Source: Desulfurococcales archaeon (GTDB lineage: Archaea > Thermoproteota > Thermoprotei_A > Sulfolobales > Desulfurococcaceae). From it: a DNA stretch of 64,000 nucleotides. The stretch covers positions 1 through 64,000 of the forward strand of contig JALVYU010000007.1 in assembly GCA_027022365.1 (NCBI GenBank), written 5' to 3'. This document shows positions 1 through 64,000 of this stretch, piece by piece. A program made the position numbers and the translations under genes. Each line of letters opens with the position of its first letter. Position 1 is the stretch's first letter. The notes under the pieces were generated by a model. That model was not told the DNA's origin. It saw nothing but the letters and a program-made list of their open reading frames with translations, and did no database searches.

Positions 1-45
1 GGGCTGCGGCCCATCAGGTAGTTGGCGGGGTAACGGCCCGCCAAG

Positions 46-84
<39 letters not shown>

Positions 85-85
85 A

Positions 86-136
<51 letters not shown>

Positions 137-236
137 CTCCGCAATGCGGGCAACCGTGACGGGGTCACCCCGAGTGCCCCCTATAAGGGGGCTTTTCCCC
201 GCTGTAGGAAGGCGGGGGAATAAGCGGGGGGCAAGT

Positions 237-284
<48 letters not shown>

Positions 285-450
285 GTTATTGGGCCTAAAG
301 CGCCCGTAGCCGGCCTGGTAAGTCCCCCTCTAAATCCCCGGGCTCAACCCGGGGGTTGGGGGGGATACTGCCAGGCTAGGGGGCGGGAGAGGCCGAGGGT
401 ACTCCCGGGGTAATGGGAGACTCTCGGGGACGCTTTATAAGATGCTCTAA

Positions 451-1175
<725 letters not shown>

Positions 1176-1276
1176 CGGCTGTAAACGATGCGGGCTAGGT
1201 GTTGGGCGGGCTTAGAGCCCGCCCAGTGCCGCAGGGAAGCCGTTAAGCCCGCCGCCTGGGGAGTACGGCCGCAAGG

Positions 1277-1320
<44 letters not shown>

Positions 1321-1409
1321 GCCTGCGGTTTAATTGGAGTCAACGCCGGGAACCTCACCGGGGGCGACAGCAGGATGACGGCCAGGCTAACGGCCTTGCC
1401 CGACGCGCT

Positions 1410-1441
<32 letters not shown>

Positions 1442-1449
1442 CCGTGAGG

Positions 1450-1481
<32 letters not shown>

Positions 1482-1737
1482 CCGCCCCTAGTTGCTACCC
1501 GGGGCTCCGGCCCCGGGGCACACTAGGGGGACTGCCGCCGTCCAAGGCGGAGGAAGGAGGGGGCCACGGCAGGTCAGCATGCCCCGAATCCCCCGGGCTA
1601 CACGCGGGCTACAATGGCGGGGACAGCGGGATCCGACCCCGAAAGGGGGAGGTAATCCCTCAAACCCCGCCGCAGTTGGGATCGAGGGCTGCAACTCGCC
1701 CTCGTGAACGTGGAATCCCTAGTAACCGCGCGTCATC

Positions 1738-1794
<57 letters not shown>

Positions 1795-1860
1795 GGAGGG
1801 AGGGGTGAGGCCCGGTCCCCCGGGGAAACCCGGGGGGTCGGGTCGAACCCCTCCCTCCCA

Positions 1861-1917
<57 letters not shown>

Positions 1918-2188
1918 CGCCATGCGGGCAAGGGCCGAGGCCTCCGGGCCGTGGTGGTGGATTGTCTCCCTTTGGGCCACCTCGAGGGGGCTTAGACGCT
2001 CCTCTCCTAGACCGGGGCTTGGGTCTCCAACAAGGCTTTCTGGGAAGGGGCTTACCGGCCCTGTCTTCTCGGGCTTGTCTGGCTCCTCCTATCCGATGCA
2101 GCACGGGATCGGGGGCCGGTCCCGTGCGGAGGGCGTGAACGGCCCCTGTCCGGGAAATACAATATTTATGTTTATCCCCGGATGGGGG
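1918..2188 (+). other. 16S-23S internal transcribed spacer without tRNA
   Basis: GC-rich spacer between the 16S 3' end and the 23S processing stem. No tRNA cloverleaf can be drawn, in line with crenarchaeal operons and unlike euryarchaeal ones, which usually carry tRNA-Ala. The 3' half of the 16S processing stem should lie here but its partner is outside the window. A short AT-rich island (about 2156-2174) sits in a hairpin-like context of tccggg/cccgga just before the 23S stem; it could be a processing loop or a weak internal promoter. Confidence 0.8.
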
Positions 2189-2218
2189 CCGTGGTGAGCG
2201 CCATGGATAGGTAGGCCC
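2189..2218 (+). repeat. 23S processing stem, 5' arm
   Basis: These 30 nt are the exact reverse complement of 5529-5558, so the precursor folds into an uninterrupted 30-bp helix that brackets the 23S rRNA. Archaeal pre-23S is released from such a stem by the splicing endonuclease. The bulges that this enzyme needs are not inside the 30 bp and would have to lie at its borders. Confidence 0.85.
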
Positions 2219-2269
2219 TAGAGGGACTCATCCAGGAGCCCATATCAGGGGCTCCAGGGGGCACCGGTC

Positions 2270-5497
<3,228 letters not shown>

Positions 5498-5528
5498 GTG
5501 TAAACCCCTGAGAGCCCCGGATTGAGTG

Positions 5529-5558
5529 GGGCCTACCTATCCATGGCGCTCACCACGG
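5529..5558 (+). repeat. 23S processing stem, 3' arm
   Basis: Perfect reverse complement of 2189-2218; see that entry. Downstream, 5559-5793 holds no gene. It has a T-rich stretch and a TATA-like element (about 5741-5748) just before the next gene. Confidence 0.85.
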
Positions 5559-5793
5559 CTCCTCCCGGATTATACCCTTTCCTGGCGCCTAGTCGTGGAA
5601 TAAATTTGTATCGCTGCATTTCTCCAAGTTCTCTCGAGGGTAGGGAGGATCTTATTGTTTCTGGCTCAGTTAGGAGAACGGTCTTCATCCCCGTTATTGC
5701 CGGGTCTGTTTACCGTCGTTTCGTCACCGCCATGTTTTCTTTATTATAGTGTATCGAATAACTCTATATGTCGTGTCTTCGGAGTGTTTGTTG

Positions 5794-6666
5794 GTGGGCG
5801 TGTTGAAGGGGCTAGGCAAGATATTGTTGATGATGAGGCCTCCAAACAGCTTCATGACAGGTATAGGCGTCATATTCTCCTACATGGTCTATGCCGGCAG
5901 GCCTCCCCCACCATTATTGGCTGTCATAGGTTTCCTGACAGGCTACCTTGTCTGCGGAGGCAGTATGCTGATAAACGATTACGTGGACAGGCTTGTCGAC
6001 GCGGTAAACAAGCCCTGGAAACCCCTGCCCAGCGGCCAGGTTTCCCCCAGAATGGTGCTCTGGTCCAGCCTGGCGTGCTTCACAATACCAGTATTACTGA
6101 ACCTCCTGGTTTCCCCTGGCACAGTCCTTGTGGCGATAACATATGGTTTCATAGGGTACCTGTACAGCTACATGAGGCGGCACTGGTGGAGCCACTACCT
6201 CGTAGGATTATCCACTACGGGGCCAATAATATACGGTTACGTGGCGGCCGGAGCCTCAGCGGAACACCTGGTCTTCACCATCATGTTCGCGGCGACCATG
6301 ACCCTTATCTCGACCTCTAGGGAGTTCGTAAAAGCGATGCAGGACGTGGAAGGAGACAAGAGGTATGGGTACGTAACAGCAGCAATAATGTTCGGGCCGA
6401 GAAAGGCGGGAGCACTATCAGTAGCCCATGGCGTGGCGGGGCTGGCTATCGGCTTGGCGGCAGGCATAGTGGCCGGGACAAGCATATGGTATGAAGCCCT
6501 ACTACTCCTCGCGGGAATAGCGTTCACGCGCCAAGCCATTATAGCCTATAAGAACCACTGGGACAAGACGCTGCTGGAAAAAACTAGGAAGAGAATGCTG
6601 GCCTACATGATGTTAGGACTAATAGCTTTCTGGCTCAGCACCCTCCCGCCAAGAATACCCGTCTAG
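5794..6666 (+). CDS. UbiA-family prenyltransferase, probable digeranylgeranylglyceryl phosphate synthase
   Basis: Membrane enzyme that most likely adds the second geranylgeranyl chain to geranylgeranylglyceryl phosphate, the second ether-bond step of archaeal lipid synthesis. Both UbiA Asp-rich motifs are present: NDYVDRLVDAVNKPWKPLPSG (first Mg-diphosphate site, with the NKPxxPLPSG continuation) and DVEGDKRYG (second site). Between and after them lie about eight hydrophobic helices. The frame is open from GTG 5749, but a TATA-like element at 5741-5748 puts transcription start near 5770, so GTG 5794 (GGAG 9 nt upstream) or a neighbouring TTG/GTG is the better start. Other UbiA substrates cannot be excluded. 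Its stop overlaps the convergent isomerase gene by 4 nt. Confidence 0.85.
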   Translation: MGVLKGLGKILLMMRPPNSFMTGIGVIFSYMVYAGRPPPPLLAVIGFLTGYLVCGGSMLINDYVDRLVDAVNKPWKPLPSGQVSPRMVLWSSLACFTIPVLLNLLVSPGTVLVAITYGFIGYLYSYMRRHWWSHYLVGLSTTGPIIYGYVAAGASAEHLVFTIMFAATMTLISTSREFVKAMQDVEGDKRYGYVTAAIMFGPRKAGALSVAHGVAGLAIGLAAGIVAGTSIWYEALLLLAGIAFTRQAIIAYKNHWDKTLLEKTRKRMLAYMMLGLIAFWLSTLPPRIPV

Positions 6667-7649
6667 ACACCGAATATCTCGTTAACCATTGACTTATACC
6701 TGTGAATACTCTCGGTAGCCAGTGGATCCAAGCCCCTCATCCTAGCTAGCCTCACACTGGCGAGACCCATGACTAGACTACCATACATGAGCTTCTCGAG
6801 ATCGCTCGCGCCCCTGAGCTCCAGTACCTTGACGGGATATCCCAGGCCTTTGTACGTGTCTATCATGAAGTCCACGAGCCTAGAACCAGCATCATCACCG
6901 GGATCCTTGACAGCCAGTACACAAGCAGGGAACCTATAGGGTTTCTCATACCCCACAATATCATTGTGCATCCACTCGGGAGCCACATCGACCTTAACAG
7001 GGATCTTTGAGTTCTCGTTGAACTCGTTCTTGCCGCGGATCAGAAGTGCTTCCCAGGGACTATGACCAGCAATGATCAGAAGGCCCCTAGAAGACTCTAT
7101 AAAATCAGCTATATCATAGGCGGTATTCATGGCATCCCTCATAACGTCGTCGAGGAACCCTGCAACACCCTCAGCCTCACCCCTAGAAACGACTCCGAGA
7201 CCGGACGCGTCAAGCACAGATAGTATGGCGAACAACATGCTGGGCAGAGCAGTACGGGGAGCAACGCCTTTCACGACGCCGACGAACGGGATGTTCTTCT
7301 CCACAGCGAGCTTCTCGAGCAAGCCATCGCTCGACACAACAACTATTCTAGCGCCAATACGGAGCGCCTTATCGACGGCCAGCCTGGTCTCCAAAGTGTT
7401 ACCACTATAGCTTATAGCGAAGACCAGGTCATCCGACGATATGGTTCTCGGCAACAAGTGTGATTTCGACACAATCACCGGTAAACCACCTCTCAGGCTC
7501 GAGAGCATCGCCAAGTAGTCGCCGACAACACCGCTTCCACCCATACCCAGAACACCGATAACATGATACTTCCCGGGAACACCGACCTCTCCCCAGCGGC
7601 GGACAATATCCATTATCTGGTCCTTCCAGCTAAAGTACAGCTCCTCCAC
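6663..7649 (-). CDS. Bifunctional phosphoglucose/phosphomannose isomerase
   Basis: Cytoplasmic isomerase that interconverts glucose-6-P or mannose-6-P with fructose-6-P, for gluconeogenesis and sugar supply. Two SIS domains. The first holds the archaeal PGI/PMI signatures GMGGSGVVGDY (about residues 35-45) and SYSGNTLETR (about 81-90). The second holds GKNEFNENSKIP and a C-terminal TESIHRYKSM with the catalytic His/Lys region. At 328 aa it has the length of the Aeropyrum and Pyrobaculum enzymes. Start is GTG 7649 behind a GGGGTG element. It converges on the prenyltransferase gene with a 4-nt overlap. Confidence 0.92.
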   Translation of the reverse strand: MEELYFSWKDQIMDIVRRWGEVGVPGKYHVIGVLGMGGSGVVGDYLAMLSSLRGGLPVIVSKSHLLPRTISSDDLVFAISYSGNTLETRLAVDKALRIGARIVVVSSDGLLEKLAVEKNIPFVGVVKGVAPRTALPSMLFAILSVLDASGLGVVSRGEAEGVAGFLDDVMRDAMNTAYDIADFIESSRGLLIIAGHSPWEALLIRGKNEFNENSKIPVKVDVAPEWMHNDIVGYEKPYRFPACVLAVKDPGDDAGSRLVDFMIDTYKGLGYPVKVLELRGASDLEKLMYGSLVMGLASVRLARMRGLDPLATESIHRYKSMVNEIFGV

Positions 7650-7728
7650 GATGCTACACCCCTAAACAATTGTTTAGTACACATCTAGTATATACGGGCA
7701 ACCACAAAAAACAAGACTGGAGGAACAC

Positions 7729-8358
7729 GTGGAGATGGTGCTCGAAGAGCTACTCGAGGGGAAATGGATCATAGAATGCCACGAGGCCTGGTTGAAGGCG
7801 GCAATAACAATAAGCCTAGCAAAGCGTCTCGCGGGAAAGAACGAGGCATTACCAGTCATAGATTACCCGGGAATACTGTACAGGATAGAGGCGAGCCTGC
7901 CGGAAAACATAGTACTACTAACACATCCTGTACAGGATATAGATCGCCTAGTGATGATAGAGCCCAGAACAATCAAGACGTACCATATTCTCCCGGAAAA
8001 CACGGTTATCCTCACAAGCCCGAGAACGATACGTAGACTCCCCAGAGACTGGTTCAAGGCCAAAATAAAACGTGTAACGGGGCATGAGTACATCATACAG
8101 GGAGACATAAACGAGAGGATAGTGCTGCTCAACAACCTCGAAATAAAAACAGTAGAAGCACCACCCGGTATCAAAGGCGAAGCACTCGAGATACTGAGGA
8201 ACGCAATAATAGATTATGGCGAACTAACCATTAAAGACGCAACAATAATACTCGCCCATGAACTAGGAATAAATAAGGGGGAGGCTAGAGAAATACTGGT
8301 AGAACTAGCCAGAAAAAGATACATTAGAGTAGAACACGGCCACGTGTATCCTCTATGA
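7729..8358 (+). CDS. Uncharacterised archaeal protein with C-terminal winged-helix-like region
   Basis: 209 aa, not recognised. The N-terminal half alternates strands and helices (ECHEAWLKAAITISLAKRLA; ENIVLLTHP), somewhat like a small alpha/beta domain. The last about 60 residues (DYGELTIKDATIILAHELGI then KGEAREILVELARKRYIRVE and a short strand) have the helix-turn-helix and wing layout of winged-helix proteins. GTG 7729 and ATG 7735 are both possible starts. A TATA-like element (tagtatatac, about 7685) precedes it. It overlaps the end of the convergent 8353-8835 gene by 6 nt. A DNA- or RNA-binding role is inference only. Confidence 0.7.
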   Translation: MEMVLEELLEGKWIIECHEAWLKAAITISLAKRLAGKNEALPVIDYPGILYRIEASLPENIVLLTHPVQDIDRLVMIEPRTIKTYHILPENTVILTSPRTIRRLPRDWFKAKIKRVTGHEYIIQGDINERIVLLNNLEIKTVEAPPGIKGEALEILRNAIIDYGELTIKDATIILAHELGINKGEAREILVELARKRYIRVEHGHVYPL

Positions 8359-8835
8359 TTTCCTCTCTTTGGCGAGGCTTGGATCGAACAATAAGGGGCG
8401 GAGGCTAAGCTTCTTCATCACGATATTGATGTAATCATATATAATCTCCCTTTTAACACCCATGCGCTCCGCACGCCTAACAACTATCTCCTCGACGATC
8501 GAGTATTTCTTGTAGCGCTCATTAAGATCCTTCCACGGAATACCCGTCATAGCCCTGATAACATCCTCGTCCCGCGGTATCTCGCCCTTAAGGATCATGA
8601 ATGAGATTATAGGGTAGCCGACATAACCCCTATAGATAGTGCCATTATCATTGCTATAGACATGGCCATCAGGCTTCACGACGACATAGTATGTCTTATC
8701 ACCTCTACTACTAGTCACAACAGCCTCCTCGTCGCTGAGAACCCTTACCCGGCCATCACCTATAGCCCCGGCTGCCTCCAACACCTTTATCCTAGGAGGT
8801 TTTCTCAAAGGCTTAAGACCAGGAGAGCCCGACAA
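8353..8835 (-). CDS. Hypothetical protein
   Basis: 160 aa, no recognised family. The first half is beta-rich with a Gly/Asp-rich turn pattern (VLEAAGAIGDGRVRVLSDEEAVVTSS as a stretch of alternating strands); the second half is helical and very basic (RYKKYSIVEEIVVRRAERMG). Start appears to be TTG 8835 just after a GGTTAGGT element. It follows the 8839-9078 gene by only a few bases, so the two form an operon. Confidence 0.65.
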   Translation of the reverse strand: MSGSPGLKPLRKPPRIKVLEAAGAIGDGRVRVLSDEEAVVTSSRGDKTYYVVVKPDGHVYSNDNGTIYRGYVGYPIISFMILKGEIPRDEDVIRAMTGIPWKDLNERYKKYSIVEEIVVRRAERMGVKREIIYDYINIVMKKLSLRPLLFDPSLAKERKS

Positions 8836-8838
8836 TAC

Positions 8839-9078
8839 CTAACCCCTCACAAGCTCAAGTACAAGAGGATCACGGGAAACAATACGTGCAACACCACTAA
8901 TCATCTGGCCAACGCCGAGCCTCAACAACTCATCATATTTCTCACGGGGCACCAACAGGTAGAACGACGCCTGCTCACCACCCACACTCCCCTGAACAAA
9001 GACGCAGGGCGAGTCAAAGCCCTCGGGGGACTCGAAACCAACAATGACACCATCAAACTCGACAGTCTCACCGCCCAT
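8839..9078 (-). CDS. Small hypothetical protein, possible OB-like fold
   Basis: 79 aa, mostly beta-strand by eye (TVEFDGVIVGFES, PCVFVQGSV, QASFYLLVP, QMISGVARIVSR, LVLELVRG). The compact series of five strands could be a small beta-barrel, but no diagnostic motif is present. It is the first gene of a two-gene minus-strand operon with the 8353-8835 gene; the pair overlap or abut at 8835-8841. Function unknown. Confidence 0.6.
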   Translation of the reverse strand: MGGETVEFDGVIVGFESPEGFDSPCVFVQGSVGGEQASFYLLVPREKYDELLRLGVGQMISGVARIVSRDPLVLELVRG

Positions 9079-9265
9079 AAGGAATCCCCACTAATAATCA
9101 GTAGTGATAATCATCCATTACAATATTATCTAGCCAGCCTCAACTAATTAAAATAACCTATCAAGAATAACCGGGAACACACCACGGGACAAAGATAAGT
9201 TCTTATCCAAACAAAATACAAGAAAAATTATGGAGCACTAATACATGTTATAGAGGATGAATACT

Positions 9266-10162
9266 ATGTCCGCACCCAAAATAGAGAACGAGCTAAGCAC
9301 AGGCCTCGTCATCGCGGGCGCTTACGCCGACAAACTACGGAGAACACTATTTGCACAACTAAGAGACCTGGTGAGGAAGAACAGGGATTTCGCAAGAGAA
9401 GTGGCACGGGCAGCAGGAGAAATGAACAGGCTTATATACATCATACTCGTAGAAGAGCTGAAAAGCGATAAGGGCGACGTCGTGAGGATAAGGGTCAAAT
9501 ACGAGGTAGACACCGAAAAATGGAGGATCACATGGAAATACAACACTCTCAGAATAGAGTATTTCAAGAGATATCCGGACGAGGAGGTAAAGAAGATCAT
9601 AGATAAGATCCTCAAGGAGAAACTAGAAGAAGTTCAGGAACAATATAGAGAGGCACCTACAAGAGAGGAAGCAGAAAAGATCCTTAAAGGCGAGGTAAAA
9701 CCCGAGGAAGAATGGGAGAAAGAAGAAACCATAAGAATAATAGGCTCGACACAACCGCTCGAACGCGAAGAAGCTGTTGAGGAAAAGAAAGAAGAGAAGG
9801 AAGAGAAGCCGGAAGAGAAAACGGAGGCAGAAACAGGGGTCGAACTAGCCAGCGTATTGGGCGGCGCCGACCCGATAGGCGAAACACTTGATGGAGGCCT
9901 CGTATTCAAAATAGTAAGCACCAACGGGGACAATATCGGCGTAGCATCAGTAGAGCCCCATGCAGGCGGCTATATGATAGACTGTATAATAATACATGGT
10001 GGGAAAGCCTATAGGATCCACACAAAAGCATCTCACCAGCTAAACGAATACATGGACAATCCATCGCTCCTACTGGACGAGATAAAGAGATCTAAACCCG
10101 TAGCAATAAGTAAAGAAGACGCGGAATCACTGATAAGATCTAAGATGGAGTCTCTCGCCTAA
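9266..10162 (+). CDS. Crenarchaeal conserved protein, possibly DUF2258 family
   Basis: About 298 aa in three parts: a conserved helical and strand N-terminal domain (begins KIENELSTGLVIAGAYADK), a highly charged Glu/Lys-rich linker (about residues 120-200), and a C-terminal alpha/beta domain rich in Gly. The N-terminal string LSTGLVIAGAYADKLRRTLFAQ resembles what I recall of the Desulfurococcales DUF2258 family; this is from memory. Start chosen at ATG 9266 because GAGGATGA lies 5 nt upstream; the ATG at 9257 is inside that ribosome-binding site. Role unknown. Confidence 0.7.
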   Translation: MSAPKIENELSTGLVIAGAYADKLRRTLFAQLRDLVRKNRDFAREVARAAGEMNRLIYIILVEELKSDKGDVVRIRVKYEVDTEKWRITWKYNTLRIEYFKRYPDEEVKKIIDKILKEKLEEVQEQYREAPTREEAEKILKGEVKPEEEWEKEETIRIIGSTQPLEREEAVEEKKEEKEEKPEEKTEAETGVELASVLGGADPIGETLDGGLVFKIVSTNGDNIGVASVEPHAGGYMIDCIIIHGGKAYRIHTKASHQLNEYMDNPSLLLDEIKRSKPVAISKEDAESLIRSKMESLA

Positions 10163-10173
10163 ATACCTTTTAA

Positions 10174-10419
10174 TCATCTACCCATAAGCAAGGGGACAAG
10201 ATAGAGCACCAATATAATGATCAATGCTAAAACCAGTAATATAAGAGCAGTGTTTTTATTCTTAGCGAAAACAATCGGTATAGGCCCAACAATTATTACA
10301 CCACCATAATCAGTGCTCGTCCTCCCTCCACCGCTCCTAAGAGCCATGAAGCCAAAGACGATCAGGGCTAAGCCAATAATCACAAGGGTTAAGCCGAGAT
10401 AATAGGCGTCACCAACCAT
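10174..10419 (-). CDS. Small membrane protein, DUF131/TIGR00304 type
   Basis: 81 aa with two membrane helices (residues about 6-27 and 57-78) joined by a short loop that holds the family-typical string GGVIIVGPIPIVFAKNK. This loop motif marks the small archaeal TIGR00304/DUF131 membrane proteins of unknown role. Its promoter region (TATA-like catatatg near 10430) also borders a possible guide RNA on the same strand. Confidence 0.75.
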   Translation of the reverse strand: MVGDAYYLGLTLVIIGLALIVFGFMALRSGGGRTSTDYGGVIIVGPIPIVFAKNKNTALILLVLALIIILVLYLVPLLMGR

Positions 10420-10441
10420 GCCAGCCCACCATATATGCAGT

Positions 10442-10505
10442 GGTCAGGCCCGCGCGAGCTCCACATCGCCTAGCGGCTTAGGCCTTGCTAAGCATCTTCA
10501 TCCCA
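10442..10505 (-). ncRNA. Possible C/D-box sRNA
   Basis: Read on the minus strand, the region has a C-like box (GGGATGAAG, 10496-10504), an inner C'-like box (GCGATGTGG, about 10461-10469) and a perfect D box CTGA (10444-10447), spaced as in archaeal guide RNAs of about 60 nt. A TTTTAA element (10530-10536) lies about 27 nt upstream. I did not find a convincing 10-nt complementarity to the 16S or 23S of this window, and a short palindrome (gcctagcggcttaggc) could give a different structure. Weak call. Confidence 0.3.
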
Positions 10506-10573
10506 AGACTAAGTATTGTAGCACACCCGTTAAAACCATATCATGTACCATCAAGATTAGGGGATAAACCGGT

Positions 10574-11566
10574 ATGCCGACACGCATAGATCTCGGCGAA
10601 GCACCGGAGGGGCTGCTCGAGCTAGAAAACAACGAAATACTGGAGGAGTTCCTATTAGCTCTCGAGGCGGCCGGCGCTAGCCCGGAGACAATAAAGGCTT
10701 ATAGAGCAGCGATAACCGATTTTCTAGAATACCTCGGCGACAAGCCATTGAAACAGGTAACCATTAGAGATGTGATCAGGTGGAGAAACCAGAAGCTCAG
10801 AAAAGGCTTCAAGAAACCTAGACAAAAGGAAAAAAGGGGCTGGCAGGTAACCCTCCACTACTACACATTGTTCCTTAGAAGGTTCCTTGAATGGCTAGGA
10901 ATAAAAATAAGAATACCGGGTGTTAGGAAGCCGCCGCGAAAAATAGAGGCGCTTAGCGATGACGAGATAGAGAGAATGTATAATGCTGTACGCGACCCTC
11001 TGGACAGACTAATACTGGATCTGCTCCTCGACACGGGGCTGAGAAGCAAGGAGCTACTAGGGCTAAAGGTTAAAGACATAGACCTAAACAACCTGGTAAT
11101 AACGGTTAAAGAAACCAAGTATGGCCGCGAAAGAAAAGTAGTCATAACCCCCAAGACAGCCGAGACCATTCGTTCCTGGATAAAGCTCAGCGGGCTACGC
11201 CCCGAGGACAGACTAGTAGGTCTAACATATGCAGGCCTATACAAGAGGATAAGAAAGCTCGGTGAAAGAGCGGGTATACCTAGGGAAAAGGCGCGCCCAC
11301 ACGTACTAAGACATACATTTGCCACACGGGCACTGAGAAGAGGACTTAGCCTACCATCGCTGCAGAGGCTCCTCGGCCACACAGACATAAAGACAACACA
11401 GGTATACATGCATCTAACGATAGAAGATGTACGCAGAGAATATCTGAGCATTCTAGCAGGCAACAAGTGCCCTACATGTGGGAGAGAAGTACCGGTTGGA
11501 GCAAAATTCTGTCCCTACTGCGGTACAAAGATAAATGGTGGTAACGAAGCATTAGCCACCACTTAG
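10574..11566 (+). CDS. xerA: XerA-type tyrosine recombinase with C-terminal zinc ribbon
   Basis: Site-specific recombinase expected to resolve chromosome dimers at an archaeal dif site. N-terminal SAM-like core-binding domain at about residues 22-110, catalytic domain at about 125-290. Catalytic set: Arg157 (GLRSKELLGL), Lys182, His243 and Arg246 (HVLRHTF), His269 (LLGHTDIKTT) and nucleophile Tyr278. After the catalytic domain comes a four-cysteine zinc ribbon (Cys299, 302, 313, 316), which is not part of the classical XerA of Pyrococcus as I know it. It sits alone, with a convergent gene overlapping its end by 15 nt. A mobile-element integrase is less likely, because there is no att-like repeat or tRNA next to it. 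Confidence 0.88.
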   Translation: MPTRIDLGEAPEGLLELENNEILEEFLLALEAAGASPETIKAYRAAITDFLEYLGDKPLKQVTIRDVIRWRNQKLRKGFKKPRQKEKRGWQVTLHYYTLFLRRFLEWLGIKIRIPGVRKPPRKIEALSDDEIERMYNAVRDPLDRLILDLLLDTGLRSKELLGLKVKDIDLNNLVITVKETKYGRERKVVITPKTAETIRSWIKLSGLRPEDRLVGLTYAGLYKRIRKLGERAGIPREKARPHVLRHTFATRALRRGLSLPSLQRLLGHTDIKTTQVYMHLTIEDVRREYLSILAGNKCPTCGREVPVGAKFCPYCGTKINGGNEALATT

Positions 11567-12016
11567 CTCGTCCATGATCCTGCCGAGCAGAACCTTCAAT
11601 ACTTCCTTTCCTCTACGATTACGCTTCAAATAATGGGCCACTAGCTCTTCACCATCAGATACTGGGTAATCATCGTCATAACTACTAAGAAGATCCTCTA
11701 GTTTATCATCGAAAACAATGAATATGACATCCTCCACCGGTATACGCCACTTCTCGCTTGAACGCCTTACAATCAAAAGCTCCTGCAAATACCGGTCTTC
11801 ATCATCTACATCTTTCATCTCAACCCTATAGTACGGAGACAAGTAGTGTACAAGAACCAATGCAGCCGTTTCCCCATCCTTTATTATTGCGAACCTGGAG
11901 ACCTCGCTATGATCAAGTAGTACGGCATGTGTTCCCTCCTCAAACGTATACCCGTGTCTCTCAAGATAGCCCAGCAATCGATCTAGATCCTTTATCTCCT
12001 TACTAATGATCTTCAT
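11552..12016 (-). CDS. Hypothetical protein
   Basis: About 154 aa, acidic and mixed alpha/beta; not recognised. The first 70 residues (MKIISKEIKDLDRLLGYLERHGY, then strands ending in AALVLVHYLSP) look like a small alpha/beta domain. A cluster of aspartates (FDDKLEDLLSSYDDDYPVSD) follows, then a basic helical C-terminus. ATG 12016 is preferred over the upstream 12028 codon. The 3' end overlaps xerA by 15 nt on the opposite strand. Confidence 0.6.
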   Translation of the reverse strand: MKIISKEIKDLDRLLGYLERHGYTFEEGTHAVLLDHSEVSRFAIIKDGETAALVLVHYLSPYYRVEMKDVDDEDRYLQELLIVRRSSEKWRIPVEDVIFIVFDDKLEDLLSSYDDDYPVSDGEELVAHYLKRNRRGKEVLKVLLGRIMDELSGG

Positions 12017-12075
12017 GCCCACAACCACTACATATAAACATGATGAGAACTCCTATAAAAGAATCGGTCGGAAAA

Positions 12076-13635
12076 ATGGATGCTATAATCATCGGCGACG
12101 AGAAAATATATAGAGAAACGGTTCCTGGAACAGAGGAAGAAGAATACATCACCGATAAAATTAGGAGAGCCCTTGAGAAATACACGCATGAAGTCATAAC
12201 CGTTAAAACACCCGTCCTCTCATGGATCGAGAAAGAATGCTACCTCGGAATAAATGGCGTAGCGATTAAATGTCACGCGATGCCGTACGTGGGAAAAACA
12301 AGTATTAAAGCACCTATTACTTTCGCGAAATTCTTCCAAAAAGCTATAGTTGTTGAAAACGGGGTTATGGGCAGGATAGTCTTCGTCCCTACACCGAAAG
12401 ATCTCGACAGCATGAAATACATTGTCCTCAAACTCGCACTACTCGGCGCGATCGCGGTAGGCTTCTACGATATACTCGGCGGAAAATACCGTAGAAAAGT
12501 AATTACCGGAGGCTATTACTACAACCCCAATTACGGCTCGCCCCCACCCATACCGGTAATATCAGTGAAGCGCGAGGACACCGAAAAAATAAAGAATTAT
12601 GAAGGAAAGGCCGAGCTAGACATAGATACCATAACAAGATACACAGTTGGTAAAACCATAATAGGAGTCAAACGAGGAGCCAGCGAGAAAACCATTCACG
12701 TAACAGCACACCACGACCACTGGTTTACAGGATACCGGGACGACCTAGCAGGCGTCGAGGCAGTACTGAGACTAGCCAGGAAAATACATCGAGAAAAAAC
12801 AAAGCATAACATACAATACATATTATTCACTGCGGAGGAGTCTGGAGCCCCCAATTATGCGGACTGGTACTGGGGATGGGGAAGCAAATACTTGTTAAAC
12901 ATAATGAAAAACACGGGAGAACACGAAAACATAGTGGCGAACATAAATATTGACTGCATAGATAAAGGCATTCCGTGCTTCTCCGGGAACCCGGTGCTAC
13001 AAACATACGCGGAGCTAGCTGGGGTTAAGACGTGTGGTTATGATGACCCGGACTTCGATAGTTTTCAATATACATTGAACGGAATACCGGCCGCAACACT
13101 CGAAGAACTCGACACCATGCTAGAAATATACCATACAGACCATGATACAAGAACAAGTGCCGACCCGCAAGCCATAGATAGATACGTTGAAGCAGTATAC
13201 AAGATAATTAGTATGCTTGACACTAAGCCTCTAAGCTATGACCCGCTTAGAAAATATGTTCTAAAGAAAATAGAGGCATCGAATCTAGGTGTAGAAACCA
13301 AGAGATTGCTTGGAGTCATAGATGCTTTGGACAATAAAATAGGCGTAGAAAAAGCCGTAAAGACAGTAACATCGGCTCTGACAAACATAATCTATGAGCC
13401 AGGGATAAGCGGTCTATTTCATGCTGACATAATTCCCGAGACAGGGCTATTAGAACACGTTTTCACAGAACTCCACTATCCAGCCAGGATAAGGCTCTAC
13501 ACGTTGGACGGAGTGATTGCGGATAACGTTATCGGTGACAAAGAAGAATTCAAACGTTTTATCCGCGCGCTAGTAGAGGAAAGAATAAATCTTTATCTAG
13601 AAAAACTTGAATCCAAACTATGTATTAGCGTATGA
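12076..13635 (+). CDS. M28-family zinc aminopeptidase-like protein
   Basis: Predicted di-zinc exopeptidase. The M28 ligands can be followed: His and Asp in TAHHDHWFTGYRDDLAG, the catalytic Glu pair in LFTAEESG, Asp in ANINIDCID, and the last His in IYHTDHDT. No signal peptide or membrane anchor is visible, so it probably acts in the cytoplasm on peptides. The frame opens at ATG 12040, but a TATA-like element sits at 12029-12037, so ATG 12076 is the more likely start. The C-terminal about 130 residues after the zinc site are helical and unassigned. prolyl-tRNA synthetase follows after 21 nt and is probably co-transcribed. Confidence 0.83.
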   Translation: MDAIIIGDEKIYRETVPGTEEEEYITDKIRRALEKYTHEVITVKTPVLSWIEKECYLGINGVAIKCHAMPYVGKTSIKAPITFAKFFQKAIVVENGVMGRIVFVPTPKDLDSMKYIVLKLALLGAIAVGFYDILGGKYRRKVITGGYYYNPNYGSPPPIPVISVKREDTEKIKNYEGKAELDIDTITRYTVGKTIIGVKRGASEKTIHVTAHHDHWFTGYRDDLAGVEAVLRLARKIHREKTKHNIQYILFTAEESGAPNYADWYWGWGSKYLLNIMKNTGEHENIVANINIDCIDKGIPCFSGNPVLQTYAELAGVKTCGYDDPDFDSFQYTLNGIPAATLEELDTMLEIYHTDHDTRTSADPQAIDRYVEAVYKIISMLDTKPLSYDPLRKYVLKKIEASNLGVETKRLLGVIDALDNKIGVEKAVKTVTSALTNIIYEPGISGLFHADIIPETGLLEHVFTELHYPARIRLYTLDGVIADNVIGDKEEFKRFIRALVEERINLYLEKLESKLCISV

Positions 13636-13656
13636 GAAAGTCCACGAACCGCCTAG

Positions 13657-15105
13657 GTGAACATTGTGTCCGCTGAAAAATTCCGCCTCGACAAATACGC
13701 TGATTTCCCTAGATGGTACCACACAATACTCAAAGAAGCAAAGATAGTGGACATAAGGTACCCTGTCAAAGGAATGAATGTATGGATGCCTTACGGCCTC
13801 AAAGCCCTGAGGCTGATACAGCGTAAAATGATAGAACTACTCGAATCAACAGGACACGAGGAAGCATATTTCCCAACAATGATTCCCGAATCAGTATTCG
13901 CTAAAGAACGAGAATTCCTCGAGGGATTCGGCGGGGAAACATTTGTCGTCGAAGGCACAATGACGAGGAAGTTCGGGGAAAAACTATACGTTAGACCCAC
14001 GAGCGAAACAGTGATGTACTATATGTGGAACCTCTGGATAAAAGGCCGTAAAGACCTACCGCTCAAAATGTACCAGGTAGTCAACGTGTTCAGATACGAG
14101 ACCAAGATGACACACCCTATACTAAGGGTCAGAGAAATAATGGGTTTCATCGAGGCGCACACCGCACATGCCACGGCCGAAGAGGCAGAACAGCAATTCG
14201 TAGAAGCCGTGAAAATATATAAGGAGTTCTTCGACGATCTCCTAATACCCTACTTCATAGTCAAGACCCCCGAATGGGACACATTCGCGGGCGCTGAATA
14301 CAATTATGACTTCATAACAGTTCTCCCCGACGGGAAAGGATTGGAGCTCGGAAGCGTTATCAATTTAGGTCAGAGATTCGCAAAGGCATTCGACATAAAA
14401 TTCATGGATTCCGACGGCGCATTCAAGTATGTATACCAGACATGTTACGGTATAAGCGAGAGAAGCCTAGGAGCAGTGATAAGCATACATGGGGACGAAA
14501 GAGGTCTGTTCTTCCCTCCGAAATACGCGCCTATACAGGTAATCATAGTCCCTATCATGAAGAAAGAAGAGAAGGAAATACTAGCCTACGCTAGAAAAGT
14601 AGCCGAGCACCTAGCACAAAACGGTATAAGAGTAAAGATAGATGATGACGAAGAACACACGCCGGGATGGAAATACTATTTCTGGGAAATGAAGGGTGTA
14701 CCAACAAGACTAGAAATAGGTAGACGAGAAGCAACAGATAAGACTGTCACAATCGCCCGTAGAGATAAACGGCAGAAAATACAGGTCAAACTAGACGAGC
14801 TATTAGAGAAACTTAGAGAAGTATGGACTAGCATAGAGGAGGAAATGTACAGAAGAGCATTGCATCACTTCGAAAAAATGGTGTATTTTCTAACAGATGA
14901 TAATCTAGACGAGATCGCAGGGAAGAAGGGACTCATCATTGCACCATGGGATGGTAAAAAAGAAACGGCCGAAGAGCTCGAGGAAATAACTGGTAAGGGG
15001 CTCCTCGGAGAAATAATAGAGTCACCGATCAAACTACCTGAACTAAAGAAGAACAAGATATGTCCTGAGCCAAAAATGTATGCACTACTAGGAAACACAT
15101 ACTAG
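13657..15105 (+). CDS. proS: Prolyl-tRNA synthetase
   Basis: Class II aminoacyl-tRNA synthetase that charges tRNA-Pro; eukaryotic/archaeal type, 482 aa and without an editing insertion. Motif 1 region is FRLDKYADFPRWYHTILKEA; motif 2 is FRYETK near residue 147 with RPTSE just before it; motif 3 is around GERGLFFPP-like DERGLFFPP. Anticodon-binding domain follows (PIQVIIVPIMKKEEKE), and then the C-terminal archaeal domain ending near the Tyr terminus. GTG 13657 sits behind a poor ribosome site; the next start-like codon is GTG 13666. Confidence 0.95.
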   Translation: MNIVSAEKFRLDKYADFPRWYHTILKEAKIVDIRYPVKGMNVWMPYGLKALRLIQRKMIELLESTGHEEAYFPTMIPESVFAKEREFLEGFGGETFVVEGTMTRKFGEKLYVRPTSETVMYYMWNLWIKGRKDLPLKMYQVVNVFRYETKMTHPILRVREIMGFIEAHTAHATAEEAEQQFVEAVKIYKEFFDDLLIPYFIVKTPEWDTFAGAEYNYDFITVLPDGKGLELGSVINLGQRFAKAFDIKFMDSDGAFKYVYQTCYGISERSLGAVISIHGDERGLFFPPKYAPIQVIIVPIMKKEEKEILAYARKVAEHLAQNGIRVKIDDDEEHTPGWKYYFWEMKGVPTRLEIGRREATDKTVTIARRDKRQKIQVKLDELLEKLREVWTSIEEEMYRRALHHFEKMVYFLTDDNLDEIAGKKGLIIAPWDGKKETAEELEEITGKGLLGEIIESPIKLPELKKNKICPEPKMYALLGNTY

Positions 15106-15216
15106 CAGGAACAGCTTCTTTGTATTTAACCATATTTTATTGTTTTACATTGCTCGCTTCTAAGGATAAGATTTAAGAACAGGCAAAACACATTTCGTTT
15201 AAACCGAGTGATAGCC

Positions 15217-15459
15217 ATGAGTGATTACATAAACCAGTTAAAAACTCAATTAATGGCGAAGTTGCCGGAGTACAAGATAATGGTAAAAAGTCCCAGTGTC
15301 TTTGCCCTAGTAAAGGACAATAAGATCTACGCCATAATCAAAGACCAGGGAGACTACGTAATAGTAACCATTGCCGGCAAAGACTACAAGTACGACAAAT
15401 GGTACACAAAACCGGAGCATCTAACAACAGTTCTCGTCAACTATCTGAAGAGTAAGTAA
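15217..15459 (+). CDS. Small conserved-looking hypothetical protein
   Basis: About 80 aa, one N-terminal helix (SDYINQLKTQLMAKLPEYK) and then four or five strands (FALVKDNKIYAIIKD, YVIVTIAGKDYKY) and a final helix. Soluble and Lys-rich. ATG 15217 is chosen with a GAGTGAT element just upstream, and a TATA-like gatttaag (about 15169) gives its own promoter. No family recognised. Confidence 0.62.
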   Translation: MSDYINQLKTQLMAKLPEYKIMVKSPSVFALVKDNKIYAIIKDQGDYVIVTIAGKDYKYDKWYTKPEHLTTVLVNYLKSK

Positions 15460-15513
15460 ATATAGATACAAAATAAAGATGGTAGCGCATATTCTGTTTT
15501 TTATATGTGCTAG

Positions 15514-16197
15514 TCAGCAGTATCCGAGTCGCGTAATCCTAAGAACTGAGTTATAAGGACCCAGTACTTCTCTTAGCCCATCTATACATATCCTTCGAGA
15601 GAAAAACGGAGCATCCACTACAAGGGTCTCGGCTTCTCCTCCTTCAAATGCAGGGTTAAACCCGTATTTTTCAGCTAATTCAATGACTTTATTAACTGTC
15701 TCGTGGTCTCCAATAATCCTTCCCAGGAAGCTATGGGGTAAGCCGTAGGATGATATACTTATTATCATGTATTTTATCCCGGCATCAACGAGTTCATGCA
15801 TGTACCTCTTCTGATCAATTCTCCATAAGGGCGTATACGATTTTAATCCCAATTCCTCGGCGATCATTGAGAAACGCATACGCTGATAATCGCTAAGCAA
15901 AGCCCCTGCAGCGACGCCGCCAATACCGTAACGATCTATTGCCCGTGTCAACGCTCTCCTCAAACCATCTAGCTCTTGCTCAGGCTTAGAGACGCGTTCA
16001 ACGATCAATGGTATTCCGGCAGACTCGGCTTGTAGGCGTAGGATATCCTCTACGGGCTTGTGGTAAAGCATAGAGTCCTCATATTCGGGAACTATTGATA
16101 TAAGACACTCTACCCTAAACCCCTGCAGTAACATCCAGTAAAGGGTGAAACTGCTGTCTTTTCCACCTGTGAAAAGCACGCCGACACTAATGCTCAT
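15514..16197 (-). CDS. dph6: Diphthine--ammonia ligase family protein
   Basis: N-type ATP pyrophosphatase that catalyses the last amidation step of diphthamide on elongation factor 2. The PP-loop reads FTGGKDSS (residues 9-16, usually SGGKDS). The family-typical end EGGEAETLVVDAPFF is present, as are the internal GAL/SDYQR motif and the substrate-side string LWRIDQKRYMHEL. 227 aa is normal for archaeal Dph6. It is divergent from the next gene across a 65-bp promoter region. Confidence 0.9.
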   Translation of the reverse strand: MSISVGVLFTGGKDSSFTLYWMLLQGFRVECLISIVPEYEDSMLYHKPVEDILRLQAESAGIPLIVERVSKPEQELDGLRRALTRAIDRYGIGGVAAGALLSDYQRMRFSMIAEELGLKSYTPLWRIDQKRYMHELVDAGIKYMIISISSYGLPHSFLGRIIGDHETVNKVIELAEKYGFNPAFEGGEAETLVVDAPFFSRRICIDGLREVLGPYNSVLRITRLGYC

Positions 16198-16262
16198 GGC
16201 TTTTATCTACCTTCCAACCTATAAACCAGGTAGAACCAGAATTAAAGAATAGTGATGTATTT

Positions 16263-16991
16263 ATGCCTGGCAGTATCAGGGTTAGGATAATTATTGATAG
16301 CAGGCAGGGCAGGAGAAGTGATCTACATAGTGTTCATGGGCTCTCACTCTTCATTGAAGCCTATGATAGATACATATTATTTGACTTGGGGCCTGCGGAC
16401 AAGTATCTGATCGAGAACTCTGAGAGGCTGGGCATACCACTCGATCTCCTCGATACCGCCGTAATATCTCATAGCCACAGCAGTCATGCAGGCGCACTAG
16501 GGGGTCTTGGCTGGGCTTCTCCTTACTTGGACACGTATATACCGTATGATACAATGCAGCACCTAGGCGTTATTGCGAAGAAGAATGGGCTGAGACCAAT
16601 AGAGGTTCTCGACTGGAAAGAGCTATGGCCGTACATATACATCACGCCACCAATATATGGTCCTCCGTGGGAGCATTTCCTCATAATAAGAACCAATAAA
16701 GGGCTCCTCGTGTTCTCCGGATGCACTCATCCAGGGATAGATAAAGTCGTCTCGACACTAAAAGAGAAATTTTCGGAGCAAACCAAACTCTATGGATGGA
16801 TAGGCGGATTTCATCTAAGCAATGCACCGCGTAGCGTGGTCGCTGAAACAGTTGATAAACTTGAGGCGCTTGGACTAGAGCTAGTTGTACCTCTACATTG
16901 CTCGGGCAGGGCGATGAGCGAGTTATTATCTTCCACCAGTATAAGAGTTATAGAGGCCGGGGTTGGAGACACGGTAGATATACCGATATAG
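16263..16991 (+). CDS. Metallo-beta-lactamase-fold protein
   Basis: 242 aa MBL-fold protein of the branch related to dihydropterin/ribofuranosyl-aminobenzene phosphate synthase-like proteins. Conserved landmarks: FDLGP, the metal motif SHSHSSHAG (residues about 69-77, where the family usually has HxHxDH), SGCTHPGID and GGFHL. The Asp that normally completes the second metal site is Ser here. Its substrate is unknown. It is followed 14 nt later by the aldolase gene and is probably co-transcribed with it. Confidence 0.8.
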   Translation: MPGSIRVRIIIDSRQGRRSDLHSVHGLSLFIEAYDRYILFDLGPADKYLIENSERLGIPLDLLDTAVISHSHSSHAGALGGLGWASPYLDTYIPYDTMQHLGVIAKKNGLRPIEVLDWKELWPYIYITPPIYGPPWEHFLIIRTNKGLLVFSGCTHPGIDKVVSTLKEKFSEQTKLYGWIGGFHLSNAPRSVVAETVDKLEALGLELVVPLHCSGRAMSELLSSTSIRVIEAGVGDTVDIPI

Positions 16992-17005
16992 CATGGTGTG
17001 CGGCT

Positions 17006-17590
17006 ATGGAGTACCTAGAAGAAAGAAAGGCAATTGTAGATGTCATGAGAACACTTGTCATGCTCGGTCTCACTAATCCCAAGGGTGGGAACGCAAGTAT
17101 CCGTGTAGGTAATACTGTCTTATTAACGCCCTCGGCTATCCCTAAGCATAAATTGAAACCAGAGGATATTGTCGTATATGATATGCTTACCGGAAAATAT
17201 ACTGGAAAACATCGAGCGTCTATTGAATGTAACGCTCACTTAATGATATATAAAAGTATTAACGAAGCAAGAGCCGTGCTTCACGCCCATACACCGATCT
17301 CATTAGCACTGGTCGATGCAGGCATTGATCTTAATCAAGAGAAGATCGTGGAAACCGAATACAGTATAGGCCGGGTATGTGTTACAGAGGAGGCACCACC
17401 TGGATCACTGGAGCTCGCCGTAAAAGTGGCCCAAGCAGCAAAGAACTGTAGAACTATAATAGTGCCTAGACATGGTGTGTTTGTGTGGGCGAGCAACATA
17501 TATGATGCACTGGACACGATCATATCGCTAGAATCTACTGCAAAATACTATGTTGTTAAAAGGCTTGCCCTGAAAAACCTCTTGGGCTAG
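17006..17590 (+). CDS. Class II aldolase/adducin-family protein
   Basis: 194 aa zinc-dependent aldolase of the fuculose-phosphate aldolase type. Phosphate-site pattern [10 protein letters not shown], catalytic Glu in SIECNAHLM, zinc ligands HAH (in VLHAHTPIS) and the third His in RHGVFVW. Small archaeal members often serve as general aldolases in pentose or fuculose metabolism; the substrate here is not fixed. ATG 17006 is the start; upstream codons lie inside the MBL gene. It ends 4 nt inside atpB, which runs the other way. Confidence 0.85.
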
Positions 17591-18993
17591 CTCTTCTTTT
17601 TCCTGTATTTAGGATGATACTTCTTAATGTGTTCTTCCTTCACATGTTTCAGCTCGTCCTCGGGTAGTATCGCGAGAAGTTCCCAGCCCAGATCAAGTGT
17701 CTCCTCGATTGTGCGGCGCTCGTATTCTCCCTGGCCTATGAATTCTTTCTCGAACCTGTCAGCGAACTCCAGATACTTCTTGTCACGTGGTGATAGGGCT
17801 TCAGTACCAACGACTACCGCTAGTTCTCTCAGCTTAACGCCTTCGGCGTAGGCGCTGTACAGCTGCATAAATACTCCTCTATGGTCTTCCCTCGTCTTTC
17901 CTTCGCCTATACCGTCCTTCATAAGACGTGAAAGGCTCATCAATATATCGAAAGGCGGATAGATACCCTTCAACCACAGCTGTCTAGATAACACTAGCTG
18001 GCCCTCCGTGATATAGCCTGTAAGGTCTGGTATGGGGTGTGTGATGTCGTCGTCGGGCATTGTCAGTATAGGCATTTGTGTAACACTGCCCTTCTTCCCG
18101 GCCACCCTACCGGCTCTCTCATAAATCGTTGCTAGGTCGGTGTACATGTATCCCGGATAGCCTCTCCTGCTCGGCACCTCTTCTCTCGCTGCGCTGAGCT
18201 CTCTGAGTGCTTCACAATAGTTGGTCATGTCTGTCAGTATTGCCAGTACATGCATATCGTGATTCCACGCCAAGTACTCGGCTGCTGTGAGAGCGACGCG
18301 GGGCACCGCTATTCTCTCGATCACAGGCGAGTCCGCCGTGTTAATGAACGCTACGGTGTTCTCTAGTGCACCGTAGCGTTTGAAGTTCTCGATAAAGAAC
18401 ATTGCATCGTCATAGCTAACGCCTATAGCTGCAAACACTATTGCGAACTTCTCTTCCTTGCCACGAACCCTTGCCTGCCTCACGATCTGAGCCGCTATCC
18501 TGTTGTGGGGCAGGCCCGAGCCGCTGAATATGGGTAGTTTCTGGCCTCTGACTAGGCTGTTCAGCCCATCAATAGCCGAGATCCCTGTCTCGATGAACTC
18601 GCTTGGCGGGAGCCTTGAGGCAGGGTTGAGGGGTGAGCCATTAATATCTTGGTAGTCCTCGGGCACAATTGGGGGGCCGCCATCGATCGGTCTTCCTAAT
18701 CCATCAAATATTCTTCCAAGCATGTCTATACCTACTGGTAGTTTGAGTGCTTCTCCTCGGTATCTTATCCTTGAATAGTGCATGTCTACCTCGCTTACAC
18801 CGCCGAAAACCTGGATTACAACCGCGTCTTTCCCGACATCTATTACTTGTCCGAGCCTTGTATCACCGGTTCCTAGCAGTACTTCGACTACTTCTCCGTA
18901 GCTAACGCCTTTCATGGGCTCCGCTATTATTAGGCTTCCCTGAGCCTTATAGAGGCCTGGGGATTCCCTGATAGCTAGGGATGGGCTAGGCAT
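17587..18993 (-). CDS. atpB: A-type ATP synthase subunit B
   Basis: Non-catalytic nucleotide-binding subunit that alternates with subunit A in the A3B3 head. Typical archaeal strings are present: [15 protein letters not shown] in place of a P-loop, [13 protein letters not shown]-like [14 protein letters not shown], and [21 protein letters not shown] 18993 is chosen: GGAGGTG lies 7 nt upstream and the codon overlaps the atpA stop (ATGCCTAG). Last gene of the operon. Confidence 0.97.
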
Positions 18994-20752
18994 ATACGTG
19001 CACCTCCTCAATTAGCTTGGAGTACTCGTCGCGTATGAACTTGTATAGTTCTTCAAAGTAGGGCTCAAAGCCCTTGTTGGGGATCTCTTTCATTCTAGCT
19101 ATTCTTGCCCTTGACTTCATCTCTCTGATCTTCTCCACTGTTACGCCTCTCTGTATGGCCTCTAATCCTAGGTCGTAGAACAACAATATAGCCCTCATCA
19201 TCATAGAGGCTTTCCTCGGCGGGCAATACGTGTCGATCTCGTGGAAAGCGTTCTGCTGTAAGAAGTCCTCCCTGATCATACGTGCTACTTCAAGGACTAA
19301 CTTGTCTTCCTCGGGCAGAGCCTCAGCACCCACTAGCCTAACAAGTTCTTCTAGCTCGGCTTCTTTCTGTAGAATCGCTAACGCCTTTTCCCTGAGGCTT
19401 CTCCACTCAGGATCAATATTCTTGTGCCACCAGCTGGTTACATTGTCGACGTAGAGGCTATAGCTTGTCAGCCAATTAATTGCTGGGTAGTGTCTCCTAT
19501 AAGCCAAGTTGACGTCGAGAGCATATAACGCTCTAACTATTCTGAGCGTAGATTGTGTTACTGGCTCGCTGAAGTCGGCGCCGGGGGGCGATACAGCACC
19601 AATAATCGTCAGGCTTCCCCTACGTTCGGGTTTGCCGAGGGTGACAACGTGACCGCTGCGCTCATAGAAGCTGGCAAGCCTTGAACCCAGGTAGGCTGGG
19701 TACCCCTCCTCGCCGGGCAGCTCCTCGAGGCGACCGCTGATCTCTCTCATCGCCTCAGCCCATCTGCTTGTAGAGTCTGCAACCATTAGTATGTGGTATC
19801 CCATGTCTCTGAAGTACTCGCCTATTGTCGCCCCCAGGAATATGCTTGTCTCTCTAGCTGCTACAGGCATGTTGCTGGTGTTAGCAATGAACACGCTTCT
19901 TTCCACTAGCGGTTTACCCGTCCTTGGATCTACTAGTTTGCGGAAGCTATGCAAAGCATCCGCCATCTCGTTACCGCGTTCTCCGCATCCGACATATATG
20001 GCTATGTCTACGTGGCTCCACTTCGTGAGCTGTTGGAGGGTAACGGTTTTACCTGTACCGAAGCCTCCCGGTATAGCGGCCTTTCCTCCTTTGGCGAGCG
20101 GGAAGAAGAAGTCGATGACTCTCTGCCCCGTTATGAGCGGCTCAGTGGGTTCAAGCTTCTCTTTGTACGGTCTTGGCTTCCTTACTGGCCATTTCTGAAG
20201 CATAACTAATTCTTTTCCATCGATGCGCGCAATGGGATCAGTTATTGTATAGTCGCCCTCCGGCACGATATCCTCGATCACTCCGTGAACGTTCGGGGGT
20301 GCCATGATATAGTGTTTCACAGTCTCTGTTTCCTGCACATAACCTATGTAATCATTAGGTTCTATCTTGTCCCCTTTTCTCACAAGGGGTATGAAATGCC
20401 ACTTCTTGTCTCTTGGAAGCGGAGCGGCCTTAACACCTTTTTTTATAAAGAACCCGACGAGCTCCTCAAGGATAGGGAGGGGCCTCTGTATACCATCATA
20501 GATAGAACCTATGAGGCCCGGACCCAGCTCAGCAGCGAGAGGATATCCGGTGCCAACTACGTTATCTCCTACCCTAAGGCCGGTCGTATCCTCGTACACC
20601 TGGATGATAGCCTTATCTCCTTCAACACCAATAATTTCTCCGATCAGTCTCTCAGGACCTACTTCCACTACTTCGTATACCTTTGACCCCCTCATATTCT
20701 CAGCGATCACAAGGGGGCCTGAAACCCTGTATACACGTCCTCTTACAACCAT
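18986..20752 (-). CDS. atpA: A-type ATP synthase catalytic subunit A
   Basis: Catalytic subunit, about 588 aa and without an intein. The P-loop reads [10 protein letters not shown] instead of the commoner GPFGSGKTVT. The archaeal non-homologous region near residues 110-190 is present, as are the catalytic strings [28 protein letters not shown], and the [16 protein letters not shown] segment. GGAGTGAT is 5 nt before ATG 20752, which is better than TTG 20758. Confidence 0.97.
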
Positions 20753-20816
20753 ACGCAATCACTCCTTAAACATGTGTGTAAGCATTATGTAGCGGGAGAT
20801 TCAGCCCCTGTAAAAA

Positions 20817-21149
20817 CTATATGGATATTTTTAAGCCTATGTATTTTCTTATCATTTCCTCATAGTACTTCTTAGGATCTATCTCGGCTAGTACCTTGGG
20901 TGTTTCCACAGTTATGAACAAGACATCATTGTATCTCTCTTTTAGCTGCTCAAATACATTGTGACATTTCTCATCAGCTGTCCGCGACAATATTACAACG
21001 CCATATTCTCCGTGGTTTTTCGATACGAGCTCCTCTATTTCTCCGCATTTCCCTGTGAATTCGAGGTAATCGGTGCCGGCCGCAGCACCGATCAGGCAGA
21101 GGAAAGGATCACCTATTACAAGCACTTTTCTTTCTCTCGGCGTCGTCAT
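20817..21149 (-). CDS. atpF: A-type ATP synthase subunit F
   Basis: About 110 aa central-stalk subunit with a Rossmann-like N-terminus (VLVIGDPFLCLIGAAAG) and the usual strand-helix core (GVVILSRTADEKC, DVLFITVETP). The start ATG 21149 overlaps the atpC stop as ATGA, which implies coupled translation. Confidence 0.9.
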   Translation of the reverse strand: MTTPRERKVLVIGDPFLCLIGAAAGTDYLEFTGKCGEIEELVSKNHGEYGVVILSRTADEKCHNVFEQLKERYNDVLFITVETPKVLAEIDPKKYYEEMIRKYIGLKISI

Positions 21150-22120
21150 AGCAGCCACCATTCATCAATGATTTCTTTAAGTTCCGATACGAGAGTACCT
21201 GCTTCTATTGAGGCAAGCACCGCTCGTACCAGCATAGACTCGCCCACGAATAGGACGTATGTTTTAGCAATAGCTTCTTGGAGACCCGCGGCGGTTGTTT
21301 TTGATGCAATGTTCGAAACATATAGGGTTACCGCGAGATCGTATGGAATCATTGATCTGTCGAGTCTCTTCATATCGTTCAGTATCTCTGCAAAACCGCT
21401 TATGATAGGATTCGATGATCTAATCATAGTTATGAGATTATCGATGTCCTTAGTTGCCGAGCAAGCATTTGTGAACTCATCTCTTGTGACTACGTAGAGG
21501 GATGGCAGGGTCTCCGGCGTTCTCTCCAATATACTACAAGTCTTAAGTAGCAAGAGATCATGATATAACCCGTATAGCGTACGCACCAACTTATTCTGTA
21601 TATCTGTTTTTATCAGCGAGAAACCATATGGTATTGCGGAGTATCCGCCACCAGTTTTATCTGCAATCATTGATGCATAAGAGTGTAGTTCTTGCGGGAG
21701 ATTCTCAATGAATTCATTTATGTCTCTTACTTGCTCAATATCAAGAGCTGATGTTTTTCCCACAGGATATATAGGCTCCGGTTTCAGCCCCTTCATCACG
21801 TAACCGATCATGACGGCGATGTTGATTATGTCGAATAACTCGTTGAAAGCATCAATAATGGAGGAATTCTTTTCACTAATTTTCCTCAACAATGCTATAC
21901 GATCATTGTTAAGAATGCTTATTTCTCTGGAGAGTTTCCGGAGCTCTTTTTTCCCTGTTTTAATTGATTCGTAAAGCCTTAGTCCTATAGGCTTATTACC
22001 TATGATCTTGACTGCATCGCTCACTGTCTTTTGGGAAAGCATTTCATCTAGTTCTTTTCTCGTGGCAATCGTGCTGAGCATGTTTTTGATCCGTGAGTAC
22101 TGGTAATAGTTGTCGTGCAA
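21146..22120 (-). CDS. atpC: A-type ATP synthase subunit C
   Basis: 324 aa, all-helical subunit that sockets the central stalk on the K ring (homologous to yeast subunit d). Family features: the YYQYSRIKNM N-terminus and long helices rich in Leu/Ile with internal pseudo-repeats. TTG 22120 is the likely start, 9 nt after the atpE stop. Sequence is divergent, and the call rests partly on operon position. Confidence 0.9.
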   Translation of the reverse strand: MHDNYYQYSRIKNMLSTIATRKELDEMLSQKTVSDAVKIIGNKPIGLRLYESIKTGKKELRKLSREISILNNDRIALLRKISEKNSSIIDAFNELFDIINIAVMIGYVMKGLKPEPIYPVGKTSALDIEQVRDINEFIENLPQELHSYASMIADKTGGGYSAIPYGFSLIKTDIQNKLVRTLYGLYHDLLLLKTCSILERTPETLPSLYVVTRDEFTNACSATKDIDNLITMIRSSNPIISGFAEILNDMKRLDRSMIPYDLAVTLYVSNIASKTTAAGLQEAIAKTYVLFVGESMLVRAVLASIEAGTLVSELKEIIDEWWLL

Positions 22121-22129
22121 GCTTATGCA

Positions 22130-22723
22130 TCAACCCCATAGGATCCTTGCAATAACTGGTACCAATGTTGTCTTGGCTCGTTCGAGCCTAACATCGTAGG
22201 AATTATTGACTACCTTACCATCTTTTGTCTCAACTATTACTCCGCCCAAGATACTGTTATTTATGAGTATATCGGCTTTGAGATTCTGAGAACGAGCAAC
22301 TCTATTGGCTATATCGAGATCTTTCTCATTAACAATGATCTTTGCGATCTCGTTGGGCTCGATATACTCGTAGGTTTCCTTCAACAGTTTCTCTATTGAC
22401 TGGTATATGTCGAAGCCTTTGCGCTCATTAATAACTTCTCTCGCCTTATTGAAAACCTCTTCAATTAATTCATATTTGGCCTTGCTCACAATGATTCTTG
22501 CCTGTCTCCTTGCATCAGAAAGCACTATGTGTGCCTGAATCCTGGCGTTTTGGATAATCTTTTCTCTCTCACGCCTCACTCTCTCTTGGAATTTCCTTTC
22601 AGCCTCTCTTATTATTTCATTAGCCTTCTTTTTCGCTTCACTGATAATTCTCTCTGCCTCCTTCCTCGCATCCTCAATGATCTTGTTTCTAAGCTCGTCA
22701 AGCCCTGTAGTCTCTATGGCCAC
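22130..22723 (-). CDS. atpE: A-type ATP synthase subunit E
   Basis: 197 aa peripheral-stalk subunit. Long N-terminal charged coiled coil (residues about 10-90, alternating Ala/Glu/Lys/Arg) pairs with subunit H; the globular C-terminus has GGVIVETKDGKVVNN and a VRLERAKTTL string as in known E subunits. GTG 22723 follows a GAGGTG site. Confidence 0.93.
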   Translation of the reverse strand: MAIETTGLDELRNKIIEDARKEAERIISEAKKKANEIIREAERKFQERVRREREKIIQNARIQAHIVLSDARRQARIIVSKAKYELIEEVFNKAREVINERKGFDIYQSIEKLLKETYEYIEPNEIAKIIVNEKDLDIANRVARSQNLKADILINNSILGGVIVETKDGKVVNNSYDVRLERAKTTLVPVIARILWG

Positions 22724-22735
22724 TATGGGGGCACC

Positions 22736-23203
22736 TCAGCCTATAAGTGATAGTCCCATGAGTCCGAATACCATACCTAGAATGCCCATCAACTCAACAT
22801 ATACTGCTAGGATTAGTGCATTGAACGTTATTCTGCCCTTGGTTCTCGGCAGCTCCGCTATTCCCGATGCACATATTACTCCCTGGAACCATGCTGAGAA
22901 CAGCTCGGCTCCAGCAACAGCGAGGCCGAGGCCAAGGATCGCTAGTCCTGTGGAGAGGGTCAGAGTTGATATGTGGCCTTTAACAAAGTTGACGAACTGT
23001 ATCAATACTATTAGCCCATAGAATGTCTGGGTCATCGGGAGCGCTGCGAGCAAGAATACGTTTCTAAACTGTCTCGGATCCTCGGCGAGAGTCGCGGTGC
23101 CAGCGGCTCCGGCTTTCCCTATTCCTATCGATGAGCCCACTAGGCCGCCGAGTAGCGCTAATGCTGCTCCCGCATAAGCAAGGCCTAGTGCTAGAACGTC
23201 CAT
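22736..23203 (-). CDS. atpK: A-type ATP synthase subunit K (rotor ring proteolipid)
   Basis: 155 aa with four membrane helices, i.e. two fused hairpins, the V-type design with one ion-binding carboxylate per chain. The first hairpin carries LPMTQTFYG (Leu55, Thr58, Gln59, Tyr62), helix 3 carries AWFQG (Gln107) and helix 4 carries YVELMG (Glu137). These residues and their spacing match the Na+ ligand set of the Enterococcus hirae NtpK ring (Leu61, Thr64, Gln65, Tyr68, Gln110, Glu139). Sodium coupling is therefore likely. GAGGT precedes ATG 23203 at proper spacing; the codon at 23224 is too early. The long gap upstream of it (23204-23324) is the only sizeable break in the operon. Confidence 0.95.
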   Translation of the reverse strand: MDVLALGLAYAGAALALLGGLVGSSIGIGKAGAAGTATLAEDPRQFRNVFLLAALPMTQTFYGLIVLIQFVNFVKGHISTLTLSTGLAILGLGLAVAGAELFSAWFQGVICASGIAELPRTKGRITFNALILAVYVELMGILGMVFGLMGLSLIG

Positions 23204-23324
23204 ATTATATGACCTCACATGCAAATCGTGATAGGTGTAGTCGAAATAATGTATTCAGACAGTAGAGGTAGAAAAACTTAGCTTTTTTGGGCTGAATTCA
23301 ATAAATTGTATGTGTTCATACACA
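23204..23324 (-). promoter_or_regulatory. Intergenic leader of atpK
   Basis: 121-nt gap between atpI and atpK in an otherwise tightly packed operon. It contains an inverted A-run/T-run (aaaaacttagctttttt, 23271-23287) that could terminate or slow transcription, and an AT-rich element (atacattattt on the minus strand near 23250) placed to serve as an extra promoter. Since K is needed in about ten copies, a separate boost is plausible, but this is inference. Confidence 0.35.
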
Positions 23325-25292
23325 CTACTCTATAACCACACGTTTTCTAAGCACTATCTTCATAGGTTCGAACGGGTAGCCTGTGCCTTCATAGAATTTG
23401 CTGAGAAATTCTACGAAACATAGACGTATTGAGTGAATAAAGCCTCCCAGCGCCGACAGGGCGGTGTTCAGTATGTGGCCGAAAGCAGCGATCATGAGGG
23501 CAACTATCCCTCCCACAATTAGACCTACTAACGAAGGTAGCGAAGACTGTATCCCCCCGAGGGCCATTTGTGCCAATAGGTTGAAGCTCGAGGCCAGATA
23601 TAGTGTTGCCAATCCTACTCCAGCCAATCTACTATAGCTTAGTACGTCTCCGAGTAGTCCCGTAATGCTGAACAACCACATCAGGAGGCCTAGTCCCCCC
23701 AAGTTCTTGATCGTCCCTATAACGATCAGCGCTATGCCTACGAACGCTCCATACAACAGGTAGTTGTATATATATGGCGGTATCCCGGGTATCGGTGTGT
23801 TGAGTACTTTGTACACTATGTATGGTATGCCGAAGGCCTCCCCTATGAAGAGCCCTATTTCGTTCAGTGCATCGCCGATTTGACGATGTTTAATGGCTTT
23901 AGCCAGTGTTATGGCGTGGGCTAAATTTACATGAATAAGCCCGATAATTATCGCTAATGCAAGGAATTTTAATGGATCAATAAAGATGTCGGTGAACTGG
24001 AACCCTAGACCGAATATCTTTAAAGTATTGCCGAAGAAAGAGCCGCCAAGGGCGCCAATAACAAAGCCTACAATACTTGATACTATTATAGAGTTTTTGA
24101 AGTAGACGTAGTCCTTGTTTTCGGGATCATTAGTGAACTTATCAAGAATATATAGTGCTGCTAATATAATCGCTATAGCGTAACCCATATCGCCAAGCAT
24201 TATTCCGAAGAATAGTGCAAAAGAGTAAGCTATTATAGGTGTAGGGTCCCACTCCCTATAATCTGGTACCCCCAAGAATTTGACTATGGGTTCAAACCAC
24301 CTGATTATCCTCGGGTTATCGAGCATTGTTGGTGGCTGCTCGTGTTCCCCGGGTTCCCTGAACTCCACGTATGCTGCGATATTGTTTTTCCTAAAGGTAT
24401 CGAGCAGTTTTTGCTTGTATTTTACTGGAACCCAGCCTCTCAATATGGTCATGTACTTTGTGCTGAGAGACTTGATCAGGGCTTCGAGCCTTTCTATTAT
24501 GTTCTCGAGAACGACCTTATACTTGGCCAAGTATTCGCCGTTTTCCTCGATGATCTTGTCTATCTCTTCTTTGAGCTCGTTTATTCTACTCTCGGCTTCG
24601 CCTGCAAGTCTGCTTAGCTTATTGATCAGATCCTTTACTGTTCTAGTGTTGTCGCGTATATACTTTGATAGAGATAAATAGGATAAGCCATAGTTTAGCG
24701 CGATATCTCTGGTTTTATGGTAGACGGTTTTCTTTACAACACAGTTAACTATGCCTAGCCCCTCACGGCTTATCTTGAGCAACACTATTGGCTTGGCGTC
24801 GGATATGAATTGCTCAACGGATTCGGTTCTGCCGTAATATGTTGATGCTATGTAGTGTTTACCCTCGTACTGCAGGTTATTGACCAGGTAATCCTGTGGT
24901 AGTAAAGAAAGTATTCTTAGATATTCTTTGACTTCATCGAGTCTTGTAAGCTCTGATCTCAGGTTGTCCTCGAGCACCTGTATCTCAGTATAGATCTTGT
25001 TTACGTCGGAGTATATCTTAGAAATACTTAGGTCCTCGATATCCATGGGTGTTAGATTTACAAGGTATACTTTTCCACGTTTACGGCTAAGTATAGAATC
25101 TATGATCTCGAGCGCATGCCGGGCCTCTTCGTATTCCTTCAAGTATTTCTCGATCTCTTTCTCCGAGGCCTTGGTTATCTGTATTACTCCTATGCTCTGT
25201 AATAGCTTGATGGTGTCTCTCAGCTGGTTCTTAGGGACTATGATCTCTGCTTTCAGCATTTTCACTGGTTTATTGAGGACAATAGGTAACAT
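23325..25292 (-). CDS. atpI: A-type ATP synthase subunit I
   Basis: 655 aa static membrane subunit (V-type subunit a). The cytoplasmic N-terminal half (residues 1-320) has two alpha/beta lobes joined by long coiled coils; the C-terminal half has about seven or eight membrane helices, beginning after WDPTPIIAYSFALFFGIMLG. The essential Arg is expected in the last-but-one helix region. Start overlaps the atpH stop (TAATG). Confidence 0.95.
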   Translation of the reverse strand: MLPIVLNKPVKMLKAEIIVPKNQLRDTIKLLQSIGVIQITKASEKEIEKYLKEYEEARHALEIIDSILSRKRGKVYLVNLTPMDIEDLSISKIYSDVNKIYTEIQVLEDNLRSELTRLDEVKEYLRILSLLPQDYLVNNLQYEGKHYIASTYYGRTESVEQFISDAKPIVLLKISREGLGIVNCVVKKTVYHKTRDIALNYGLSYLSLSKYIRDNTRTVKDLINKLSRLAGEAESRINELKEEIDKIIEENGEYLAKYKVVLENIIERLEALIKSLSTKYMTILRGWVPVKYKQKLLDTFRKNNIAAYVEFREPGEHEQPPTMLDNPRIIRWFEPIVKFLGVPDYREWDPTPIIAYSFALFFGIMLGDMGYAIAIILAALYILDKFTNDPENKDYVYFKNSIIVSSIVGFVIGALGGSFFGNTLKIFGLGFQFTDIFIDPLKFLALAIIIGLIHVNLAHAITLAKAIKHRQIGDALNEIGLFIGEAFGIPYIVYKVLNTPIPGIPPYIYNYLLYGAFVGIALIVIGTIKNLGGLGLLMWLFSITGLLGDVLSYSRLAGVGLATLYLASSFNLLAQMALGGIQSSLPSLVGLIVGGIVALMIAAFGHILNTALSALGGFIHSIRLCFVEFLSKFYEGTGYPFEPMKIVLRKRVVIE

Positions 25293-25597
25293 TACTGTGC
25301 ACCCACGACCCGGCGGACAAGCTCATCGACGGCTTGATCTATTTTCGCTCTTCCTTTTCTCCTGATTTCCTCTGCCTGGGCATATGCTTCATTAAGGATT
25401 TTTTCTGCTTCTCTCTTTGCTTCTTCTACTAATTTTTCTGCTTCTTTCTTAAACTCCTCCGTGGGTATGGGGGCTGATAGTATTTGTTCAGCCCTCGTTT
25501 TCGCCTTCTTTATTATTTCATCGGCTTTCTTTCTAGCCTCTTCAATGATTCTATCGGCTTCCCTCTCGATCTCCTCTATATTCAAGCTGTCACTCAA
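25292..25597 (-). CDS. atpH: A-type ATP synthase subunit H
   Basis: 101 aa peripheral-stalk subunit, an almost unbroken coiled coil with Ala and Glu/Lys/Arg heptads and hendecads (for example EADRIIEEARKKADEIIKKA), interrupted by a Pro-containing kink (APIPTEE). It partners subunit E. It is followed directly by atpI. Confidence 0.88.
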   Translation of the reverse strand: MSDSLNIEEIEREADRIIEEARKKADEIIKKAKTRAEQILSAPIPTEEFKKEAEKLVEEAKREAEKILNEAYAQAEEIRRKGRAKIDQAVDELVRRVVGAQ

Positions 25598-25624
25598 TAA
25601 TCTACACCATCACGCGTGGTCGTC

Positions 25625-26047
25625 TCATGTAGGGGTAAAAATAATCGTTGTTGTGGTTCTTAGGCGTGTTCGTAATTCATATAATTGAGGCCTGTAAAAT
25701 ATAAGCTCTCCTTTCCCGCTATGGTCCAGGCCCAGTATTTTTGCCACCGCAAGAGCAGCTACTGGGTCACGTATTCTGTAGACGCCCTCGCCTAGAGATG
25801 GTGAAGACTCTATGATTATGGGTATCTTGATAAGGCAGACCTTATCGCCGAGAATATTTCTTAGTAGTTGTAGCTCTCTCTTGTCGATTAGATGTGTTGT
25901 ACCATCCCTTAGGACTATGTATGGAGGATTCATATCTATGAGATCACATAGACTTATCCGCCTGTATGGCATGTGCTTATTAATGATCCTGAGCTCGTCC
26001 TTAAGGGCCTTTAGCACCATGTCATCGAGATCGGGATCGAGGCTCAT
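25625..26047 (-). CDS. UPF0216/DUF61 family protein inside the ATP synthase operon
   Basis: 140 aa. It matches the archaeal UPF0216 pattern: INKHMPYRRISLCDLI near the start, then YIVLRDGTTHLIDKRELQ, and a LIKIPIII strand. The function of the family is unknown. Its ATG overlaps the atpD stop by 4 nt (ATGA), so it is translated together with ATP synthase, sitting between D and H. Confidence 0.8.
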   Translation of the reverse strand: MSLDPDLDDMVLKALKDELRIINKHMPYRRISLCDLIDMNPPYIVLRDGTTHLIDKRELQLLRNILGDKVCLIKIPIIIESSPSLGEGVYRIRDPVAALAVAKILGLDHSGKGELIFYRPQLYELRTRLRTTTTIIFTPT

Positions 26048-26667
26048 TTCCTACCACGCTTTTTCTCAAGCATACTCTTAACTCGTTTTAGCCTGGCTTT
26101 TTCTTCTCGCTCCCTCTCCTCAAACTTCATGGAAAGATAGCGTATGGTTTTCTCGAGCCTCGGTATAACTATATACTCTAACGCGTTGACTTTTCTTTTG
26201 GTTCTACCTATTTCTTTGCCCAAACTGATTATTGCCTGCTCGGTCCTGCCTAGATCTATGATCATAGTGATTATCTTGATGGCTTCTCTCGAGAACTCGT
26301 CAAGACCGGGGGGAAGAGACACGAGGATCTCGGGCTCCTTCACAACAGCACTGACCGAACGGACACCCATAATGTTTTCGTGTCCCACATAAACCCTCAT
26401 TCCATTCTTTAAGGATGAACGTAGAAAGGAGTATGATTTATCACCATAAGTGCCCGTCAACAGTATTGCCTTATTATAGACTGATGATATATACTTGTTC
26501 AACTCCAACCTGAAATTATATGCCTCACGAACACGTGTAAGGAACTCATTAACAAGTATGGTTAATCTTTCCCTGAGAATCCTATGAACCTTTTTAGCCA
26601 GGTCCCTGCGTCTACGTAGCTTGATCAGCTCTATCTTTGTCGCCCTAACCCTCATCAACGAAGACAT
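26044..26667 (-). CDS. atpD: A-type ATP synthase subunit D
   Basis: 207 aa central-shaft subunit (gamma-like). N-terminal string RATKIELIKLRRRRDLAKKVHRILRERL and C-terminal helix with RTKRKVNALEYIVIPRLEKTI are diagnostic. It is the first gene of the operon instead of following atpB as in the common H-I-K-E-C-F-A-B-D order. ATG 26667 lies within a few nt of the predicted transcription start, so the message is nearly leaderless. Confidence 0.93.
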   Translation of the reverse strand: MSSLMRVRATKIELIKLRRRRDLAKKVHRILRERLTILVNEFLTRVREAYNFRLELNKYISSVYNKAILLTGTYGDKSYSFLRSSLKNGMRVYVGHENIMGVRSVSAVVKEPEILVSLPPGLDEFSREAIKIITMIIDLGRTEQAIISLGKEIGRTKRKVNALEYIVIPRLEKTIRYLSMKFEEREREEKARLKRVKSMLEKKRGRK

Positions 26668-26689
26668 AGCGGCATCAACGCCCCTAAGA

Positions 26690-26702
26690 TATTTAAAACA
26701 AT
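26690..26702 (-). promoter_or_regulatory. Promoter of the ATP synthase operon
   Basis: On the minus strand the sequence GTTTTAAATATC is a strong archaeal TATA box. It lies about 25 nt before atpD ATG 26667, so the operon message should start close to the start codon. Confidence 0.65.
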
Positions 26703-26837
26703 ATATTCGAACATATGCAATAACTTCAGAATTAGATGTAGATAGCTAGAGAGTAAAAAGAGTTGCTTACTCTAATAATCATCGTAGTGATATCTTTAAC
26801 AGTATTTTTGGAAAAAGAAAAATTGTTTTTAACGAGA

Positions 26838-26966
26838 TTAAAATACTGGATCGTCCGGGACAGGATCTCCTCCGGGCCTAGGTCCTAATAGGTATTCAGG
26901 TCTAATTGTGGTCATGGTTTTATTCCTCTTCTCCTTTAGTGTTTTGATGAGGGTTTTGATGCTCAT
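26838..26966 (-). CDS. Possible 42-aa small protein in a gene-poor gap
   Basis: This ORF lies in the 395-bp gap 26668-27062. It encodes a basic N-terminal helix (SIKTLIKTLKEKRNKT) followed by a Pro/Gly/Asp-rich tail (RPEYLLGPRPGGDPVPDDP). A good minus-strand TATA box (TTTTTAAAT, 27047-27055) lies 80-90 nt upstream, and no strong Shine-Dalgarno is visible. Third-position G/C is not extreme but the tail is clearly non-random. No family recognised. The rest of the gap holds only AT-rich sequence and the atpD promoter. Confidence 0.45.
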   Translation of the reverse strand: MSIKTLIKTLKEKRNKTMTTIRPEYLLGPRPGGDPVPDDPVF

Positions 26967-27062
26967 TTTGGGTCGAGAATAGATATGCAAACGATCTTAC
27001 CTGTATGTTCGCTCAATGAAAAAATCCGCCAATATGCAAAAGATTTAAAAACAGGATTTGGT

Positions 27063-27413
27063 CTAGGCCTTTAAAACATTTTTAAGGTAGAATTCATAGG
27101 TATTGTCTCCCGCCCTACGATAATAGACTGCATAGTAAGCAGGGTGGGAAGAGCCTGGGGAATAGAGCTCAACAACAATTGTGTCCTTACATCCTGGAGT
27201 TTCCCCCACTATTGTGCACTCATTAGCATTTTCACGAATAGCTGCTTCGAAGCCGTACGGGGTCAGCACGTTGTTTATCATAATTGCTAGCCGTTCCATA
27301 AGATATTCGTCGATTATTTCAATATATTCGCGTGTAGTCCAATCACTTGGTCCTTCAAACGAGACAGATATCTTCAGTATCTTTTTAAGCGTGTTAATAT
27401 CCTCTGAAGACAT
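27063..27413 (-). CDS. Hypothetical protein
   Basis: 116 aa, mixed alpha/beta, acidic; not recognised. N-terminal helix, a long central helix with WTTREYIEIIDEYLMERLAIMIN, then strands with two cysteines (NECTIVGETPGCKDTIVVEL). The start ATG overlaps the stop of the NUDIX gene (TGATG), so the two are translationally coupled. Confidence 0.65.
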   Translation of the reverse strand: MSSEDINTLKKILKISVSFEGPSDWTTREYIEIIDEYLMERLAIMINNVLTPYGFEAAIRENANECTIVGETPGCKDTIVVELYSPGSSHPAYYAVYYRRAGDNTYEFYLKNVLKA

Positions 27414-27988
27414 CAGTCTTCACCTAGTGAGTCTTTCCAGAAGAAGTTCGCATAGTACAGGATCAGCATTGCAGTTTTCAGATCCACGATTTGATTATTC
27501 TTTATCATGTCTAGGGCATCTGTCAAATTCACAACTGTCGGGGTTATAACTTCATAAGGTTCTGGACGCATACCAACATATTCGAGCTTCCTCGCGATGA
27601 AGAAGTGCATTTTTTCAGTACTATAGCCTGGTACGGGGTAGTAGTAGCCTAGAGGTATGAGTTCACCGGGCTCGTAACCGATCTCCTCTATTAATTCCCT
27701 CCTTGCAGCTTCTTTGGGTAGCTCATTTTCCTCAACAACACCAGCAGGGACTTCATATATATAATCATTAATCGCAGCCCTATATTGTCTTATTAATATA
27801 ATTCTATCAGACGTTAGTACCGGGAGTATAATGACTGATTCCGGAAAGACCACAATATCTCGTTCAACATGCTTGTTATCGATTTCCAATAATCTTCTTA
27901 CGACATTGAACCTAAGACCTCTGAATAACTCTGTGTCTTTTATTACTTTTATGTACGGAACACTGTTTTTTCCCACTATTCCATTCAC
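27413..27988 (-). CDS. NUDIX hydrolase, ADP-ribose pyrophosphatase-like
   Basis: 191 aa. The NUDIX box is complete: GVVEENELPKEAARRELIEEIG (Gx5Ex7REUxEExGU). The IRQYRAAINDYIYEVPAG string before it and the later PVPGYSTEKMHFF match the ADP-ribose pyrophosphatase branch. Probable role: hydrolysis of ADP-ribose or related sugar nucleotides to AMP. It is the first gene of a two-gene operon. Confidence 0.87.
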   Translation of the reverse strand: MNGIVGKNSVPYIKVIKDTELFRGLRFNVVRRLLEIDNKHVERDIVVFPESVIILPVLTSDRIILIRQYRAAINDYIYEVPAGVVEENELPKEAARRELIEEIGYEPGELIPLGYYYPVPGYSTEKMHFFIARKLEYVGMRPEPYEVITPTVVNLTDALDMIKNNQIVDLKTAMLILYYANFFWKDSLGED

Positions 27989-28059
27989 CTCGTTGTCGGA
28001 TTCATTTTTAAAGTAGGAAATATTGGAAAATAAATAGTATTCAATGATATATCAATAAA

Positions 28060-29334
28060 ATGCATGGAAAACACCTTTATCAAATCCGTGAAATGGAAAC
28101 GGTGGAGATATTGTATAAAAATGTAGAGGATTTGGAAAGAAGATATATTAAGGCTTTCAAGGAAAGTGTGAGAAAACTTTCTATGATATGCGGCACGGAT
28201 CTGGGTGAATTTGTTGATAAACTTACAAAGGTTAGTCGTATAGGTTTTTACTCATATATAGCCAAGGAACTTGGAATAAAGGAGAGACTAGTTTATTCGT
28301 ATGTACGCAAACTTCAAAAGAATGGTTTCAAGTTCACAGTAGATATAAACTTGAAAAGAATCGGATTATACAAATATTTCATTCATATACCCCAATTAAT
28401 TGATTTCAATGTTATTAGGAATAACGAAACAATCGCGTGGCTAAATTATTATTCGATAACATTAAACCCTATAGGTACTTTATTAACATATTTCATTCCA
28501 TATAACTTAAAAGACGAGCTTTTAAGGAAAATAAATAGCTTCATAATGAAATTAGCTGAAAAAGTGAAAGATAAAGGAATCTTCATTCATTTTTATATAA
28601 GTTATAGACATCAGCCTATTTTTCATAAATCTCCTTTTAGCCAACATAGGTTTATTCACGGCTTTCTTTTTGATGAAATTATCGAATTATTTGAAAATAG
28701 TCGGTTAGATGATATTGTGTTTAAATACATTATAGACGAGTTAAACACTAGGTTTTCATCGCCTTATGATGCTGTGGATCTGATCATATTAAAAGAATAT
28801 GATATTGATGCATTTACGACTGTGCAGAGTATAGCTAAAAAATATCCTATATCTCAGAGGATTATATTGAAGCATCTAAATAACCATATTAACAACAAAA
28901 AGATTATACGGGGTCTCTTCTTAAAGTCAAGCATTTATTCATCTTTTCTTTTCAAGTTTTTAGGGGTCTTTTTATTTTTGAATGACTTGAGTAATGCTAT
29001 TAAAGTATTTAATTTCTTCAGAAACTTTGATTATTCGTTGAGTATTAACCTAGGTATTCCTGACGAGATCATGCGTGAACAAAACTATGAATTCATTATA
29101 TCCGTTCAAGTGGCTGTTCCTCAGTTAAGGGTTTATGAGTTCCTGAAGTTTCTAGATTATCTTTACAGACATGACTATATTGTGAGTTATAAACTGTATG
29201 AGTTTCTTCCGGATACATTTGTTAGGTTTACTATTCCTTATCTTAATTTTGATCAGGAGCGTAAGGATTGGACGTTGGATGTTAAGAACGTTCAAGAGTT
29301 GTTGATGAGGAGATTTATGATTCCCCGTATTTAG
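28060..29334 (+). CDS. Large double-HTH protein of unknown role
   Basis: 424 aa. It has an N-terminal helix-turn-helix-like unit (about residues 60-100: SYIAKELGIKERLVYSYVRK) and a second one (about 245-290: SIAKKYPISQRIILKHLNNH), each followed by a mixed alpha/beta region rich in Phe, Tyr and Ile. This is a duplicated regulator-like layout (HTH plus sensing region, twice). The gene is visibly more AT-rich than its neighbours, which could mean recent acquisition. TATA-like aaataaatag (about 28030) would make ATG 28060 nearly leaderless; ATG 28093 is the alternative. Confidence 0.68.
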   Translation: MHGKHLYQIREMETVEILYKNVEDLERRYIKAFKESVRKLSMICGTDLGEFVDKLTKVSRIGFYSYIAKELGIKERLVYSYVRKLQKNGFKFTVDINLKRIGLYKYFIHIPQLIDFNVIRNNETIAWLNYYSITLNPIGTLLTYFIPYNLKDELLRKINSFIMKLAEKVKDKGIFIHFYISYRHQPIFHKSPFSQHRFIHGFLFDEIIELFENSRLDDIVFKYIIDELNTRFSSPYDAVDLIILKEYDIDAFTTVQSIAKKYPISQRIILKHLNNHINNKKIIRGLFLKSSIYSSFLFKFLGVFLFLNDLSNAIKVFNFFRNFDYSLSINLGIPDEIMREQNYEFIISVQVAVPQLRVYEFLKFLDYLYRHDYIVSYKLYEFLPDTFVRFTIPYLNFDQERKDWTLDVKNVQELLMRRFMIPRI

Positions 29335-29409
29335 GTCGCTTTTGATTTTAAGCTTAAAAACGGTGTATGGTAACTTCTATGTGAAAGGCTATGTTGCGGT
29401 GATGCGGTG

Positions 29410-30522
29410 ATGGAAGTTGAAGGTCGTTTTTCCAGGATGTTTTCTCCCGGAATTTCTATCGTCCTTAGGGGGGTTATCTATACGGGTGTTCTATTGGTTG
29501 CACTGTTGCTTTGTGTAGTTGGTAATGTATATGTTGGGATTAAGCCGTTTCTTCTCCAGGACTTTATATCATCGCTTGGATATACTGGGGGATTATCAGT
29601 ACTTATTACCGCCTTAATACTCTTTCTGGCTGTAATAATACCTTTCCTAGTGTTAATAAGCAGGAATGGACTTATGATGGGATATATACGGACAACTATA
29701 ATCTCCTCAACTATCTTGGTATTAATGGTACTAGGTATTACGTGGTATCGTGTTTACCGTGAAGGAGTCCCGACTACACAGGATACTATAGCCACTATAA
29801 TGCTGTTGTCGATGCTTATAGCTCTAGTCATACTGGATCGAAAATACCCATACATAGCAGTTAAAGCAGAGACTAACAGGCTCCCCAAGGATTATCTAGC
29901 TATTGTTAAGGTCTATGGCGATATTAACGGTTTTGAGATACATCCAGTACCTGTGAACTCGTTCAGCATACGAGGCCCCTTCAAGACGCTTTATGCCCAC
30001 TATTATGAGTTACATTATATGGCTGGTAAATCTGCATCAATAACCCTGAAGTACAGGGGCATAGAGATTGGGAGGATTAATATTTCTGGGGCACAATTAC
30101 CGCTCAGACGAATACGGTTCAAGGCTTTTGTAAACGACGATGATATAGGCGTATATGAATATACCGTCGAAGTCCTTAAGTCTCTTGACATAGCATCTGA
30201 GCCTGTCGTCAAGGCCGTTGCCGCGAAGATCGGAATAGACGTAGATCAGATCCGCGAGGTAATGTTTTTTGACTCCAATGGATCGCCGCTAGATCCCAAG
30301 ATTCTGATCAAGGATCTGAACGGAGATGAAGTCCAGGTAAAGATATACTTTACAGAGCCTTATATGGAGATCCTGAAGTACTACCGCAAAGAATCGATTA
30401 TAAACCTATGGGATAAGTTGATGAAACGCCTGGAGATCTATGGCGAACTCGTTGATGATTTAGCAGAAAACCTCGATAAAGCTCTTACGAAACTGGTAAG
30501 CCTGTCTGTTAACTGGTGGTAG
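29410..30522 (+). CDS. Membrane protein with cytosolic C-terminal domain
   Basis: About 370 aa. Four to five membrane helices fill residues about 20-145; the remaining about 220 residues are soluble. The last part (about 240-330) has the order strand-strand-helix-strand-strand that could be a beta-grasp domain (FKAFVNDDDIGVYEYTVEV, then a helix, then VMFFDSNGSPLDP and VQVKIYF). A GGTGAT site stands 6 nt before ATG 29410. Its last 7 nt overlap the next gene, so the pair is translated together. Not recognised. Confidence 0.72.
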   Translation: MEVEGRFSRMFSPGISIVLRGVIYTGVLLVALLLCVVGNVYVGIKPFLLQDFISSLGYTGGLSVLITALILFLAVIIPFLVLISRNGLMMGYIRTTIISSTILVLMVLGITWYRVYREGVPTTQDTIATIMLLSMLIALVILDRKYPYIAVKAETNRLPKDYLAIVKVYGDINGFEIHPVPVNSFSIRGPFKTLYAHYYELHYMAGKSASITLKYRGIEIGRINISGAQLPLRRIRFKAFVNDDDIGVYEYTVEVLKSLDIASEPVVKAVAAKIGIDVDQIREVMFFDSNGSPLDPKILIKDLNGDEVQVKIYFTEPYMEILKYYRKESIINLWDKLMKRLEIYGELVDDLAENLDKALTKLVSLSVNWW

Positions 30523-31916
30523 GTAAGTTGATCATAGTAACTGATAATGTGATTAAACGTTTCGGCGTTTTTCCAGGTGTAAAAATAGCTGTTGTAAAAA
30601 GACTCATGCATTTACCTAGTTCTATCAAACAGATATTTGTTGATGATGTTGGAATTGCTAGTTTGCCTAGAAGAATAGGTACTTCACGCTATGAGAGCCT
30701 GGAGTACTCTGTTGTTTTAGCTAAGAAATATATTAAGGGATTATTATATGAAGCAATAAATGTTATCATAATCGATGCAAGTTCAGGTTTTGACCTAGGC
30801 GTTTGCCTCGCAATACTCGAAGACATAAATAGGAACATTAACTCGTTAATGGGCAAGAAACTAAGAATAGTAGTCATAACACCCCCGCTTAATTCGAAAG
30901 AATACGTGTTGGCCAGATTTTACTCGTTTTTAAAGATAATGTTTATCTACGATATATTTCTCAATTCGTTGAACAATAATGTATTCACGTACACGTTCAT
31001 AGATGCCGATAACCCGGCACAACTGTTTAGGCTAATATCGCGATATTATAATTCACAGGAACAGCCCGGATCAGCAGTACTATATGAGCTCAAGAGATAC
31101 TACCTACCTATAAAGGACATGCTCGTCTTAATGAATGCTATAAATCATAGAGTAAAACTTGAAACAGTACTTTTATCTTCAAAGATGATCCTCGCTGTAT
31201 TAAATACTCTTCTAGACAAGGCACAGCCAGAGTTATGGGATTACGTCAAAAATAGAAAGTGGGCTATCAGGGACGTTATCTACAAGATCAGAAGGGGTTA
31301 TGACGAGATAATATCGGCTGATGATGCGATCGTTAGAACCATATCTGAAAATATGAAGCGGATAAAATTCACTGAGCTACTTGTTAATCCACGTAGAATA
31401 ATTGAGCTACTCATGCAGGGTATTCCGCAGAAAAAACTCTATGAACACTTGATTAGTGAGGCTGACTTCAAGAAGATCATTAGTGACGAGTCATTATTGC
31501 CTATAACCGAAACTATCACTCCTGGAAATGAGGATTGTAATGAATTAATACTAACAAATCATCAGTTAGCGGCTTATCTTAGAAAATATGGGGAGTTCGC
31601 CCGAATCGTGGAAAACGATGTGCTTGGCGATGAGATAATTAGGTTAAGAACTAGGCAAGCAGCTATATGTGAAGCATGTAGGGAGCCGTTCTACTCGAGG
31701 ATCAATAAGAAAATAGTTAATGCATATAATAGGTTATCAGAAATGTTTCACGACGCACTTTTCCCTTCGGAGATACGGATAGGTTCTACCGTTATCAATA
31801 GCTCGGTTCTCGCTAAATGCGAGTTAATCAACTATAATGCGTGGAGTGCTCTAGGAGAAAAACGGTACAGATATTGCCCCATCCTATATGATAAGCTAAA
31901 AGAAGCTGGAATATAA
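30516..31916 (+). CDS. Uncharacterised protein with a tubulin/FtsZ-like arrangement
   Basis: 466 aa, no recognised family. The segment at about residues 45-170 has elements in the FtsZ/tubulin order: a strand ending in Asp, a helix, the strand VIIIDASSGFDLGVC where FtsZ has its glycine-rich phosphate loop, a helix, the strand LRIVVITPP (FtsZ: VAVVTKPF), a helix, and a strand FTYTFIDADNP (FtsZ: IVIPND). The GGGTGTG phosphate loop is not kept, and the N-terminal glycine motif is missing, so GTP binding is doubtful. The C-terminal half is helical with one CEAC motif. Start GTG 30516 or TTG 30528. Coupled with the membrane protein before it. Confidence 0.7.
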   Translation: MVGKLIIVTDNVIKRFGVFPGVKIAVVKRLMHLPSSIKQIFVDDVGIASLPRRIGTSRYESLEYSVVLAKKYIKGLLYEAINVIIIDASSGFDLGVCLAILEDINRNINSLMGKKLRIVVITPPLNSKEYVLARFYSFLKIMFIYDIFLNSLNNNVFTYTFIDADNPAQLFRLISRYYNSQEQPGSAVLYELKRYYLPIKDMLVLMNAINHRVKLETVLLSSKMILAVLNTLLDKAQPELWDYVKNRKWAIRDVIYKIRRGYDEIISADDAIVRTISENMKRIKFTELLVNPRRIIELLMQGIPQKKLYEHLISEADFKKIISDESLLPITETITPGNEDCNELILTNHQLAAYLRKYGEFARIVENDVLGDEIIRLRTRQAAICEACREPFYSRINKKIVNAYNRLSEMFHDALFPSEIRIGSTVINSSVLAKCELINYNAWSALGEKRYRYCPILYDKLKEAGI

Positions 31917-31999
31917 TGTATTTCTTGTGAGATGCGTCTAGAATTTATTGATAGCATGTTTTTCCGCATAATAACAAGCTCGGATGAGGTGATATGTTT

Positions 32000-32887
32000 A
32001 TGCCGAGACTACGGTTTGGGCCTGCAGGAAAACCGATCTCTTTTAAAAATATTGATCTTATCAGGATACCTGAAAAACTACGTGAGATGGGCCTAGATGC
32101 GATGGAGTATGAAGCAGTGAGGGGGGTCAAAATAAATGAGGAAAAAGCCAAGCTATTCGGTGAGGAGGCGAGGAGAAACGATATTCTCCTTAGTTTGCAT
32201 GCACCATACTTTATTAATCTGGCGAGCGCCAAGGAGAAAATAATTGAAAACAGTATCAGAAGGCTTAATGCATCTATACAAGCTGCTCACTGGATGGGAG
32301 CCTATGTTGTAGTGTTTCATCCTGGATATTATAAGGACGCATCATCGCATGACGAGGCATTGAAACGAGTCATACAGAACCTCGAACCGGTGGTAGAGTT
32401 TAGAAAAAGTATTGGAGCGAAAAATGTATGGCTAGGGCCTGAAACAACTGGTAAGATAACGCAGGTTGGAAGCCTAGATGAAGTGATCGAGATCTGTAGG
32501 AACGTTGAAGGAACGAGGCCTGTGATTGATTGGGCGCATCTGCATGCAAGAAGTATGGGCGAACACATAACAAGCATCGACCATGTAATCAACGTGATTG
32601 AGAAGATCGAGAAAGAACTGGGTACGTGGGCCGTCAAACCCCTCCATATGCACTTCTCTAGAATAGAATATGGAAAAGGAGGGGAACGCGTACACCATAT
32701 ACTAGACGATACAGATTTCGGCCCCGAGTTCGAACACGTGTGTAGAGGGGTAGTCGAGACAGGCGTGGACGGTGTCTTTATCAGTGAGAGCCCCATATTA
32801 GAAAAAGACGCGCTAGTGATGAAGAAGATCTGTATGGAAGTATGTGGTGTAAAGTGTTTTGCTAACGAGGCTAAGGAGAAAGGTTAA
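32000..32887 (+). CDS. nfo: Endonuclease IV family protein
   Basis: About 295 aa TIM-barrel AP endonuclease. The metal ligands appear in order: His in LSLHAPYF, His in VVFHPGYY, Glu in WLGPETTGK, Asp and His in VIDWAHLHAR, His in HMHFS, the DDTDFGPEF string and Glu in FISESP. It should incise DNA at abasic sites and act in base excision repair. ATG 32000 is chosen because GAGGTGAT ends right before ATG 31994, which leaves proper spacing only for 32000. Confidence 0.85.
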   Translation: MPRLRFGPAGKPISFKNIDLIRIPEKLREMGLDAMEYEAVRGVKINEEKAKLFGEEARRNDILLSLHAPYFINLASAKEKIIENSIRRLNASIQAAHWMGAYVVVFHPGYYKDASSHDEALKRVIQNLEPVVEFRKSIGAKNVWLGPETTGKITQVGSLDEVIEICRNVEGTRPVIDWAHLHARSMGEHITSIDHVINVIEKIEKELGTWAVKPLHMHFSRIEYGKGGERVHHILDDTDFGPEFEHVCRGVVETGVDGVFISESPILEKDALVMKKICMEVCGVKCFANEAKEKG

Positions 32888-33452
32888 GAAACTATTTGAG
32901 ACTATAGCGGGGTTTCTCGCAGCTATAGGTATAGGCCCAAATACAATAACCATTTGTTCCCTTATCGTTTCTTCAACCGCTTTTCTCGCCATGTATTATT
33001 GGCATTCTATACCATTGTTCTTGGCAATGATACTTTTATCGGGCCTACTGGATGCACTTGATGGAGCCTTGGCAAGACTTACAGGCAAGACGACGCGTTT
33101 TGGCGCATTCTTAGATTCAACTATAGATAGGTTATCTGATACATTCTATATATTATCATACCTATCCCTCGGGGTAAACCCTCTACTTATAGGATTTCTC
33201 CTGTCTTTCTCGCTTCTTATCAGCTATACGCGGAGCAGAGCGGAGTCCCTCGGTATAAAAATGGAGGGAATAGGAATTATTGAGAGAGCTGAGAGGGTGT
33301 TATGGTTAGCGGGTACGGCGCTTCTTTATTATATAGGAAGAAGTGCCGTAACTATTTCTCTGGCCGTACTCTTACTGTTGTCTATCACAACTTTTATTCA
33401 AAGGATAAAACATGTTTACGACTCATTATCTCATAGCGCCGACAAATCATAG
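32859..33452 (+). CDS. CDP-alcohol phosphatidyltransferase, probable archaetidylinositol phosphate synthase
   Basis: 197 aa, about six membrane helices. The CDP-alcohol signature is complete: DALDGALARLTGKTTRFGAFLDSTID (D-G-x2-A-R-x8-G-x3-D-x3-D, residues about 64-89). This enzyme joins CDP-archaeol to a polar head-group donor; the crenarchaeal small form is usually the inositol phosphate version. TTG 32859 overlaps nfo by 29 nt, so co-translation is likely. Its end overlaps the convergent herA by 22 nt. Confidence 0.85.
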   Translation: MLTRLRRKVKKLFETIAGFLAAIGIGPNTITICSLIVSSTAFLAMYYWHSIPLFLAMILLSGLLDALDGALARLTGKTTRFGAFLDSTIDRLSDTFYILSYLSLGVNPLLIGFLLSFSLLISYTRSRAESLGIKMEGIGIIERAERVLWLAGTALLYYIGRSAVTISLAVLLLLSITTFIQRIKHVYDSLSHSADKS

Positions 33453-35470
33453 TGGCCTGCAATCGGTAATGGTGTTCTGAACGTCACATATCCCATTCTA
33501 AGTGCATGGGTTTTGAGAAGCCCAACTCTATCGCTTGCCCTAAGAATAAGATCACGATACTCTCCTGGTATGTCTAGGCTGGGTAGCTGACTCTTATCCG
33601 TTCTCAATATGATCTTAGTATTGGACAGCTGTAGAATTATGTCGTGGACATCCTTTGGTGAATGTGTTGAGAATATGATGCCGAGCCTTCTGGCTCTTCC
33701 AAGCCTTGCAATCCTGTCGATCATTCCTGACACATGCTCTATGTATTCTTCCTTACCGCCTCCTCTCGATGGGAAAAACCTGTGTGCCTCATCCATGATT
33801 ATAATGACTGGCTGGGTAGCGATCCTTTTCCTAGACATTGTCAACTTCCATTCAAACACCTTGTTAAGTATTCTGAACGCAGCAATACTTATGATCTTGT
33901 CAGGATCAGAAGGGCTGTTCTCCTGGAGGTATTCTAGATCAACAACTATCGGGTATCCCTTCATCAGACCATGGTGTTTCTCAAGTATTAATCCTATTGA
34001 TGGTTCATGGAGGTACTTTTCCTCGCCAATACCTCCCGGAACACAGATATCGAACAAGCCAGTATCTATTAGAGAACCTATCTGTCTAAGCATGTTTTCA
34101 ATTGTAGACTTATGTATTGCGAGCTCCTTGATAAGCTCGATAACATATTCCTTGTTAGGATTCAGCACGGGGCCTTTGTGCGACGCGCCTGGTTTTTCGC
34201 GTAACCTGTATCTAGCCTCTTGTAATGCCTCGTATAACTCGCTGAGAGATTCAAGTTCAGCATTTTTGGATTTAAGATAATTGAGTAGCCTGAGCAGCCC
34301 ATCTTTAGCCTGCCTAGTGAAGTAAGGGTTAAGTGAGATGAAATCTCTGGGCGACATGTCCTTGAATCTGAATCCGTAGGGCACTATGAATAGCTCTATA
34401 TATTCTTTCTCATCTCCATAACTAACACCTATATTCATTTTCACTATACGTAGGGGTGTTCTTCCCGGTTCTTCGATAATTTCTATCTCCTCTACCCAGC
34501 TATTCCACCCCATTCTCTCAGCTATGGGCTCGTAGGTGGATTCATAGTATTCCTCCGCGATCATCTTGAGGAGCCTGGGCCAAGACACTTGCTCTTCATT
34601 AACTAGTCTCTCGACGAGATGACTTGTGATCGGTAGTATTATGACAAGGCCTCTAGGTCTACTGATGTTTTCAAGCGTCCTCTTAAGCATTCTTTCTTCG
34701 AGTTCCTTATCAATGCCCTCATAAAACTCCCATGTAGGTTTAAGGGGCAATGTGACGTAGTCGCGGTTAGGATCCATTATCAATAAACTTGTGCTCTGAT
34801 CGTTGAAATTATAATGGCTCGTGAACGCTGAGATCATGTTCTTGAGTAGAGTAGTTTTCCCCGAGCCAGTGGTTCCCAGTATGAGTGTGTGTTGATAGAA
34901 TGTTTTTAGAGGAACATATACTTGAACCGAAGCGCTGAATATCGGTCTATCTCCGGTTGTCACATATCCTATGAACACGCCTTTCGTTGGAAGACCTAGG
35001 ATCTTTTGGACTACGGCGGGGTCTCTCGGCATGATTACAGGTGATTGAGGCTCAATAACAGTATTCGATGCCTCGACAACCCCTGTCTCGACATTATATG
35101 TTAGGAGAGGTTTGCCGTAGATCCTAGTCTTGGTCAATAAGCCTGCGGGCTCTCTTTCCGGCATAGAGATGGTGAGATCGGGAAGATTAAGTTCTGCAAT
35201 GACATCTCTTCGCTCCACCTTAACTATCCTTATACTGGTAATAGCCAGAGTTTTGATATCGACAATTGCTAGAAAGTTGCCAGCACTAGCTATCTCTTGG
35301 AATTTCTTAAAATATACGTGTGGCTCAACATCGAAGACCACTAAGCCGCCTTCCTCTGATATGCTTGAAGGACTTGTGCGTGAAACCCAGCCTATGATCT
35401 CACCGTACTTCTCGGCGATAGATATGGCTTGTTGCATCCTCTGCCTTATGGATAGCAGCATGTCATCCAA
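33431..35470 (-). CDS. herA: HerA-type hexameric DNA translocase ATPase
   Basis: 679 aa. N-terminal HAS-barrel-like domain, then the FtsK/HerA ATPase core: Walker A GTTGSGKTTLLKN (about residues 200-212), Walker B PVIIIMDEAHRFFP (about 555-568), and the arginine-finger region GRARRLGIIFSTH followed by SPKDV. It is longer than the usual HerA of about 500 aa, owing to an insertion between Walker A and B (about 250-460). Partner of NurA, whose gene overlaps its start by 8 nt. HerA-NurA resects DNA ends; here there are no adjacent mre11 and rad50 genes. Confidence 0.88.
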   Translation of the reverse strand: MDDMLLSIRQRMQQAISIAEKYGEIIGWVSRTSPSSISEEGGLVVFDVEPHVYFKKFQEIASAGNFLAIVDIKTLAITSIRIVKVERRDVIAELNLPDLTISMPEREPAGLLTKTRIYGKPLLTYNVETGVVEASNTVIEPQSPVIMPRDPAVVQKILGLPTKGVFIGYVTTGDRPIFSASVQVYVPLKTFYQHTLILGTTGSGKTTLLKNMISAFTSHYNFNDQSTSLLIMDPNRDYVTLPLKPTWEFYEGIDKELEERMLKRTLENISRPRGLVIILPITSHLVERLVNEEQVSWPRLLKMIAEEYYESTYEPIAERMGWNSWVEEIEIIEEPGRTPLRIVKMNIGVSYGDEKEYIELFIVPYGFRFKDMSPRDFISLNPYFTRQAKDGLLRLLNYLKSKNAELESLSELYEALQEARYRLREKPGASHKGPVLNPNKEYVIELIKELAIHKSTIENMLRQIGSLIDTGLFDICVPGGIGEEKYLHEPSIGLILEKHHGLMKGYPIVVDLEYLQENSPSDPDKIISIAAFRILNKVFEWKLTMSRKRIATQPVIIIMDEAHRFFPSRGGGKEEYIEHVSGMIDRIARLGRARRLGIIFSTHSPKDVHDIILQLSNTKIILRTDKSQLPSLDIPGEYRDLILRASDRVGLLKTHALRMGYVTFRTPLPIAGHYDLSAL

Positions 35471-36728
35471 TGAAGTATCCCTCTATCGAGCGCATCGAGT
35501 CATAGGTCAGGGGGACACCGTTATCTTCTAGTAGTCTTATAAAGTAGTTTGTAATCCCCCTAGATACATCTTTGGCTAGTTTATCGGCGATAAGGATTGA
35601 TAGAGGTATAACGGTTCCTGACAATAGTGAATCTATTAATGGCGGGGTACATGGATGGTCGTATGTTTTAAGAATAAATGAGAGATCATGCTCGAGAAAC
35701 TCTACTCTGTAGAAGCCGTAGGGCGCCACACCTGTATTAATAGCGTATCTATGTCTAGGGAGTCCAATATAGTATACGATCTTAGGGGGTATGTCTGCTA
35801 GTTCTTGCGGAGCCCCTATCTTGATGGGCCCTATTATGAACGGCTTAGCAGAGACGTTCTTAAATACTGAGCGAGTATACAGTATAAGGTAAGCCTGATC
35901 ATTTATTTTTGCTCCACCCGTCAGGCCCGCTGGATCAACACATGATAAAATATATGAGTTTTCAAGCCGTTTCACAATTCCATAAACGAGTGTATTTTTC
36001 TTCTTATGTCTAAGTATCTCGAGTCTTTCCTTGATCAGTGCTTTCCAGCTAGCAATATAATCGTCAACCCTCCCTCTGCTTGGTGGTTTCAGTGAAGAAT
36101 ACATACTTGCCAGTTTAGGCACTATGTAGATAGGCCCGTCGAGGAAAACAACGCTGCCGGATCCGCTACTTGTATTCATCAGAATCATAGAAAGTACATG
36201 GTTCTCAATGACTAGTCTAAGTTCATCTAGAGCAACATATCGATTATATGTTTCGTCGTATGGCGTTCCTGCAGGATTATGAGTCATTACGCATGGGTTC
36301 TTAAGGATTATATCATCGGGGCCGGAAAAGGGGATTATAACCATCCATTTACAATCCTGGCACAGCACGGGATCTTTTCCTATTATCCCCATAATTGACG
36401 GGCACTCGACTTTATCTCCATACCTATAGTTTACACCGACACCAAACCCCATTCCCATGAAAAAGAACGGAGATGTTATAGTTCGTGTACTACTGTCCAC
36501 ACCATAAATAGGTATGAAAGTATTATGTTTGCGGAGATCATCTACATCGATTATTTCAATTATATTGTCATCCAAAACCTGTATCTTATTATCATCAACG
36601 TACTCGATCCTCGCCTCAAATAGAGGTTGGGCTGTTTCTGATTCATCAACAAAGCGTGTCATTCGATTATTTCTTTTTACTAGACCTATTAGATCCTTTG
36701 CTATCCCGCTAAATATTCCGGTATCCAT
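35463..36728 (-). CDS. nurA: NurA-domain nuclease
   Basis: About 421 aa. NurA-type catalytic signatures: the first Asp in YGVDSSTR, the second in VVFLDGPIY, and the late FYRVEF with YGIVKRLE before it. NurA dimers load on the HerA hexamer and degrade DNA ends. The start is set at ATG 36728 because a minus-strand TATA box (aatatataggg, about 36762-36772) is too close to GTG 36746 for a normal leader. The zinc-like Cys pair CQDCKW is notable. Confidence 0.83.
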   Translation of the reverse strand: MDTGIFSGIAKDLIGLVKRNNRMTRFVDESETAQPLFEARIEYVDDNKIQVLDDNIIEIIDVDDLRKHNTFIPIYGVDSSTRTITSPFFFMGMGFGVGVNYRYGDKVECPSIMGIIGKDPVLCQDCKWMVIIPFSGPDDIILKNPCVMTHNPAGTPYDETYNRYVALDELRLVIENHVLSMILMNTSSGSGSVVFLDGPIYIVPKLASMYSSLKPPSRGRVDDYIASWKALIKERLEILRHKKKNTLVYGIVKRLENSYILSCVDPAGLTGGAKINDQAYLILYTRSVFKNVSAKPFIIGPIKIGAPQELADIPPKIVYYIGLPRHRYAINTGVAPYGFYRVEFLEHDLSFILKTYDHPCTPPLIDSLLSGTVIPLSILIADKLAKDVSRGITNYFIRLLEDNGVPLTYDSMRSIEGYFIG

Positions 36729-36800
36729 GGGTATCCCTAAAATCACTCAAATCAAGGTATCCCTATATATTCTGGCAGTGTTAATCATTTCTCGGATACG

Positions 36801-37526
36801 GTGTATTTGAGGATGCAGATAATCAGTACTATTAGGTTAGCAGGTGCAATATTCATAGTGGCATCATTAATGGCTGCATTCTATCTAGGCTCAATACTAG
36901 TCAACGACTACATGCCGATAATATCTGGTATTGTCAATCTTAAAGTGAGCTATAGAATACTTTCAGCATCCCTCTATAATCAAAATAGCTCAAATTTATA
37001 CTTCGAAATGATAGTGTCTCTTAACCCAAGTCTCAAACTGAATAATACAAGACTCATGATCGGGGGTTATGTATTCAATTGTTGGATGAATAACACCAAC
37101 AGCTATTTATGCTATGTAAATATATCATCAGAAGAAGTCTCGGGATCAACGAGGATCATATTTAGCGGAAGGCATATAGGGATTATTTCTTATAGTATTG
37201 AGAAAAACCTTACATGCATAAATAATATCCTTGATGAGGTGACACCAAGTATTTCGAACATATACTGTATATCGACCAATAATCATACGAAATATCTTTT
37301 AATCGAGATAAGTTCAAAATACTATTACACCGGAAGTTTTAAGATAAAATTCATATATACAAACTTGACACTAACTAAAGAGTTCAACATGACGATCCAG
37401 CCCAATACAACGTCTTTTCTCAAAATAAAGAGTGTTTGTACCGGTGAACTAATCAAGATCATACTCTATTATCCATTCAACTACACTAAGACATATGCGG
37501 TGGTGAAAAATGAGGAAAGCATCTAG
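36801..37526 (+). CDS. Predicted exported or membrane-anchored glycoprotein
   Basis: 241 aa. One N-terminal membrane helix (residues about 8-35), then a beta-rich extracellular part that contains about ten N-x-S/T sequons (for example NSS, NNT, NIS, NHT, NLT, NMT, NTT, NYT). This density suggests a glycosylated surface protein. Low-complexity signs are absent. GTG 36801 or ATG 36813. It overlaps the next gene by 17 nt. Not recognised. Confidence 0.65.
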   Translation: MYLRMQIISTIRLAGAIFIVASLMAAFYLGSILVNDYMPIISGIVNLKVSYRILSASLYNQNSSNLYFEMIVSLNPSLKLNNTRLMIGGYVFNCWMNNTNSYLCYVNISSEEVSGSTRIIFSGRHIGIISYSIEKNLTCINNILDEVTPSISNIYCISTNNHTKYLLIEISSKYYYTGSFKIKFIYTNLTLTKEFNMTIQPNTTSFLKIKSVCTGELIKIILYYPFNYTKTYAVVKNEESI

Positions 37527-37983
37527 AAATTCCTTTCTATTCTTGTTATTATCGCTGATTATTGTTGCATTATTACCGTTAATATCACTGGATTTTCCAT
37601 TGATAACGGGGCTTGTAAACTTACCTGCTCTATTATTCCAAGTAATCATATCCACGTTTATGATCGTTTCCTCCCTTATTATGTCATCAATTCTAATTTA
37701 TAGTGTAAGGAGTGTATTTGTTGAAATAATTCTAGCAGTAATCACAATGGTACTTGGTATTGTACGTGTTCTTATTGACCCTTTTGCCGAATACTCTATC
37801 GTAATAGACGGTCTTCATGTATACATCAATAATGATGTCTTGGTCGACGTGCTCCTATTAGTGATCATACTTTTTTATACTGGCTATATCTTATTAGACG
37901 TAACTAGAATTATTGAGAAGAGAAGTCTCGAGACCATATATAGGAGACGCAAGAAGATTGAACACTATATGAGAGAAAACTAG
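37510..37983 (+). CDS. Small membrane protein
   Basis: 157 aa with four membrane helices (about residues 8-28, 38-62, 68-90 and 110-132) and a basic C-terminal tail (RRRKKIEHYM) that should face the cytoplasm. Translationally coupled to the upstream glycoprotein gene, with the DHH gene 12 nt downstream. No family recognised. Confidence 0.65.
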   Translation: MRKASRNSFLFLLLSLIIVALLPLISLDFPLITGLVNLPALLFQVIISTFMIVSSLIMSSILIYSVRSVFVEIILAVITMVLGIVRVLIDPFAEYSIVIDGLHVYINNDVLVDVLLLVIILFYTGYILLDVTRIIEKRSLETIYRRRKKIEHYMREN

Positions 37984-37995
37984 CGGTGAACAATT

Positions 37996-39012
37996 TTGAC
38001 CAGGTATCCTAGAGTATTTATAGGAGGAGATTGGGACGCCGACGGAGTAGTGGCGGCAGCGCTGCTTGTTTACTCGCAGGAGAAACTCGGTAAATACCCT
38101 ATTGAGTCCAAGGCGATCGTTGATAGGAGACCAGTCGATCCTGAGAGGCTAAAGTTTATATTAAATGATATGCGTGCAGACTATGATCTAATGATCCTGC
38201 TGGATATCCCTTACACAAAATATATTCCCAACATCTTAAAGCTAATGAAAAGCCATTTCGGCGTCAAAAAGATAATCTACATAGATCATCATCTGTCAAC
38301 GATCTCAAATATCAAGAACCTGGAGAGTGTAATAGACGAGGTCATAGTAGACCACAAGATGCCCACAGCCGCAATAGTAGAGAAAATTCTGAGAGAACAC
38401 GGCATCGAACCGCATGCTAGGCTGAGAAGCTTCGTAGAAGTCGTGAAATACATGGACAGCGGAAGAAGAGTGCCTCAGAAGTACATGAAGTTATTCGAAA
38501 TGGCTTCTCTCTTCAGCAAGGCCTTAACGGTTATGCGTGATGAGAAAGTATGGGTGAAGATCGTCAACTGGCTAGCGACACCAGCCGCCCTGCCTATGCC
38601 CTTGGATCAAAAAATACTTAGCAAGGTTAGAGAGGCAATTGCTAGGCGCGACCAGGAGATAAAGGATATGGCTATAGATCTTGCAATGTCTGCGGAGAAG
38701 ATCGGTGAGATCAGATTTATTGATGCTAGGAGCAAGTGGAAGCATCGCGGCGGCACCGCTCTAGCTTCGAAAATAGCCTCAATCGTTAAGAGCCCTGTAG
38801 CGCTTCTTGTGACTACACGTAAAAACTATAGCTTGCTGATCATAAAAGCGTCTGGTGGTAAGGCTTATAGAATAGCGAAGTATCTAGTGGCCGAGGGCCT
38901 GGGCCACGATATTGCCGGTCATCCTAACCTTGCAATTGTAAGAGTTCCGAAAGACCCTGATCTCAAGAAACTAAAAGAGATGCTGCTGACGGCTCAGTAC
39001 TATACTCCCTAG
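37996..39012 (+). CDS. DHH-family phosphoesterase
   Basis: 338 aa. DHH superfamily motifs: I GGDWDADG (Asp residues), II LLDIPYT, III IDHHLST, and a DHHA1-like C-terminus with GLGHDIAGHPNLAIVRVP. It is of the archaeal RecJ-like or small-nucleotide phosphodiesterase group; the exact substrate cannot be told. TTG 37996 is the start. It converges with a 4-nt overlap on the next gene. Confidence 0.83.
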   Translation: MTRYPRVFIGGDWDADGVVAAALLVYSQEKLGKYPIESKAIVDRRPVDPERLKFILNDMRADYDLMILLDIPYTKYIPNILKLMKSHFGVKKIIYIDHHLSTISNIKNLESVIDEVIVDHKMPTAAIVEKILREHGIEPHARLRSFVEVVKYMDSGRRVPQKYMKLFEMASLFSKALTVMRDEKVWVKIVNWLATPAALPMPLDQKILSKVREAIARRDQEIKDMAIDLAMSAEKIGEIRFIDARSKWKHRGGTALASKIASIVKSPVALLVTTRKNYSLLIIKASGGKAYRIAKYLVAEGLGHDIAGHPNLAIVRVPKDPDLKKLKEMLLTAQYYTP

Positions 39013-40316
39013 ACCCTATTTTCTAGGAACTCCCTATACTCTGCATATACTGGATCGTTTCTGATGCTTCGAAGCATTGGGGAGTTGTGTATTATCAGGT
39101 GCTCCCATCCACGAAGGCTCGGACAGATATAGCATCCTAGCCTGTAGAAGCCCTCCCCATATAGGGGGTTCAATGGTATGTTTCTATAGAGCATGTATAG
39201 CTGTAGTGTAAGTGTGGACCATTGTTTAAGTGGTGCGATCCGCGTATATTTCTCTGTAACAATAACCGGTGGGCGACGACTCCGCGCCTCAGACTCAACA
39301 TCTCTATCCCCGACAACAATCAAGCATCTAGACCCTCTGCAGAGATCGGCGTATTTTTTCTCGAGAGCGGATATTTTGAGCGCGGTGCACCATCTGTTAT
39401 TGGTCGTAGGGAATCCCTTCTCGCCGAGATGTTCTTTCAAACTGAGCTTTACTCTGTGGATATAAACCCCGAGTTTTTCCCCGAGGACTTCTATAAATTC
39501 TTTGTTCACAGGCATATCCACATCTATATCTACGAAGACACCCTCAACTCTACCCTTGTAGACCTTTTTCGCCAGGTACAATGCTGTTGCACTATCTTTA
39601 CCCCCACTAACAGGGACGATGACCCGCTCATAATCATTTGAGAACTTCTCTAGAAAGCTAACGACGATATTCTCTTCCTTTTCGAGGTACTCGATATTGT
39701 TCCGAACAAGATCATGTGGATCAATAGGAGACGGGTTTTCCCCGGAATACTTCGGGGATCCGATATTATCAGGTACTGATAGTATACCTTTAACCCCTGA
39801 AGCATCGATGATTAAGTGTTTTCCTCCGAGCATTCTAAGGGCGAGATAAGCTCCTTCACCCAAACCGATCTTTTTAGACACGCTCTTAGCTACATACAGT
39901 ATAAACAAATCCATATATGGCTCGGGATCAGGGATCAATAGTTTTGCCGTTCTACCTAGAACTATTTCTCCGTCCAAACAGCTAATTCTTAGCCTTTGAA
40001 GCGATCTGGCTTTCTCGAAAAACCATGCTAGATGCTCTATTCTAGTATTCCTCACTCTACTCCTATTAATGAGATATACGACATTGTTAAATCTATCGAC
40101 ATCCTTAACAAATTCATAGGTTTCTCGATCTCTTCTGCCCAGGAGAATGAAATTGTAGCATGTGTCCTTCAGAAGATCCTCTAATATGTGTTCTAATCGG
40201 CTAGTTCTGCCTCCTTTTAGCGTATTGATTGTTATCGGCCACTCCCTATAGAAGTGCTCAACCATAGACTCTACCGCGCCGGCATCGCTCCGCGACTTGA
40301 CTAATATCTGATACAT
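39009..40316 (-). CDS. PAPS-reductase-like ATP pyrophosphatase
   Basis: 435 aa. An N-terminal region of about 220 residues includes a PUA-like segment (DLFILYVAKSVSKKIGLGEG with AYLALRMLGGKHLIIDASGVKG). Then comes the PP-loop ATPase domain: PVSGGKDSATALYLA, RWCT, and a C-terminal GCYICPS. This layout is that of archaeal PAPS reductase-like proteins thought to modify RNA or to transfer sulfur. No sulfate-assimilation genes are near. Function is inference. Confidence 0.8.
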   Translation of the reverse strand: MYQILVKSRSDAGAVESMVEHFYREWPITINTLKGGRTSRLEHILEDLLKDTCYNFILLGRRDRETYEFVKDVDRFNNVVYLINRSRVRNTRIEHLAWFFEKARSLQRLRISCLDGEIVLGRTAKLLIPDPEPYMDLFILYVAKSVSKKIGLGEGAYLALRMLGGKHLIIDASGVKGILSVPDNIGSPKYSGENPSPIDPHDLVRNNIEYLEKEENIVVSFLEKFSNDYERVIVPVSGGKDSATALYLAKKVYKGRVEGVFVDIDVDMPVNKEFIEVLGEKLGVYIHRVKLSLKEHLGEKGFPTTNNRWCTALKISALEKKYADLCRGSRCLIVVGDRDVESEARSRRPPVIVTEKYTRIAPLKQWSTLTLQLYMLYRNIPLNPLYGEGFYRLGCYICPSLRGWEHLIIHNSPMLRSIRNDPVYAEYREFLENRV

Positions 40317-40379
40317 TATGTTCCCCGCTCAGCAACCATAATTACGCTTATCCATAGCATAATATTATGAGGTGTTAGA

Positions 40380-41420
40380 GTGGTTACTATAGTTTCTTCA
40401 AAGGCATTTATGACTATGCATAAACCATGGTATGAGCATCCCGAAAATCCTGGGAGAATAGCAACGGTAGTTAATGCTGTTGAAAAGGTGGGATATGATG
40501 TACAGTGGGAAGAATATGTTCGAGACCAGGATGAAGGATTAAAGATAGCGGAGAAGATACATGTGAGAGGATACATCGATTATCTGAAAAGAACGAAGAA
40601 TAAGACGCCATGCGAACTAGATCCAGACACATATTTTGTTGATGACACATTAGAACTAGCGCTCTTTGCTTTAAACCTATCCTACGAAGCATCAATACAT
40701 GCACGACGAAGTAATGATATCTATCTTGTTCTGCTAAGACCGCCTGGACATCATGCTGGAAGAGCTGGGAAAGCAATGGGCGCTCCTACACAAGGTTTCT
40801 GTATTCTAAACAATGCGGCTGCGGCCACGATAAGCTTCCTGGAGCAGGGTTATCGACGAATAGCTGTTCTTGATGTTGACGTCCATTGTGGTAATGGTAC
40901 TGAGGAGATTTTCTATGAAAGAAATGATGTGTTAAATATTGATATTCATAGGGATCCAGCCGATTTCTATCCTTTCACATGTTTTCCTGAACAGATAGGC
41001 AAAGGTCGTGGGGAAGGGTATGCAGTAAACCTATTGCTTCCTCCTAGGGCCGGAGACGATATATTCTTGAAGTTCATAGAAATTGTAGAGACAATTGCCA
41101 CTTCCTATAACCCAGAGGCATTGGTGGTTTCTTTAGGACTCGATGGATATCTTGGTGATGGGCTCTCTGATACCCGTCTAACTAGTGCGTCATATCATTC
41201 GGTGGGTTCTCTTATCAAGAAACTTGGATTACCTACGGTGATCTTGCTTGAGGGAGGGTATTCAAGAGGATTAGAATACGGCGTCGATGCTTTCCTAGAC
41301 GGAATAAGTGGTCGTAGGATCAGGTTTAAGAGAAAAACCACAACACCTGTTTTGCTCCTTAAAGAATATCTAGGTACGGCGAGAGATATCATCAGAAGGA
41401 TTGGATGGCTAGAGAAGTGA
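40380..41420 (+). CDS. Histone deacetylase-fold protein (HDAC/AcuC/AphA superfamily)
   Basis: 346 aa zinc deacetylase. Signatures: RPPGHHAG (His pair), VLDVDVHCGNGTEEIFY (Asp and His ligands), and GLDGYLGDGLSDTRLT, which keeps the third Asp ligand but has Gly-Tyr where many members have Ala/Thr-His. It may act on acetylated polyamines, acetoin or proteins. A GAGGTG site precedes GTG 40380. First gene of a four-gene stretch. Confidence 0.87.
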   Translation: MVTIVSSKAFMTMHKPWYEHPENPGRIATVVNAVEKVGYDVQWEEYVRDQDEGLKIAEKIHVRGYIDYLKRTKNKTPCELDPDTYFVDDTLELALFALNLSYEASIHARRSNDIYLVLLRPPGHHAGRAGKAMGAPTQGFCILNNAAAATISFLEQGYRRIAVLDVDVHCGNGTEEIFYERNDVLNIDIHRDPADFYPFTCFPEQIGKGRGEGYAVNLLLPPRAGDDIFLKFIEIVETIATSYNPEALVVSLGLDGYLGDGLSDTRLTSASYHSVGSLIKKLGLPTVILLEGGYSRGLEYGVDAFLDGISGRRIRFKRKTTTPVLLLKEYLGTARDIIRRIGWLEK

Positions 41421-41426
41421 GTACGT

Positions 41427-41975
41427 ATGGTTGTTAATGATAGGGGAGAAGAGGTGGAGGCTAAGTACAGGATAACGTGCACGGTTGATAGTATTATGGA
41501 GAAGCTGCCCCGTCTTGGCGCTATCTATAAAGAAGCTGTTGATGAGGAAGACACTTATTTCCAGCACCCATGCAGGGATTTCTCAGAAACGGATGAAGCT
41601 CTACGCATTAGGCGCATGGTTAGGAATGGCCTTGAGAAATGGGTTTTAACGTATAAGGGCCCCAGACAAATGATCGGTGAGGTCAAGATACGTGAAGAAA
41701 TAGAGGCGGAACTACAAGATCCTGAGAAGTTCCGGAGAATACTTGAGAAACTAGGATTTATGGAAGTGGCAACTATTGCCAAGAAGCGGCTTGTATATAG
41801 CTATGATGGATGTGAGATTCTAATTGACCATGTAAACGGGCTGGGCAAGTTTTTGGAGATCGAATGTAAAGACCGTAATAAGATCGATATAATACGGAAA
41901 CCTCTAAGTAATTGTCTAGAACCAGTGTATAAAACATACCTAGAACTATATATGGAAAAAGGTGGCGATGTATGA
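41427..41975 (+). CDS. CYTH-domain protein (class IV adenylate cyclase-like)
   Basis: 182 aa. It starts with the ExExK-type motif (EEVEAKYRI) and has the string of alternating charged strands that makes the CYTH tunnel (ALRIRRMVRNG, WVLTYKGPR, VKIREEIEAEL, KKRLVYSYDGCEILIDHVNGLGKFLEIE). Known members act as adenylate cyclase CyaB or thiamine triphosphatase. The ATGA overlap with the NUDIX gene suggests linked nucleotide or triphosphate chemistry. Confidence 0.87.
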   Translation: MVVNDRGEEVEAKYRITCTVDSIMEKLPRLGAIYKEAVDEEDTYFQHPCRDFSETDEALRIRRMVRNGLEKWVLTYKGPRQMIGEVKIREEIEAELQDPEKFRRILEKLGFMEVATIAKKRLVYSYDGCEILIDHVNGLGKFLEIECKDRNKIDIIRKPLSNCLEPVYKTYLELYMEKGGDV

Positions 41976-42460
41976 GTAGGGTTTTAAGCGTTGGAATAGG
42001 CGCTGTCGTGATAGATAAGGATAACAGGATCCTTTTGGTGAAACGGGGCCATCCCCCTGGCGAAGGTTATTGGGCTGTACCGGGTGGGCATCTCGAATAT
42101 GGAGAACACATTATTGAGGCCTGTCTCAGAGAGCTTGAAGAAGAGACGAGCATTAGGGGAATCCCACTGGGTGTCATATGGATTGACGAGATAATCCCTA
42201 ATGATTATCCCGGGTGCGATGAGCATTTTGTCCTAATAGACCTCCTAGTAGAACCACTCACAACTAAGGTCGTCCCGGGAAGCGATGCCGTCCAGGCAGG
42301 CTTCTACGAACTATCCGATCCACCCTCTCCGATAACCCCTCCTACTTCACGTTTAATACGTTTTATTAGGAAACACTTGGTTAGAGGAGAATATGTTATA
42401 GAAGCACTGAAGAAACATGTGCTTCCTTTACCCGGTGGACAAAAATGGAGTATTCAATAG
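41972..42460 (+). CDS. NUDIX hydrolase
   Basis: 162 aa with a complete NUDIX box (GGHLEYGEHIIEACLRELEEETS). The early start RVLSVGIGAVVIDKDNRILLVKRG is that of MutT/nucleoside diphosphate-sugar hydrolases. The Cys/Asp-rich segment NDYPGCDEHFVLIDLLV is usual. It overlaps the CYTH gene by 4 nt and the Cas4-like gene by 16 nt. Confidence 0.87.
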   Translation: MSRVLSVGIGAVVIDKDNRILLVKRGHPPGEGYWAVPGGHLEYGEHIIEACLRELEEETSIRGIPLGVIWIDEIIPNDYPGCDEHFVLIDLLVEPLTTKVVPGSDAVQAGFYELSDPPSPITPPTSRLIRFIRKHLVRGEYVIEALKKHVLPLPGGQKWSIQ

Positions 42461-43077
42461 GCCCTAGTCACAAGATCATATCAATAATATACAGGGATAG
42501 GATCAAGGAGCAAATGGAAAGGCTTGAGGAGCTCAGGGATCCCCACATAGTATATGTTACTGATCTAATCTCGTGTTCCCACAAGTACTTGTTACGGCGT
42601 AGTTTCCCGGAGCTAACAATTCATTTTGAACCCATAACAGTATTTGGTGATCTAATACATAAGGGGTTAGAAGCGTATCTCAGCGAGAAAGGATATGTTG
42701 TGGAAAAACCTATCGAGAAGACATATACTATAGATGACGAAAAATACATCCTTAAAGGAAGGGTTGACGCATACAATGAGGAAGAGGACATAGTAGTTGA
42801 AATAAAAAGCGGCAGAGGAAATCATAATCTCCCCAGAGAACACCATATACTCCAGCTACAGATCTATCTAAATATGCTCGATCTGGATAAAGGCGTCTTG
42901 ATCTACATTACCCCTGATAGGCTTCTCGAGTACAGTATTGATAGAACAGCCCTTGATATAGAGTCAATGCTTCGGGAACTAGTATATAATAGTGTGCATC
43001 CGAGATGGCAGTGGGAATGCAGGTATTGTATCTTCCAGCGTATATGCCCTTATAGATTACCGGAGCAGCCATCGTGA
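42445..43077 (+). CDS. Cas4-like PD-(D/E)XK exonuclease, not next to CRISPR
   Basis: 210 aa. Cas4 hallmarks: an N-terminal lone cysteine (LISCSHKYLLRR), the nuclease core GRVDAYNEEEDIVVEIKSG with QLQIYLNMLD, and three C-terminal cysteines (WECRYCIFQRICPY), giving a four-Cys iron-sulfur site. There is no cas1/cas2 or repeat array in the window, so it belongs to the stand-alone Cas4-family nucleases, probably with a repair role. Overlaps ribK at the 3' end. Confidence 0.83.
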   Translation: MEYSIGPSHKIISIIYRDRIKEQMERLEELRDPHIVYVTDLISCSHKYLLRRSFPELTIHFEPITVFGDLIHKGLEAYLSEKGYVVEKPIEKTYTIDDEKYILKGRVDAYNEEEDIVVEIKSGRGNHNLPREHHILQLQIYLNMLDLDKGVLIYITPDRLLEYSIDRTALDIESMLRELVYNSVHPRWQWECRYCIFQRICPYRLPEQPS

Positions 43078-43457
43078 TTACAACAATCACTAATCTCTAG
43101 CACTACTTGATCACCATCCTTTAGGCCGAGTTCTCTGCGTAGGTATTTATCGGAAATAATTTCCGCTATTCTTTCATCATGACGAGTTACAAGGGGGCGG
43201 ACAAGATAGACACTGATACCCTCCAGCTTAGCACAGTATACTAGGACTGGAGAGTACTCTGGCGACGGTGGATCTACAACGATGTATTTATGTTTTACTA
43301 TGAATTCTTTCAACGGCTTCTCTATTCTTAAATTAAGCGTTCCCGGGTAGGGGATTATGCCTATTTTTCTCTTGAACTGGCTCGAGTAAAGCCGAACATA
43401 TTTCCTGCCTTCCCCTAGCCCTGATACTATTGTTCCTTTAATGATTGTTTTGGCCAT
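43050..43457 (-). CDS. ribK: CTP-dependent riboflavin kinase
   Basis: 135 aa archaeal riboflavin kinase (DUF120), which makes FMN with CTP as donor. Motifs: SGLGEGRKYVRL near the N-terminus, IPYPGTLNLRIE, and HDERIAEIISDKYLRRELGLKDGDQVVLEI at the C-terminus. Length is normal for enzymes without an HTH domain. Its end overlaps the Cas4-like gene by 28 nt. Confidence 0.92.
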   Translation of the reverse strand: MAKTIIKGTIVSGLGEGRKYVRLYSSQFKRKIGIIPYPGTLNLRIEKPLKEFIVKHKYIVVDPPSPEYSPVLVYCAKLEGISVYLVRPLVTRHDERIAEIISDKYLRRELGLKDGDQVVLEISDCCNHDGCSGNL

Positions 43458-43537
43458 GATCGCTTCTACCCATGAATAGCCCTGGCTCGGTATACAATGC
43501 CAATTATGAGAAACGATGTGCTTATGTAAAAAAGGGT

Positions 43538-45358
43538 TTAGCCAATAATTTCTTTGATAACTGGTACAACATAGTCCAAGCCAAGCTTCCTCAACGTCTC
43601 TTCACGCGGTACTCCATTCTCATTCCATCCACGCAACTCGTAGTAGAGGCTCAGCATTTTATCATATTTATTGATGTCGAGCTTAGCGCCTGTGAAGGGC
43701 CCCTTTGTCAGTGGGTGCTTGAACCACCTGATCGGTGGGTAATCCAGCGCCCTGTCCCACCATCCGTACTCTCTTATCCAGAACGCCCTGATGAGGTTGT
43801 ATATCCTGTCGCCTACAGTGTAGATGTCGTCAAGCGTGTACGTTACCCCCGTAATGTATGATAGCATCTTGGGGTAGTGTTCCAGATTTACACCAAGCTC
43901 CACCCATGGTAGACGACATGTCGTCAGCGACTCAAACATTCCTCCACGTACTCTTTGTAGGAACAATAGTTTCTCTACCTTGGCCCTATCGTAGCTAAAC
44001 CTGTCCATTTTTACCTCAAGGCCTATCAGCCAAGCATCTTTATGGTGGGCCCCGATCGGTGATGTACCGTATGCCAAGGCCATTCCCGGGGCTGTATGGC
44101 AATCATACGCTGATACTTCTAAGCCCTTGACATGGATCGCGAATTCTTCTGCTTCCTTGCCTAGATGCCTGGATAATGTTCTTACTCCTTCGGCTGCTAG
44201 GTAGCCTAAGCCCCTCCTATAGGCTGTATCGATGATTAGTTGTTTTGCCGCCTTATAGTCGCCCCAGCCGATCTTCTCGTCTATTAGTCCTCTGTCTGAG
44301 GCCTCCATGAGGAAGCCCAGAACATTGCCCATTGAGATAGTGTCTAGTCCGAGTTTGTCGCAGAGCTTGTTTAGCTCAGCCACTCTCCTTAGGTCGGGAA
44401 GCAGTATGTTGCTTCCGAGCATTGCTACGTTTTCGTAGTCGAGCTCGCTCTCCTCTCCTATGTCATCGATCACGACGTTTCCGCACTGCATGTTACAGTA
44501 TGGGCATCCTCTTCTCTTGATCTTGATCTTTTCCATCAAGTCGCCACTAATCCTGTCATAGTACTCCCATACGCCCTCCCTATAGTTCATTGTTGGGAGA
44601 ACGCTGTTCTCATTGCTCCAGTTAATCGTCATCATCGTGCCCTGCCTTACCCAGAAATCATAGCCTTCAGCTCTGAGGATCTCTTCATACGCTTTCTTGG
44701 CCTCTTCCCTTAGTTTCTCCGGATCCGCGACGCTTGGCTCCTTCGTACCCTTTATCACTATTGCTTTCAGCTTCTTGCTTCCCATGACTGCACCCATTCC
44801 CGGTCTTCCACCGCTTCTCCCCTTCATAGAGATCACTGTCGCATATCTTACAAGGTGCTCTCCCGCAGGCCCGATCAGAAGGATGCCCACGTTCTTGCCG
44901 TGCTCCTCGACTAGTTTGTCTTCCGCAGCGAATGTGTCGAGGCCCCAGAGATGCTCTGCGTCCCTGATCTCGACCTTGTCGTCCTCGATATAGATGTACA
45001 CGGGCTTCCTGGCCTTGCCCTCGATTACTATCGCGTCGTAACCTGCTTTCCTCAGGTGGACGCTAGCCATTGTACCAACGTTCCCGTCACCGTACCCGCC
45101 TGTTAACGGGCTCTTCGAAGCAACGATCATTTTACCGCTGCTCGGTAATGGCATTCCCGAGAGAGGCCCCACAGCAAATGCCAGTTTATTATATGGAGAG
45201 AAAGGATCAACTCCTCGCGGTAGCTCGTCCCATAGGATCTTGATGGCCAGGCCCCGGCCTCCTATGAAATCTTTGAGAATAGCAGGGTCGATGGCGGTGA
45301 TACTAGTTTTTTGCCTTGATAAATCTATGCGTAGAATCCTGCCACTCCATCCGTGCAT
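43538..45358 (-). CDS. aor: Aldehyde ferredoxin oxidoreductase family protein
   Basis: 606 aa tungsten-pterin enzyme that oxidises aldehydes with ferredoxin as acceptor. The pterin-side strings [12 protein letters not shown] near residue 33, GGYGDGN and [17 protein letters not shown] are typical. The 4Fe-4S cysteines are in [12 protein letters not shown] (about 284-295), with the fourth in LTTCRLPW (about 490). The exact substrate among AOR/FOR/GOR types cannot be set. ATG 45358 is preceded by GGTGT and by a promoter region with a perfect dyad. Confidence 0.9.
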
Positions 45359-45373
45359 GGGTGTACACCAATT

Positions 45374-45391
45374 GAATATACCTATATATTC
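45374..45391 (-). promoter_or_regulatory. Palindrome over the aor promoter
   Basis: GAATATA-CCTA-TATATTC is a perfect 7-bp dyad with a 4-nt spacer. It overlaps TATA-like sequences placed about 20-30 nt upstream of the aor start codon, and a related half-site (TATATATTC) follows at 45395-45403. It could be a repressor operator, but AT-rich dyads also occur by chance. Confidence 0.4.
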
Positions 45392-45446
45392 ATGTATATA
45401 TTCGTAATGAAAGGAAGAATTAATAGCGTGTTATCCAGATCTTGTT

Positions 45447-45508
45447 CTGGATGATGAGTACTCCCCGGTTGGAGAAAAACGATGAAGATAATTCCTTTAG
45501 CTGACACC
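45447..45508 (+). ncRNA. C/D-box guide sRNA with two 16S targets
   Basis: C box ATGATGA (45451-45457), C' box CGATGAAG (45480-45487) and D box CTGA (45501-45504) at archaeal spacing. The guide before the D box (aattccttta) is complementary to 16S 1285-1294 of this window (taaaggaatt). The guide after the C box (gtactcccc plus one G:U) is complementary to 16S 1256-1266. Two neighbouring targets on one RNA are characteristic of archaeal double-guide RNAs for 2'-O-methylation. The D' box is degenerate. A TATA-like element (aattaatag, about 45417) is at the right distance. Confidence 0.7.
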
Positions 45509-45519
45509 TATACAGGGAT

Positions 45520-46365
45520 GTGAGGAAAATGAGTTCAGGAGTAAGGGTTCTACTAAAGAATATACTTGTTCCTGAAGAGAATGAGTTCAAGAACATCTAC
45601 ATATACATTGATAACGACAAGATAGCCGACCTCGGCGAAAAAATACCGGTTGAATACGAGTTCGCCGAACTAGTCCTCGACTATAATAGCGAATACATAG
45701 CTTTTCCCGGCTTCAGTGTTCTTGTTTCACTCACGGACAGATACCCCGGCATTTATAAGACTAGTTCTATCGATAAGAAGGAGATAGTAAAAGCTGCTCT
45801 CTACGAGCTAGTTATGAACGGCGTAACATTGCCGATCATAATGGATAGGGATACGTCCATCGTTAAACATGCACTTAAGGAGGTAGAATTCCCGGCCATA
45901 CTTATTGAGGACAATGTAAAGGAGGACCAGAACAACGTTTATCTCAGCGGAATCAGGAGGGATGACGGCATATTGATCGGCGACACATTCTTCGGCTGGA
46001 CAGAGATATGTCGCCCGAACCATATACGTGATAACTGCAAGCTATTAGACCTCAGAGGCCTACACACCTATAATGTATCAGCTCTACTAAACATGAGCAG
46101 TAAAAACAGCATGGATACAGTGCTTGACGTGCTGTGGAGACCATATAAGGCTTTAGGGCTCGGCGATAAAAAACTAGCCAAAGGATCAAGAGCCGATATA
46201 GTTCTCTACAAAATATCTGAACCACCTAAACTAGTAACACCGAGGAACTACATGGATCTCCTCAGGTCAGGCTATAGCCCCGACACAGTGATAGTAGCTG
46301 GAGAATTATATATCGACAAGAATGAACCACTAATACTGCAGGCCCCAAGAATAAAGCTATGGTAG
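45520..46365 (+). CDS. Amidohydrolase-like protein lacking the metal-binding domain
   Basis: 281 aa. The start (VLLKNILVPEENEFKNIYIYIDNDKIADLGEKI) and the end (GLGDKKLAKGSRADIVLYKISEPP) are the two halves of the beta-sandwich found in amidohydrolases such as dihydroorotase and imidazolonepropionase. The catalytic barrel between them is shortened and the usual PGFIDxHxH has become PGFSVLVSLTDR, without His. It is therefore probably not a hydrolase. Seven nt separate it from the next gene, which suggests a shared operon. Confidence 0.7.
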   Translation: MRKMSSGVRVLLKNILVPEENEFKNIYIYIDNDKIADLGEKIPVEYEFAELVLDYNSEYIAFPGFSVLVSLTDRYPGIYKTSSIDKKEIVKAALYELVMNGVTLPIIMDRDTSIVKHALKEVEFPAILIEDNVKEDQNNVYLSGIRRDDGILIGDTFFGWTEICRPNHIRDNCKLLDLRGLHTYNVSALLNMSSKNSMDTVLDVLWRPYKALGLGDKKLAKGSRADIVLYKISEPPKLVTPRNYMDLLRSGYSPDTVIVAGELYIDKNEPLILQAPRIKLW

Positions 46366-46372
46366 TAAACAG

Positions 46373-47266
46373 ATGCGTGCTGGGCAGATCTTCAATATAG
46401 CCATATTCAACCAGTTTATCGATAGCTTTACCAGGAAAGCCATGCTTCTCTCTAATCCACGTGATATAGATGAAGCGCTAAAGAACATTTACCTTTTATC
46501 CAATGTAATCTTCCCTTATAGCGATACGTTTCTTGTAAAAACACATCGCTATATGGAGAAATACCGTGAATACAGGCAATACTATGATAGGATCAGAGTC
46601 TTACTCCTAAATACTTCACAAGCTCTCGAGAAAAGGCTACGAGAAGAAATAGGTTTCCTCAAGGCGCAAGGTATAGAATCCATAATATCGAGAGTCATTT
46701 ACTTAATGGCAGTCCTGAACTGTGACGAATCATTATACAGAAGGTACTTGGACCCCTTAAAGATACAGAAAATACTCTCAGTCCCACCAACACCGTGGGC
46801 TCACCACTCCAAGATATTCGACTTTATAGCCGGAGATACACGCCTCAATATCATACCGGGTGGAATAATACAGTTATGGCCTTTAAAAGTCCTCCTTGAA
46901 GAACTAAATAGTAGAGGGGTATCTTCCCGAATATATCTGCCAGCAACAAGGCTCCTAGACTATATTAGTAATATCGATTACTTTGACGGTATAAATGACA
47001 AAGCCGAAATAGTAACCTATAACCCGGAAAAACTAAGAGAAATAATCACATACCTCGGGGAAAAACACGAACCAGTACTAGTATCAAATATGCTGGGAAT
47101 AGCATCAATCACAACACTACTGCATACAAAAGGCAAAACATACGATAATATATACCCCCTCTTCAACCCTATTGATACGAGGCTAGCACGATACCTAGTT
47201 CAAACACCATACATCATACCAGCAACAAGTATAGTTGAAACAATAAGGATCGACGCAGAGAAATAA
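46373..47266 (+). CDS. Uncharacterised protein, partner of the amidohydrolase-like gene
   Basis: 297 aa, soluble; not recognised. The N-terminal 150 residues are helical with many Tyr/Arg (for example KYREYRQYYDRIRVLLLN); the C-terminal half is alpha/beta with a PGGIIQLWPLKVLLEEL segment and alternating strand/helix units near PVLVSNMLGIASITTLLH. PPTPWAHHSKIFDF looks like a possible active-site loop. Its stop codon is immediately followed by tRNA-Ile on the opposite strand. Confidence 0.65.
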   Translation: MRAGQIFNIAIFNQFIDSFTRKAMLLSNPRDIDEALKNIYLLSNVIFPYSDTFLVKTHRYMEKYREYRQYYDRIRVLLLNTSQALEKRLREEIGFLKAQGIESIISRVIYLMAVLNCDESLYRRYLDPLKIQKILSVPPTPWAHHSKIFDFIAGDTRLNIIPGGIIQLWPLKVLLEELNSRGVSSRIYLPATRLLDYISNIDYFDGINDKAEIVTYNPEKLREIITYLGEKHEPVLVSNMLGIASITTLLHTKGKTYDNIYPLFNPIDTRLARYLVQTPYIIPATSIVETIRIDAEK

Positions 47267-47340
47267 TGGGCCCGGGGGGATTCGAACCCCCGACCTCCCG
47301 GTTATCAGCCGGGCGCTCCACCAGGCTGAGCTACGGGCCC
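47267..47340 (-). tRNA. tRNA-Ile (GAT)
   Basis: A full cloverleaf can be drawn: acceptor GGGCCCG/CGGGCCC, D-arm with GCTC...GGAG, anticodon stem CCCGG/CCGGG with loop CTGATAA giving GAT, and T-arm GGGGGTTCGAATCCCCC. Discriminator A; no CCA is encoded and no intron is present. Confidence 0.95.
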
Positions 47341-47488
47341 ACGTATTCTTTTTCCGATTAGTGTTGTAACCGTGTTCTTAGTTTATAAATTTGTTTGGCC
47401 CTCCCGATAATATGTCTTCATCCCATGATCCGTTTATCCGCTGCCTGTCATCGGGCCCGTGTTAGAAGAATACGTAGATGAGCTAATA

Positions 47489-47578
47489 AGTATCATGGGT
47501 TGCCGGGTTGTTGCTACAATGGATCATCACTGCTCAGCCCGCCCATCGGCTCCATCCCCGGCAACCAGTTAGTATCAT
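47489..47578 (-). ncRNA. Structured RNA candidate with guide-like features
   Basis: A 10-bp perfect stem (47498-47507/47557-47566) and a second 5-bp stem (47519-47523/47551-47555) enclose a kink-turn-like motif on the minus strand: CTGA (47534-47537), three nt, GTGATGA (47524-47530), the D'/C' order of a C/D RNA. The sequence just before CTGA is complementary to 23S 5054-5063, and the one just after GTGATGA to 16S 1608-1617, 10 nt each. Terminal C and D boxes are missing and are replaced by the long stem. Direct repeats AGTATCAT flank it. It could be a rearranged guide RNA or another RNA class. Confidence 0.5.
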
Positions 47579-47620
47579 TTATTTTTGCTTAATTTAACCT
47601 ATCTTTATGGATGTAAGTAC

Positions 47621-48439
47621 ATGGTGGTTGGTTTGAGTGGGCCTATAGTACTAATAACGGATTTCGGGTTAAAGGATCCCTATGTTGGCGTTATGAAGGG
47701 CGTTATAAAGACCATTAATCCTGAGGCACAGATAATAGATTTGACCCATAATGTGAGAAAGTTCGATATAAATGCAGCAGCCGTGATACTCCTAGTATCC
47801 GCCAAGTATTTCCCACGTGGTTCTATCTTTACTTGTGTTGTGGACCCTGGTGTAGGTAGCTCTAGGCGTGCAATCCTGATCGTCACGAAAAACTACTACT
47901 TGGTTGGTCCGGACAATGGATGTTTATCACTGCTTGCCGAGGAAGACGGAGTAATAGGGGTATATGATATATCAAGATCTCCATACAGGCTTCCAAGGGT
48001 TTCAGGCACCTTCCACGGTAGAGACGTATTTGCACCAATAGCGGCCTGGCTATCACGTGGTCTCAAACCAGAACAGCTCGGCGAACCGATCGATGACTAC
48101 GTGAAACTAGATATACAGAAACCGAGGGTATCAGGTAATATTATTGAGGGGATGATCATCTATATTGATCACTTCGGAAACATCATGAGCAATATAAGCC
48201 GTGAGCTCATCGAAAAAGTGGGCATAAGGCTTGGAGACACCATAAACGTACTCCTAGGCTCTAGAGGGTTCAAGTGCCCATACGTACGTAGCTTCAGTAA
48301 TGTTCCCGAAGGAGAGGTTGCATGCTATATTAACTCATGGGGATATTTCGAGATAGGAATTAACAAATCAAGTGCAGCGGAGCTCCTCAAAGTCGAAACC
48401 GGAGAGAAGATAAAAATCTACAAATACAATCCATCATAG
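47621..48439 (+). CDS. SAM hydrolase (adenosine-forming; DUF62 family)
   Basis: About 272 aa. Family of S-adenosyl-L-methionine hydrolases related to fluorinase and chlorinase. Strings: LITDFGLKDPYVGVMKGVI near the start, VDPGVGSSRRAI, LVGPDNGCLSLL, and GTFHGRDVFAP. The second domain has YIDHFGNIMSNI. The reaction is likely SAM to adenosine and methionine. ATG 47621 is preferred over TTG 47585, which lies in the TATA region. Confidence 0.9.
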   Translation: MVVGLSGPIVLITDFGLKDPYVGVMKGVIKTINPEAQIIDLTHNVRKFDINAAAVILLVSAKYFPRGSIFTCVVDPGVGSSRRAILIVTKNYYLVGPDNGCLSLLAEEDGVIGVYDISRSPYRLPRVSGTFHGRDVFAPIAAWLSRGLKPEQLGEPIDDYVKLDIQKPRVSGNIIEGMIIYIDHFGNIMSNISRELIEKVGIRLGDTINVLLGSRGFKCPYVRSFSNVPEGEVACYINSWGYFEIGINKSSAAELLKVETGEKIKIYKYNPS

Positions 48440-48449
48440 GTGCACCTAC

Positions 48450-49226
48450 ATGTGCAGAATGATTATTGGTGTTTTTTCGCAGGATACAGAAGTGGGCGAG
48501 ATCACCCCGTTCATAGAGTCCTTAAGAGCGGCGGCAGAGCATGATCCTCTTTTAGTTCAATATACTAATGGTAGAAAAACAAGTCATTCCGATGGATGGG
48601 GTTATGTGATCATATCACCCAACTATATCGTTGAATATAAATCGTTAATGCCGATTTACATGGACGAGAAAGGATATAGCCAGCTGATCAATAGCCTCCA
48701 ATGGATAATAGAAATTAATGAAGCCTTCGCTTTCATGGCTCATGCAAGGCTTGCGTCACCCGAATATCGAAGAAGCCTAGTTGACACCCATCCTTTTCAC
48801 TTCTATACAGTTGACGATCATGATTCCTGGCTGGTTATGAACGGAACATTAACGAAAGAATGTATTAAGAACAAAAACAATAGATCCGACACATATAATC
48901 TAGTCAAAGATATCTCTAACGAGAAATTTGATGAAATACCGCGAAAAATACTTGAACAAATAATTAAGAATCCCGGTTGTGTTAGGGCAGGTCTTGCTAT
49001 AGGAATAATAGGTTTCAATACTTTAAACTCCTCTATCAGGGGTTATTTTGTATATTATACGAGAAAGGACAAAAACTGCCGAGGCTACTATGATTACTAT
49101 GATTTGAGACTCAATGAAAACTATATTATTATGAGCTCGACGGTTAAATACTACTTATCTAAAAAACACAGAGCAGTCGTTGACAAAGTAAATAGGATCA
49201 GGAGCCCTGCTATTATCAGGCTCTAA
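48450..49226 (+). CDS. Class II glutamine amidotransferase domain protein
   Basis: 258 aa. It begins MCRMIIGVF: removal of Met would expose the catalytic N-terminal cysteine of an Ntn-type glutaminase. Further landmarks: SDGWGYVII, FMAHARLASPE, and a THPFHF string. It has no fused synthetase domain, so it may supply ammonia to a partner or act as a stand-alone amidase. It follows the SAM hydrolase by 10 nt, with GGTGCACCT in between. Substrate unknown. Confidence 0.85.
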   Translation: MCRMIIGVFSQDTEVGEITPFIESLRAAAEHDPLLVQYTNGRKTSHSDGWGYVIISPNYIVEYKSLMPIYMDEKGYSQLINSLQWIIEINEAFAFMAHARLASPEYRRSLVDTHPFHFYTVDDHDSWLVMNGTLTKECIKNKNNRSDTYNLVKDISNEKFDEIPRKILEQIIKNPGCVRAGLAIGIIGFNTLNSSIRGYFVYYTRKDKNCRGYYDYYDLRLNENYIIMSSTVKYYLSKKHRAVVDKVNRIRSPAIIRL

Positions 49227-49382
49227 TTTGATGTCACTGTAATACCTTATTTTCGATAAACGTGGGACTTAGCATAATGTGTGGTATTATCTTGTAACTA
49301 CTGAATAGTACACCGTGGACATAATATATACTTATATTTATCGTAACATTGATATATAATAGGGTTTGGAAGGTGACTCTCT

Positions 49383-50438
49383 GTGTCGTCGCTAGTTTTT
49401 AAAAGAGTGGTAGTTTCGCCGCTCGAAATAGATAGAGTTAGATTAGGCCTAATCGATCTAGAAGAGATGATGAAGTATTTATCATTTGTGAAAAGTGTTA
49501 AAAAAGCGAAAGAAGGTGTTCTTGTCGAATTAAGCCTTAGAAAAGGTTTTACTAGATTCCGCGACGTACTATTGTTTCGTGTCGAACTACTGGATGACTA
49601 CGATGTAATGATTGAGGGCGTCGGTTCTAGCGTCGAGGTACGTATAACAGCGAGACTTCAGGTTCTATTTCCGGGAACAACTACGGTTAACCTCGAGATC
49701 GAGATATCAGGCGAAAACAGGAGGGTGTTGGGAGGACTTGTAAATAAGTTTGTCCAAGAACTTAGATCGTATCTAGGTAGGAACGGTCCTGTTGAACGCA
49801 AGTACAAGCCGGGTGAGAAAGAACCTGTTATTCTGAGAAAGCTTTTGGAGAGAGCTCGTAAAGAGGTTGAAGAAATAAGGGGGACTCCTACCGAGGCACG
49901 GCCTGAAGTTATGGCTGAGACTGTTCCAAGTATCGGTGAGACGACGCCTGTGCCAGCAATGGAAGAGACTAAGCCGATAGCAAAGGTCGAGGAAGGTGTA
50001 AAAACTGGCGCTGAGGCTAAGCCTGAAAAACCGGAAGAAGTAAGAGTAGCAAGAGTAGCTAAAGAGGTTAGACCTAATATCTCTATTGAAGAGGTGAGCT
50101 TAAAGCTTGCTGATCCAGTAACTGTTGCTCAGATCCTTTTTAATTCATCACTGCTAGTTGATTCAAAAACTGAGTCATTCAGCCTAGACGTAGTGAATAA
50201 CCTCCTTAGAGGCAAGGATCTGAGTAGTTATAAGTACATATATGTTACTGTTAAGAAGAGGGGATCACGTGATGAGGCAAAAATACTCCTAGATCCTAGA
50301 ATGAACATTATTGGTGCACATGTGATCACATCTTCAGGCGAAATATTCGGTCTCGACGCTATAGAAGAAGTGAGAAAATGGAGTAATGTTCCCCTTCTAC
50401 TACGTATTTGGGGGGTAACAGCCGATATACTTTCTTAG
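49383..50438 (+). CDS. Uncharacterised two-domain protein, SRPBCC-like N-terminus
   Basis: 351 aa. Residues 1-145 have the strand-helix-strand series of a START/SRPBCC helix-grip fold (VVVSPLEIDRVRLGLIDLEEMMKYL, strands, then a long final helix RRVLGGLVNKFVQELRSYLG). A Glu/Pro/Lys-rich linker covers about 150-235. The C-terminal domain (about 240-351) is alpha/beta with strands VTVKKRGSRDEAKILL and LLLRIWGVT. Lipid or ligand binding is inference. The 155-bp region before it holds AT-rich promoter-like sequence only. Confidence 0.68.
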   Translation: MSSLVFKRVVVSPLEIDRVRLGLIDLEEMMKYLSFVKSVKKAKEGVLVELSLRKGFTRFRDVLLFRVELLDDYDVMIEGVGSSVEVRITARLQVLFPGTTTVNLEIEISGENRRVLGGLVNKFVQELRSYLGRNGPVERKYKPGEKEPVILRKLLERARKEVEEIRGTPTEARPEVMAETVPSIGETTPVPAMEETKPIAKVEEGVKTGAEAKPEKPEEVRVARVAKEVRPNISIEEVSLKLADPVTVAQILFNSSLLVDSKTESFSLDVVNNLLRGKDLSSYKYIYVTVKKRGSRDEAKILLDPRMNIIGAHVITSSGEIFGLDAIEEVRKWSNVPLLLRIWGVTADILS

Positions 50439-50485
50439 CTGTTCCCCCAATATTTCTAATACCTTTGGGGTATCAGGTGATCAGG

Positions 50486-50899
50486 GTGGATAAGAAACCT
50501 CGAGGAGTTAAATTTGGGATATATCTGAGTGAGGAGCTGGATAAGGGGCTAAGAGAATGCATGAGATCGCTTGGGATTAAGAGTAGATCTCGAGCTATAC
50601 AGGAAGCTATACAGTTGTTTATTGCCGAGAACAAGTGGCGTTTAAAAGGTAGAGTAGCGGGTGTTATCGGTGTAATATATAATCATGATGTGCGTGGCGT
50701 AGACGAGAAACTTACCGATATTCAGCATGAGTATATAGAAGTAATTGTTGCAACTCTTCACGTCCACCTGACGAAGGAGAAATGCATGCTGGCTATACTC
50801 GTGAGGGGAGACTCACCTGTTATTAGAGAACTGGTTAGAAAAATAAATAGTGTTAAAGGCGTATTATTTGTGCGGCCCTTGCTTCTCGAAGCTACTTAA
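50486..50899 (+). CDS. nikR: NikR-type nickel-responsive regulator
   Basis: 138 aa. N-terminal ribbon-helix-helix DNA-binding domain (VKFGIYLSEELDKGLRECMRSLG, then a helix with SRSRAIQEAIQLFIAE), C-terminal ACT-like domain with the four Ni ligands His81, His92, His94 and Cys100 at the spacing known from E. coli NikR (H76, H87, H89, C95). AGGTGATC stands 5-6 nt before GTG 50486, which settles the start. No nickel transporter gene is in the window. Overlaps the pcp-like gene at its end. Confidence 0.9.
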   Translation: MDKKPRGVKFGIYLSEELDKGLRECMRSLGIKSRSRAIQEAIQLFIAENKWRLKGRVAGVIGVIYNHDVRGVDEKLTDIQHEYIEVIVATLHVHLTKEKCMLAILVRGDSPVIRELVRKINSVKGVLFVRPLLLEAT

Positions 50900-51505
50900 C
50901 CTATCTAATACACAAAGAATAGGTCTAACGACATCGTGGAGGGATACAAACGGATAATTACCTTGTCCTAACATGTTGTTCTTCATAAGAGAATCTGATA
51001 TCATCGGTACATGAAAGAACACTCCTAATCTCCCCGTCTTCCAGCTCCATCTATATATATGGTAGGCTAATGCGTTACACAGATATGTCCCGGTGGACAG
51101 ACCTACAGTTATATCGTGGTTTATTTTTCTGCATTCTTCAATTACATGTACGGGATCAAAGATAGGCGTTCTAATGAGTGGTTCATCATTAAATAGTCTC
51201 TTGTACGGGTAGATTTTATGATCCGCATCGGGGATCCTGTAGCTGGCGATATTGATTGCTGCTGCCTCGAGTATGGGCACACGTGCCCCAGGATACATTC
51301 CAAGTCCAATAATTATGTCTGGCTGAATATTTCCTAATTCGTTTGAGAAAAAATTATGGACATCTGAGAGCGAAACCCTTAGAATTTTTACATAGACAGT
51401 GTTTCCACTAGTAGATAGTTTATTCTTTAGTTCTAGGGCGACATCAATACATGAATTGAATAGATAGCCATTATAGCTTCCGTATCCGAGGACAAGTATT
51501 TTCAT
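50864..51505 (-). CDS. pcp: Pyroglutamyl-peptidase I-like protein (C15)
   Basis: About 213 aa. The C15 triad is kept: Glu in ARVPILEAAAINI, Cys in STGTYLCNALAYH, and His in VFFHVPMIS. The N-terminus MKILVLGYGSYNG resembles the family's VTGFxPFGG opening but is altered, so the substrate may differ from a plain pyroglutamyl peptide. ATG 51505 is chosen with GGTG upstream. Divergent from upp across a short promoter region. Confidence 0.8.
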   Translation of the reverse strand: MKILVLGYGSYNGYLFNSCIDVALELKNKLSTSGNTVYVKILRVSLSDVHNFFSNELGNIQPDIIIGLGMYPGARVPILEAAAINIASYRIPDADHKIYPYKRLFNDEPLIRTPIFDPVHVIEECRKINHDITVGLSTGTYLCNALAYHIYRWSWKTGRLGVFFHVPMISDSLMKNNMLGQGNYPFVSLHDVVRPILCVLDRLSSFEKQGPHK

Positions 51506-51564
51506 CCCAACACCCAACGTTAAGTATAATAATGTGTTATGATTCTAAAGGTTTGCAGGGCACA

Positions 51565-52227
51565 ATGGATAGAAAGATCGTGGTAGTAGATAATCCGCTT
51601 ATCAAATCATATCTAACAATCCTTAGAAACACAAGGACTCAGCCGCCGTTCTTTAGAGAAATTATGGAGAAAATAGGCTTCTACATCGGATTTGAGATAG
51701 CAAAACTCCTGGATTGGAAGACAGTACAGGTAATAACACCGCTAGGACGGGCTAGGGGATTGACTATTTCGAGAGAGGTGGTTGCAGTCGGTATACTGGG
51801 AGCATCTCTTCCATTGTTATATGGCTTCGTAAAGTCAATGCCATGGGCTGGAATAGGATTAATAGCAGCGAGAAGAATAGAAGAACATAATAAGAATTAT
51901 CTGGATGTCGAAATATACTACACGAGATTGCCTAGAGATTTGCACAATAAAGTAGTGGTTCTTCTCGATCCCATGCTTGCCACTGGTCTAACACTAAAGA
52001 AATCTGTAGAACTGCTTAGTAGACTTGGCGCTTCTGATATTGTAGTGGCTTCGGTTATTGCTAGTAGAGAAGGCTTAGAGAAGCTTTCAAAGGAGAAGAG
52101 TGTAAAAGCCATAATTGTCTGTTCGGTCGACGAGAAACTCGATAAGAACTATTTCATTGTTCCAGGTCTCGGAGACGCTGGCGATCGAGCGCTGAGTGGA
52201 ACTCTTTCATTATTGGATATTCAATAA
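51565..52227 (+). CDS. upp: Uracil phosphoribosyltransferase
   Basis: About 220 aa salvage enzyme: uracil plus PRPP to UMP. PRPP loop VVVLLDPMLATGLTLKK; uracil-side C-terminus FIVPGLGDAGDRALSG, diagnostic for Upp; the RNTRTQPPFFREIMEKIG opening is typical as well. ATG 51565 is preferred because the codon at 51532 directly follows a TATA-like element (agtataataatg, about 51523). Confidence 0.92.
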   Translation: MDRKIVVVDNPLIKSYLTILRNTRTQPPFFREIMEKIGFYIGFEIAKLLDWKTVQVITPLGRARGLTISREVVAVGILGASLPLLYGFVKSMPWAGIGLIAARRIEEHNKNYLDVEIYYTRLPRDLHNKVVVLLDPMLATGLTLKKSVELLSRLGASDIVVASVIASREGLEKLSKEKSVKAIIVCSVDEKLDKNYFIVPGLGDAGDRALSGTLSLLDIQ

Positions 52228-52350
52228 GTATGTTGCAAAAACATAATTTTTTAACAGATCTGAATATAATTTATGCAAACTTTATAGTACCTTATTCAAT
52301 ACTTTTGTCAGTGTTTTGAACCTATATAAAGTATTTAATCTGGGTCTATA

Positions 52351-53230
52351 GTGCTAATAAAGAGATCAACAGGTGCAGGTAAGACGATATTTAGCGCTAA
52401 TGTTGCTAAGGAAGTTATCAAAGGATACGGTCAAAAAGTGGCATGGATAAGTCTTCTCCTTGAGCCGAATGATATGATGGATATATTTTCTAGCATATTA
52501 AGGGTTAATCTAGATGATTATATAAATTCCGGGCAACTCAAGTACTATGGATTTGAAATAGTGTCCGTTTCGACAGACGGATAATGATCTCTCAGCTCCT
52601 CAGTAATATAATTGACACTAATCGTCCAGATGGTATTTCGAAGGATCTTGGAAGTAATATAAATCATGAGGTAAGAATACCTACAGGAATCGTTGGGTTC
52701 GATGATATCTTGGGTGGAGGCCTTATTCGGGGAAATCAACGCTTCTTATAGATCCATTAGGAGTTGGTAAAACAATTCTAATGACGACTATGGCATAGAA
52801 TATGACTAGAGAAGGAGAGCATGTATATTATGTTAGCTTTGAGGAACCAGAGCAACAACTTGTAGAGACTCTCAGATTCTTGGGCTTCAATACGGAAGGA
52901 TTGAAAGGTGAACTAACGATACGCTCGATAAATCGAGAATTATTATTAATTCATTCTTCAGCATCATAGATCGAATAGTCGACCTCTCAAAATCGTTTGC
53001 CATATTTAGCGACGGACTATATAGTCTATGGAAGGGATTTTGGATATGGTTTTCATAGATATGTCAGAGACCTGATATACTATTCAAAGAGCTCAAATGC
53101 ATCCATGATGTTGTCGGTGATATACGAGAAGGGAGTTGAAGAGAAATTATATGTATGGCTAAGTATAATGTGTGATGGCATTATCGAAATGAACTTTTGT
53201 AGAGAAAAAATAGAGGTGTTAGAAGATTAA
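52351..53230 (+). pseudogene. Decayed KaiC-type (double RecA) ATPase gene
   Basis: Pieces of a two-domain KaiC-like ATPase are in order but in different frames. First P-loop VLIKRSTGAGKTIFSANV (52351 on) lacks its N-terminus, and its frame stops at 52582. A second frame (from 52584) carries RIPTGIVGFDDILGGGLIRG and hits a stop in the next codons; a third frame resumes with IDPLGVGKTILMTTMA, then TAG, then REGEHVYYVSFEEP. The C-terminal piece (YVRDLIYYSKSSNASMMLS) ends at 53230. At least four frameshifts or stops are needed. Just after it, two short GC-rich hairpins (53237-53260 and 53261-53279) may be an old terminator. Confidence 0.87.
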
Positions 53231-53314
53231 TATGTTCGGGGAATGATGCTATTATCCCCGCCTCGGAAATACTTCGAGGTATTATTTGAGAATAAAAAGA
53301 AGTCTATCAGGATA

Positions 53315-53581
53315 TTATAGTATATGTAATATGATGAGAATGTATAGCATAACTACTATGATCTCTAGTAGTGCTAGTAGACCCAAGCCTCTCCGTTCTT
53401 TGCTCCTGATGTTTCTAACACATATTAAGGCGACGGATAATAATGGAGTCGCTATTATTATGTAGATCCCTAGCCAAAGTATAGTGGTGATTTCTGTTAG
53501 AATAGATATCGAAAGCCCTGCTACGAGAACGGCAAGTCCTGTTATGACTCCATATCTAAGTACATGGTGTGCCTCCACCAT
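53315..53581 (-). CDS. DUF1634 family membrane protein
   Basis: 88 aa, three hydrophobic segments. LRYGVITGLAVLVAGLSIS at the N-terminus fits DUF1634, a family often found beside TauE/SafE exporters, as here. ATG 53581 is 11 nt after the exporter gene ends. Probable accessory subunit of that exporter. Confidence 0.7.
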   Translation of the reverse strand: MVEAHHVLRYGVITGLAVLVAGLSISILTEITTILWLGIYIIIATPLLSVALICVRNIRSKERRGLGLLALLEIIVVMLYILIILHIL

Positions 53582-53591
53582 TTTGATTACC

Positions 53592-54377
53592 CTAGATAAT
53601 ATGTGTTGATGATATGATCAGTCTAATCGCCGCATAGAGTAGTATTAGGGCGAAAATAAGCCTTACAGTCCTCGGCTTTAGTTTTTCAAGGCGTCTTGCA
53701 CCGATATAGGCTCCTGGAATAATTCCCGACGCCAGCGCGGCGACAGCCAGTGGTTCAGGTATTCCCCTGGATACATAGACGATGCTCCCGCCAGTAGCTG
53801 TTAATCCTACCATGAAAGAACTTGTGGCTACGGCTGTTTTTATAGGAAGACCTAGTAGCCCGGCCATGATTGGTACCTTTAGTACTCCACCCCCTATTCC
53901 GAACATACCTGATAATATTCCGGCGAAAAAAGATACTAGTAGTGCGAGTGCCTTTGCAGCCCTCTTGGTTTTTCTCTTTACGGTTTCTCTTGTCTTCGAT
54001 GGCCTAAGAGCTTTTAAAAGCATTGATATGGACACGTATAGTAGTATGAAGCCTAGGCCGGTCTTAATTATTGTCGGTGGTATTGAAGTAGTTATGATGG
54101 CGCCAAGTATGGCGCCAACAGTGGTAATGGGCTCTAATGTTAATGCTGTCTTTAAATCCACTAGGTTATCCCTAAGATATTCGCTCGCGGCTATCGATGA
54201 AGTCACGATGATCGCAACTAGGCTTGTCGCTACAGCAACTCTTACATCGAATCCGAGCACAAGGATCATATATGGAACTATGAGGCTACCACCACCAATA
54301 CCGCTCATAGCCGAGATAAATCCTATGGCTAAAGCACCTAGAAACAGCAGGATGAGCGTCGTTACGGCTAACAACAA
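53592..54377 (-). CDS. TauE/SafE-family (TSUP) exporter
   Basis: 261 aa with about eight membrane helices in two repeats. Each repeat begins with the family's Gly-rich string: FISAMSGIGGGSLIVPYM (near residue 18) and GILSGMFGIGGGVLKVPIM (near 152). Related proteins export sulfite, sulfonates or other organosulfur anions. TTG 54377 follows GGTGA. Operon with DUF1634. Confidence 0.87.
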   Translation of the reverse strand: MLLAVTTLILLFLGALAIGFISAMSGIGGGSLIVPYMILVLGFDVRVAVATSLVAIIVTSSIAASEYLRDNLVDLKTALTLEPITTVGAILGAIITTSIPPTIIKTGLGFILLYVSISMLLKALRPSKTRETVKRKTKRAAKALALLVSFFAGILSGMFGIGGGVLKVPIMAGLLGLPIKTAVATSSFMVGLTATGGSIVYVSRGIPEPLAVAALASGIIPGAYIGARRLEKLKPRTVRLIFALILLYAAIRLIISSTHII

Positions 54378-54419
54378 TGTTCACCGGCTGGTTCTCCGAA
54401 CTATCTTAGGTTGCCCATG

Positions 54420-55502
54420 TTATCCCGCCTCTATGCCGAAAAGCATGGATGCTAGGGCGCCTATGCCGTATGTCACGATAGCTGAGCCTAGGCCGGATAA
54501 CACGAGTTCTATGACTTTTTTCTTGATAGCTAGTCCTGACGATATGGCAACTATAGTACCCGATACTGCGAGCATCGAGGCAGCCATGATGAAAGAAGAT
54601 ATTAGCGCACCTAGTATTGGTAAGCCGAGAAAATATGGTATAAGCGGCACAAAAGCACCTATAATATAAAATATTCCCGTGTAGAGGCTCGCTATTTTTG
54701 GATTCTCGAGAGCATCCTCAGTTATGCCATACTCTTCCTCAGCTATAATTTTACTTAGTATTTCGGGGTTTGAGCTTGCATCCCTGCTAATGTTTTCGAT
54801 CGCCTCTGCACTATAGCCTCTTTTGAGAAGATGTTTCTTGACTCTCTTGATCAATACGTTTGCCGCATATTTTGCTGCAAGCCTTATCCTTGTGAGGGCT
54901 CCCAGCTTCACGTCCCTCTGTGCCTTGACACTGATATAGGTTCCCACAGCCATTGAAAGAGCGCCTCCAATGCCGACGATGGAGCCTCCCAGCGCAACAT
55001 ATATTGGGTCGCCGTATGCGCCGGCAAGGCCTGCTGATACAGATAATATTTCAACTAGTCCGTCGTTCATACCAAGAATAGCGTCGCGTACATGAAGTAG
55101 GAATTCCTTTAATCTAGATTCTTCCTCTTCGAATTCCTCCTCGTGCACGAGCTCGTCTTCTAGGATCTTTCTGAGTTGTTTTCTCTCCTCTTCGGTTATT
55201 TCGGGTGAACCGAGAAGTTGTGAATAAGTTTTAATCGCGTTGTCTTCTTCTAGCTCAAGGATTTTGAGAGTTAGGCCGTAGCCGAGTATCCCAAATAACA
55301 TGATCTTTAATCTAAGAAGTATATTGCTGATCTTTATCCTATTGATATTTATTCCCCTTTTTTCAAGAAAGTTTCTCCAGAAATCAGCGTGTCTTTTCTC
55401 TATTTCGGCAAGCATTTGTAGTTTTTTGGATACCTTGGGGTTTTTGATACGCTTGGCTAATTCGCTATAAATAATGCTTGTTTCAACTTCGTCCCTGTAC
55501 AT
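54420..55502 (-). CDS. Ferritin-like/VIT1 fusion, predicted iron or manganese transporter
   Basis: 360 aa. The N-terminal about 130 residues form a diiron ferritin-like four-helix domain, with Glu and His ligands in DEVETSIIYSELAKR, EIEKRHADFW, LELEEDNAIK and LEDELVHEEE. The C-terminal part is the VIT1/CCC1 membrane domain, beginning HVRDAILGMNDGLVEILSVSAGLAG. Such fusions (MbfA type) export Fe/Mn in response to peroxide or excess metal. The reading frame is open 12 codons further upstream and codes for EEIIKTAIT, which looks like family sequence, but there is no ATG/GTG/TTG there. Confidence 0.87.
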   Translation of the reverse strand: MYRDEVETSIIYSELAKRIKNPKVSKKLQMLAEIEKRHADFWRNFLEKRGININRIKISNILLRLKIMLFGILGYGLTLKILELEEDNAIKTYSQLLGSPEITEEERKQLRKILEDELVHEEEFEEEESRLKEFLLHVRDAILGMNDGLVEILSVSAGLAGAYGDPIYVALGGSIVGIGGALSMAVGTYISVKAQRDVKLGALTRIRLAAKYAANVLIKRVKKHLLKRGYSAEAIENISRDASSNPEILSKIIAEEEYGITEDALENPKIASLYTGIFYIIGAFVPLIPYFLGLPILGALISSFIMAASMLAVSGTIVAISSGLAIKKKVIELVLSGLGSAIVTYGIGALASMLFGIEAG

Positions 55503-55559
55503 GGTGATAGCTGTTTTTATTATCTCCTCTTTATTCAGGACAGATCACCATCTAATATG

Positions 55560-56780
55560 CTACGCGCTTATGATTCTCCCTAAGAACTCCTCTATTATGT
55601 TTTGTTGTAGTTTTGACCCAGCCTTTACACTTATAGTGTTTATTAGGGATAATGGTGTATTTTCTAGTTTCTTTTTGACAAGCGCTTTAGCAGCGTCTCC
55701 CCAACCATATACTGTTAATATTAGTGTGGGTTTCCTTGTCTTGATCTTCTTAATCAGGATATTTAATACGCTCTCTATACGTGGATGAATCGATGCTTCA
55801 TAATTGCTTATCCCTATAATCACGGCTTTGGAGGTATCAACATCCGTTAGAATCTCCGAGATCATTGACCGCTCTTTATCCGTGAACCTATGGGTCTTTA
55901 TAATATATCCGTGTTTTTCGAGGGAATTCTTAATAGTGTCAATTATTTCTTCTACGAAGCCATACATTGATGTATATATGATGGTTACTTTATGCTCATC
56001 GTACTTGCTTTGCGCAAAATCTTCATACGCATTAATTATTATGTCCGGGTTTTGTTTCCATATGAGGCCGTGGGCGGGGGCTATTATGGATGGTTTAATG
56101 CCTAGCTCATCCAGTTTTTTGATGGCAGGAATGACGTGGTTCCTGTAGCTCCCTATAACAGTTACCATGTATTTTCTCGCATAGATAAGATATTTTCTGA
56201 TCTCGTCTTCGCTTAGCTCCGTGTCGAATAACTTGCGCGGGATAGAATAGCCGCCAAATACATCACATGTTAAGAGAACGCCTCGTTCCTTAAGGAAGGT
56301 AACTATTGTTTCTGGCCAGTGAAGCCATGGAGTATGGATAAATAGTATGCGTTCGTCTCCAAGATCGATCTCCGCTTTATCCCTTGTAGGCACGAATTTT
56401 ATGTTGTTTAAACCATAGAAAGAACTAAGCATCGAGCGAGCCATTGGGTGTCCATATATCATTGGCTGTTTATTCATTTTCGACAGAAGCGCTGTTAGGG
56501 AGCCGGTATGATCGGGCTCCATATGGTGGACAACGATAATATCGATATCATTTATATCTATTATCCTCTCCAATGCTTCTAGGAATTCCTCAGCATAATC
56601 TCTCTTCCAACCATCGAATAAGACGACCTTATCCGGTAGGGTAAGAACGTATGAGTTATAAGTAATACCTTCAGGGATCTCCCATAGTCCCTCAAAGTAC
56701 TTCGTTGATAGATCATCAACTCTTAGTACGTAGAGGTCCCGTGCAACCTTGTCAATATGATAAACAGTCATTTCAACCAC
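55560..56780 (-). CDS. Flavodiiron protein (oxygen/NO reductase)
   Basis: 406 aa. Metallo-beta-lactamase-like diiron domain with HHMEPDHTGSL, then His in PWLHWPET, Asp in LTCDVFGG and His in PAHGLIW; C-terminal flavodoxin domain from about residue 258 (IIYTSMYGFVEEII, FMN phosphate loop region). It reduces O2 to water or NO to N2O, protecting anaerobes. It is 50 nt ahead of the ferritin-VIT1 gene on the same strand. Confidence 0.9.
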   Translation of the reverse strand: MVEMTVYHIDKVARDLYVLRVDDLSTKYFEGLWEIPEGITYNSYVLTLPDKVVLFDGWKRDYAEEFLEALERIIDINDIDIIVVHHMEPDHTGSLTALLSKMNKQPMIYGHPMARSMLSSFYGLNNIKFVPTRDKAEIDLGDERILFIHTPWLHWPETIVTFLKERGVLLTCDVFGGYSIPRKLFDTELSEDEIRKYLIYARKYMVTVIGSYRNHVIPAIKKLDELGIKPSIIAPAHGLIWKQNPDIIINAYEDFAQSKYDEHKVTIIYTSMYGFVEEIIDTIKNSLEKHGYIIKTHRFTDKERSMISEILTDVDTSKAVIIGISNYEASIHPRIESVLNILIKKIKTRKPTLILTVYGWGDAAKALVKKKLENTPLSLINTISVKAGSKLQQNIIEEFLGRIISA

Positions 56781-56949
56781 CTATCGCTATAGTATAATAA
56801 TTAGTCGATGTCCTAATATACCCGATTACCCTGATGATCCATCATGGAAGGAGAGAGATTATATATCCGGAAGGAAATTCTACATGTTGAAAAATCCATG
56901 TAATTATTTCCTGTTATTGGAGTCGAACACTGTCTTGGATACGGAAAGA

Positions 56950-57029
56950 ATGGTGCGGCGGCCGGGATTTGAACCCGGGATCTCCGGCTTGGAGGGCCGG
57001 CGTCCTAGTCCAGGCTAGACGACCGCCGC
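56950..57029 (-). tRNA. tRNA-Gly (TCC), with C at position 33
   Basis: Cloverleaf: acceptor GCGGCGG/CCGCCGC with discriminator A and an encoded CCA, D-arm with GTCTAGCCTGGACTAGGAC, anticodon stem CCGGC/GCCGG with loop CCTCCAA, and T-arm CCCGGGTTCAAATCCCGG. The fully paired stem puts TCC at 34-36 and C at 33, where nearly all tRNAs have U. No intron is seen. A TATA box (gtattataaaa on the minus strand, near 57075) supports transcription. Confidence 0.88.
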
Positions 57030-57237
57030 AGTGTTTTGAGCTGTATAGATTTGTAGGGCTGGATGGTTTTATAATACTTTTCTTCGTGTTATGATTTTGT
57101 TCGTATATGAGTATATTTTTATTTGAGATTTCCATCGTCATTTTATTTGTTTGAAATTAGAAAAATTATACAAAATTTTATAACAGAGTATTTGTATGTA
57201 TAACGTGTACATATAATGTCTCCATATCGATAATGAG

Positions 57238-57921
57238 ATGGGTGTAATGGAAAAAGAGCGGCGGAATCGCAACAAGATAGAGGTTATTGAGGCTATTTTA
57301 AGGTACATAGAGAAGGAAGGTAAAGCAAGAAAGACGAGAATACTCTATGCGGCTAATCTGAATACCCGTAGCCTTGAATCCATTCTTTCCGACCTTGTAA
57401 ATAATGGTGCGCTCGAAATTATAAATGATGGTCGAGACCGTAAAATGTACCGGATAACCCCTCGAGGAGCCCGTCTTTTAATGCTTATCACTAGGATCAG
57501 AAAGTTCATGAGAAACGAACACGCAACAACTAAAAAGCTTATAGATAATCTGAAGGAGTTCTGCAGAGAAATAGGAGCTGAAGGCGAATGCGTCGAGATA
57601 GAACAATCCACTAGGCTTGGAATAAGTGTCAGGGGACAAACCGCTAGAACTTATTTCATTGACCTGTATGTCAAGATAAATGAAAAAGAATATATCATAG
57701 GCTTTCTCTCAAAAGACGCAACGGAGCTAGAAATCCAGCAAATATTATCCTGGCTAATAATAGTCTCACTCGATACAGGCTATAGCGTCATACTATTTGT
57801 GTCCGAAGATAAACTCCTAAACCTTAGAAGATATCTCGACCATTTATTCGGTCTACTTGAATGTGAAAAATTCAGAAAACTTAAGGATAAATTCATCGTG
57901 AGAGAACTTCGGATCTTGTGA
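57238..57921 (+). CDS. Winged-helix protein, Sso10a-like N-terminus
   Basis: 227 aa. The first about 85 residues (NRNKIEVIEAILRYIEKEGKARKT, AANLNTRSLESILSDLVNNGALEI, wing) resemble the archaeal Sso10a/PadR-like winged helix. The remainder is an alpha/beta domain with strands YFIDLYVKIN and SVILFVSEDKLLN; it is not assigned. A TATA box acatataatg (57208-57217) gives a short or missing leader for ATG 57238; ATG 57247 is the alternative. May be a transcription regulator or chromatin protein. Confidence 0.72.
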   Translation: MGVMEKERRNRNKIEVIEAILRYIEKEGKARKTRILYAANLNTRSLESILSDLVNNGALEIINDGRDRKMYRITPRGARLLMLITRIRKFMRNEHATTKKLIDNLKEFCREIGAEGECVEIEQSTRLGISVRGQTARTYFIDLYVKINEKEYIIGFLSKDATELEIQQILSWLIIVSLDTGYSVILFVSEDKLLNLRRYLDHLFGLLECEKFRKLKDKFIVRELRIL

Positions 57922-58059
57922 TCTTTGTTTCGATGTTGAACTAGAATTATCAATTATGATGAATTAGATAAAATCATCAAGACAAGAACTGATAACACAA
58001 CGCTGTCTATAGAGAAGGATAACACAGCATACATACCAGGTAATACGACGATACTCGAT

Positions 58060-58377
58060 ATGGAGATAAACACAGTCTGGCTTCGTGAGAAAACTTTTTA
58101 CTCAACACTCGTATCTGCGACTATAATGCTTTCAGCTCTAGGCGCCACAGCGTATTACATGATCAGTAATGGTGACTACCATCCCGAGAAATTATTGGAG
58201 AAATATAAGTCCAGAATATTCTATGGTGGTAATTTTATTGATTATGATAATAAAGAGATCGTTAAGGTGGAGGGTATAAGAAATATAATTCGTGCGTCGG
58301 AACTTTATGGCGAGATCATAATATATGACCGTAATAGAAATCAATTAGTAGTAAACACAAGAAACAATGTAATGTAA
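58060..58377 (+). CDS. Small membrane-anchored protein, possibly truncated at the 5' end
   Basis: 105 aa with one membrane helix (residues about 15-35) and a soluble part with Tyr/Asn-rich strands (YGGNFIDYDNK, EIIIYDRNRNQLVVN). The same frame stays open upstream to a stop near 57945 and there encodes a plausible Thr/Asn-rich peptide, but without any ATG, GTG or TTG. This may be a gene that lost its start, or a pilin-like or small surface protein with its real start at 58060. Not recognised. Confidence 0.5.
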   Translation: MEINTVWLREKTFYSTLVSATIMLSALGATAYYMISNGDYHPEKLLEKYKSRIFYGGNFIDYDNKEIVKVEGIRNIIRASELYGEIIIYDRNRNQLVVNTRNNVM

Positions 58378-58420
58378 TAATCTATGAGAACAGCGAACTC
58401 AATAAAACTCTATGATATCC

Positions 58421-58693
58421 CTAAGCTTTGACATATATCGGGTTCCTCCCACCACTATACAGTTTTATCAACCCTTTTTCGGCAGCGGCTCTTAACAGTT
58501 TTCTCGCGGTACTAACCCTGATACTGTATGCTTGTGCAAGTTGATAAGGAGTTATAACCTTAAAGGAGCCACGCTTCAAGTCTCGCTCGAATCTTTTTAT
58601 TATGTCTCCTGTCACCTCGATCTGCGTCTCGAGAGACACTACCCTTTTTGTCTCCGTTGGTTCTTCTTTACGTCCTCTCTTTCCCCTGGCCAT
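58421..58693 (-). CDS. rps25e: Ribosomal protein S25e
   Basis: 90 aa. Basic, with the S25e core VITPYQLAQAYSIRVSTARKLL and the ending AAEKGLIKLYSGGRNPIYV, a winged-helix protein of the small subunit (archaea and eukaryotes only). AGGTGACT lies 3 nt before ATG 58693; the codon at 58702 is inside that ribosome site. Confidence 0.88.
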   Translation of the reverse strand: MARGKRGRKEEPTETKRVVSLETQIEVTGDIIKRFERDLKRGSFKVITPYQLAQAYSIRVSTARKLLRAAAEKGLIKLYSGGRNPIYVKA

Positions 58694-58755
58694 GTCAGTC
58701 ACCTGGACTAGGGTTTTTGTGGTTATCGATATTTAAATTTGCGTGTCTATCCAAG

Positions 58756-59595
58756 CTAGTATGTGAATAAAGGTACAAGTAATGATGCTATAAGGCCTGA
58801 GAGATATATTCCGTCGAAAGTACCAGCGCCTCCAATACTTAGCATGGTCGCACCATAATGTTCGATAAACTTGTTTAATTCTTTGCCTAACCTAAGTATG
58901 TCTGCACCAATAAGGCTTCCCAATACTCCGCCAACGTATGCGACTGGTATGGCCATATATGATTCGTGGATCAATAGGGCTGTCATAACTACACTCGTTA
59001 AAGGTGGTAGGAACGCTGGAACAGCTATGCCTACGCCCGGTATTGCACGAGATGATACATAAGATATCATGGCCGTTACACTGACCACTATTAGAGAATA
59101 GATGAAAATCGGGGGAGAATCCATCGCCATTTTTAGCAACAACAATAAGCTCAGCCCTATAGGGATAATTGCGCCGCCGATATTGATGGCAAGAACAATC
59201 TCTTGTTTCACAACACGCGGAGTAACGACCGGAAAGGGGATGCCGAAGAAGTACACATATCTCTGCTCTAATATTATCATTTGTTTCCCTGTACTGATCC
59301 TCTTAATCACTATGTTGAAAGGGCTTAGAACAAGGCTTAGAAGAAAAATCAACGGCCCTAATACGAAAGCGGTCGGCCTCGATATTCCTAGAAGAGACGA
59401 TAAGTACCCGAAAACATATGGTGCCGAGACAAATAGGGGGAATAATAAGAACAGATAAAGTATGAACATCAAGGGGTGTGAGGGGAATGATATTATTACT
59501 TTCTTCTTGTGTTTTTTGTCCTTAAAGAAACTAGACGGTCCGGGCGCGAAACCCTCCTCATCCCTCCAAGGGTCTGGGGGAGTCATAATCTTCAT
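58756..59595 (-). CDS. DUF1614 family membrane protein
   Basis: 279 aa, about eight membrane helices after a 35-residue charged start. The family-typical strings NIGGAIIPIGLSLLLL and IGGAGTFDGIYLSGLIA are present, and Asp in GTFDG and IGADILRL may line the membrane core. Function of DUF1614 is unknown; a relation to intramembrane enzymes has been proposed for such Asp pairs but cannot be shown here. Confidence 0.8.
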   Translation of the reverse strand: MKIMTPPDPWRDEEGFAPGPSSFFKDKKHKKKVIISFPSHPLMFILYLFLLFPLFVSAPYVFGYLSSLLGISRPTAFVLGPLIFLLSLVLSPFNIVIKRISTGKQMIILEQRYVYFFGIPFPVVTPRVVKQEIVLAINIGGAIIPIGLSLLLLLKMAMDSPPIFIYSLIVVSVTAMISYVSSRAIPGVGIAVPAFLPPLTSVVMTALLIHESYMAIPVAYVGGVLGSLIGADILRLGKELNKFIEHYGATMLSIGGAGTFDGIYLSGLIASLLVPLFTY

Positions 59596-59670
59596 CCCGA
59601 CAACATCTATGATCTTTGTTCAGATATATACGCTATATGCGTTTTTATAGATTAATAATAATATGACATA

Positions 59671-61086
59671 GTGCCTCTAATGAGTCGGAGGTTAGTGGAA
59701 CTGTCATTTAAAAGGTATGATAAAGATACGTTGTTACATCATGTGGGCAATGTATTGATAGTTTTATCAATAGCAAATATTGTTCCCATAGTATTTGCTC
59801 TACTATTTGAGGAGTCGCTCGCCTTTAAGCTTCTAATGGTATTTGAAACAGTAATCATTTATGTTATTGGATACGTGTTATCGAGACGTTATCAGCCTGG
59901 CTCAGTAAGTCTGGTTGAGGCAATGACCATAATGGTTTTTGCATTTCTAATACCGCCTTTTATGATGTTATTTCCTCTCCTTACTAAGGGCGTGGATTTG
60001 ATTGACGCATTATTCGAGGGTGTATCGTCTATTACTACTACGGGGCTCTCGTGTTTACCTCCCTCACTCATAGATCCGACAGTGAATTTTATACGATCAT
60101 ATTATCAGTGGGTTGGTGGACTCGGAATAGCGTTTTTTACTTTAACTGTTCTGGTTCCCCCAGGATCAGCAGCTTACAATATTTATTTAGCCCACCTCGG
60201 TAAGGTCAGGATCAGTCCCTTGAGTAGGAAAAATGTTATTGAAATACTCAAGATATATTCCGTGCTCACTTTTTCGGCCTTTATCACATATTTGGTGTTC
60301 GGAATGAATATGTACTCAGCTGTAATTAATGCATTAACAACTGTTAGTACCGGGGGCTTTTCAACTTACGCTATTTTCCCATCGAATCTACTGCTGGCTG
60401 TCACATTATTCATGTTCGTAAGTGCTCAGCCGCTCGTTACATACTATATGCTCCTGAAATATAGGCGCAGAAGAATTTTTTCCTCACAACTAGTATCCTT
60501 TACTGTGGGCGTTTTGATCGGATCCATTATACTGTCTATGGTATCAGGTATACCACTTATGAAATCCATTTTTGAAACAGTATCGGCAGCCTCGACAACC
60601 GGGTACACGTCCTTTAATCTCGCTGATTCCGATGATTTAACTAGATTTGTCTTAGTGATCTTAATGTTGAGTGGTGCTTGTCTAGGAAGCACTGGTGGCG
60701 GTATTAAGCAACTAAGGATAATAATCCTTATAAAATCTTTCATCAGACACATTAAGCAGACATTGACGCCTAAGGGCACAATACTGCCTATTAAAGTCTC
60801 GGGAGAAATTATCCAAGACGATGATATTAAACTTGCATATAACCTATTGTTTATATATCTCCTGGTTCTTGTTATGAGTACATTAATCTTTACGATGTAT
60901 GGGTATAGTTTATCTAGTAGCTTGTTCGAGACAGCCTCCGCCCTAGCAACAACGGGCTTATCAGTAGGGCTATCATCATGGCAGTTAGCGGCTCCTCTAA
61001 AAATAGTTTTAATAATCGATATGTGGTTAGGGAGAGTCGAGATAATACCCTTCATTGTTGTTTTCTACAACTTATTCCATAAATAG
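59671..61086 (+). CDS. trkH: TrkH/KtrB-family potassium transporter
   Basis: 471 aa ion-conducting subunit. Four pore loops carry the filter pattern with a central Gly: SITTTGLSCL, TVSTGGFSTY, AASTTGYTSF and ALATTGLSVG. About ten membrane helices flank them. Works with the RCK protein of the next gene (13 nt downstream). GTG 59671 or ATG 59680 is the start. Confidence 0.92.
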   Translation: MPLMSRRLVELSFKRYDKDTLLHHVGNVLIVLSIANIVPIVFALLFEESLAFKLLMVFETVIIYVIGYVLSRRYQPGSVSLVEAMTIMVFAFLIPPFMMLFPLLTKGVDLIDALFEGVSSITTTGLSCLPPSLIDPTVNFIRSYYQWVGGLGIAFFTLTVLVPPGSAAYNIYLAHLGKVRISPLSRKNVIEILKIYSVLTFSAFITYLVFGMNMYSAVINALTTVSTGGFSTYAIFPSNLLLAVTLFMFVSAQPLVTYYMLLKYRRRRIFSSQLVSFTVGVLIGSIILSMVSGIPLMKSIFETVSAASTTGYTSFNLADSDDLTRFVLVILMLSGACLGSTGGGIKQLRIIILIKSFIRHIKQTLTPKGTILPIKVSGEIIQDDDIKLAYNLLFIYLLVLVMSTLIFTMYGYSLSSSLFETASALATTGLSVGLSSWQLAAPLKIVLIIDMWLGRVEIIPFIVVFYNLFHK

Positions 61087-61099
61087 GGTGTAAAACGAT

Positions 61100-61759
61100 A
61101 TGAAGGTCATTATAGCTGGTGGAGGAGACACGGGAGTCGAGCTGGCCGATGCATTGATAAGTGAGGGACATGAAGTAATAATTATCGAAAAAGACAAGCG
61201 CCGCGCGGAAGAATTAGCTGAAAAACTCGATTGTCTAGTAATTCACGGCAATGCGGCTCACCCTGATGTTCTCAAGGAGAGCGGTATAGGTGAAGCTGAC
61301 GCGCTCGTTGCTGTAACCGGTAATGATAGGGATAATGTCATAATATCACTTATAGCTAAGACCATGGGCGTCAAAAAAATAATAGCTGAAATAGAGGATC
61401 CAGGCTATAATGATCTATTGATCTATATGGGGATAAGCAATATCATAAACCCGAGCCGCCTCATATCATTCCAGGCATTATCAATGCTAAAGGACTTTAA
61501 CATACTCAATCTTTCGATAATACTAAGAGGAAACACCCGCCTCTTACCAATTAAGATCACTAGAAGCCTTGATGGTAAAAAACTGAAAGAACTCGATATA
61601 GACTTTGATAAGGCTAGACCAATACTTGTTCTGAGAGGAAACGAATCAATATTCGTAGATGAGAACACCACTATACGTTATAATGATACCGTACTTTTCC
61701 TCGTTAAACCACAGTACCAGGATGAACTTGTCAGAAAATTTGCTGAGGAGCAGAAATGA
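61100..61759 (+). CDS. trkA: TrkA-type RCK regulatory subunit
   Basis: 219 aa. Rossmann RCK_N domain with IIAGGGDTGVELAD (NAD/ATP motif), Asp/Glu after strand 2 (IIIEKDKRRAEEL), then RCK_C from about residue 138. It gates TrkH in response to nucleotide. Its stop overlaps the next start (ATGA), so the THUMP gene is in the same operon. Confidence 0.92.
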   Translation: MKVIIAGGGDTGVELADALISEGHEVIIIEKDKRRAEELAEKLDCLVIHGNAAHPDVLKESGIGEADALVAVTGNDRDNVIISLIAKTMGVKKIIAEIEDPGYNDLLIYMGISNIINPSRLISFQALSMLKDFNILNLSIILRGNTRLLPIKITRSLDGKKLKELDIDFDKARPILVLRGNESIFVDENTTIRYNDTVLFLVKPQYQDELVRKFAEEQK

Positions 61760-62256
61760 ACAGTAATAACCACGAGAGGGATCTAGTTTTAATAATAACA
61801 TGCAGAGCCGGGAGCGAGTATTGGTGCGAAGAAGAGATCGGTAATAGGATATTCCACAAGGATCCAAGTGTTCTTGTTCTAAAGACAAAATATCAAGGAC
61901 TTCTGCTAGTTTACTCAAAACTACATCCAGACACGGCTTACAAGTATGCAAAGAGCTACGAGTATGGTTTTGTTGAGAAAATAATCCCTGCCCATATCAT
62001 CATAAATGGTGTTGAACAATTCAATTTTGAAGACGCCAAGAAAATAATAGCCGAACTATTAGCGGAAAAACAACTGCCTACCAATGTAAAATTAAAGGTT
62101 AAAATAAGGGGGCGAAGAGGGTTGAGCCAGCATATATGGAGAGCCCTTATCAAAGCTATGAATGAACATGGTATACGCCACGATCCATCTTCTCATGTCT
62201 GTATACATGTGGAAGGAATAGATGATATGTTAGTAGTGGGGGTATGTGAGTGTTAG
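61756..62256 (+). CDS. THUMP-domain protein, Tan1-like
   Basis: 166 aa. The C-terminal about 90 residues form a THUMP RNA-binding domain (EQFNFEDAKKIIAELLAE, NVKLKVKIRGRRGLSQHIWRAL, and VCIHVEGIDDMLVVGV). No catalytic domain is attached, as in Tan1, which helps tRNA acetylcytidine formation by another enzyme. Last gene of the trk operon. Confidence 0.82.
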   Translation: MNSNNHERDLVLIITCRAGSEYWCEEEIGNRIFHKDPSVLVLKTKYQGLLLVYSKLHPDTAYKYAKSYEYGFVEKIIPAHIIINGVEQFNFEDAKKIIAELLAEKQLPTNVKLKVKIRGRRGLSQHIWRALIKAMNEHGIRHDPSSHVCIHVEGIDDMLVVGVCEC

Positions 62257-62303
62257 TGTTATTTTTTATACTGTTAATGTAAATAGTAGAGTGAAAGTGC
62301 CGG

Positions 62304-63584
62304 GTGCCCGCCTTGAACATGGAGCATTCCAACGATAATGAGACATGGAGGATCATCGAGGAAGAACTCAGTAGACCGACAATATTTAAGAGCAGGGAAA
62401 GCCTCGCACCCGAGTATATTCCCGATAAATTACCTCATAGGGAGAAAGAAATTAAGCTCTTAGCATCAGCATTCAAACACCTGATCATATCCCCTGGTAG
62501 TTTTTCTCAAAGAGTCCTACTAGTAGGAGGTGTAGGTGTAGGAAAAACAGTTACTGCCAGAGTATTTGGTAGAGAGTTTGCTAGAATCGCGCGCCTAAAA
62601 GGGTATAATTTACGATATGTTCATGTTAATTGCCATAGGAATAGAACATTATATAACGTTGTGGCGGAGATAGCCCGTCAACTCGAGGTGCCTCTCCCCC
62701 AGAGAGGCTTATCGGTTAAGGAAATGTACGATGCAATACTCTGGCACTTAGAAGAAAACAATATCTACGCGATAATTGCTCTTGATGAGTTTCATTATTT
62801 TGCCAGTATAGCTGGAAGCGATGCAGTATACTTCATAGTTAGGACATACGATGATACGATCGCTTCTCTAAAGCGTCTAAACTTTATCTTTATATCACTC
62901 GATACTTCTAAGCTATCACTACTCGATCCATCTACCGAGAGTTATTTGTTGAAGCACATGATAAGATTAAAGCCCTACACTAGCGCCGAATTATATGATA
63001 TTCTCAAGTATAGATCGGAACAGGCCTTTTATCCGGGAGTAGTAGACGATGAGGTCCTGAAGTTTATTGCAGAGTATGAGGGTAGCGATAAAGGCGGAGG
63101 AGGAAACGCGAGGCATGCAATAGAGATCCTTCTCCTTGCGGGTGATGCGGCGGAGCGCGAAGGTAGTGATCGAGTGACCATTGAGCATGTCAGAAAGGCG
63201 ATCTCGAAGACTAGCAGAGAAATAATAAACATTTCAGAAACAATCCTATACAGCCCGTTACACGAATTGATGATACTGCTGGCCATTATCAGGCTTCTTA
63301 GACGAACCGGACAGACCTATGTTAAGATGGGCGATGTTGAGAGAGAATATGAAATAGTATGTGAAGAATTTGATCAGCAGCCACGCAGGCATACGCAAGT
63401 ATATGGATACATTATGAATCTGAAGAAAGCCAACGTCATAGATGCTAGAACAAGCGGTAAAGGCCTTAGAGGCAGAACAACACTAATAAGCATACATTAT
63501 GGTCCGTTGGATCTACTCGAACAATATGTAGTTGATCTTATACAGAAGAAAATTAGTATGAAGCATATGGGGAGGAGGAGATGA
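62304..63584 (+). CDS. orc1/cdc6: Orc1/Cdc6 replication initiator
   Basis: 426 aa AAA+ protein. Walker A GGVGVGKTVTARVFG (about residues 75-89), Walker B IIALDEFHYF (about 160-169), sensor 1 at IFISLDTSKL, sensor 2 at GGGNARHAIEIL; winged-helix domain in the last about 110 residues. It binds origin recognition boxes and may load the replicative helicase. Only 47 nt separate it from the gene before, so an origin is not obvious here. GTG 62304 or ATG 62319. Confidence 0.92.
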   Translation: MPALNMEHSNDNETWRIIEEELSRPTIFKSRESLAPEYIPDKLPHREKEIKLLASAFKHLIISPGSFSQRVLLVGGVGVGKTVTARVFGREFARIARLKGYNLRYVHVNCHRNRTLYNVVAEIARQLEVPLPQRGLSVKEMYDAILWHLEENNIYAIIALDEFHYFASIAGSDAVYFIVRTYDDTIASLKRLNFIFISLDTSKLSLLDPSTESYLLKHMIRLKPYTSAELYDILKYRSEQAFYPGVVDDEVLKFIAEYEGSDKGGGGNARHAIEILLLAGDAAEREGSDRVTIEHVRKAISKTSREIINISETILYSPLHELMILLAIIRLLRRTGQTYVKMGDVEREYEIVCEEFDQQPRRHTQVYGYIMNLKKANVIDARTSGKGLRGRTTLISIHYGPLDLLEQYVVDLIQKKISMKHMGRRR

Positions 63585-63772
63585 GAAGCAGTAGTGAGCA
63601 GATCATTATTGACACTCTACAAAAATATGGTGAGTTAAACATTACTCGCCTCGCTAGGATTACGGGCTTACATTATAGGGTATTGGTTAAGAAATTGCGT
63701 GAGTTACAGGAAAAGGGTGTTGTTGAGGAAAGAAGATTTGGGAGACTAAGATTGTTTAGACTCGTCAAGTGA
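63581..63772 (+). CDS. Mini winged-helix protein coupled to orc1/cdc6
   Basis: 63 aa, consisting of just one winged-helix unit: SEQIIIDTLQKYGELNITRLARITG, recognition helix YRVLVKKLRELQEKG, then a short wing VVEERRFGRLRLFRL. Its ATG overlaps the orc1 stop by 4 nt (ATGA), so the two are made together. It could be an origin- or promoter-binding partner, or an autoregulator. Confidence 0.72.
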   Translation: MRSSSEQIIIDTLQKYGELNITRLARITGLHYRVLVKKLRELQEKGVVEERRFGRLRLFRLVK

Positions 63773-63781
63773 GCGAAGCTT

Positions 63782-64000
63782 CTACTTTTTATATCGCCTA
63801 TAGTATTGCAATACCTCCCTGGCACTCGGTCCTGCAAGCCATTTAATCATTTCCTCAGTTAATCCATAGCCTATGGCTAATCTCGCAGCGTACTTAGGGT
63901 TTCTCTCGAATATTATCTTGATGAACGGTATAACATCGGTCTTGACTCTGTGCCTACTTGTCAATAATGCTGGGGCCAGTGCACGGGCTATTCCTTCTCT
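63782..64000 (-). CDS. Partial uncharacterised protein running off the window edge
   Basis: The frame stays open to the last base of the window (translating REGIARALAPALLTSRHRV before position 63964), so the TTG at 63964 is not necessarily the start. The visible about 73 residues are helical and basic: FIKIIFERNPKYAARLAIGYG, then MIKWLAGPSAREVLQYYRRYKK. No family recognised. It ends 9 nt from the mini winged-helix gene, which converges on it. Confidence 0.55.
   Translation of the reverse strand, partial: REGIARALAPALLTSRHRVKTDVIPFIKIIFERNPKYAARLAIGYGLTEEMIKWLAGPSAREVLQYYRRYKK

What the first reader, a model, noticed from the sequence alone, without database searches (positions are those of the whole stretch)
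22736..23203. Rotor ring subunit K carries a complete Na+ ligand set
Leu55, Thr58, Gln59, Tyr62, Gln107 and Glu137 match, in identity and local spacing, the Na+ site of the Enterococcus hirae V-ATPase K ring. One carboxylate per four-helix chain also follows the V-type design. This predicts that the organism's ATP synthase runs on sodium, and that its energy metabolism must build a sodium gradient.
Basis: partly seen in the sequence, partly recalled or inferred. Interest (0 to 1): 0.5.

Follow-up and report, generated by a model that had tools for sequence, protein, structure and literature searches.

The report
Sodium-type ATP synthase rotor subunit
This archaeon's ATP-making motor has a rotor subunit with all the residues used elsewhere to grip sodium, and its genome holds matching sodium pumps, so it very probably makes ATP from a sodium gradient, as was already suspected for its relatives.

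Summary
Window 22736-23203 (minus strand) encodes a 155-aa, four-helix K subunit in an archaeal ATP synthase operon. L55, T58, Q59, Y62, Q107 and E137 align one-to-one with E. hirae NtpK L61, T64, Q65, Y68, Q110 and E139. T, Q, Y, Q and E are kept in 59 of 61 four-helix K rows; the two exceptions are paralogues that lost the site.

The sodium reading is well supported by context. The genome has five Mrp-type antiporter clusters with redox modules and a sodium-pump decarboxylase beta subunit. Of 118 genomes (own and relatives), MnhB occurs in 57 of 58 with four-helix K and in 0 of 49 with only two-helix c. Ion specificity was not measured.

The idea is in print: Na+-ligand signatures (2008), a sodium cycle in Desulfurococcaceae (2010). 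This is a new member of a known kind.

Correction: TM3 holds a second intramembrane carboxylate, E100, invariant in relatives but absent from E. hirae. By-product: two related genera carry an operon-encoded K paralogue without the ion-binding carboxylate, under purifying selection.

The parts
22736..23203 (-). subunit K (rotor ring), 155 aa, four helices
23018..23041 (-). TM2 ligand block L55-P-M-T58-Q59-T-F-Y62
   Evidence: aligned to E. hirae L61/T64/Q65/Y68; codons
22883..22885 (-). Q107 (TM3), aligned to E. hirae Q110
22793..22795 (-). E137 (TM4), ion-binding carboxylate, aligned to E. hirae E139
22904..22906 (-). E100 (middle of TM3), second intramembrane carboxylate, role unknown
   Evidence: E in 101 of 103 distinct four-helix rows; helix 83-116 in the model
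17587..19011 (-). subunit B
   Evidence: Pfam
18986..20758 (-). subunit A (catalytic)
   Evidence: Pfam
20817..21161 (-). probable subunit F (114 aa)
   Evidence: no Pfam match; named by place and length only
21146..22120 (-). subunit C (AC39)
   Evidence: Pfam
22130..22723 (-). subunit E
   Evidence: Pfam
23325..25292 (-). subunit I/a (stator partner of the ring)
   Evidence: Pfam V_ATPase_I
25292..25597 (-). subunit H/G-like peripheral stalk
   Evidence: weak Pfam V-ATPase_G matches below the cut-off; named also by place
25625..26047 (-). DUF61 protein inside the operon
   Evidence: Pfam
26044..26667 (-). subunit D
   Evidence: Pfam

Best explanation
The window encodes an archaeal A/V-type ATP synthase whose K ring binds one Na+ per four-helix subunit at E137, with T58, Q59, Q107 and the L55 carbonyl as ligands and Y62 holding the carboxylate. 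Redox complexes that carry an Mrp module (hydrogenase, MBX/MBS-like, CO dehydrogenase) and a sodium-translocating decarboxylase charge the membrane with Na+; the Na+ returns through the ring and drives ATP synthesis. Shown here: the residues, the predicted fold, the operon, the pump genes and the co-occurrence. Inferred: side-chain geometry, Na+ specificity, the pumps' coupling ion and the direction of flow.
For: Exact ligand alignment to a ring solved as a Na+ V-ATPase rotor. Invariance in relatives. Two-helix c subunits of the order's other families: 47 of 52 rows have G or A after the carboxylate, 5 (family f7) have T. Five Mrp clusters and an OAD beta subunit in the same genome. MnhB in 57 of 58 genomes with four-helix K and 0 of 49 with two-helix c alone; the one miss is an 81%-complete genome. 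The pairing recurs in four further families, f12, f13, f47 and f68: MnhB in 6 of 6 genomes searched (four-helix K matched or seen). The E. hirae enzyme makes ATP from a Na+ gradient in liposomes (PMC12018189, abstract and passages).
Against: No measurement. Na+ ligand sets do not exclude H+ use. The fold match does not separate Na+ from H+ rings. Co-occurrence is inflated by shared descent. Three of 20 further f2/f3 genomes searched lacked MnhB (G175, G190, G193; 52-77% complete). The decarboxylase beta subunit does not follow K type: 36 of 118 genomes have it, five of them f9 genomes with two-helix c only, and many f1 genomes lack it. One genome, G076, has its MnhB/NiFe-hydrogenase cluster on the same contig as a proton-type two-helix ATPase, its four-helix K being on a separate 3.7-kb contig. 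E100 has no counterpart in E. hirae, so the two subunits are not identical around the site.
Confidence: 0.87

Rival explanations
1. The ring is promiscuous: it binds Na+ and H+ with similar occupancy in the cell and runs on both.
For: The M. acetivorans ring is described as using both ions (PMC3692424, passages); a second intramembrane Glu (E100) is present here.
Against: The M. acetivorans second Glu is called the equivalent of F. nucleatum Glu32, i.e. the Na+-binding Gln position, which is Q107 here; E100 is seven residues away. The E. hirae ligand set is complete.
Confidence: 0.1
2. The residues are an inherited relic and the enzyme is a proton ATP synthase.
For: Some Na+ ligands persist in H+ rings (PMC2359735, passages).
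Against: The five side-chain residues are invariant in the 59 site-bearing rows; families of the order with two-helix c and no MnhB lack the T/Q pair after the carboxylate, f7 keeping a T.
Confidence: 0.03

Closest known systems
Enterococcus hirae NtpK ring (PDB 2bl2)
   Same: four helices, same six residues at the Na+ site, same fold (Z 21.0, rmsd 1.7 A, 150 residues)
   Different: 29% identity; E100 is Gly in E. hirae; here the operon is archaeal and holds a DUF61 gene between D and H
Pyrococcus furiosus Na+ ATP synthase with MBH/MBS
   Same: Mrp-linked hydrogenase-type complexes plus a Na+ ATP synthase (PMC8415708, passages)
   Different: here also a CO dehydrogenase-Mrp cluster and a decarboxylase beta subunit; P. 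furiosus K was not compared
Staphylothermus marinus and Thermosphaera aggregans (Desulfurococcaceae)
   Same: mbh/mbx-like operons; a Na+ decarboxylase in S. marinus (PMC2678158, passages); Na+-dependent ATP synthesis proposed to explain the antiporter genes (PMC3035292, passages)
   Different: the passages seen do not discuss K ligands; five Mrp clusters here against three operons reported in S. marinus

Membership tests
V/A-type ATP synthase subunit K | ATP-synt_C hairpins and K equivalog score | tested here: met
V/A-type ATP synthase subunit K | encoded in an ATP synthase operon | tested here: met
   F named by place only, H weakly
Na+-binding K subunit (E. hirae type) | complete ligand set L, T, Q, Q, E plus Tyr | tested here: met
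Na+-binding K subunit (E. hirae type) | four-helix fold superposable on 2bl2 | tested here: met
   predicted model; proton-type c subunits superpose as well
Na+-binding K subunit (E. hirae type) | one ion-binding carboxylate per four helices | tested here: inconclusive
   hairpin 1 has M57 in place of Glu, but a second Glu (E100) lies mid-TM3
Na+-binding K subunit (E. hirae type) | side chains point to the bound ion | not testable with these tools
   model coordinates not available
Na+-binding K subunit (E. hirae type) | Na+-dependent activity, Na+ protection from DCCD | not testable with these tools
   needs purified enzyme
Pyrococcus-type Na+ energy cycle | Mrp-linked redox pumps in the same genome | tested here: met
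   gene content only

The most novel reading that the evidence does not exclude
In this archaeal K family the ring departs from the E. hirae plan. The site-bearing K of relatives carry a second buried carboxylate (E100) that joins the ion-site network. In two related genera the ring is also mixed: an operon-encoded, conserved K paralogue that lost E137 and Q107 takes seats in the ring and lowers the number of Na+ per ATP. The window's own genome has one K only, so the second part does not apply to it.
Probability: 0.3. Interest if true: 0.6.

Novelty: new member of a known kind. Interest (0 to 1): 0.32.

Why it matters
It places an archaeon known here only from its genome among organisms that probably run on a sodium cycle, and shows the four-helix K type and Mrp modules occurring together in eight families, which would make the coupling ion predictable from a genome. 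The conserved E100 and the carboxylate-less paralogues are testable questions about how many ions a ring carries and how the gear ratio can change.

Tried and rejected
Viral contigs: no relative of K found. Membrane pyrophosphatase as a pump: 39 of 118 genomes have it, none of them f1, the own genome included. Fold search as evidence for Na+: rejected, proton-type c subunits score the same. The decarboxylase as a marker of K type: rejected, it does not track it. G076 as independent proof of co-transfer: rejected as uncertain. Its four-helix K sits on a 3.7-kb contig whose tetranucleotide make-up does not mark it as foreign (0.925 against 0.858-0.931 for pieces of the main contig), but its Mrp cluster is on the contig of its proton-type ATPase. 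A near-complete genome of the genus (G005, 99%) has neither a K nor an A match yet has five MnhB matches. I read this as a missing contig, since the operon lies near the rRNA genes in the window, but loss is not excluded. G007 and G094 have A but no K match, with A near the start of a contig. G180's K pair: a young duplication (dS 0.18, dN 0.12) with Q107 changed to K in one copy, not counted as a conserved paralogue. Paper searches for carboxylate-less or tandem K in archaea and for a second carboxylate listed nothing that, by title and abstract start, describes them. Two of these lists were cut (12 of 15, 12 of 28), most listed papers were not opened, and only the open-licence library was searched.

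Full report
What is there. Window 22736-23203, minus strand, is a 155-aa open frame in the gene order D, DUF61, H, I, K, E, C, F, A, B, all on the minus strand between 26667 and 17587. F is named by place alone and H rests on weak matches. The window is the first 64 kb of contig C7 of a 1.74-Mb assembly in 44 contigs; C7 is 189,006 bases long. Archaeal 16S and 23S genes lie at its start. The nearest named relatives by K are three MAGs labelled Desulfurococcales or Thermoproteota, 99% identical.

The ligand set. phmmer puts E. hirae NtpK (2bl2) first, at 48.3 bits. The alignment matches L55/T58/Q59/Y62/Q107/E137 to L61/T64/Q65/Y68/Q110/E139. Of 118 genomes (own and relatives), 107 had a K or c match; I fetched one or more loci from each of the 107, and all 110 loci and the window gave a hit. 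They gave 61 four-helix rows from 58 genomes and 52 two-helix rows from 50 genomes, G076 having both kinds. T, Q, Y, Q, E are complete in 59 of 61 and the full six, L55 included, in 53 of 61. The two rows that fail are second copies in G008 and G011. Of 52 two-helix rows, 47 have G or A after the carboxylate and 5 (family f7) have T.

Structure. AlphaFold2 with 43 rows gave mean pLDDT 95.7. The model matches 2bl2 at Z 21.0, 1.7 A, 150 residues, tied with eukaryotic proton c subunits at Z 20 to 21.3. Side-chain geometry was not examined.

The chain has two glutamates in mid-helix: E137 and E100. E100 is in the middle of TM3, seven residues before Q107, so on the same helix face by a 100-degree step (inference). 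It is E in 101 of 103 distinct four-helix rows, the exceptions being E. hirae (G) and the G008 paralogue (Q); in that paralogue S24, S or T in the other 102 rows, is A. It is not the position of the second glutamate of Fusobacterium c, where Glu32 replaces the Na+-binding Gln (PMC3692424, passages). Its role is unknown. Thermococcales K was not examined.

Sodium pumps in the same genome. MnhB: five matches. MnhE: five matches. The five neighbourhoods hold: an MBX/MBS-like 49-kDa subunit with an antiporter subunit; a 49-kDa subunit with CGIC and HxxC motifs, NiFe-type, beside HypF; two 30+49-kDa fusions, one of them preceded by a CooC-like ATPase; and a CO dehydrogenase catalytic subunit (Pfam; NCBIfam TIGR01702 497.5 bits, cut-off 478). 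The labels MBX/MBS-like, NiFe-type and CooC-like are my reading of motifs and matches. An OAD beta subunit is present (3.5e-161), with a gamma-like and an alpha-like frame near it, named by eye. Membrane pyrophosphatase gave no match. OAD beta does not track K type: 36 of 118 genomes have it, among them five f9 genomes with two-helix c only.

Co-occurrence. Of 118 genomes: 58 with four-helix K, 57 of them with MnhB (the exception G003 is 81% complete); 49 with two-helix c only, 0 with MnhB; 11 with no K or c match, 9 with MnhB. MnhE is likewise found in 66 of 118. Shared descent makes Fisher's p of 6e-30 meaningless as a probability. As a rough guard I counted families: 8 of 8 four-helix families have MnhB against 1 of 16 others, p 1e-5. 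The mixed family f9 was left out; I chose the ten families outside the order from the best hits, and for some of them the c type is taken from the match shape, since not all sequences were read. In a second set of 39 genomes MnhB was found in 17 of 20 further f2/f3 genomes (four-helix by their matches; five were read), in 6 of 6 genomes of f12, f13, f47 and f68, and in 1 of 13 others (G377, weak, 2.7e-9). The three f2/f3 misses are 52 to 77% complete.

Prior knowledge. Mulkidjanian et al. 2008 (PMC2359735; passages, and section 8 whole) set out this ligand set and its use to predict Na+ ATPases, and discuss double-hairpin K. The Thermosphaera aggregans genome paper (PMC3035292, passages) already says that Na+-dependent ATP synthesis would explain the antiporter genes beside MBH-type hydrogenases in Desulfurococcaceae. 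The Staphylothermus marinus paper (PMC2678158, passages) reports three mbh/mbx-like operons and a Na+ decarboxylase. The P. furiosus paper (PMC8415708, passages) describes MBH/MBS Na+ pumping and a Na+ ATP synthase. E. hirae V-ATPase makes ATP from a Na+ gradient (PMC12018189, abstract and passages). The finding is therefore a new member of a known kind.

By-product. G008 (one contig, 99% complete) and G011 (70% complete) have two K genes side by side between the I and E genes, live first in G008 and second in G011 (in G008 a nudix gene lies between I and the pair). The second copies have E137 to G and Q107 to L; G008's also has T58 to A and Y62 to F. They group together apart from the live copies (99/89), which suggests one duplication before the two genera split, although parts of the two G011 copies are identical and conversion is likely. 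Between the two, pN is 0.255 and pS 0.738, so they are not free-running pseudogenes; pS is near saturation, and conversion could also lower pN. Both pass the K equivalog cut-off (114.7 and 113.9 against 108), so annotation would not show the loss. If built into the ring they would lower the ions per ATP (inference). I saw no other tandem pair with a lost carboxylate in the matches (229 class genomes) or in the cut list (398 phylum genomes). G180 has a young pair with Q107 to K in one copy. Two K matches also occur in G033 (two contigs, both site-bearing), G120 (two contigs, one copy cut off), G118 (two pieces on two contigs) and G513 (second place not read).

Noticed in passing
L035:2999-3463 (G008) and L038:2130-2594 (G011): Tandem second K genes in the ATP synthase operon that lost the ion-binding Glu (to G) and Gln (to L), grouped as orthologues across two genera and under purifying selection.
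   Followed up: yes
window 22904-22906: E100, a glutamate in the middle of TM3 kept in 101 of 103 four-helix K rows and absent from E. hirae; role unknown.
   Followed up: partly
L266:2089-2586 and 2729-3223 (G180): A young tandem K pair; one copy has Lys in place of the Na+-ligand Gln.
   Followed up: partly
L088 and L154/L155 (G076): A genome with both a proton-type two-helix ATPase (same contig as a NiFe hydrogenase-Mrp cluster) and a four-helix Na+-type operon piece on a short contig: dual ATP synthases or contamination.
   Followed up: partly
window 451-1128: LAGLIDADG endonuclease frame inside the 16S rRNA gene; the 16S match is about 580 bases longer than its model span, consistent with an intron.
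   Followed up: partly
G005 (same genus, 99% complete): No K and no A subunit match although five MnhB matches are present; missing contig or loss.
   Followed up: partly
L170, L171, L182: Dehalococcoidia and deltaproteobacterial MAGs encode K 57-59% identical to the archaeal K; in the tree three bacterial rows group with archaeal G345, suggesting transfer between domains.
   Followed up: no
L299, L301 (G248, G269): Six-helix c subunits with three carboxylates and no MnhB in the genomes.
   Followed up: no
L089-L092 (G075, G065): Two different two-helix c genes in separate loci of one genome, perhaps two ATPases.
   Followed up: no
L153:16327-17891: Frames made of a repeated peptide near the CO dehydrogenase-Mrp cluster, probably a CRISPR array.
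   Followed up: no
window 10574-11566: Phage-integrase family protein with a C-terminal zinc ribbon.
   Followed up: no
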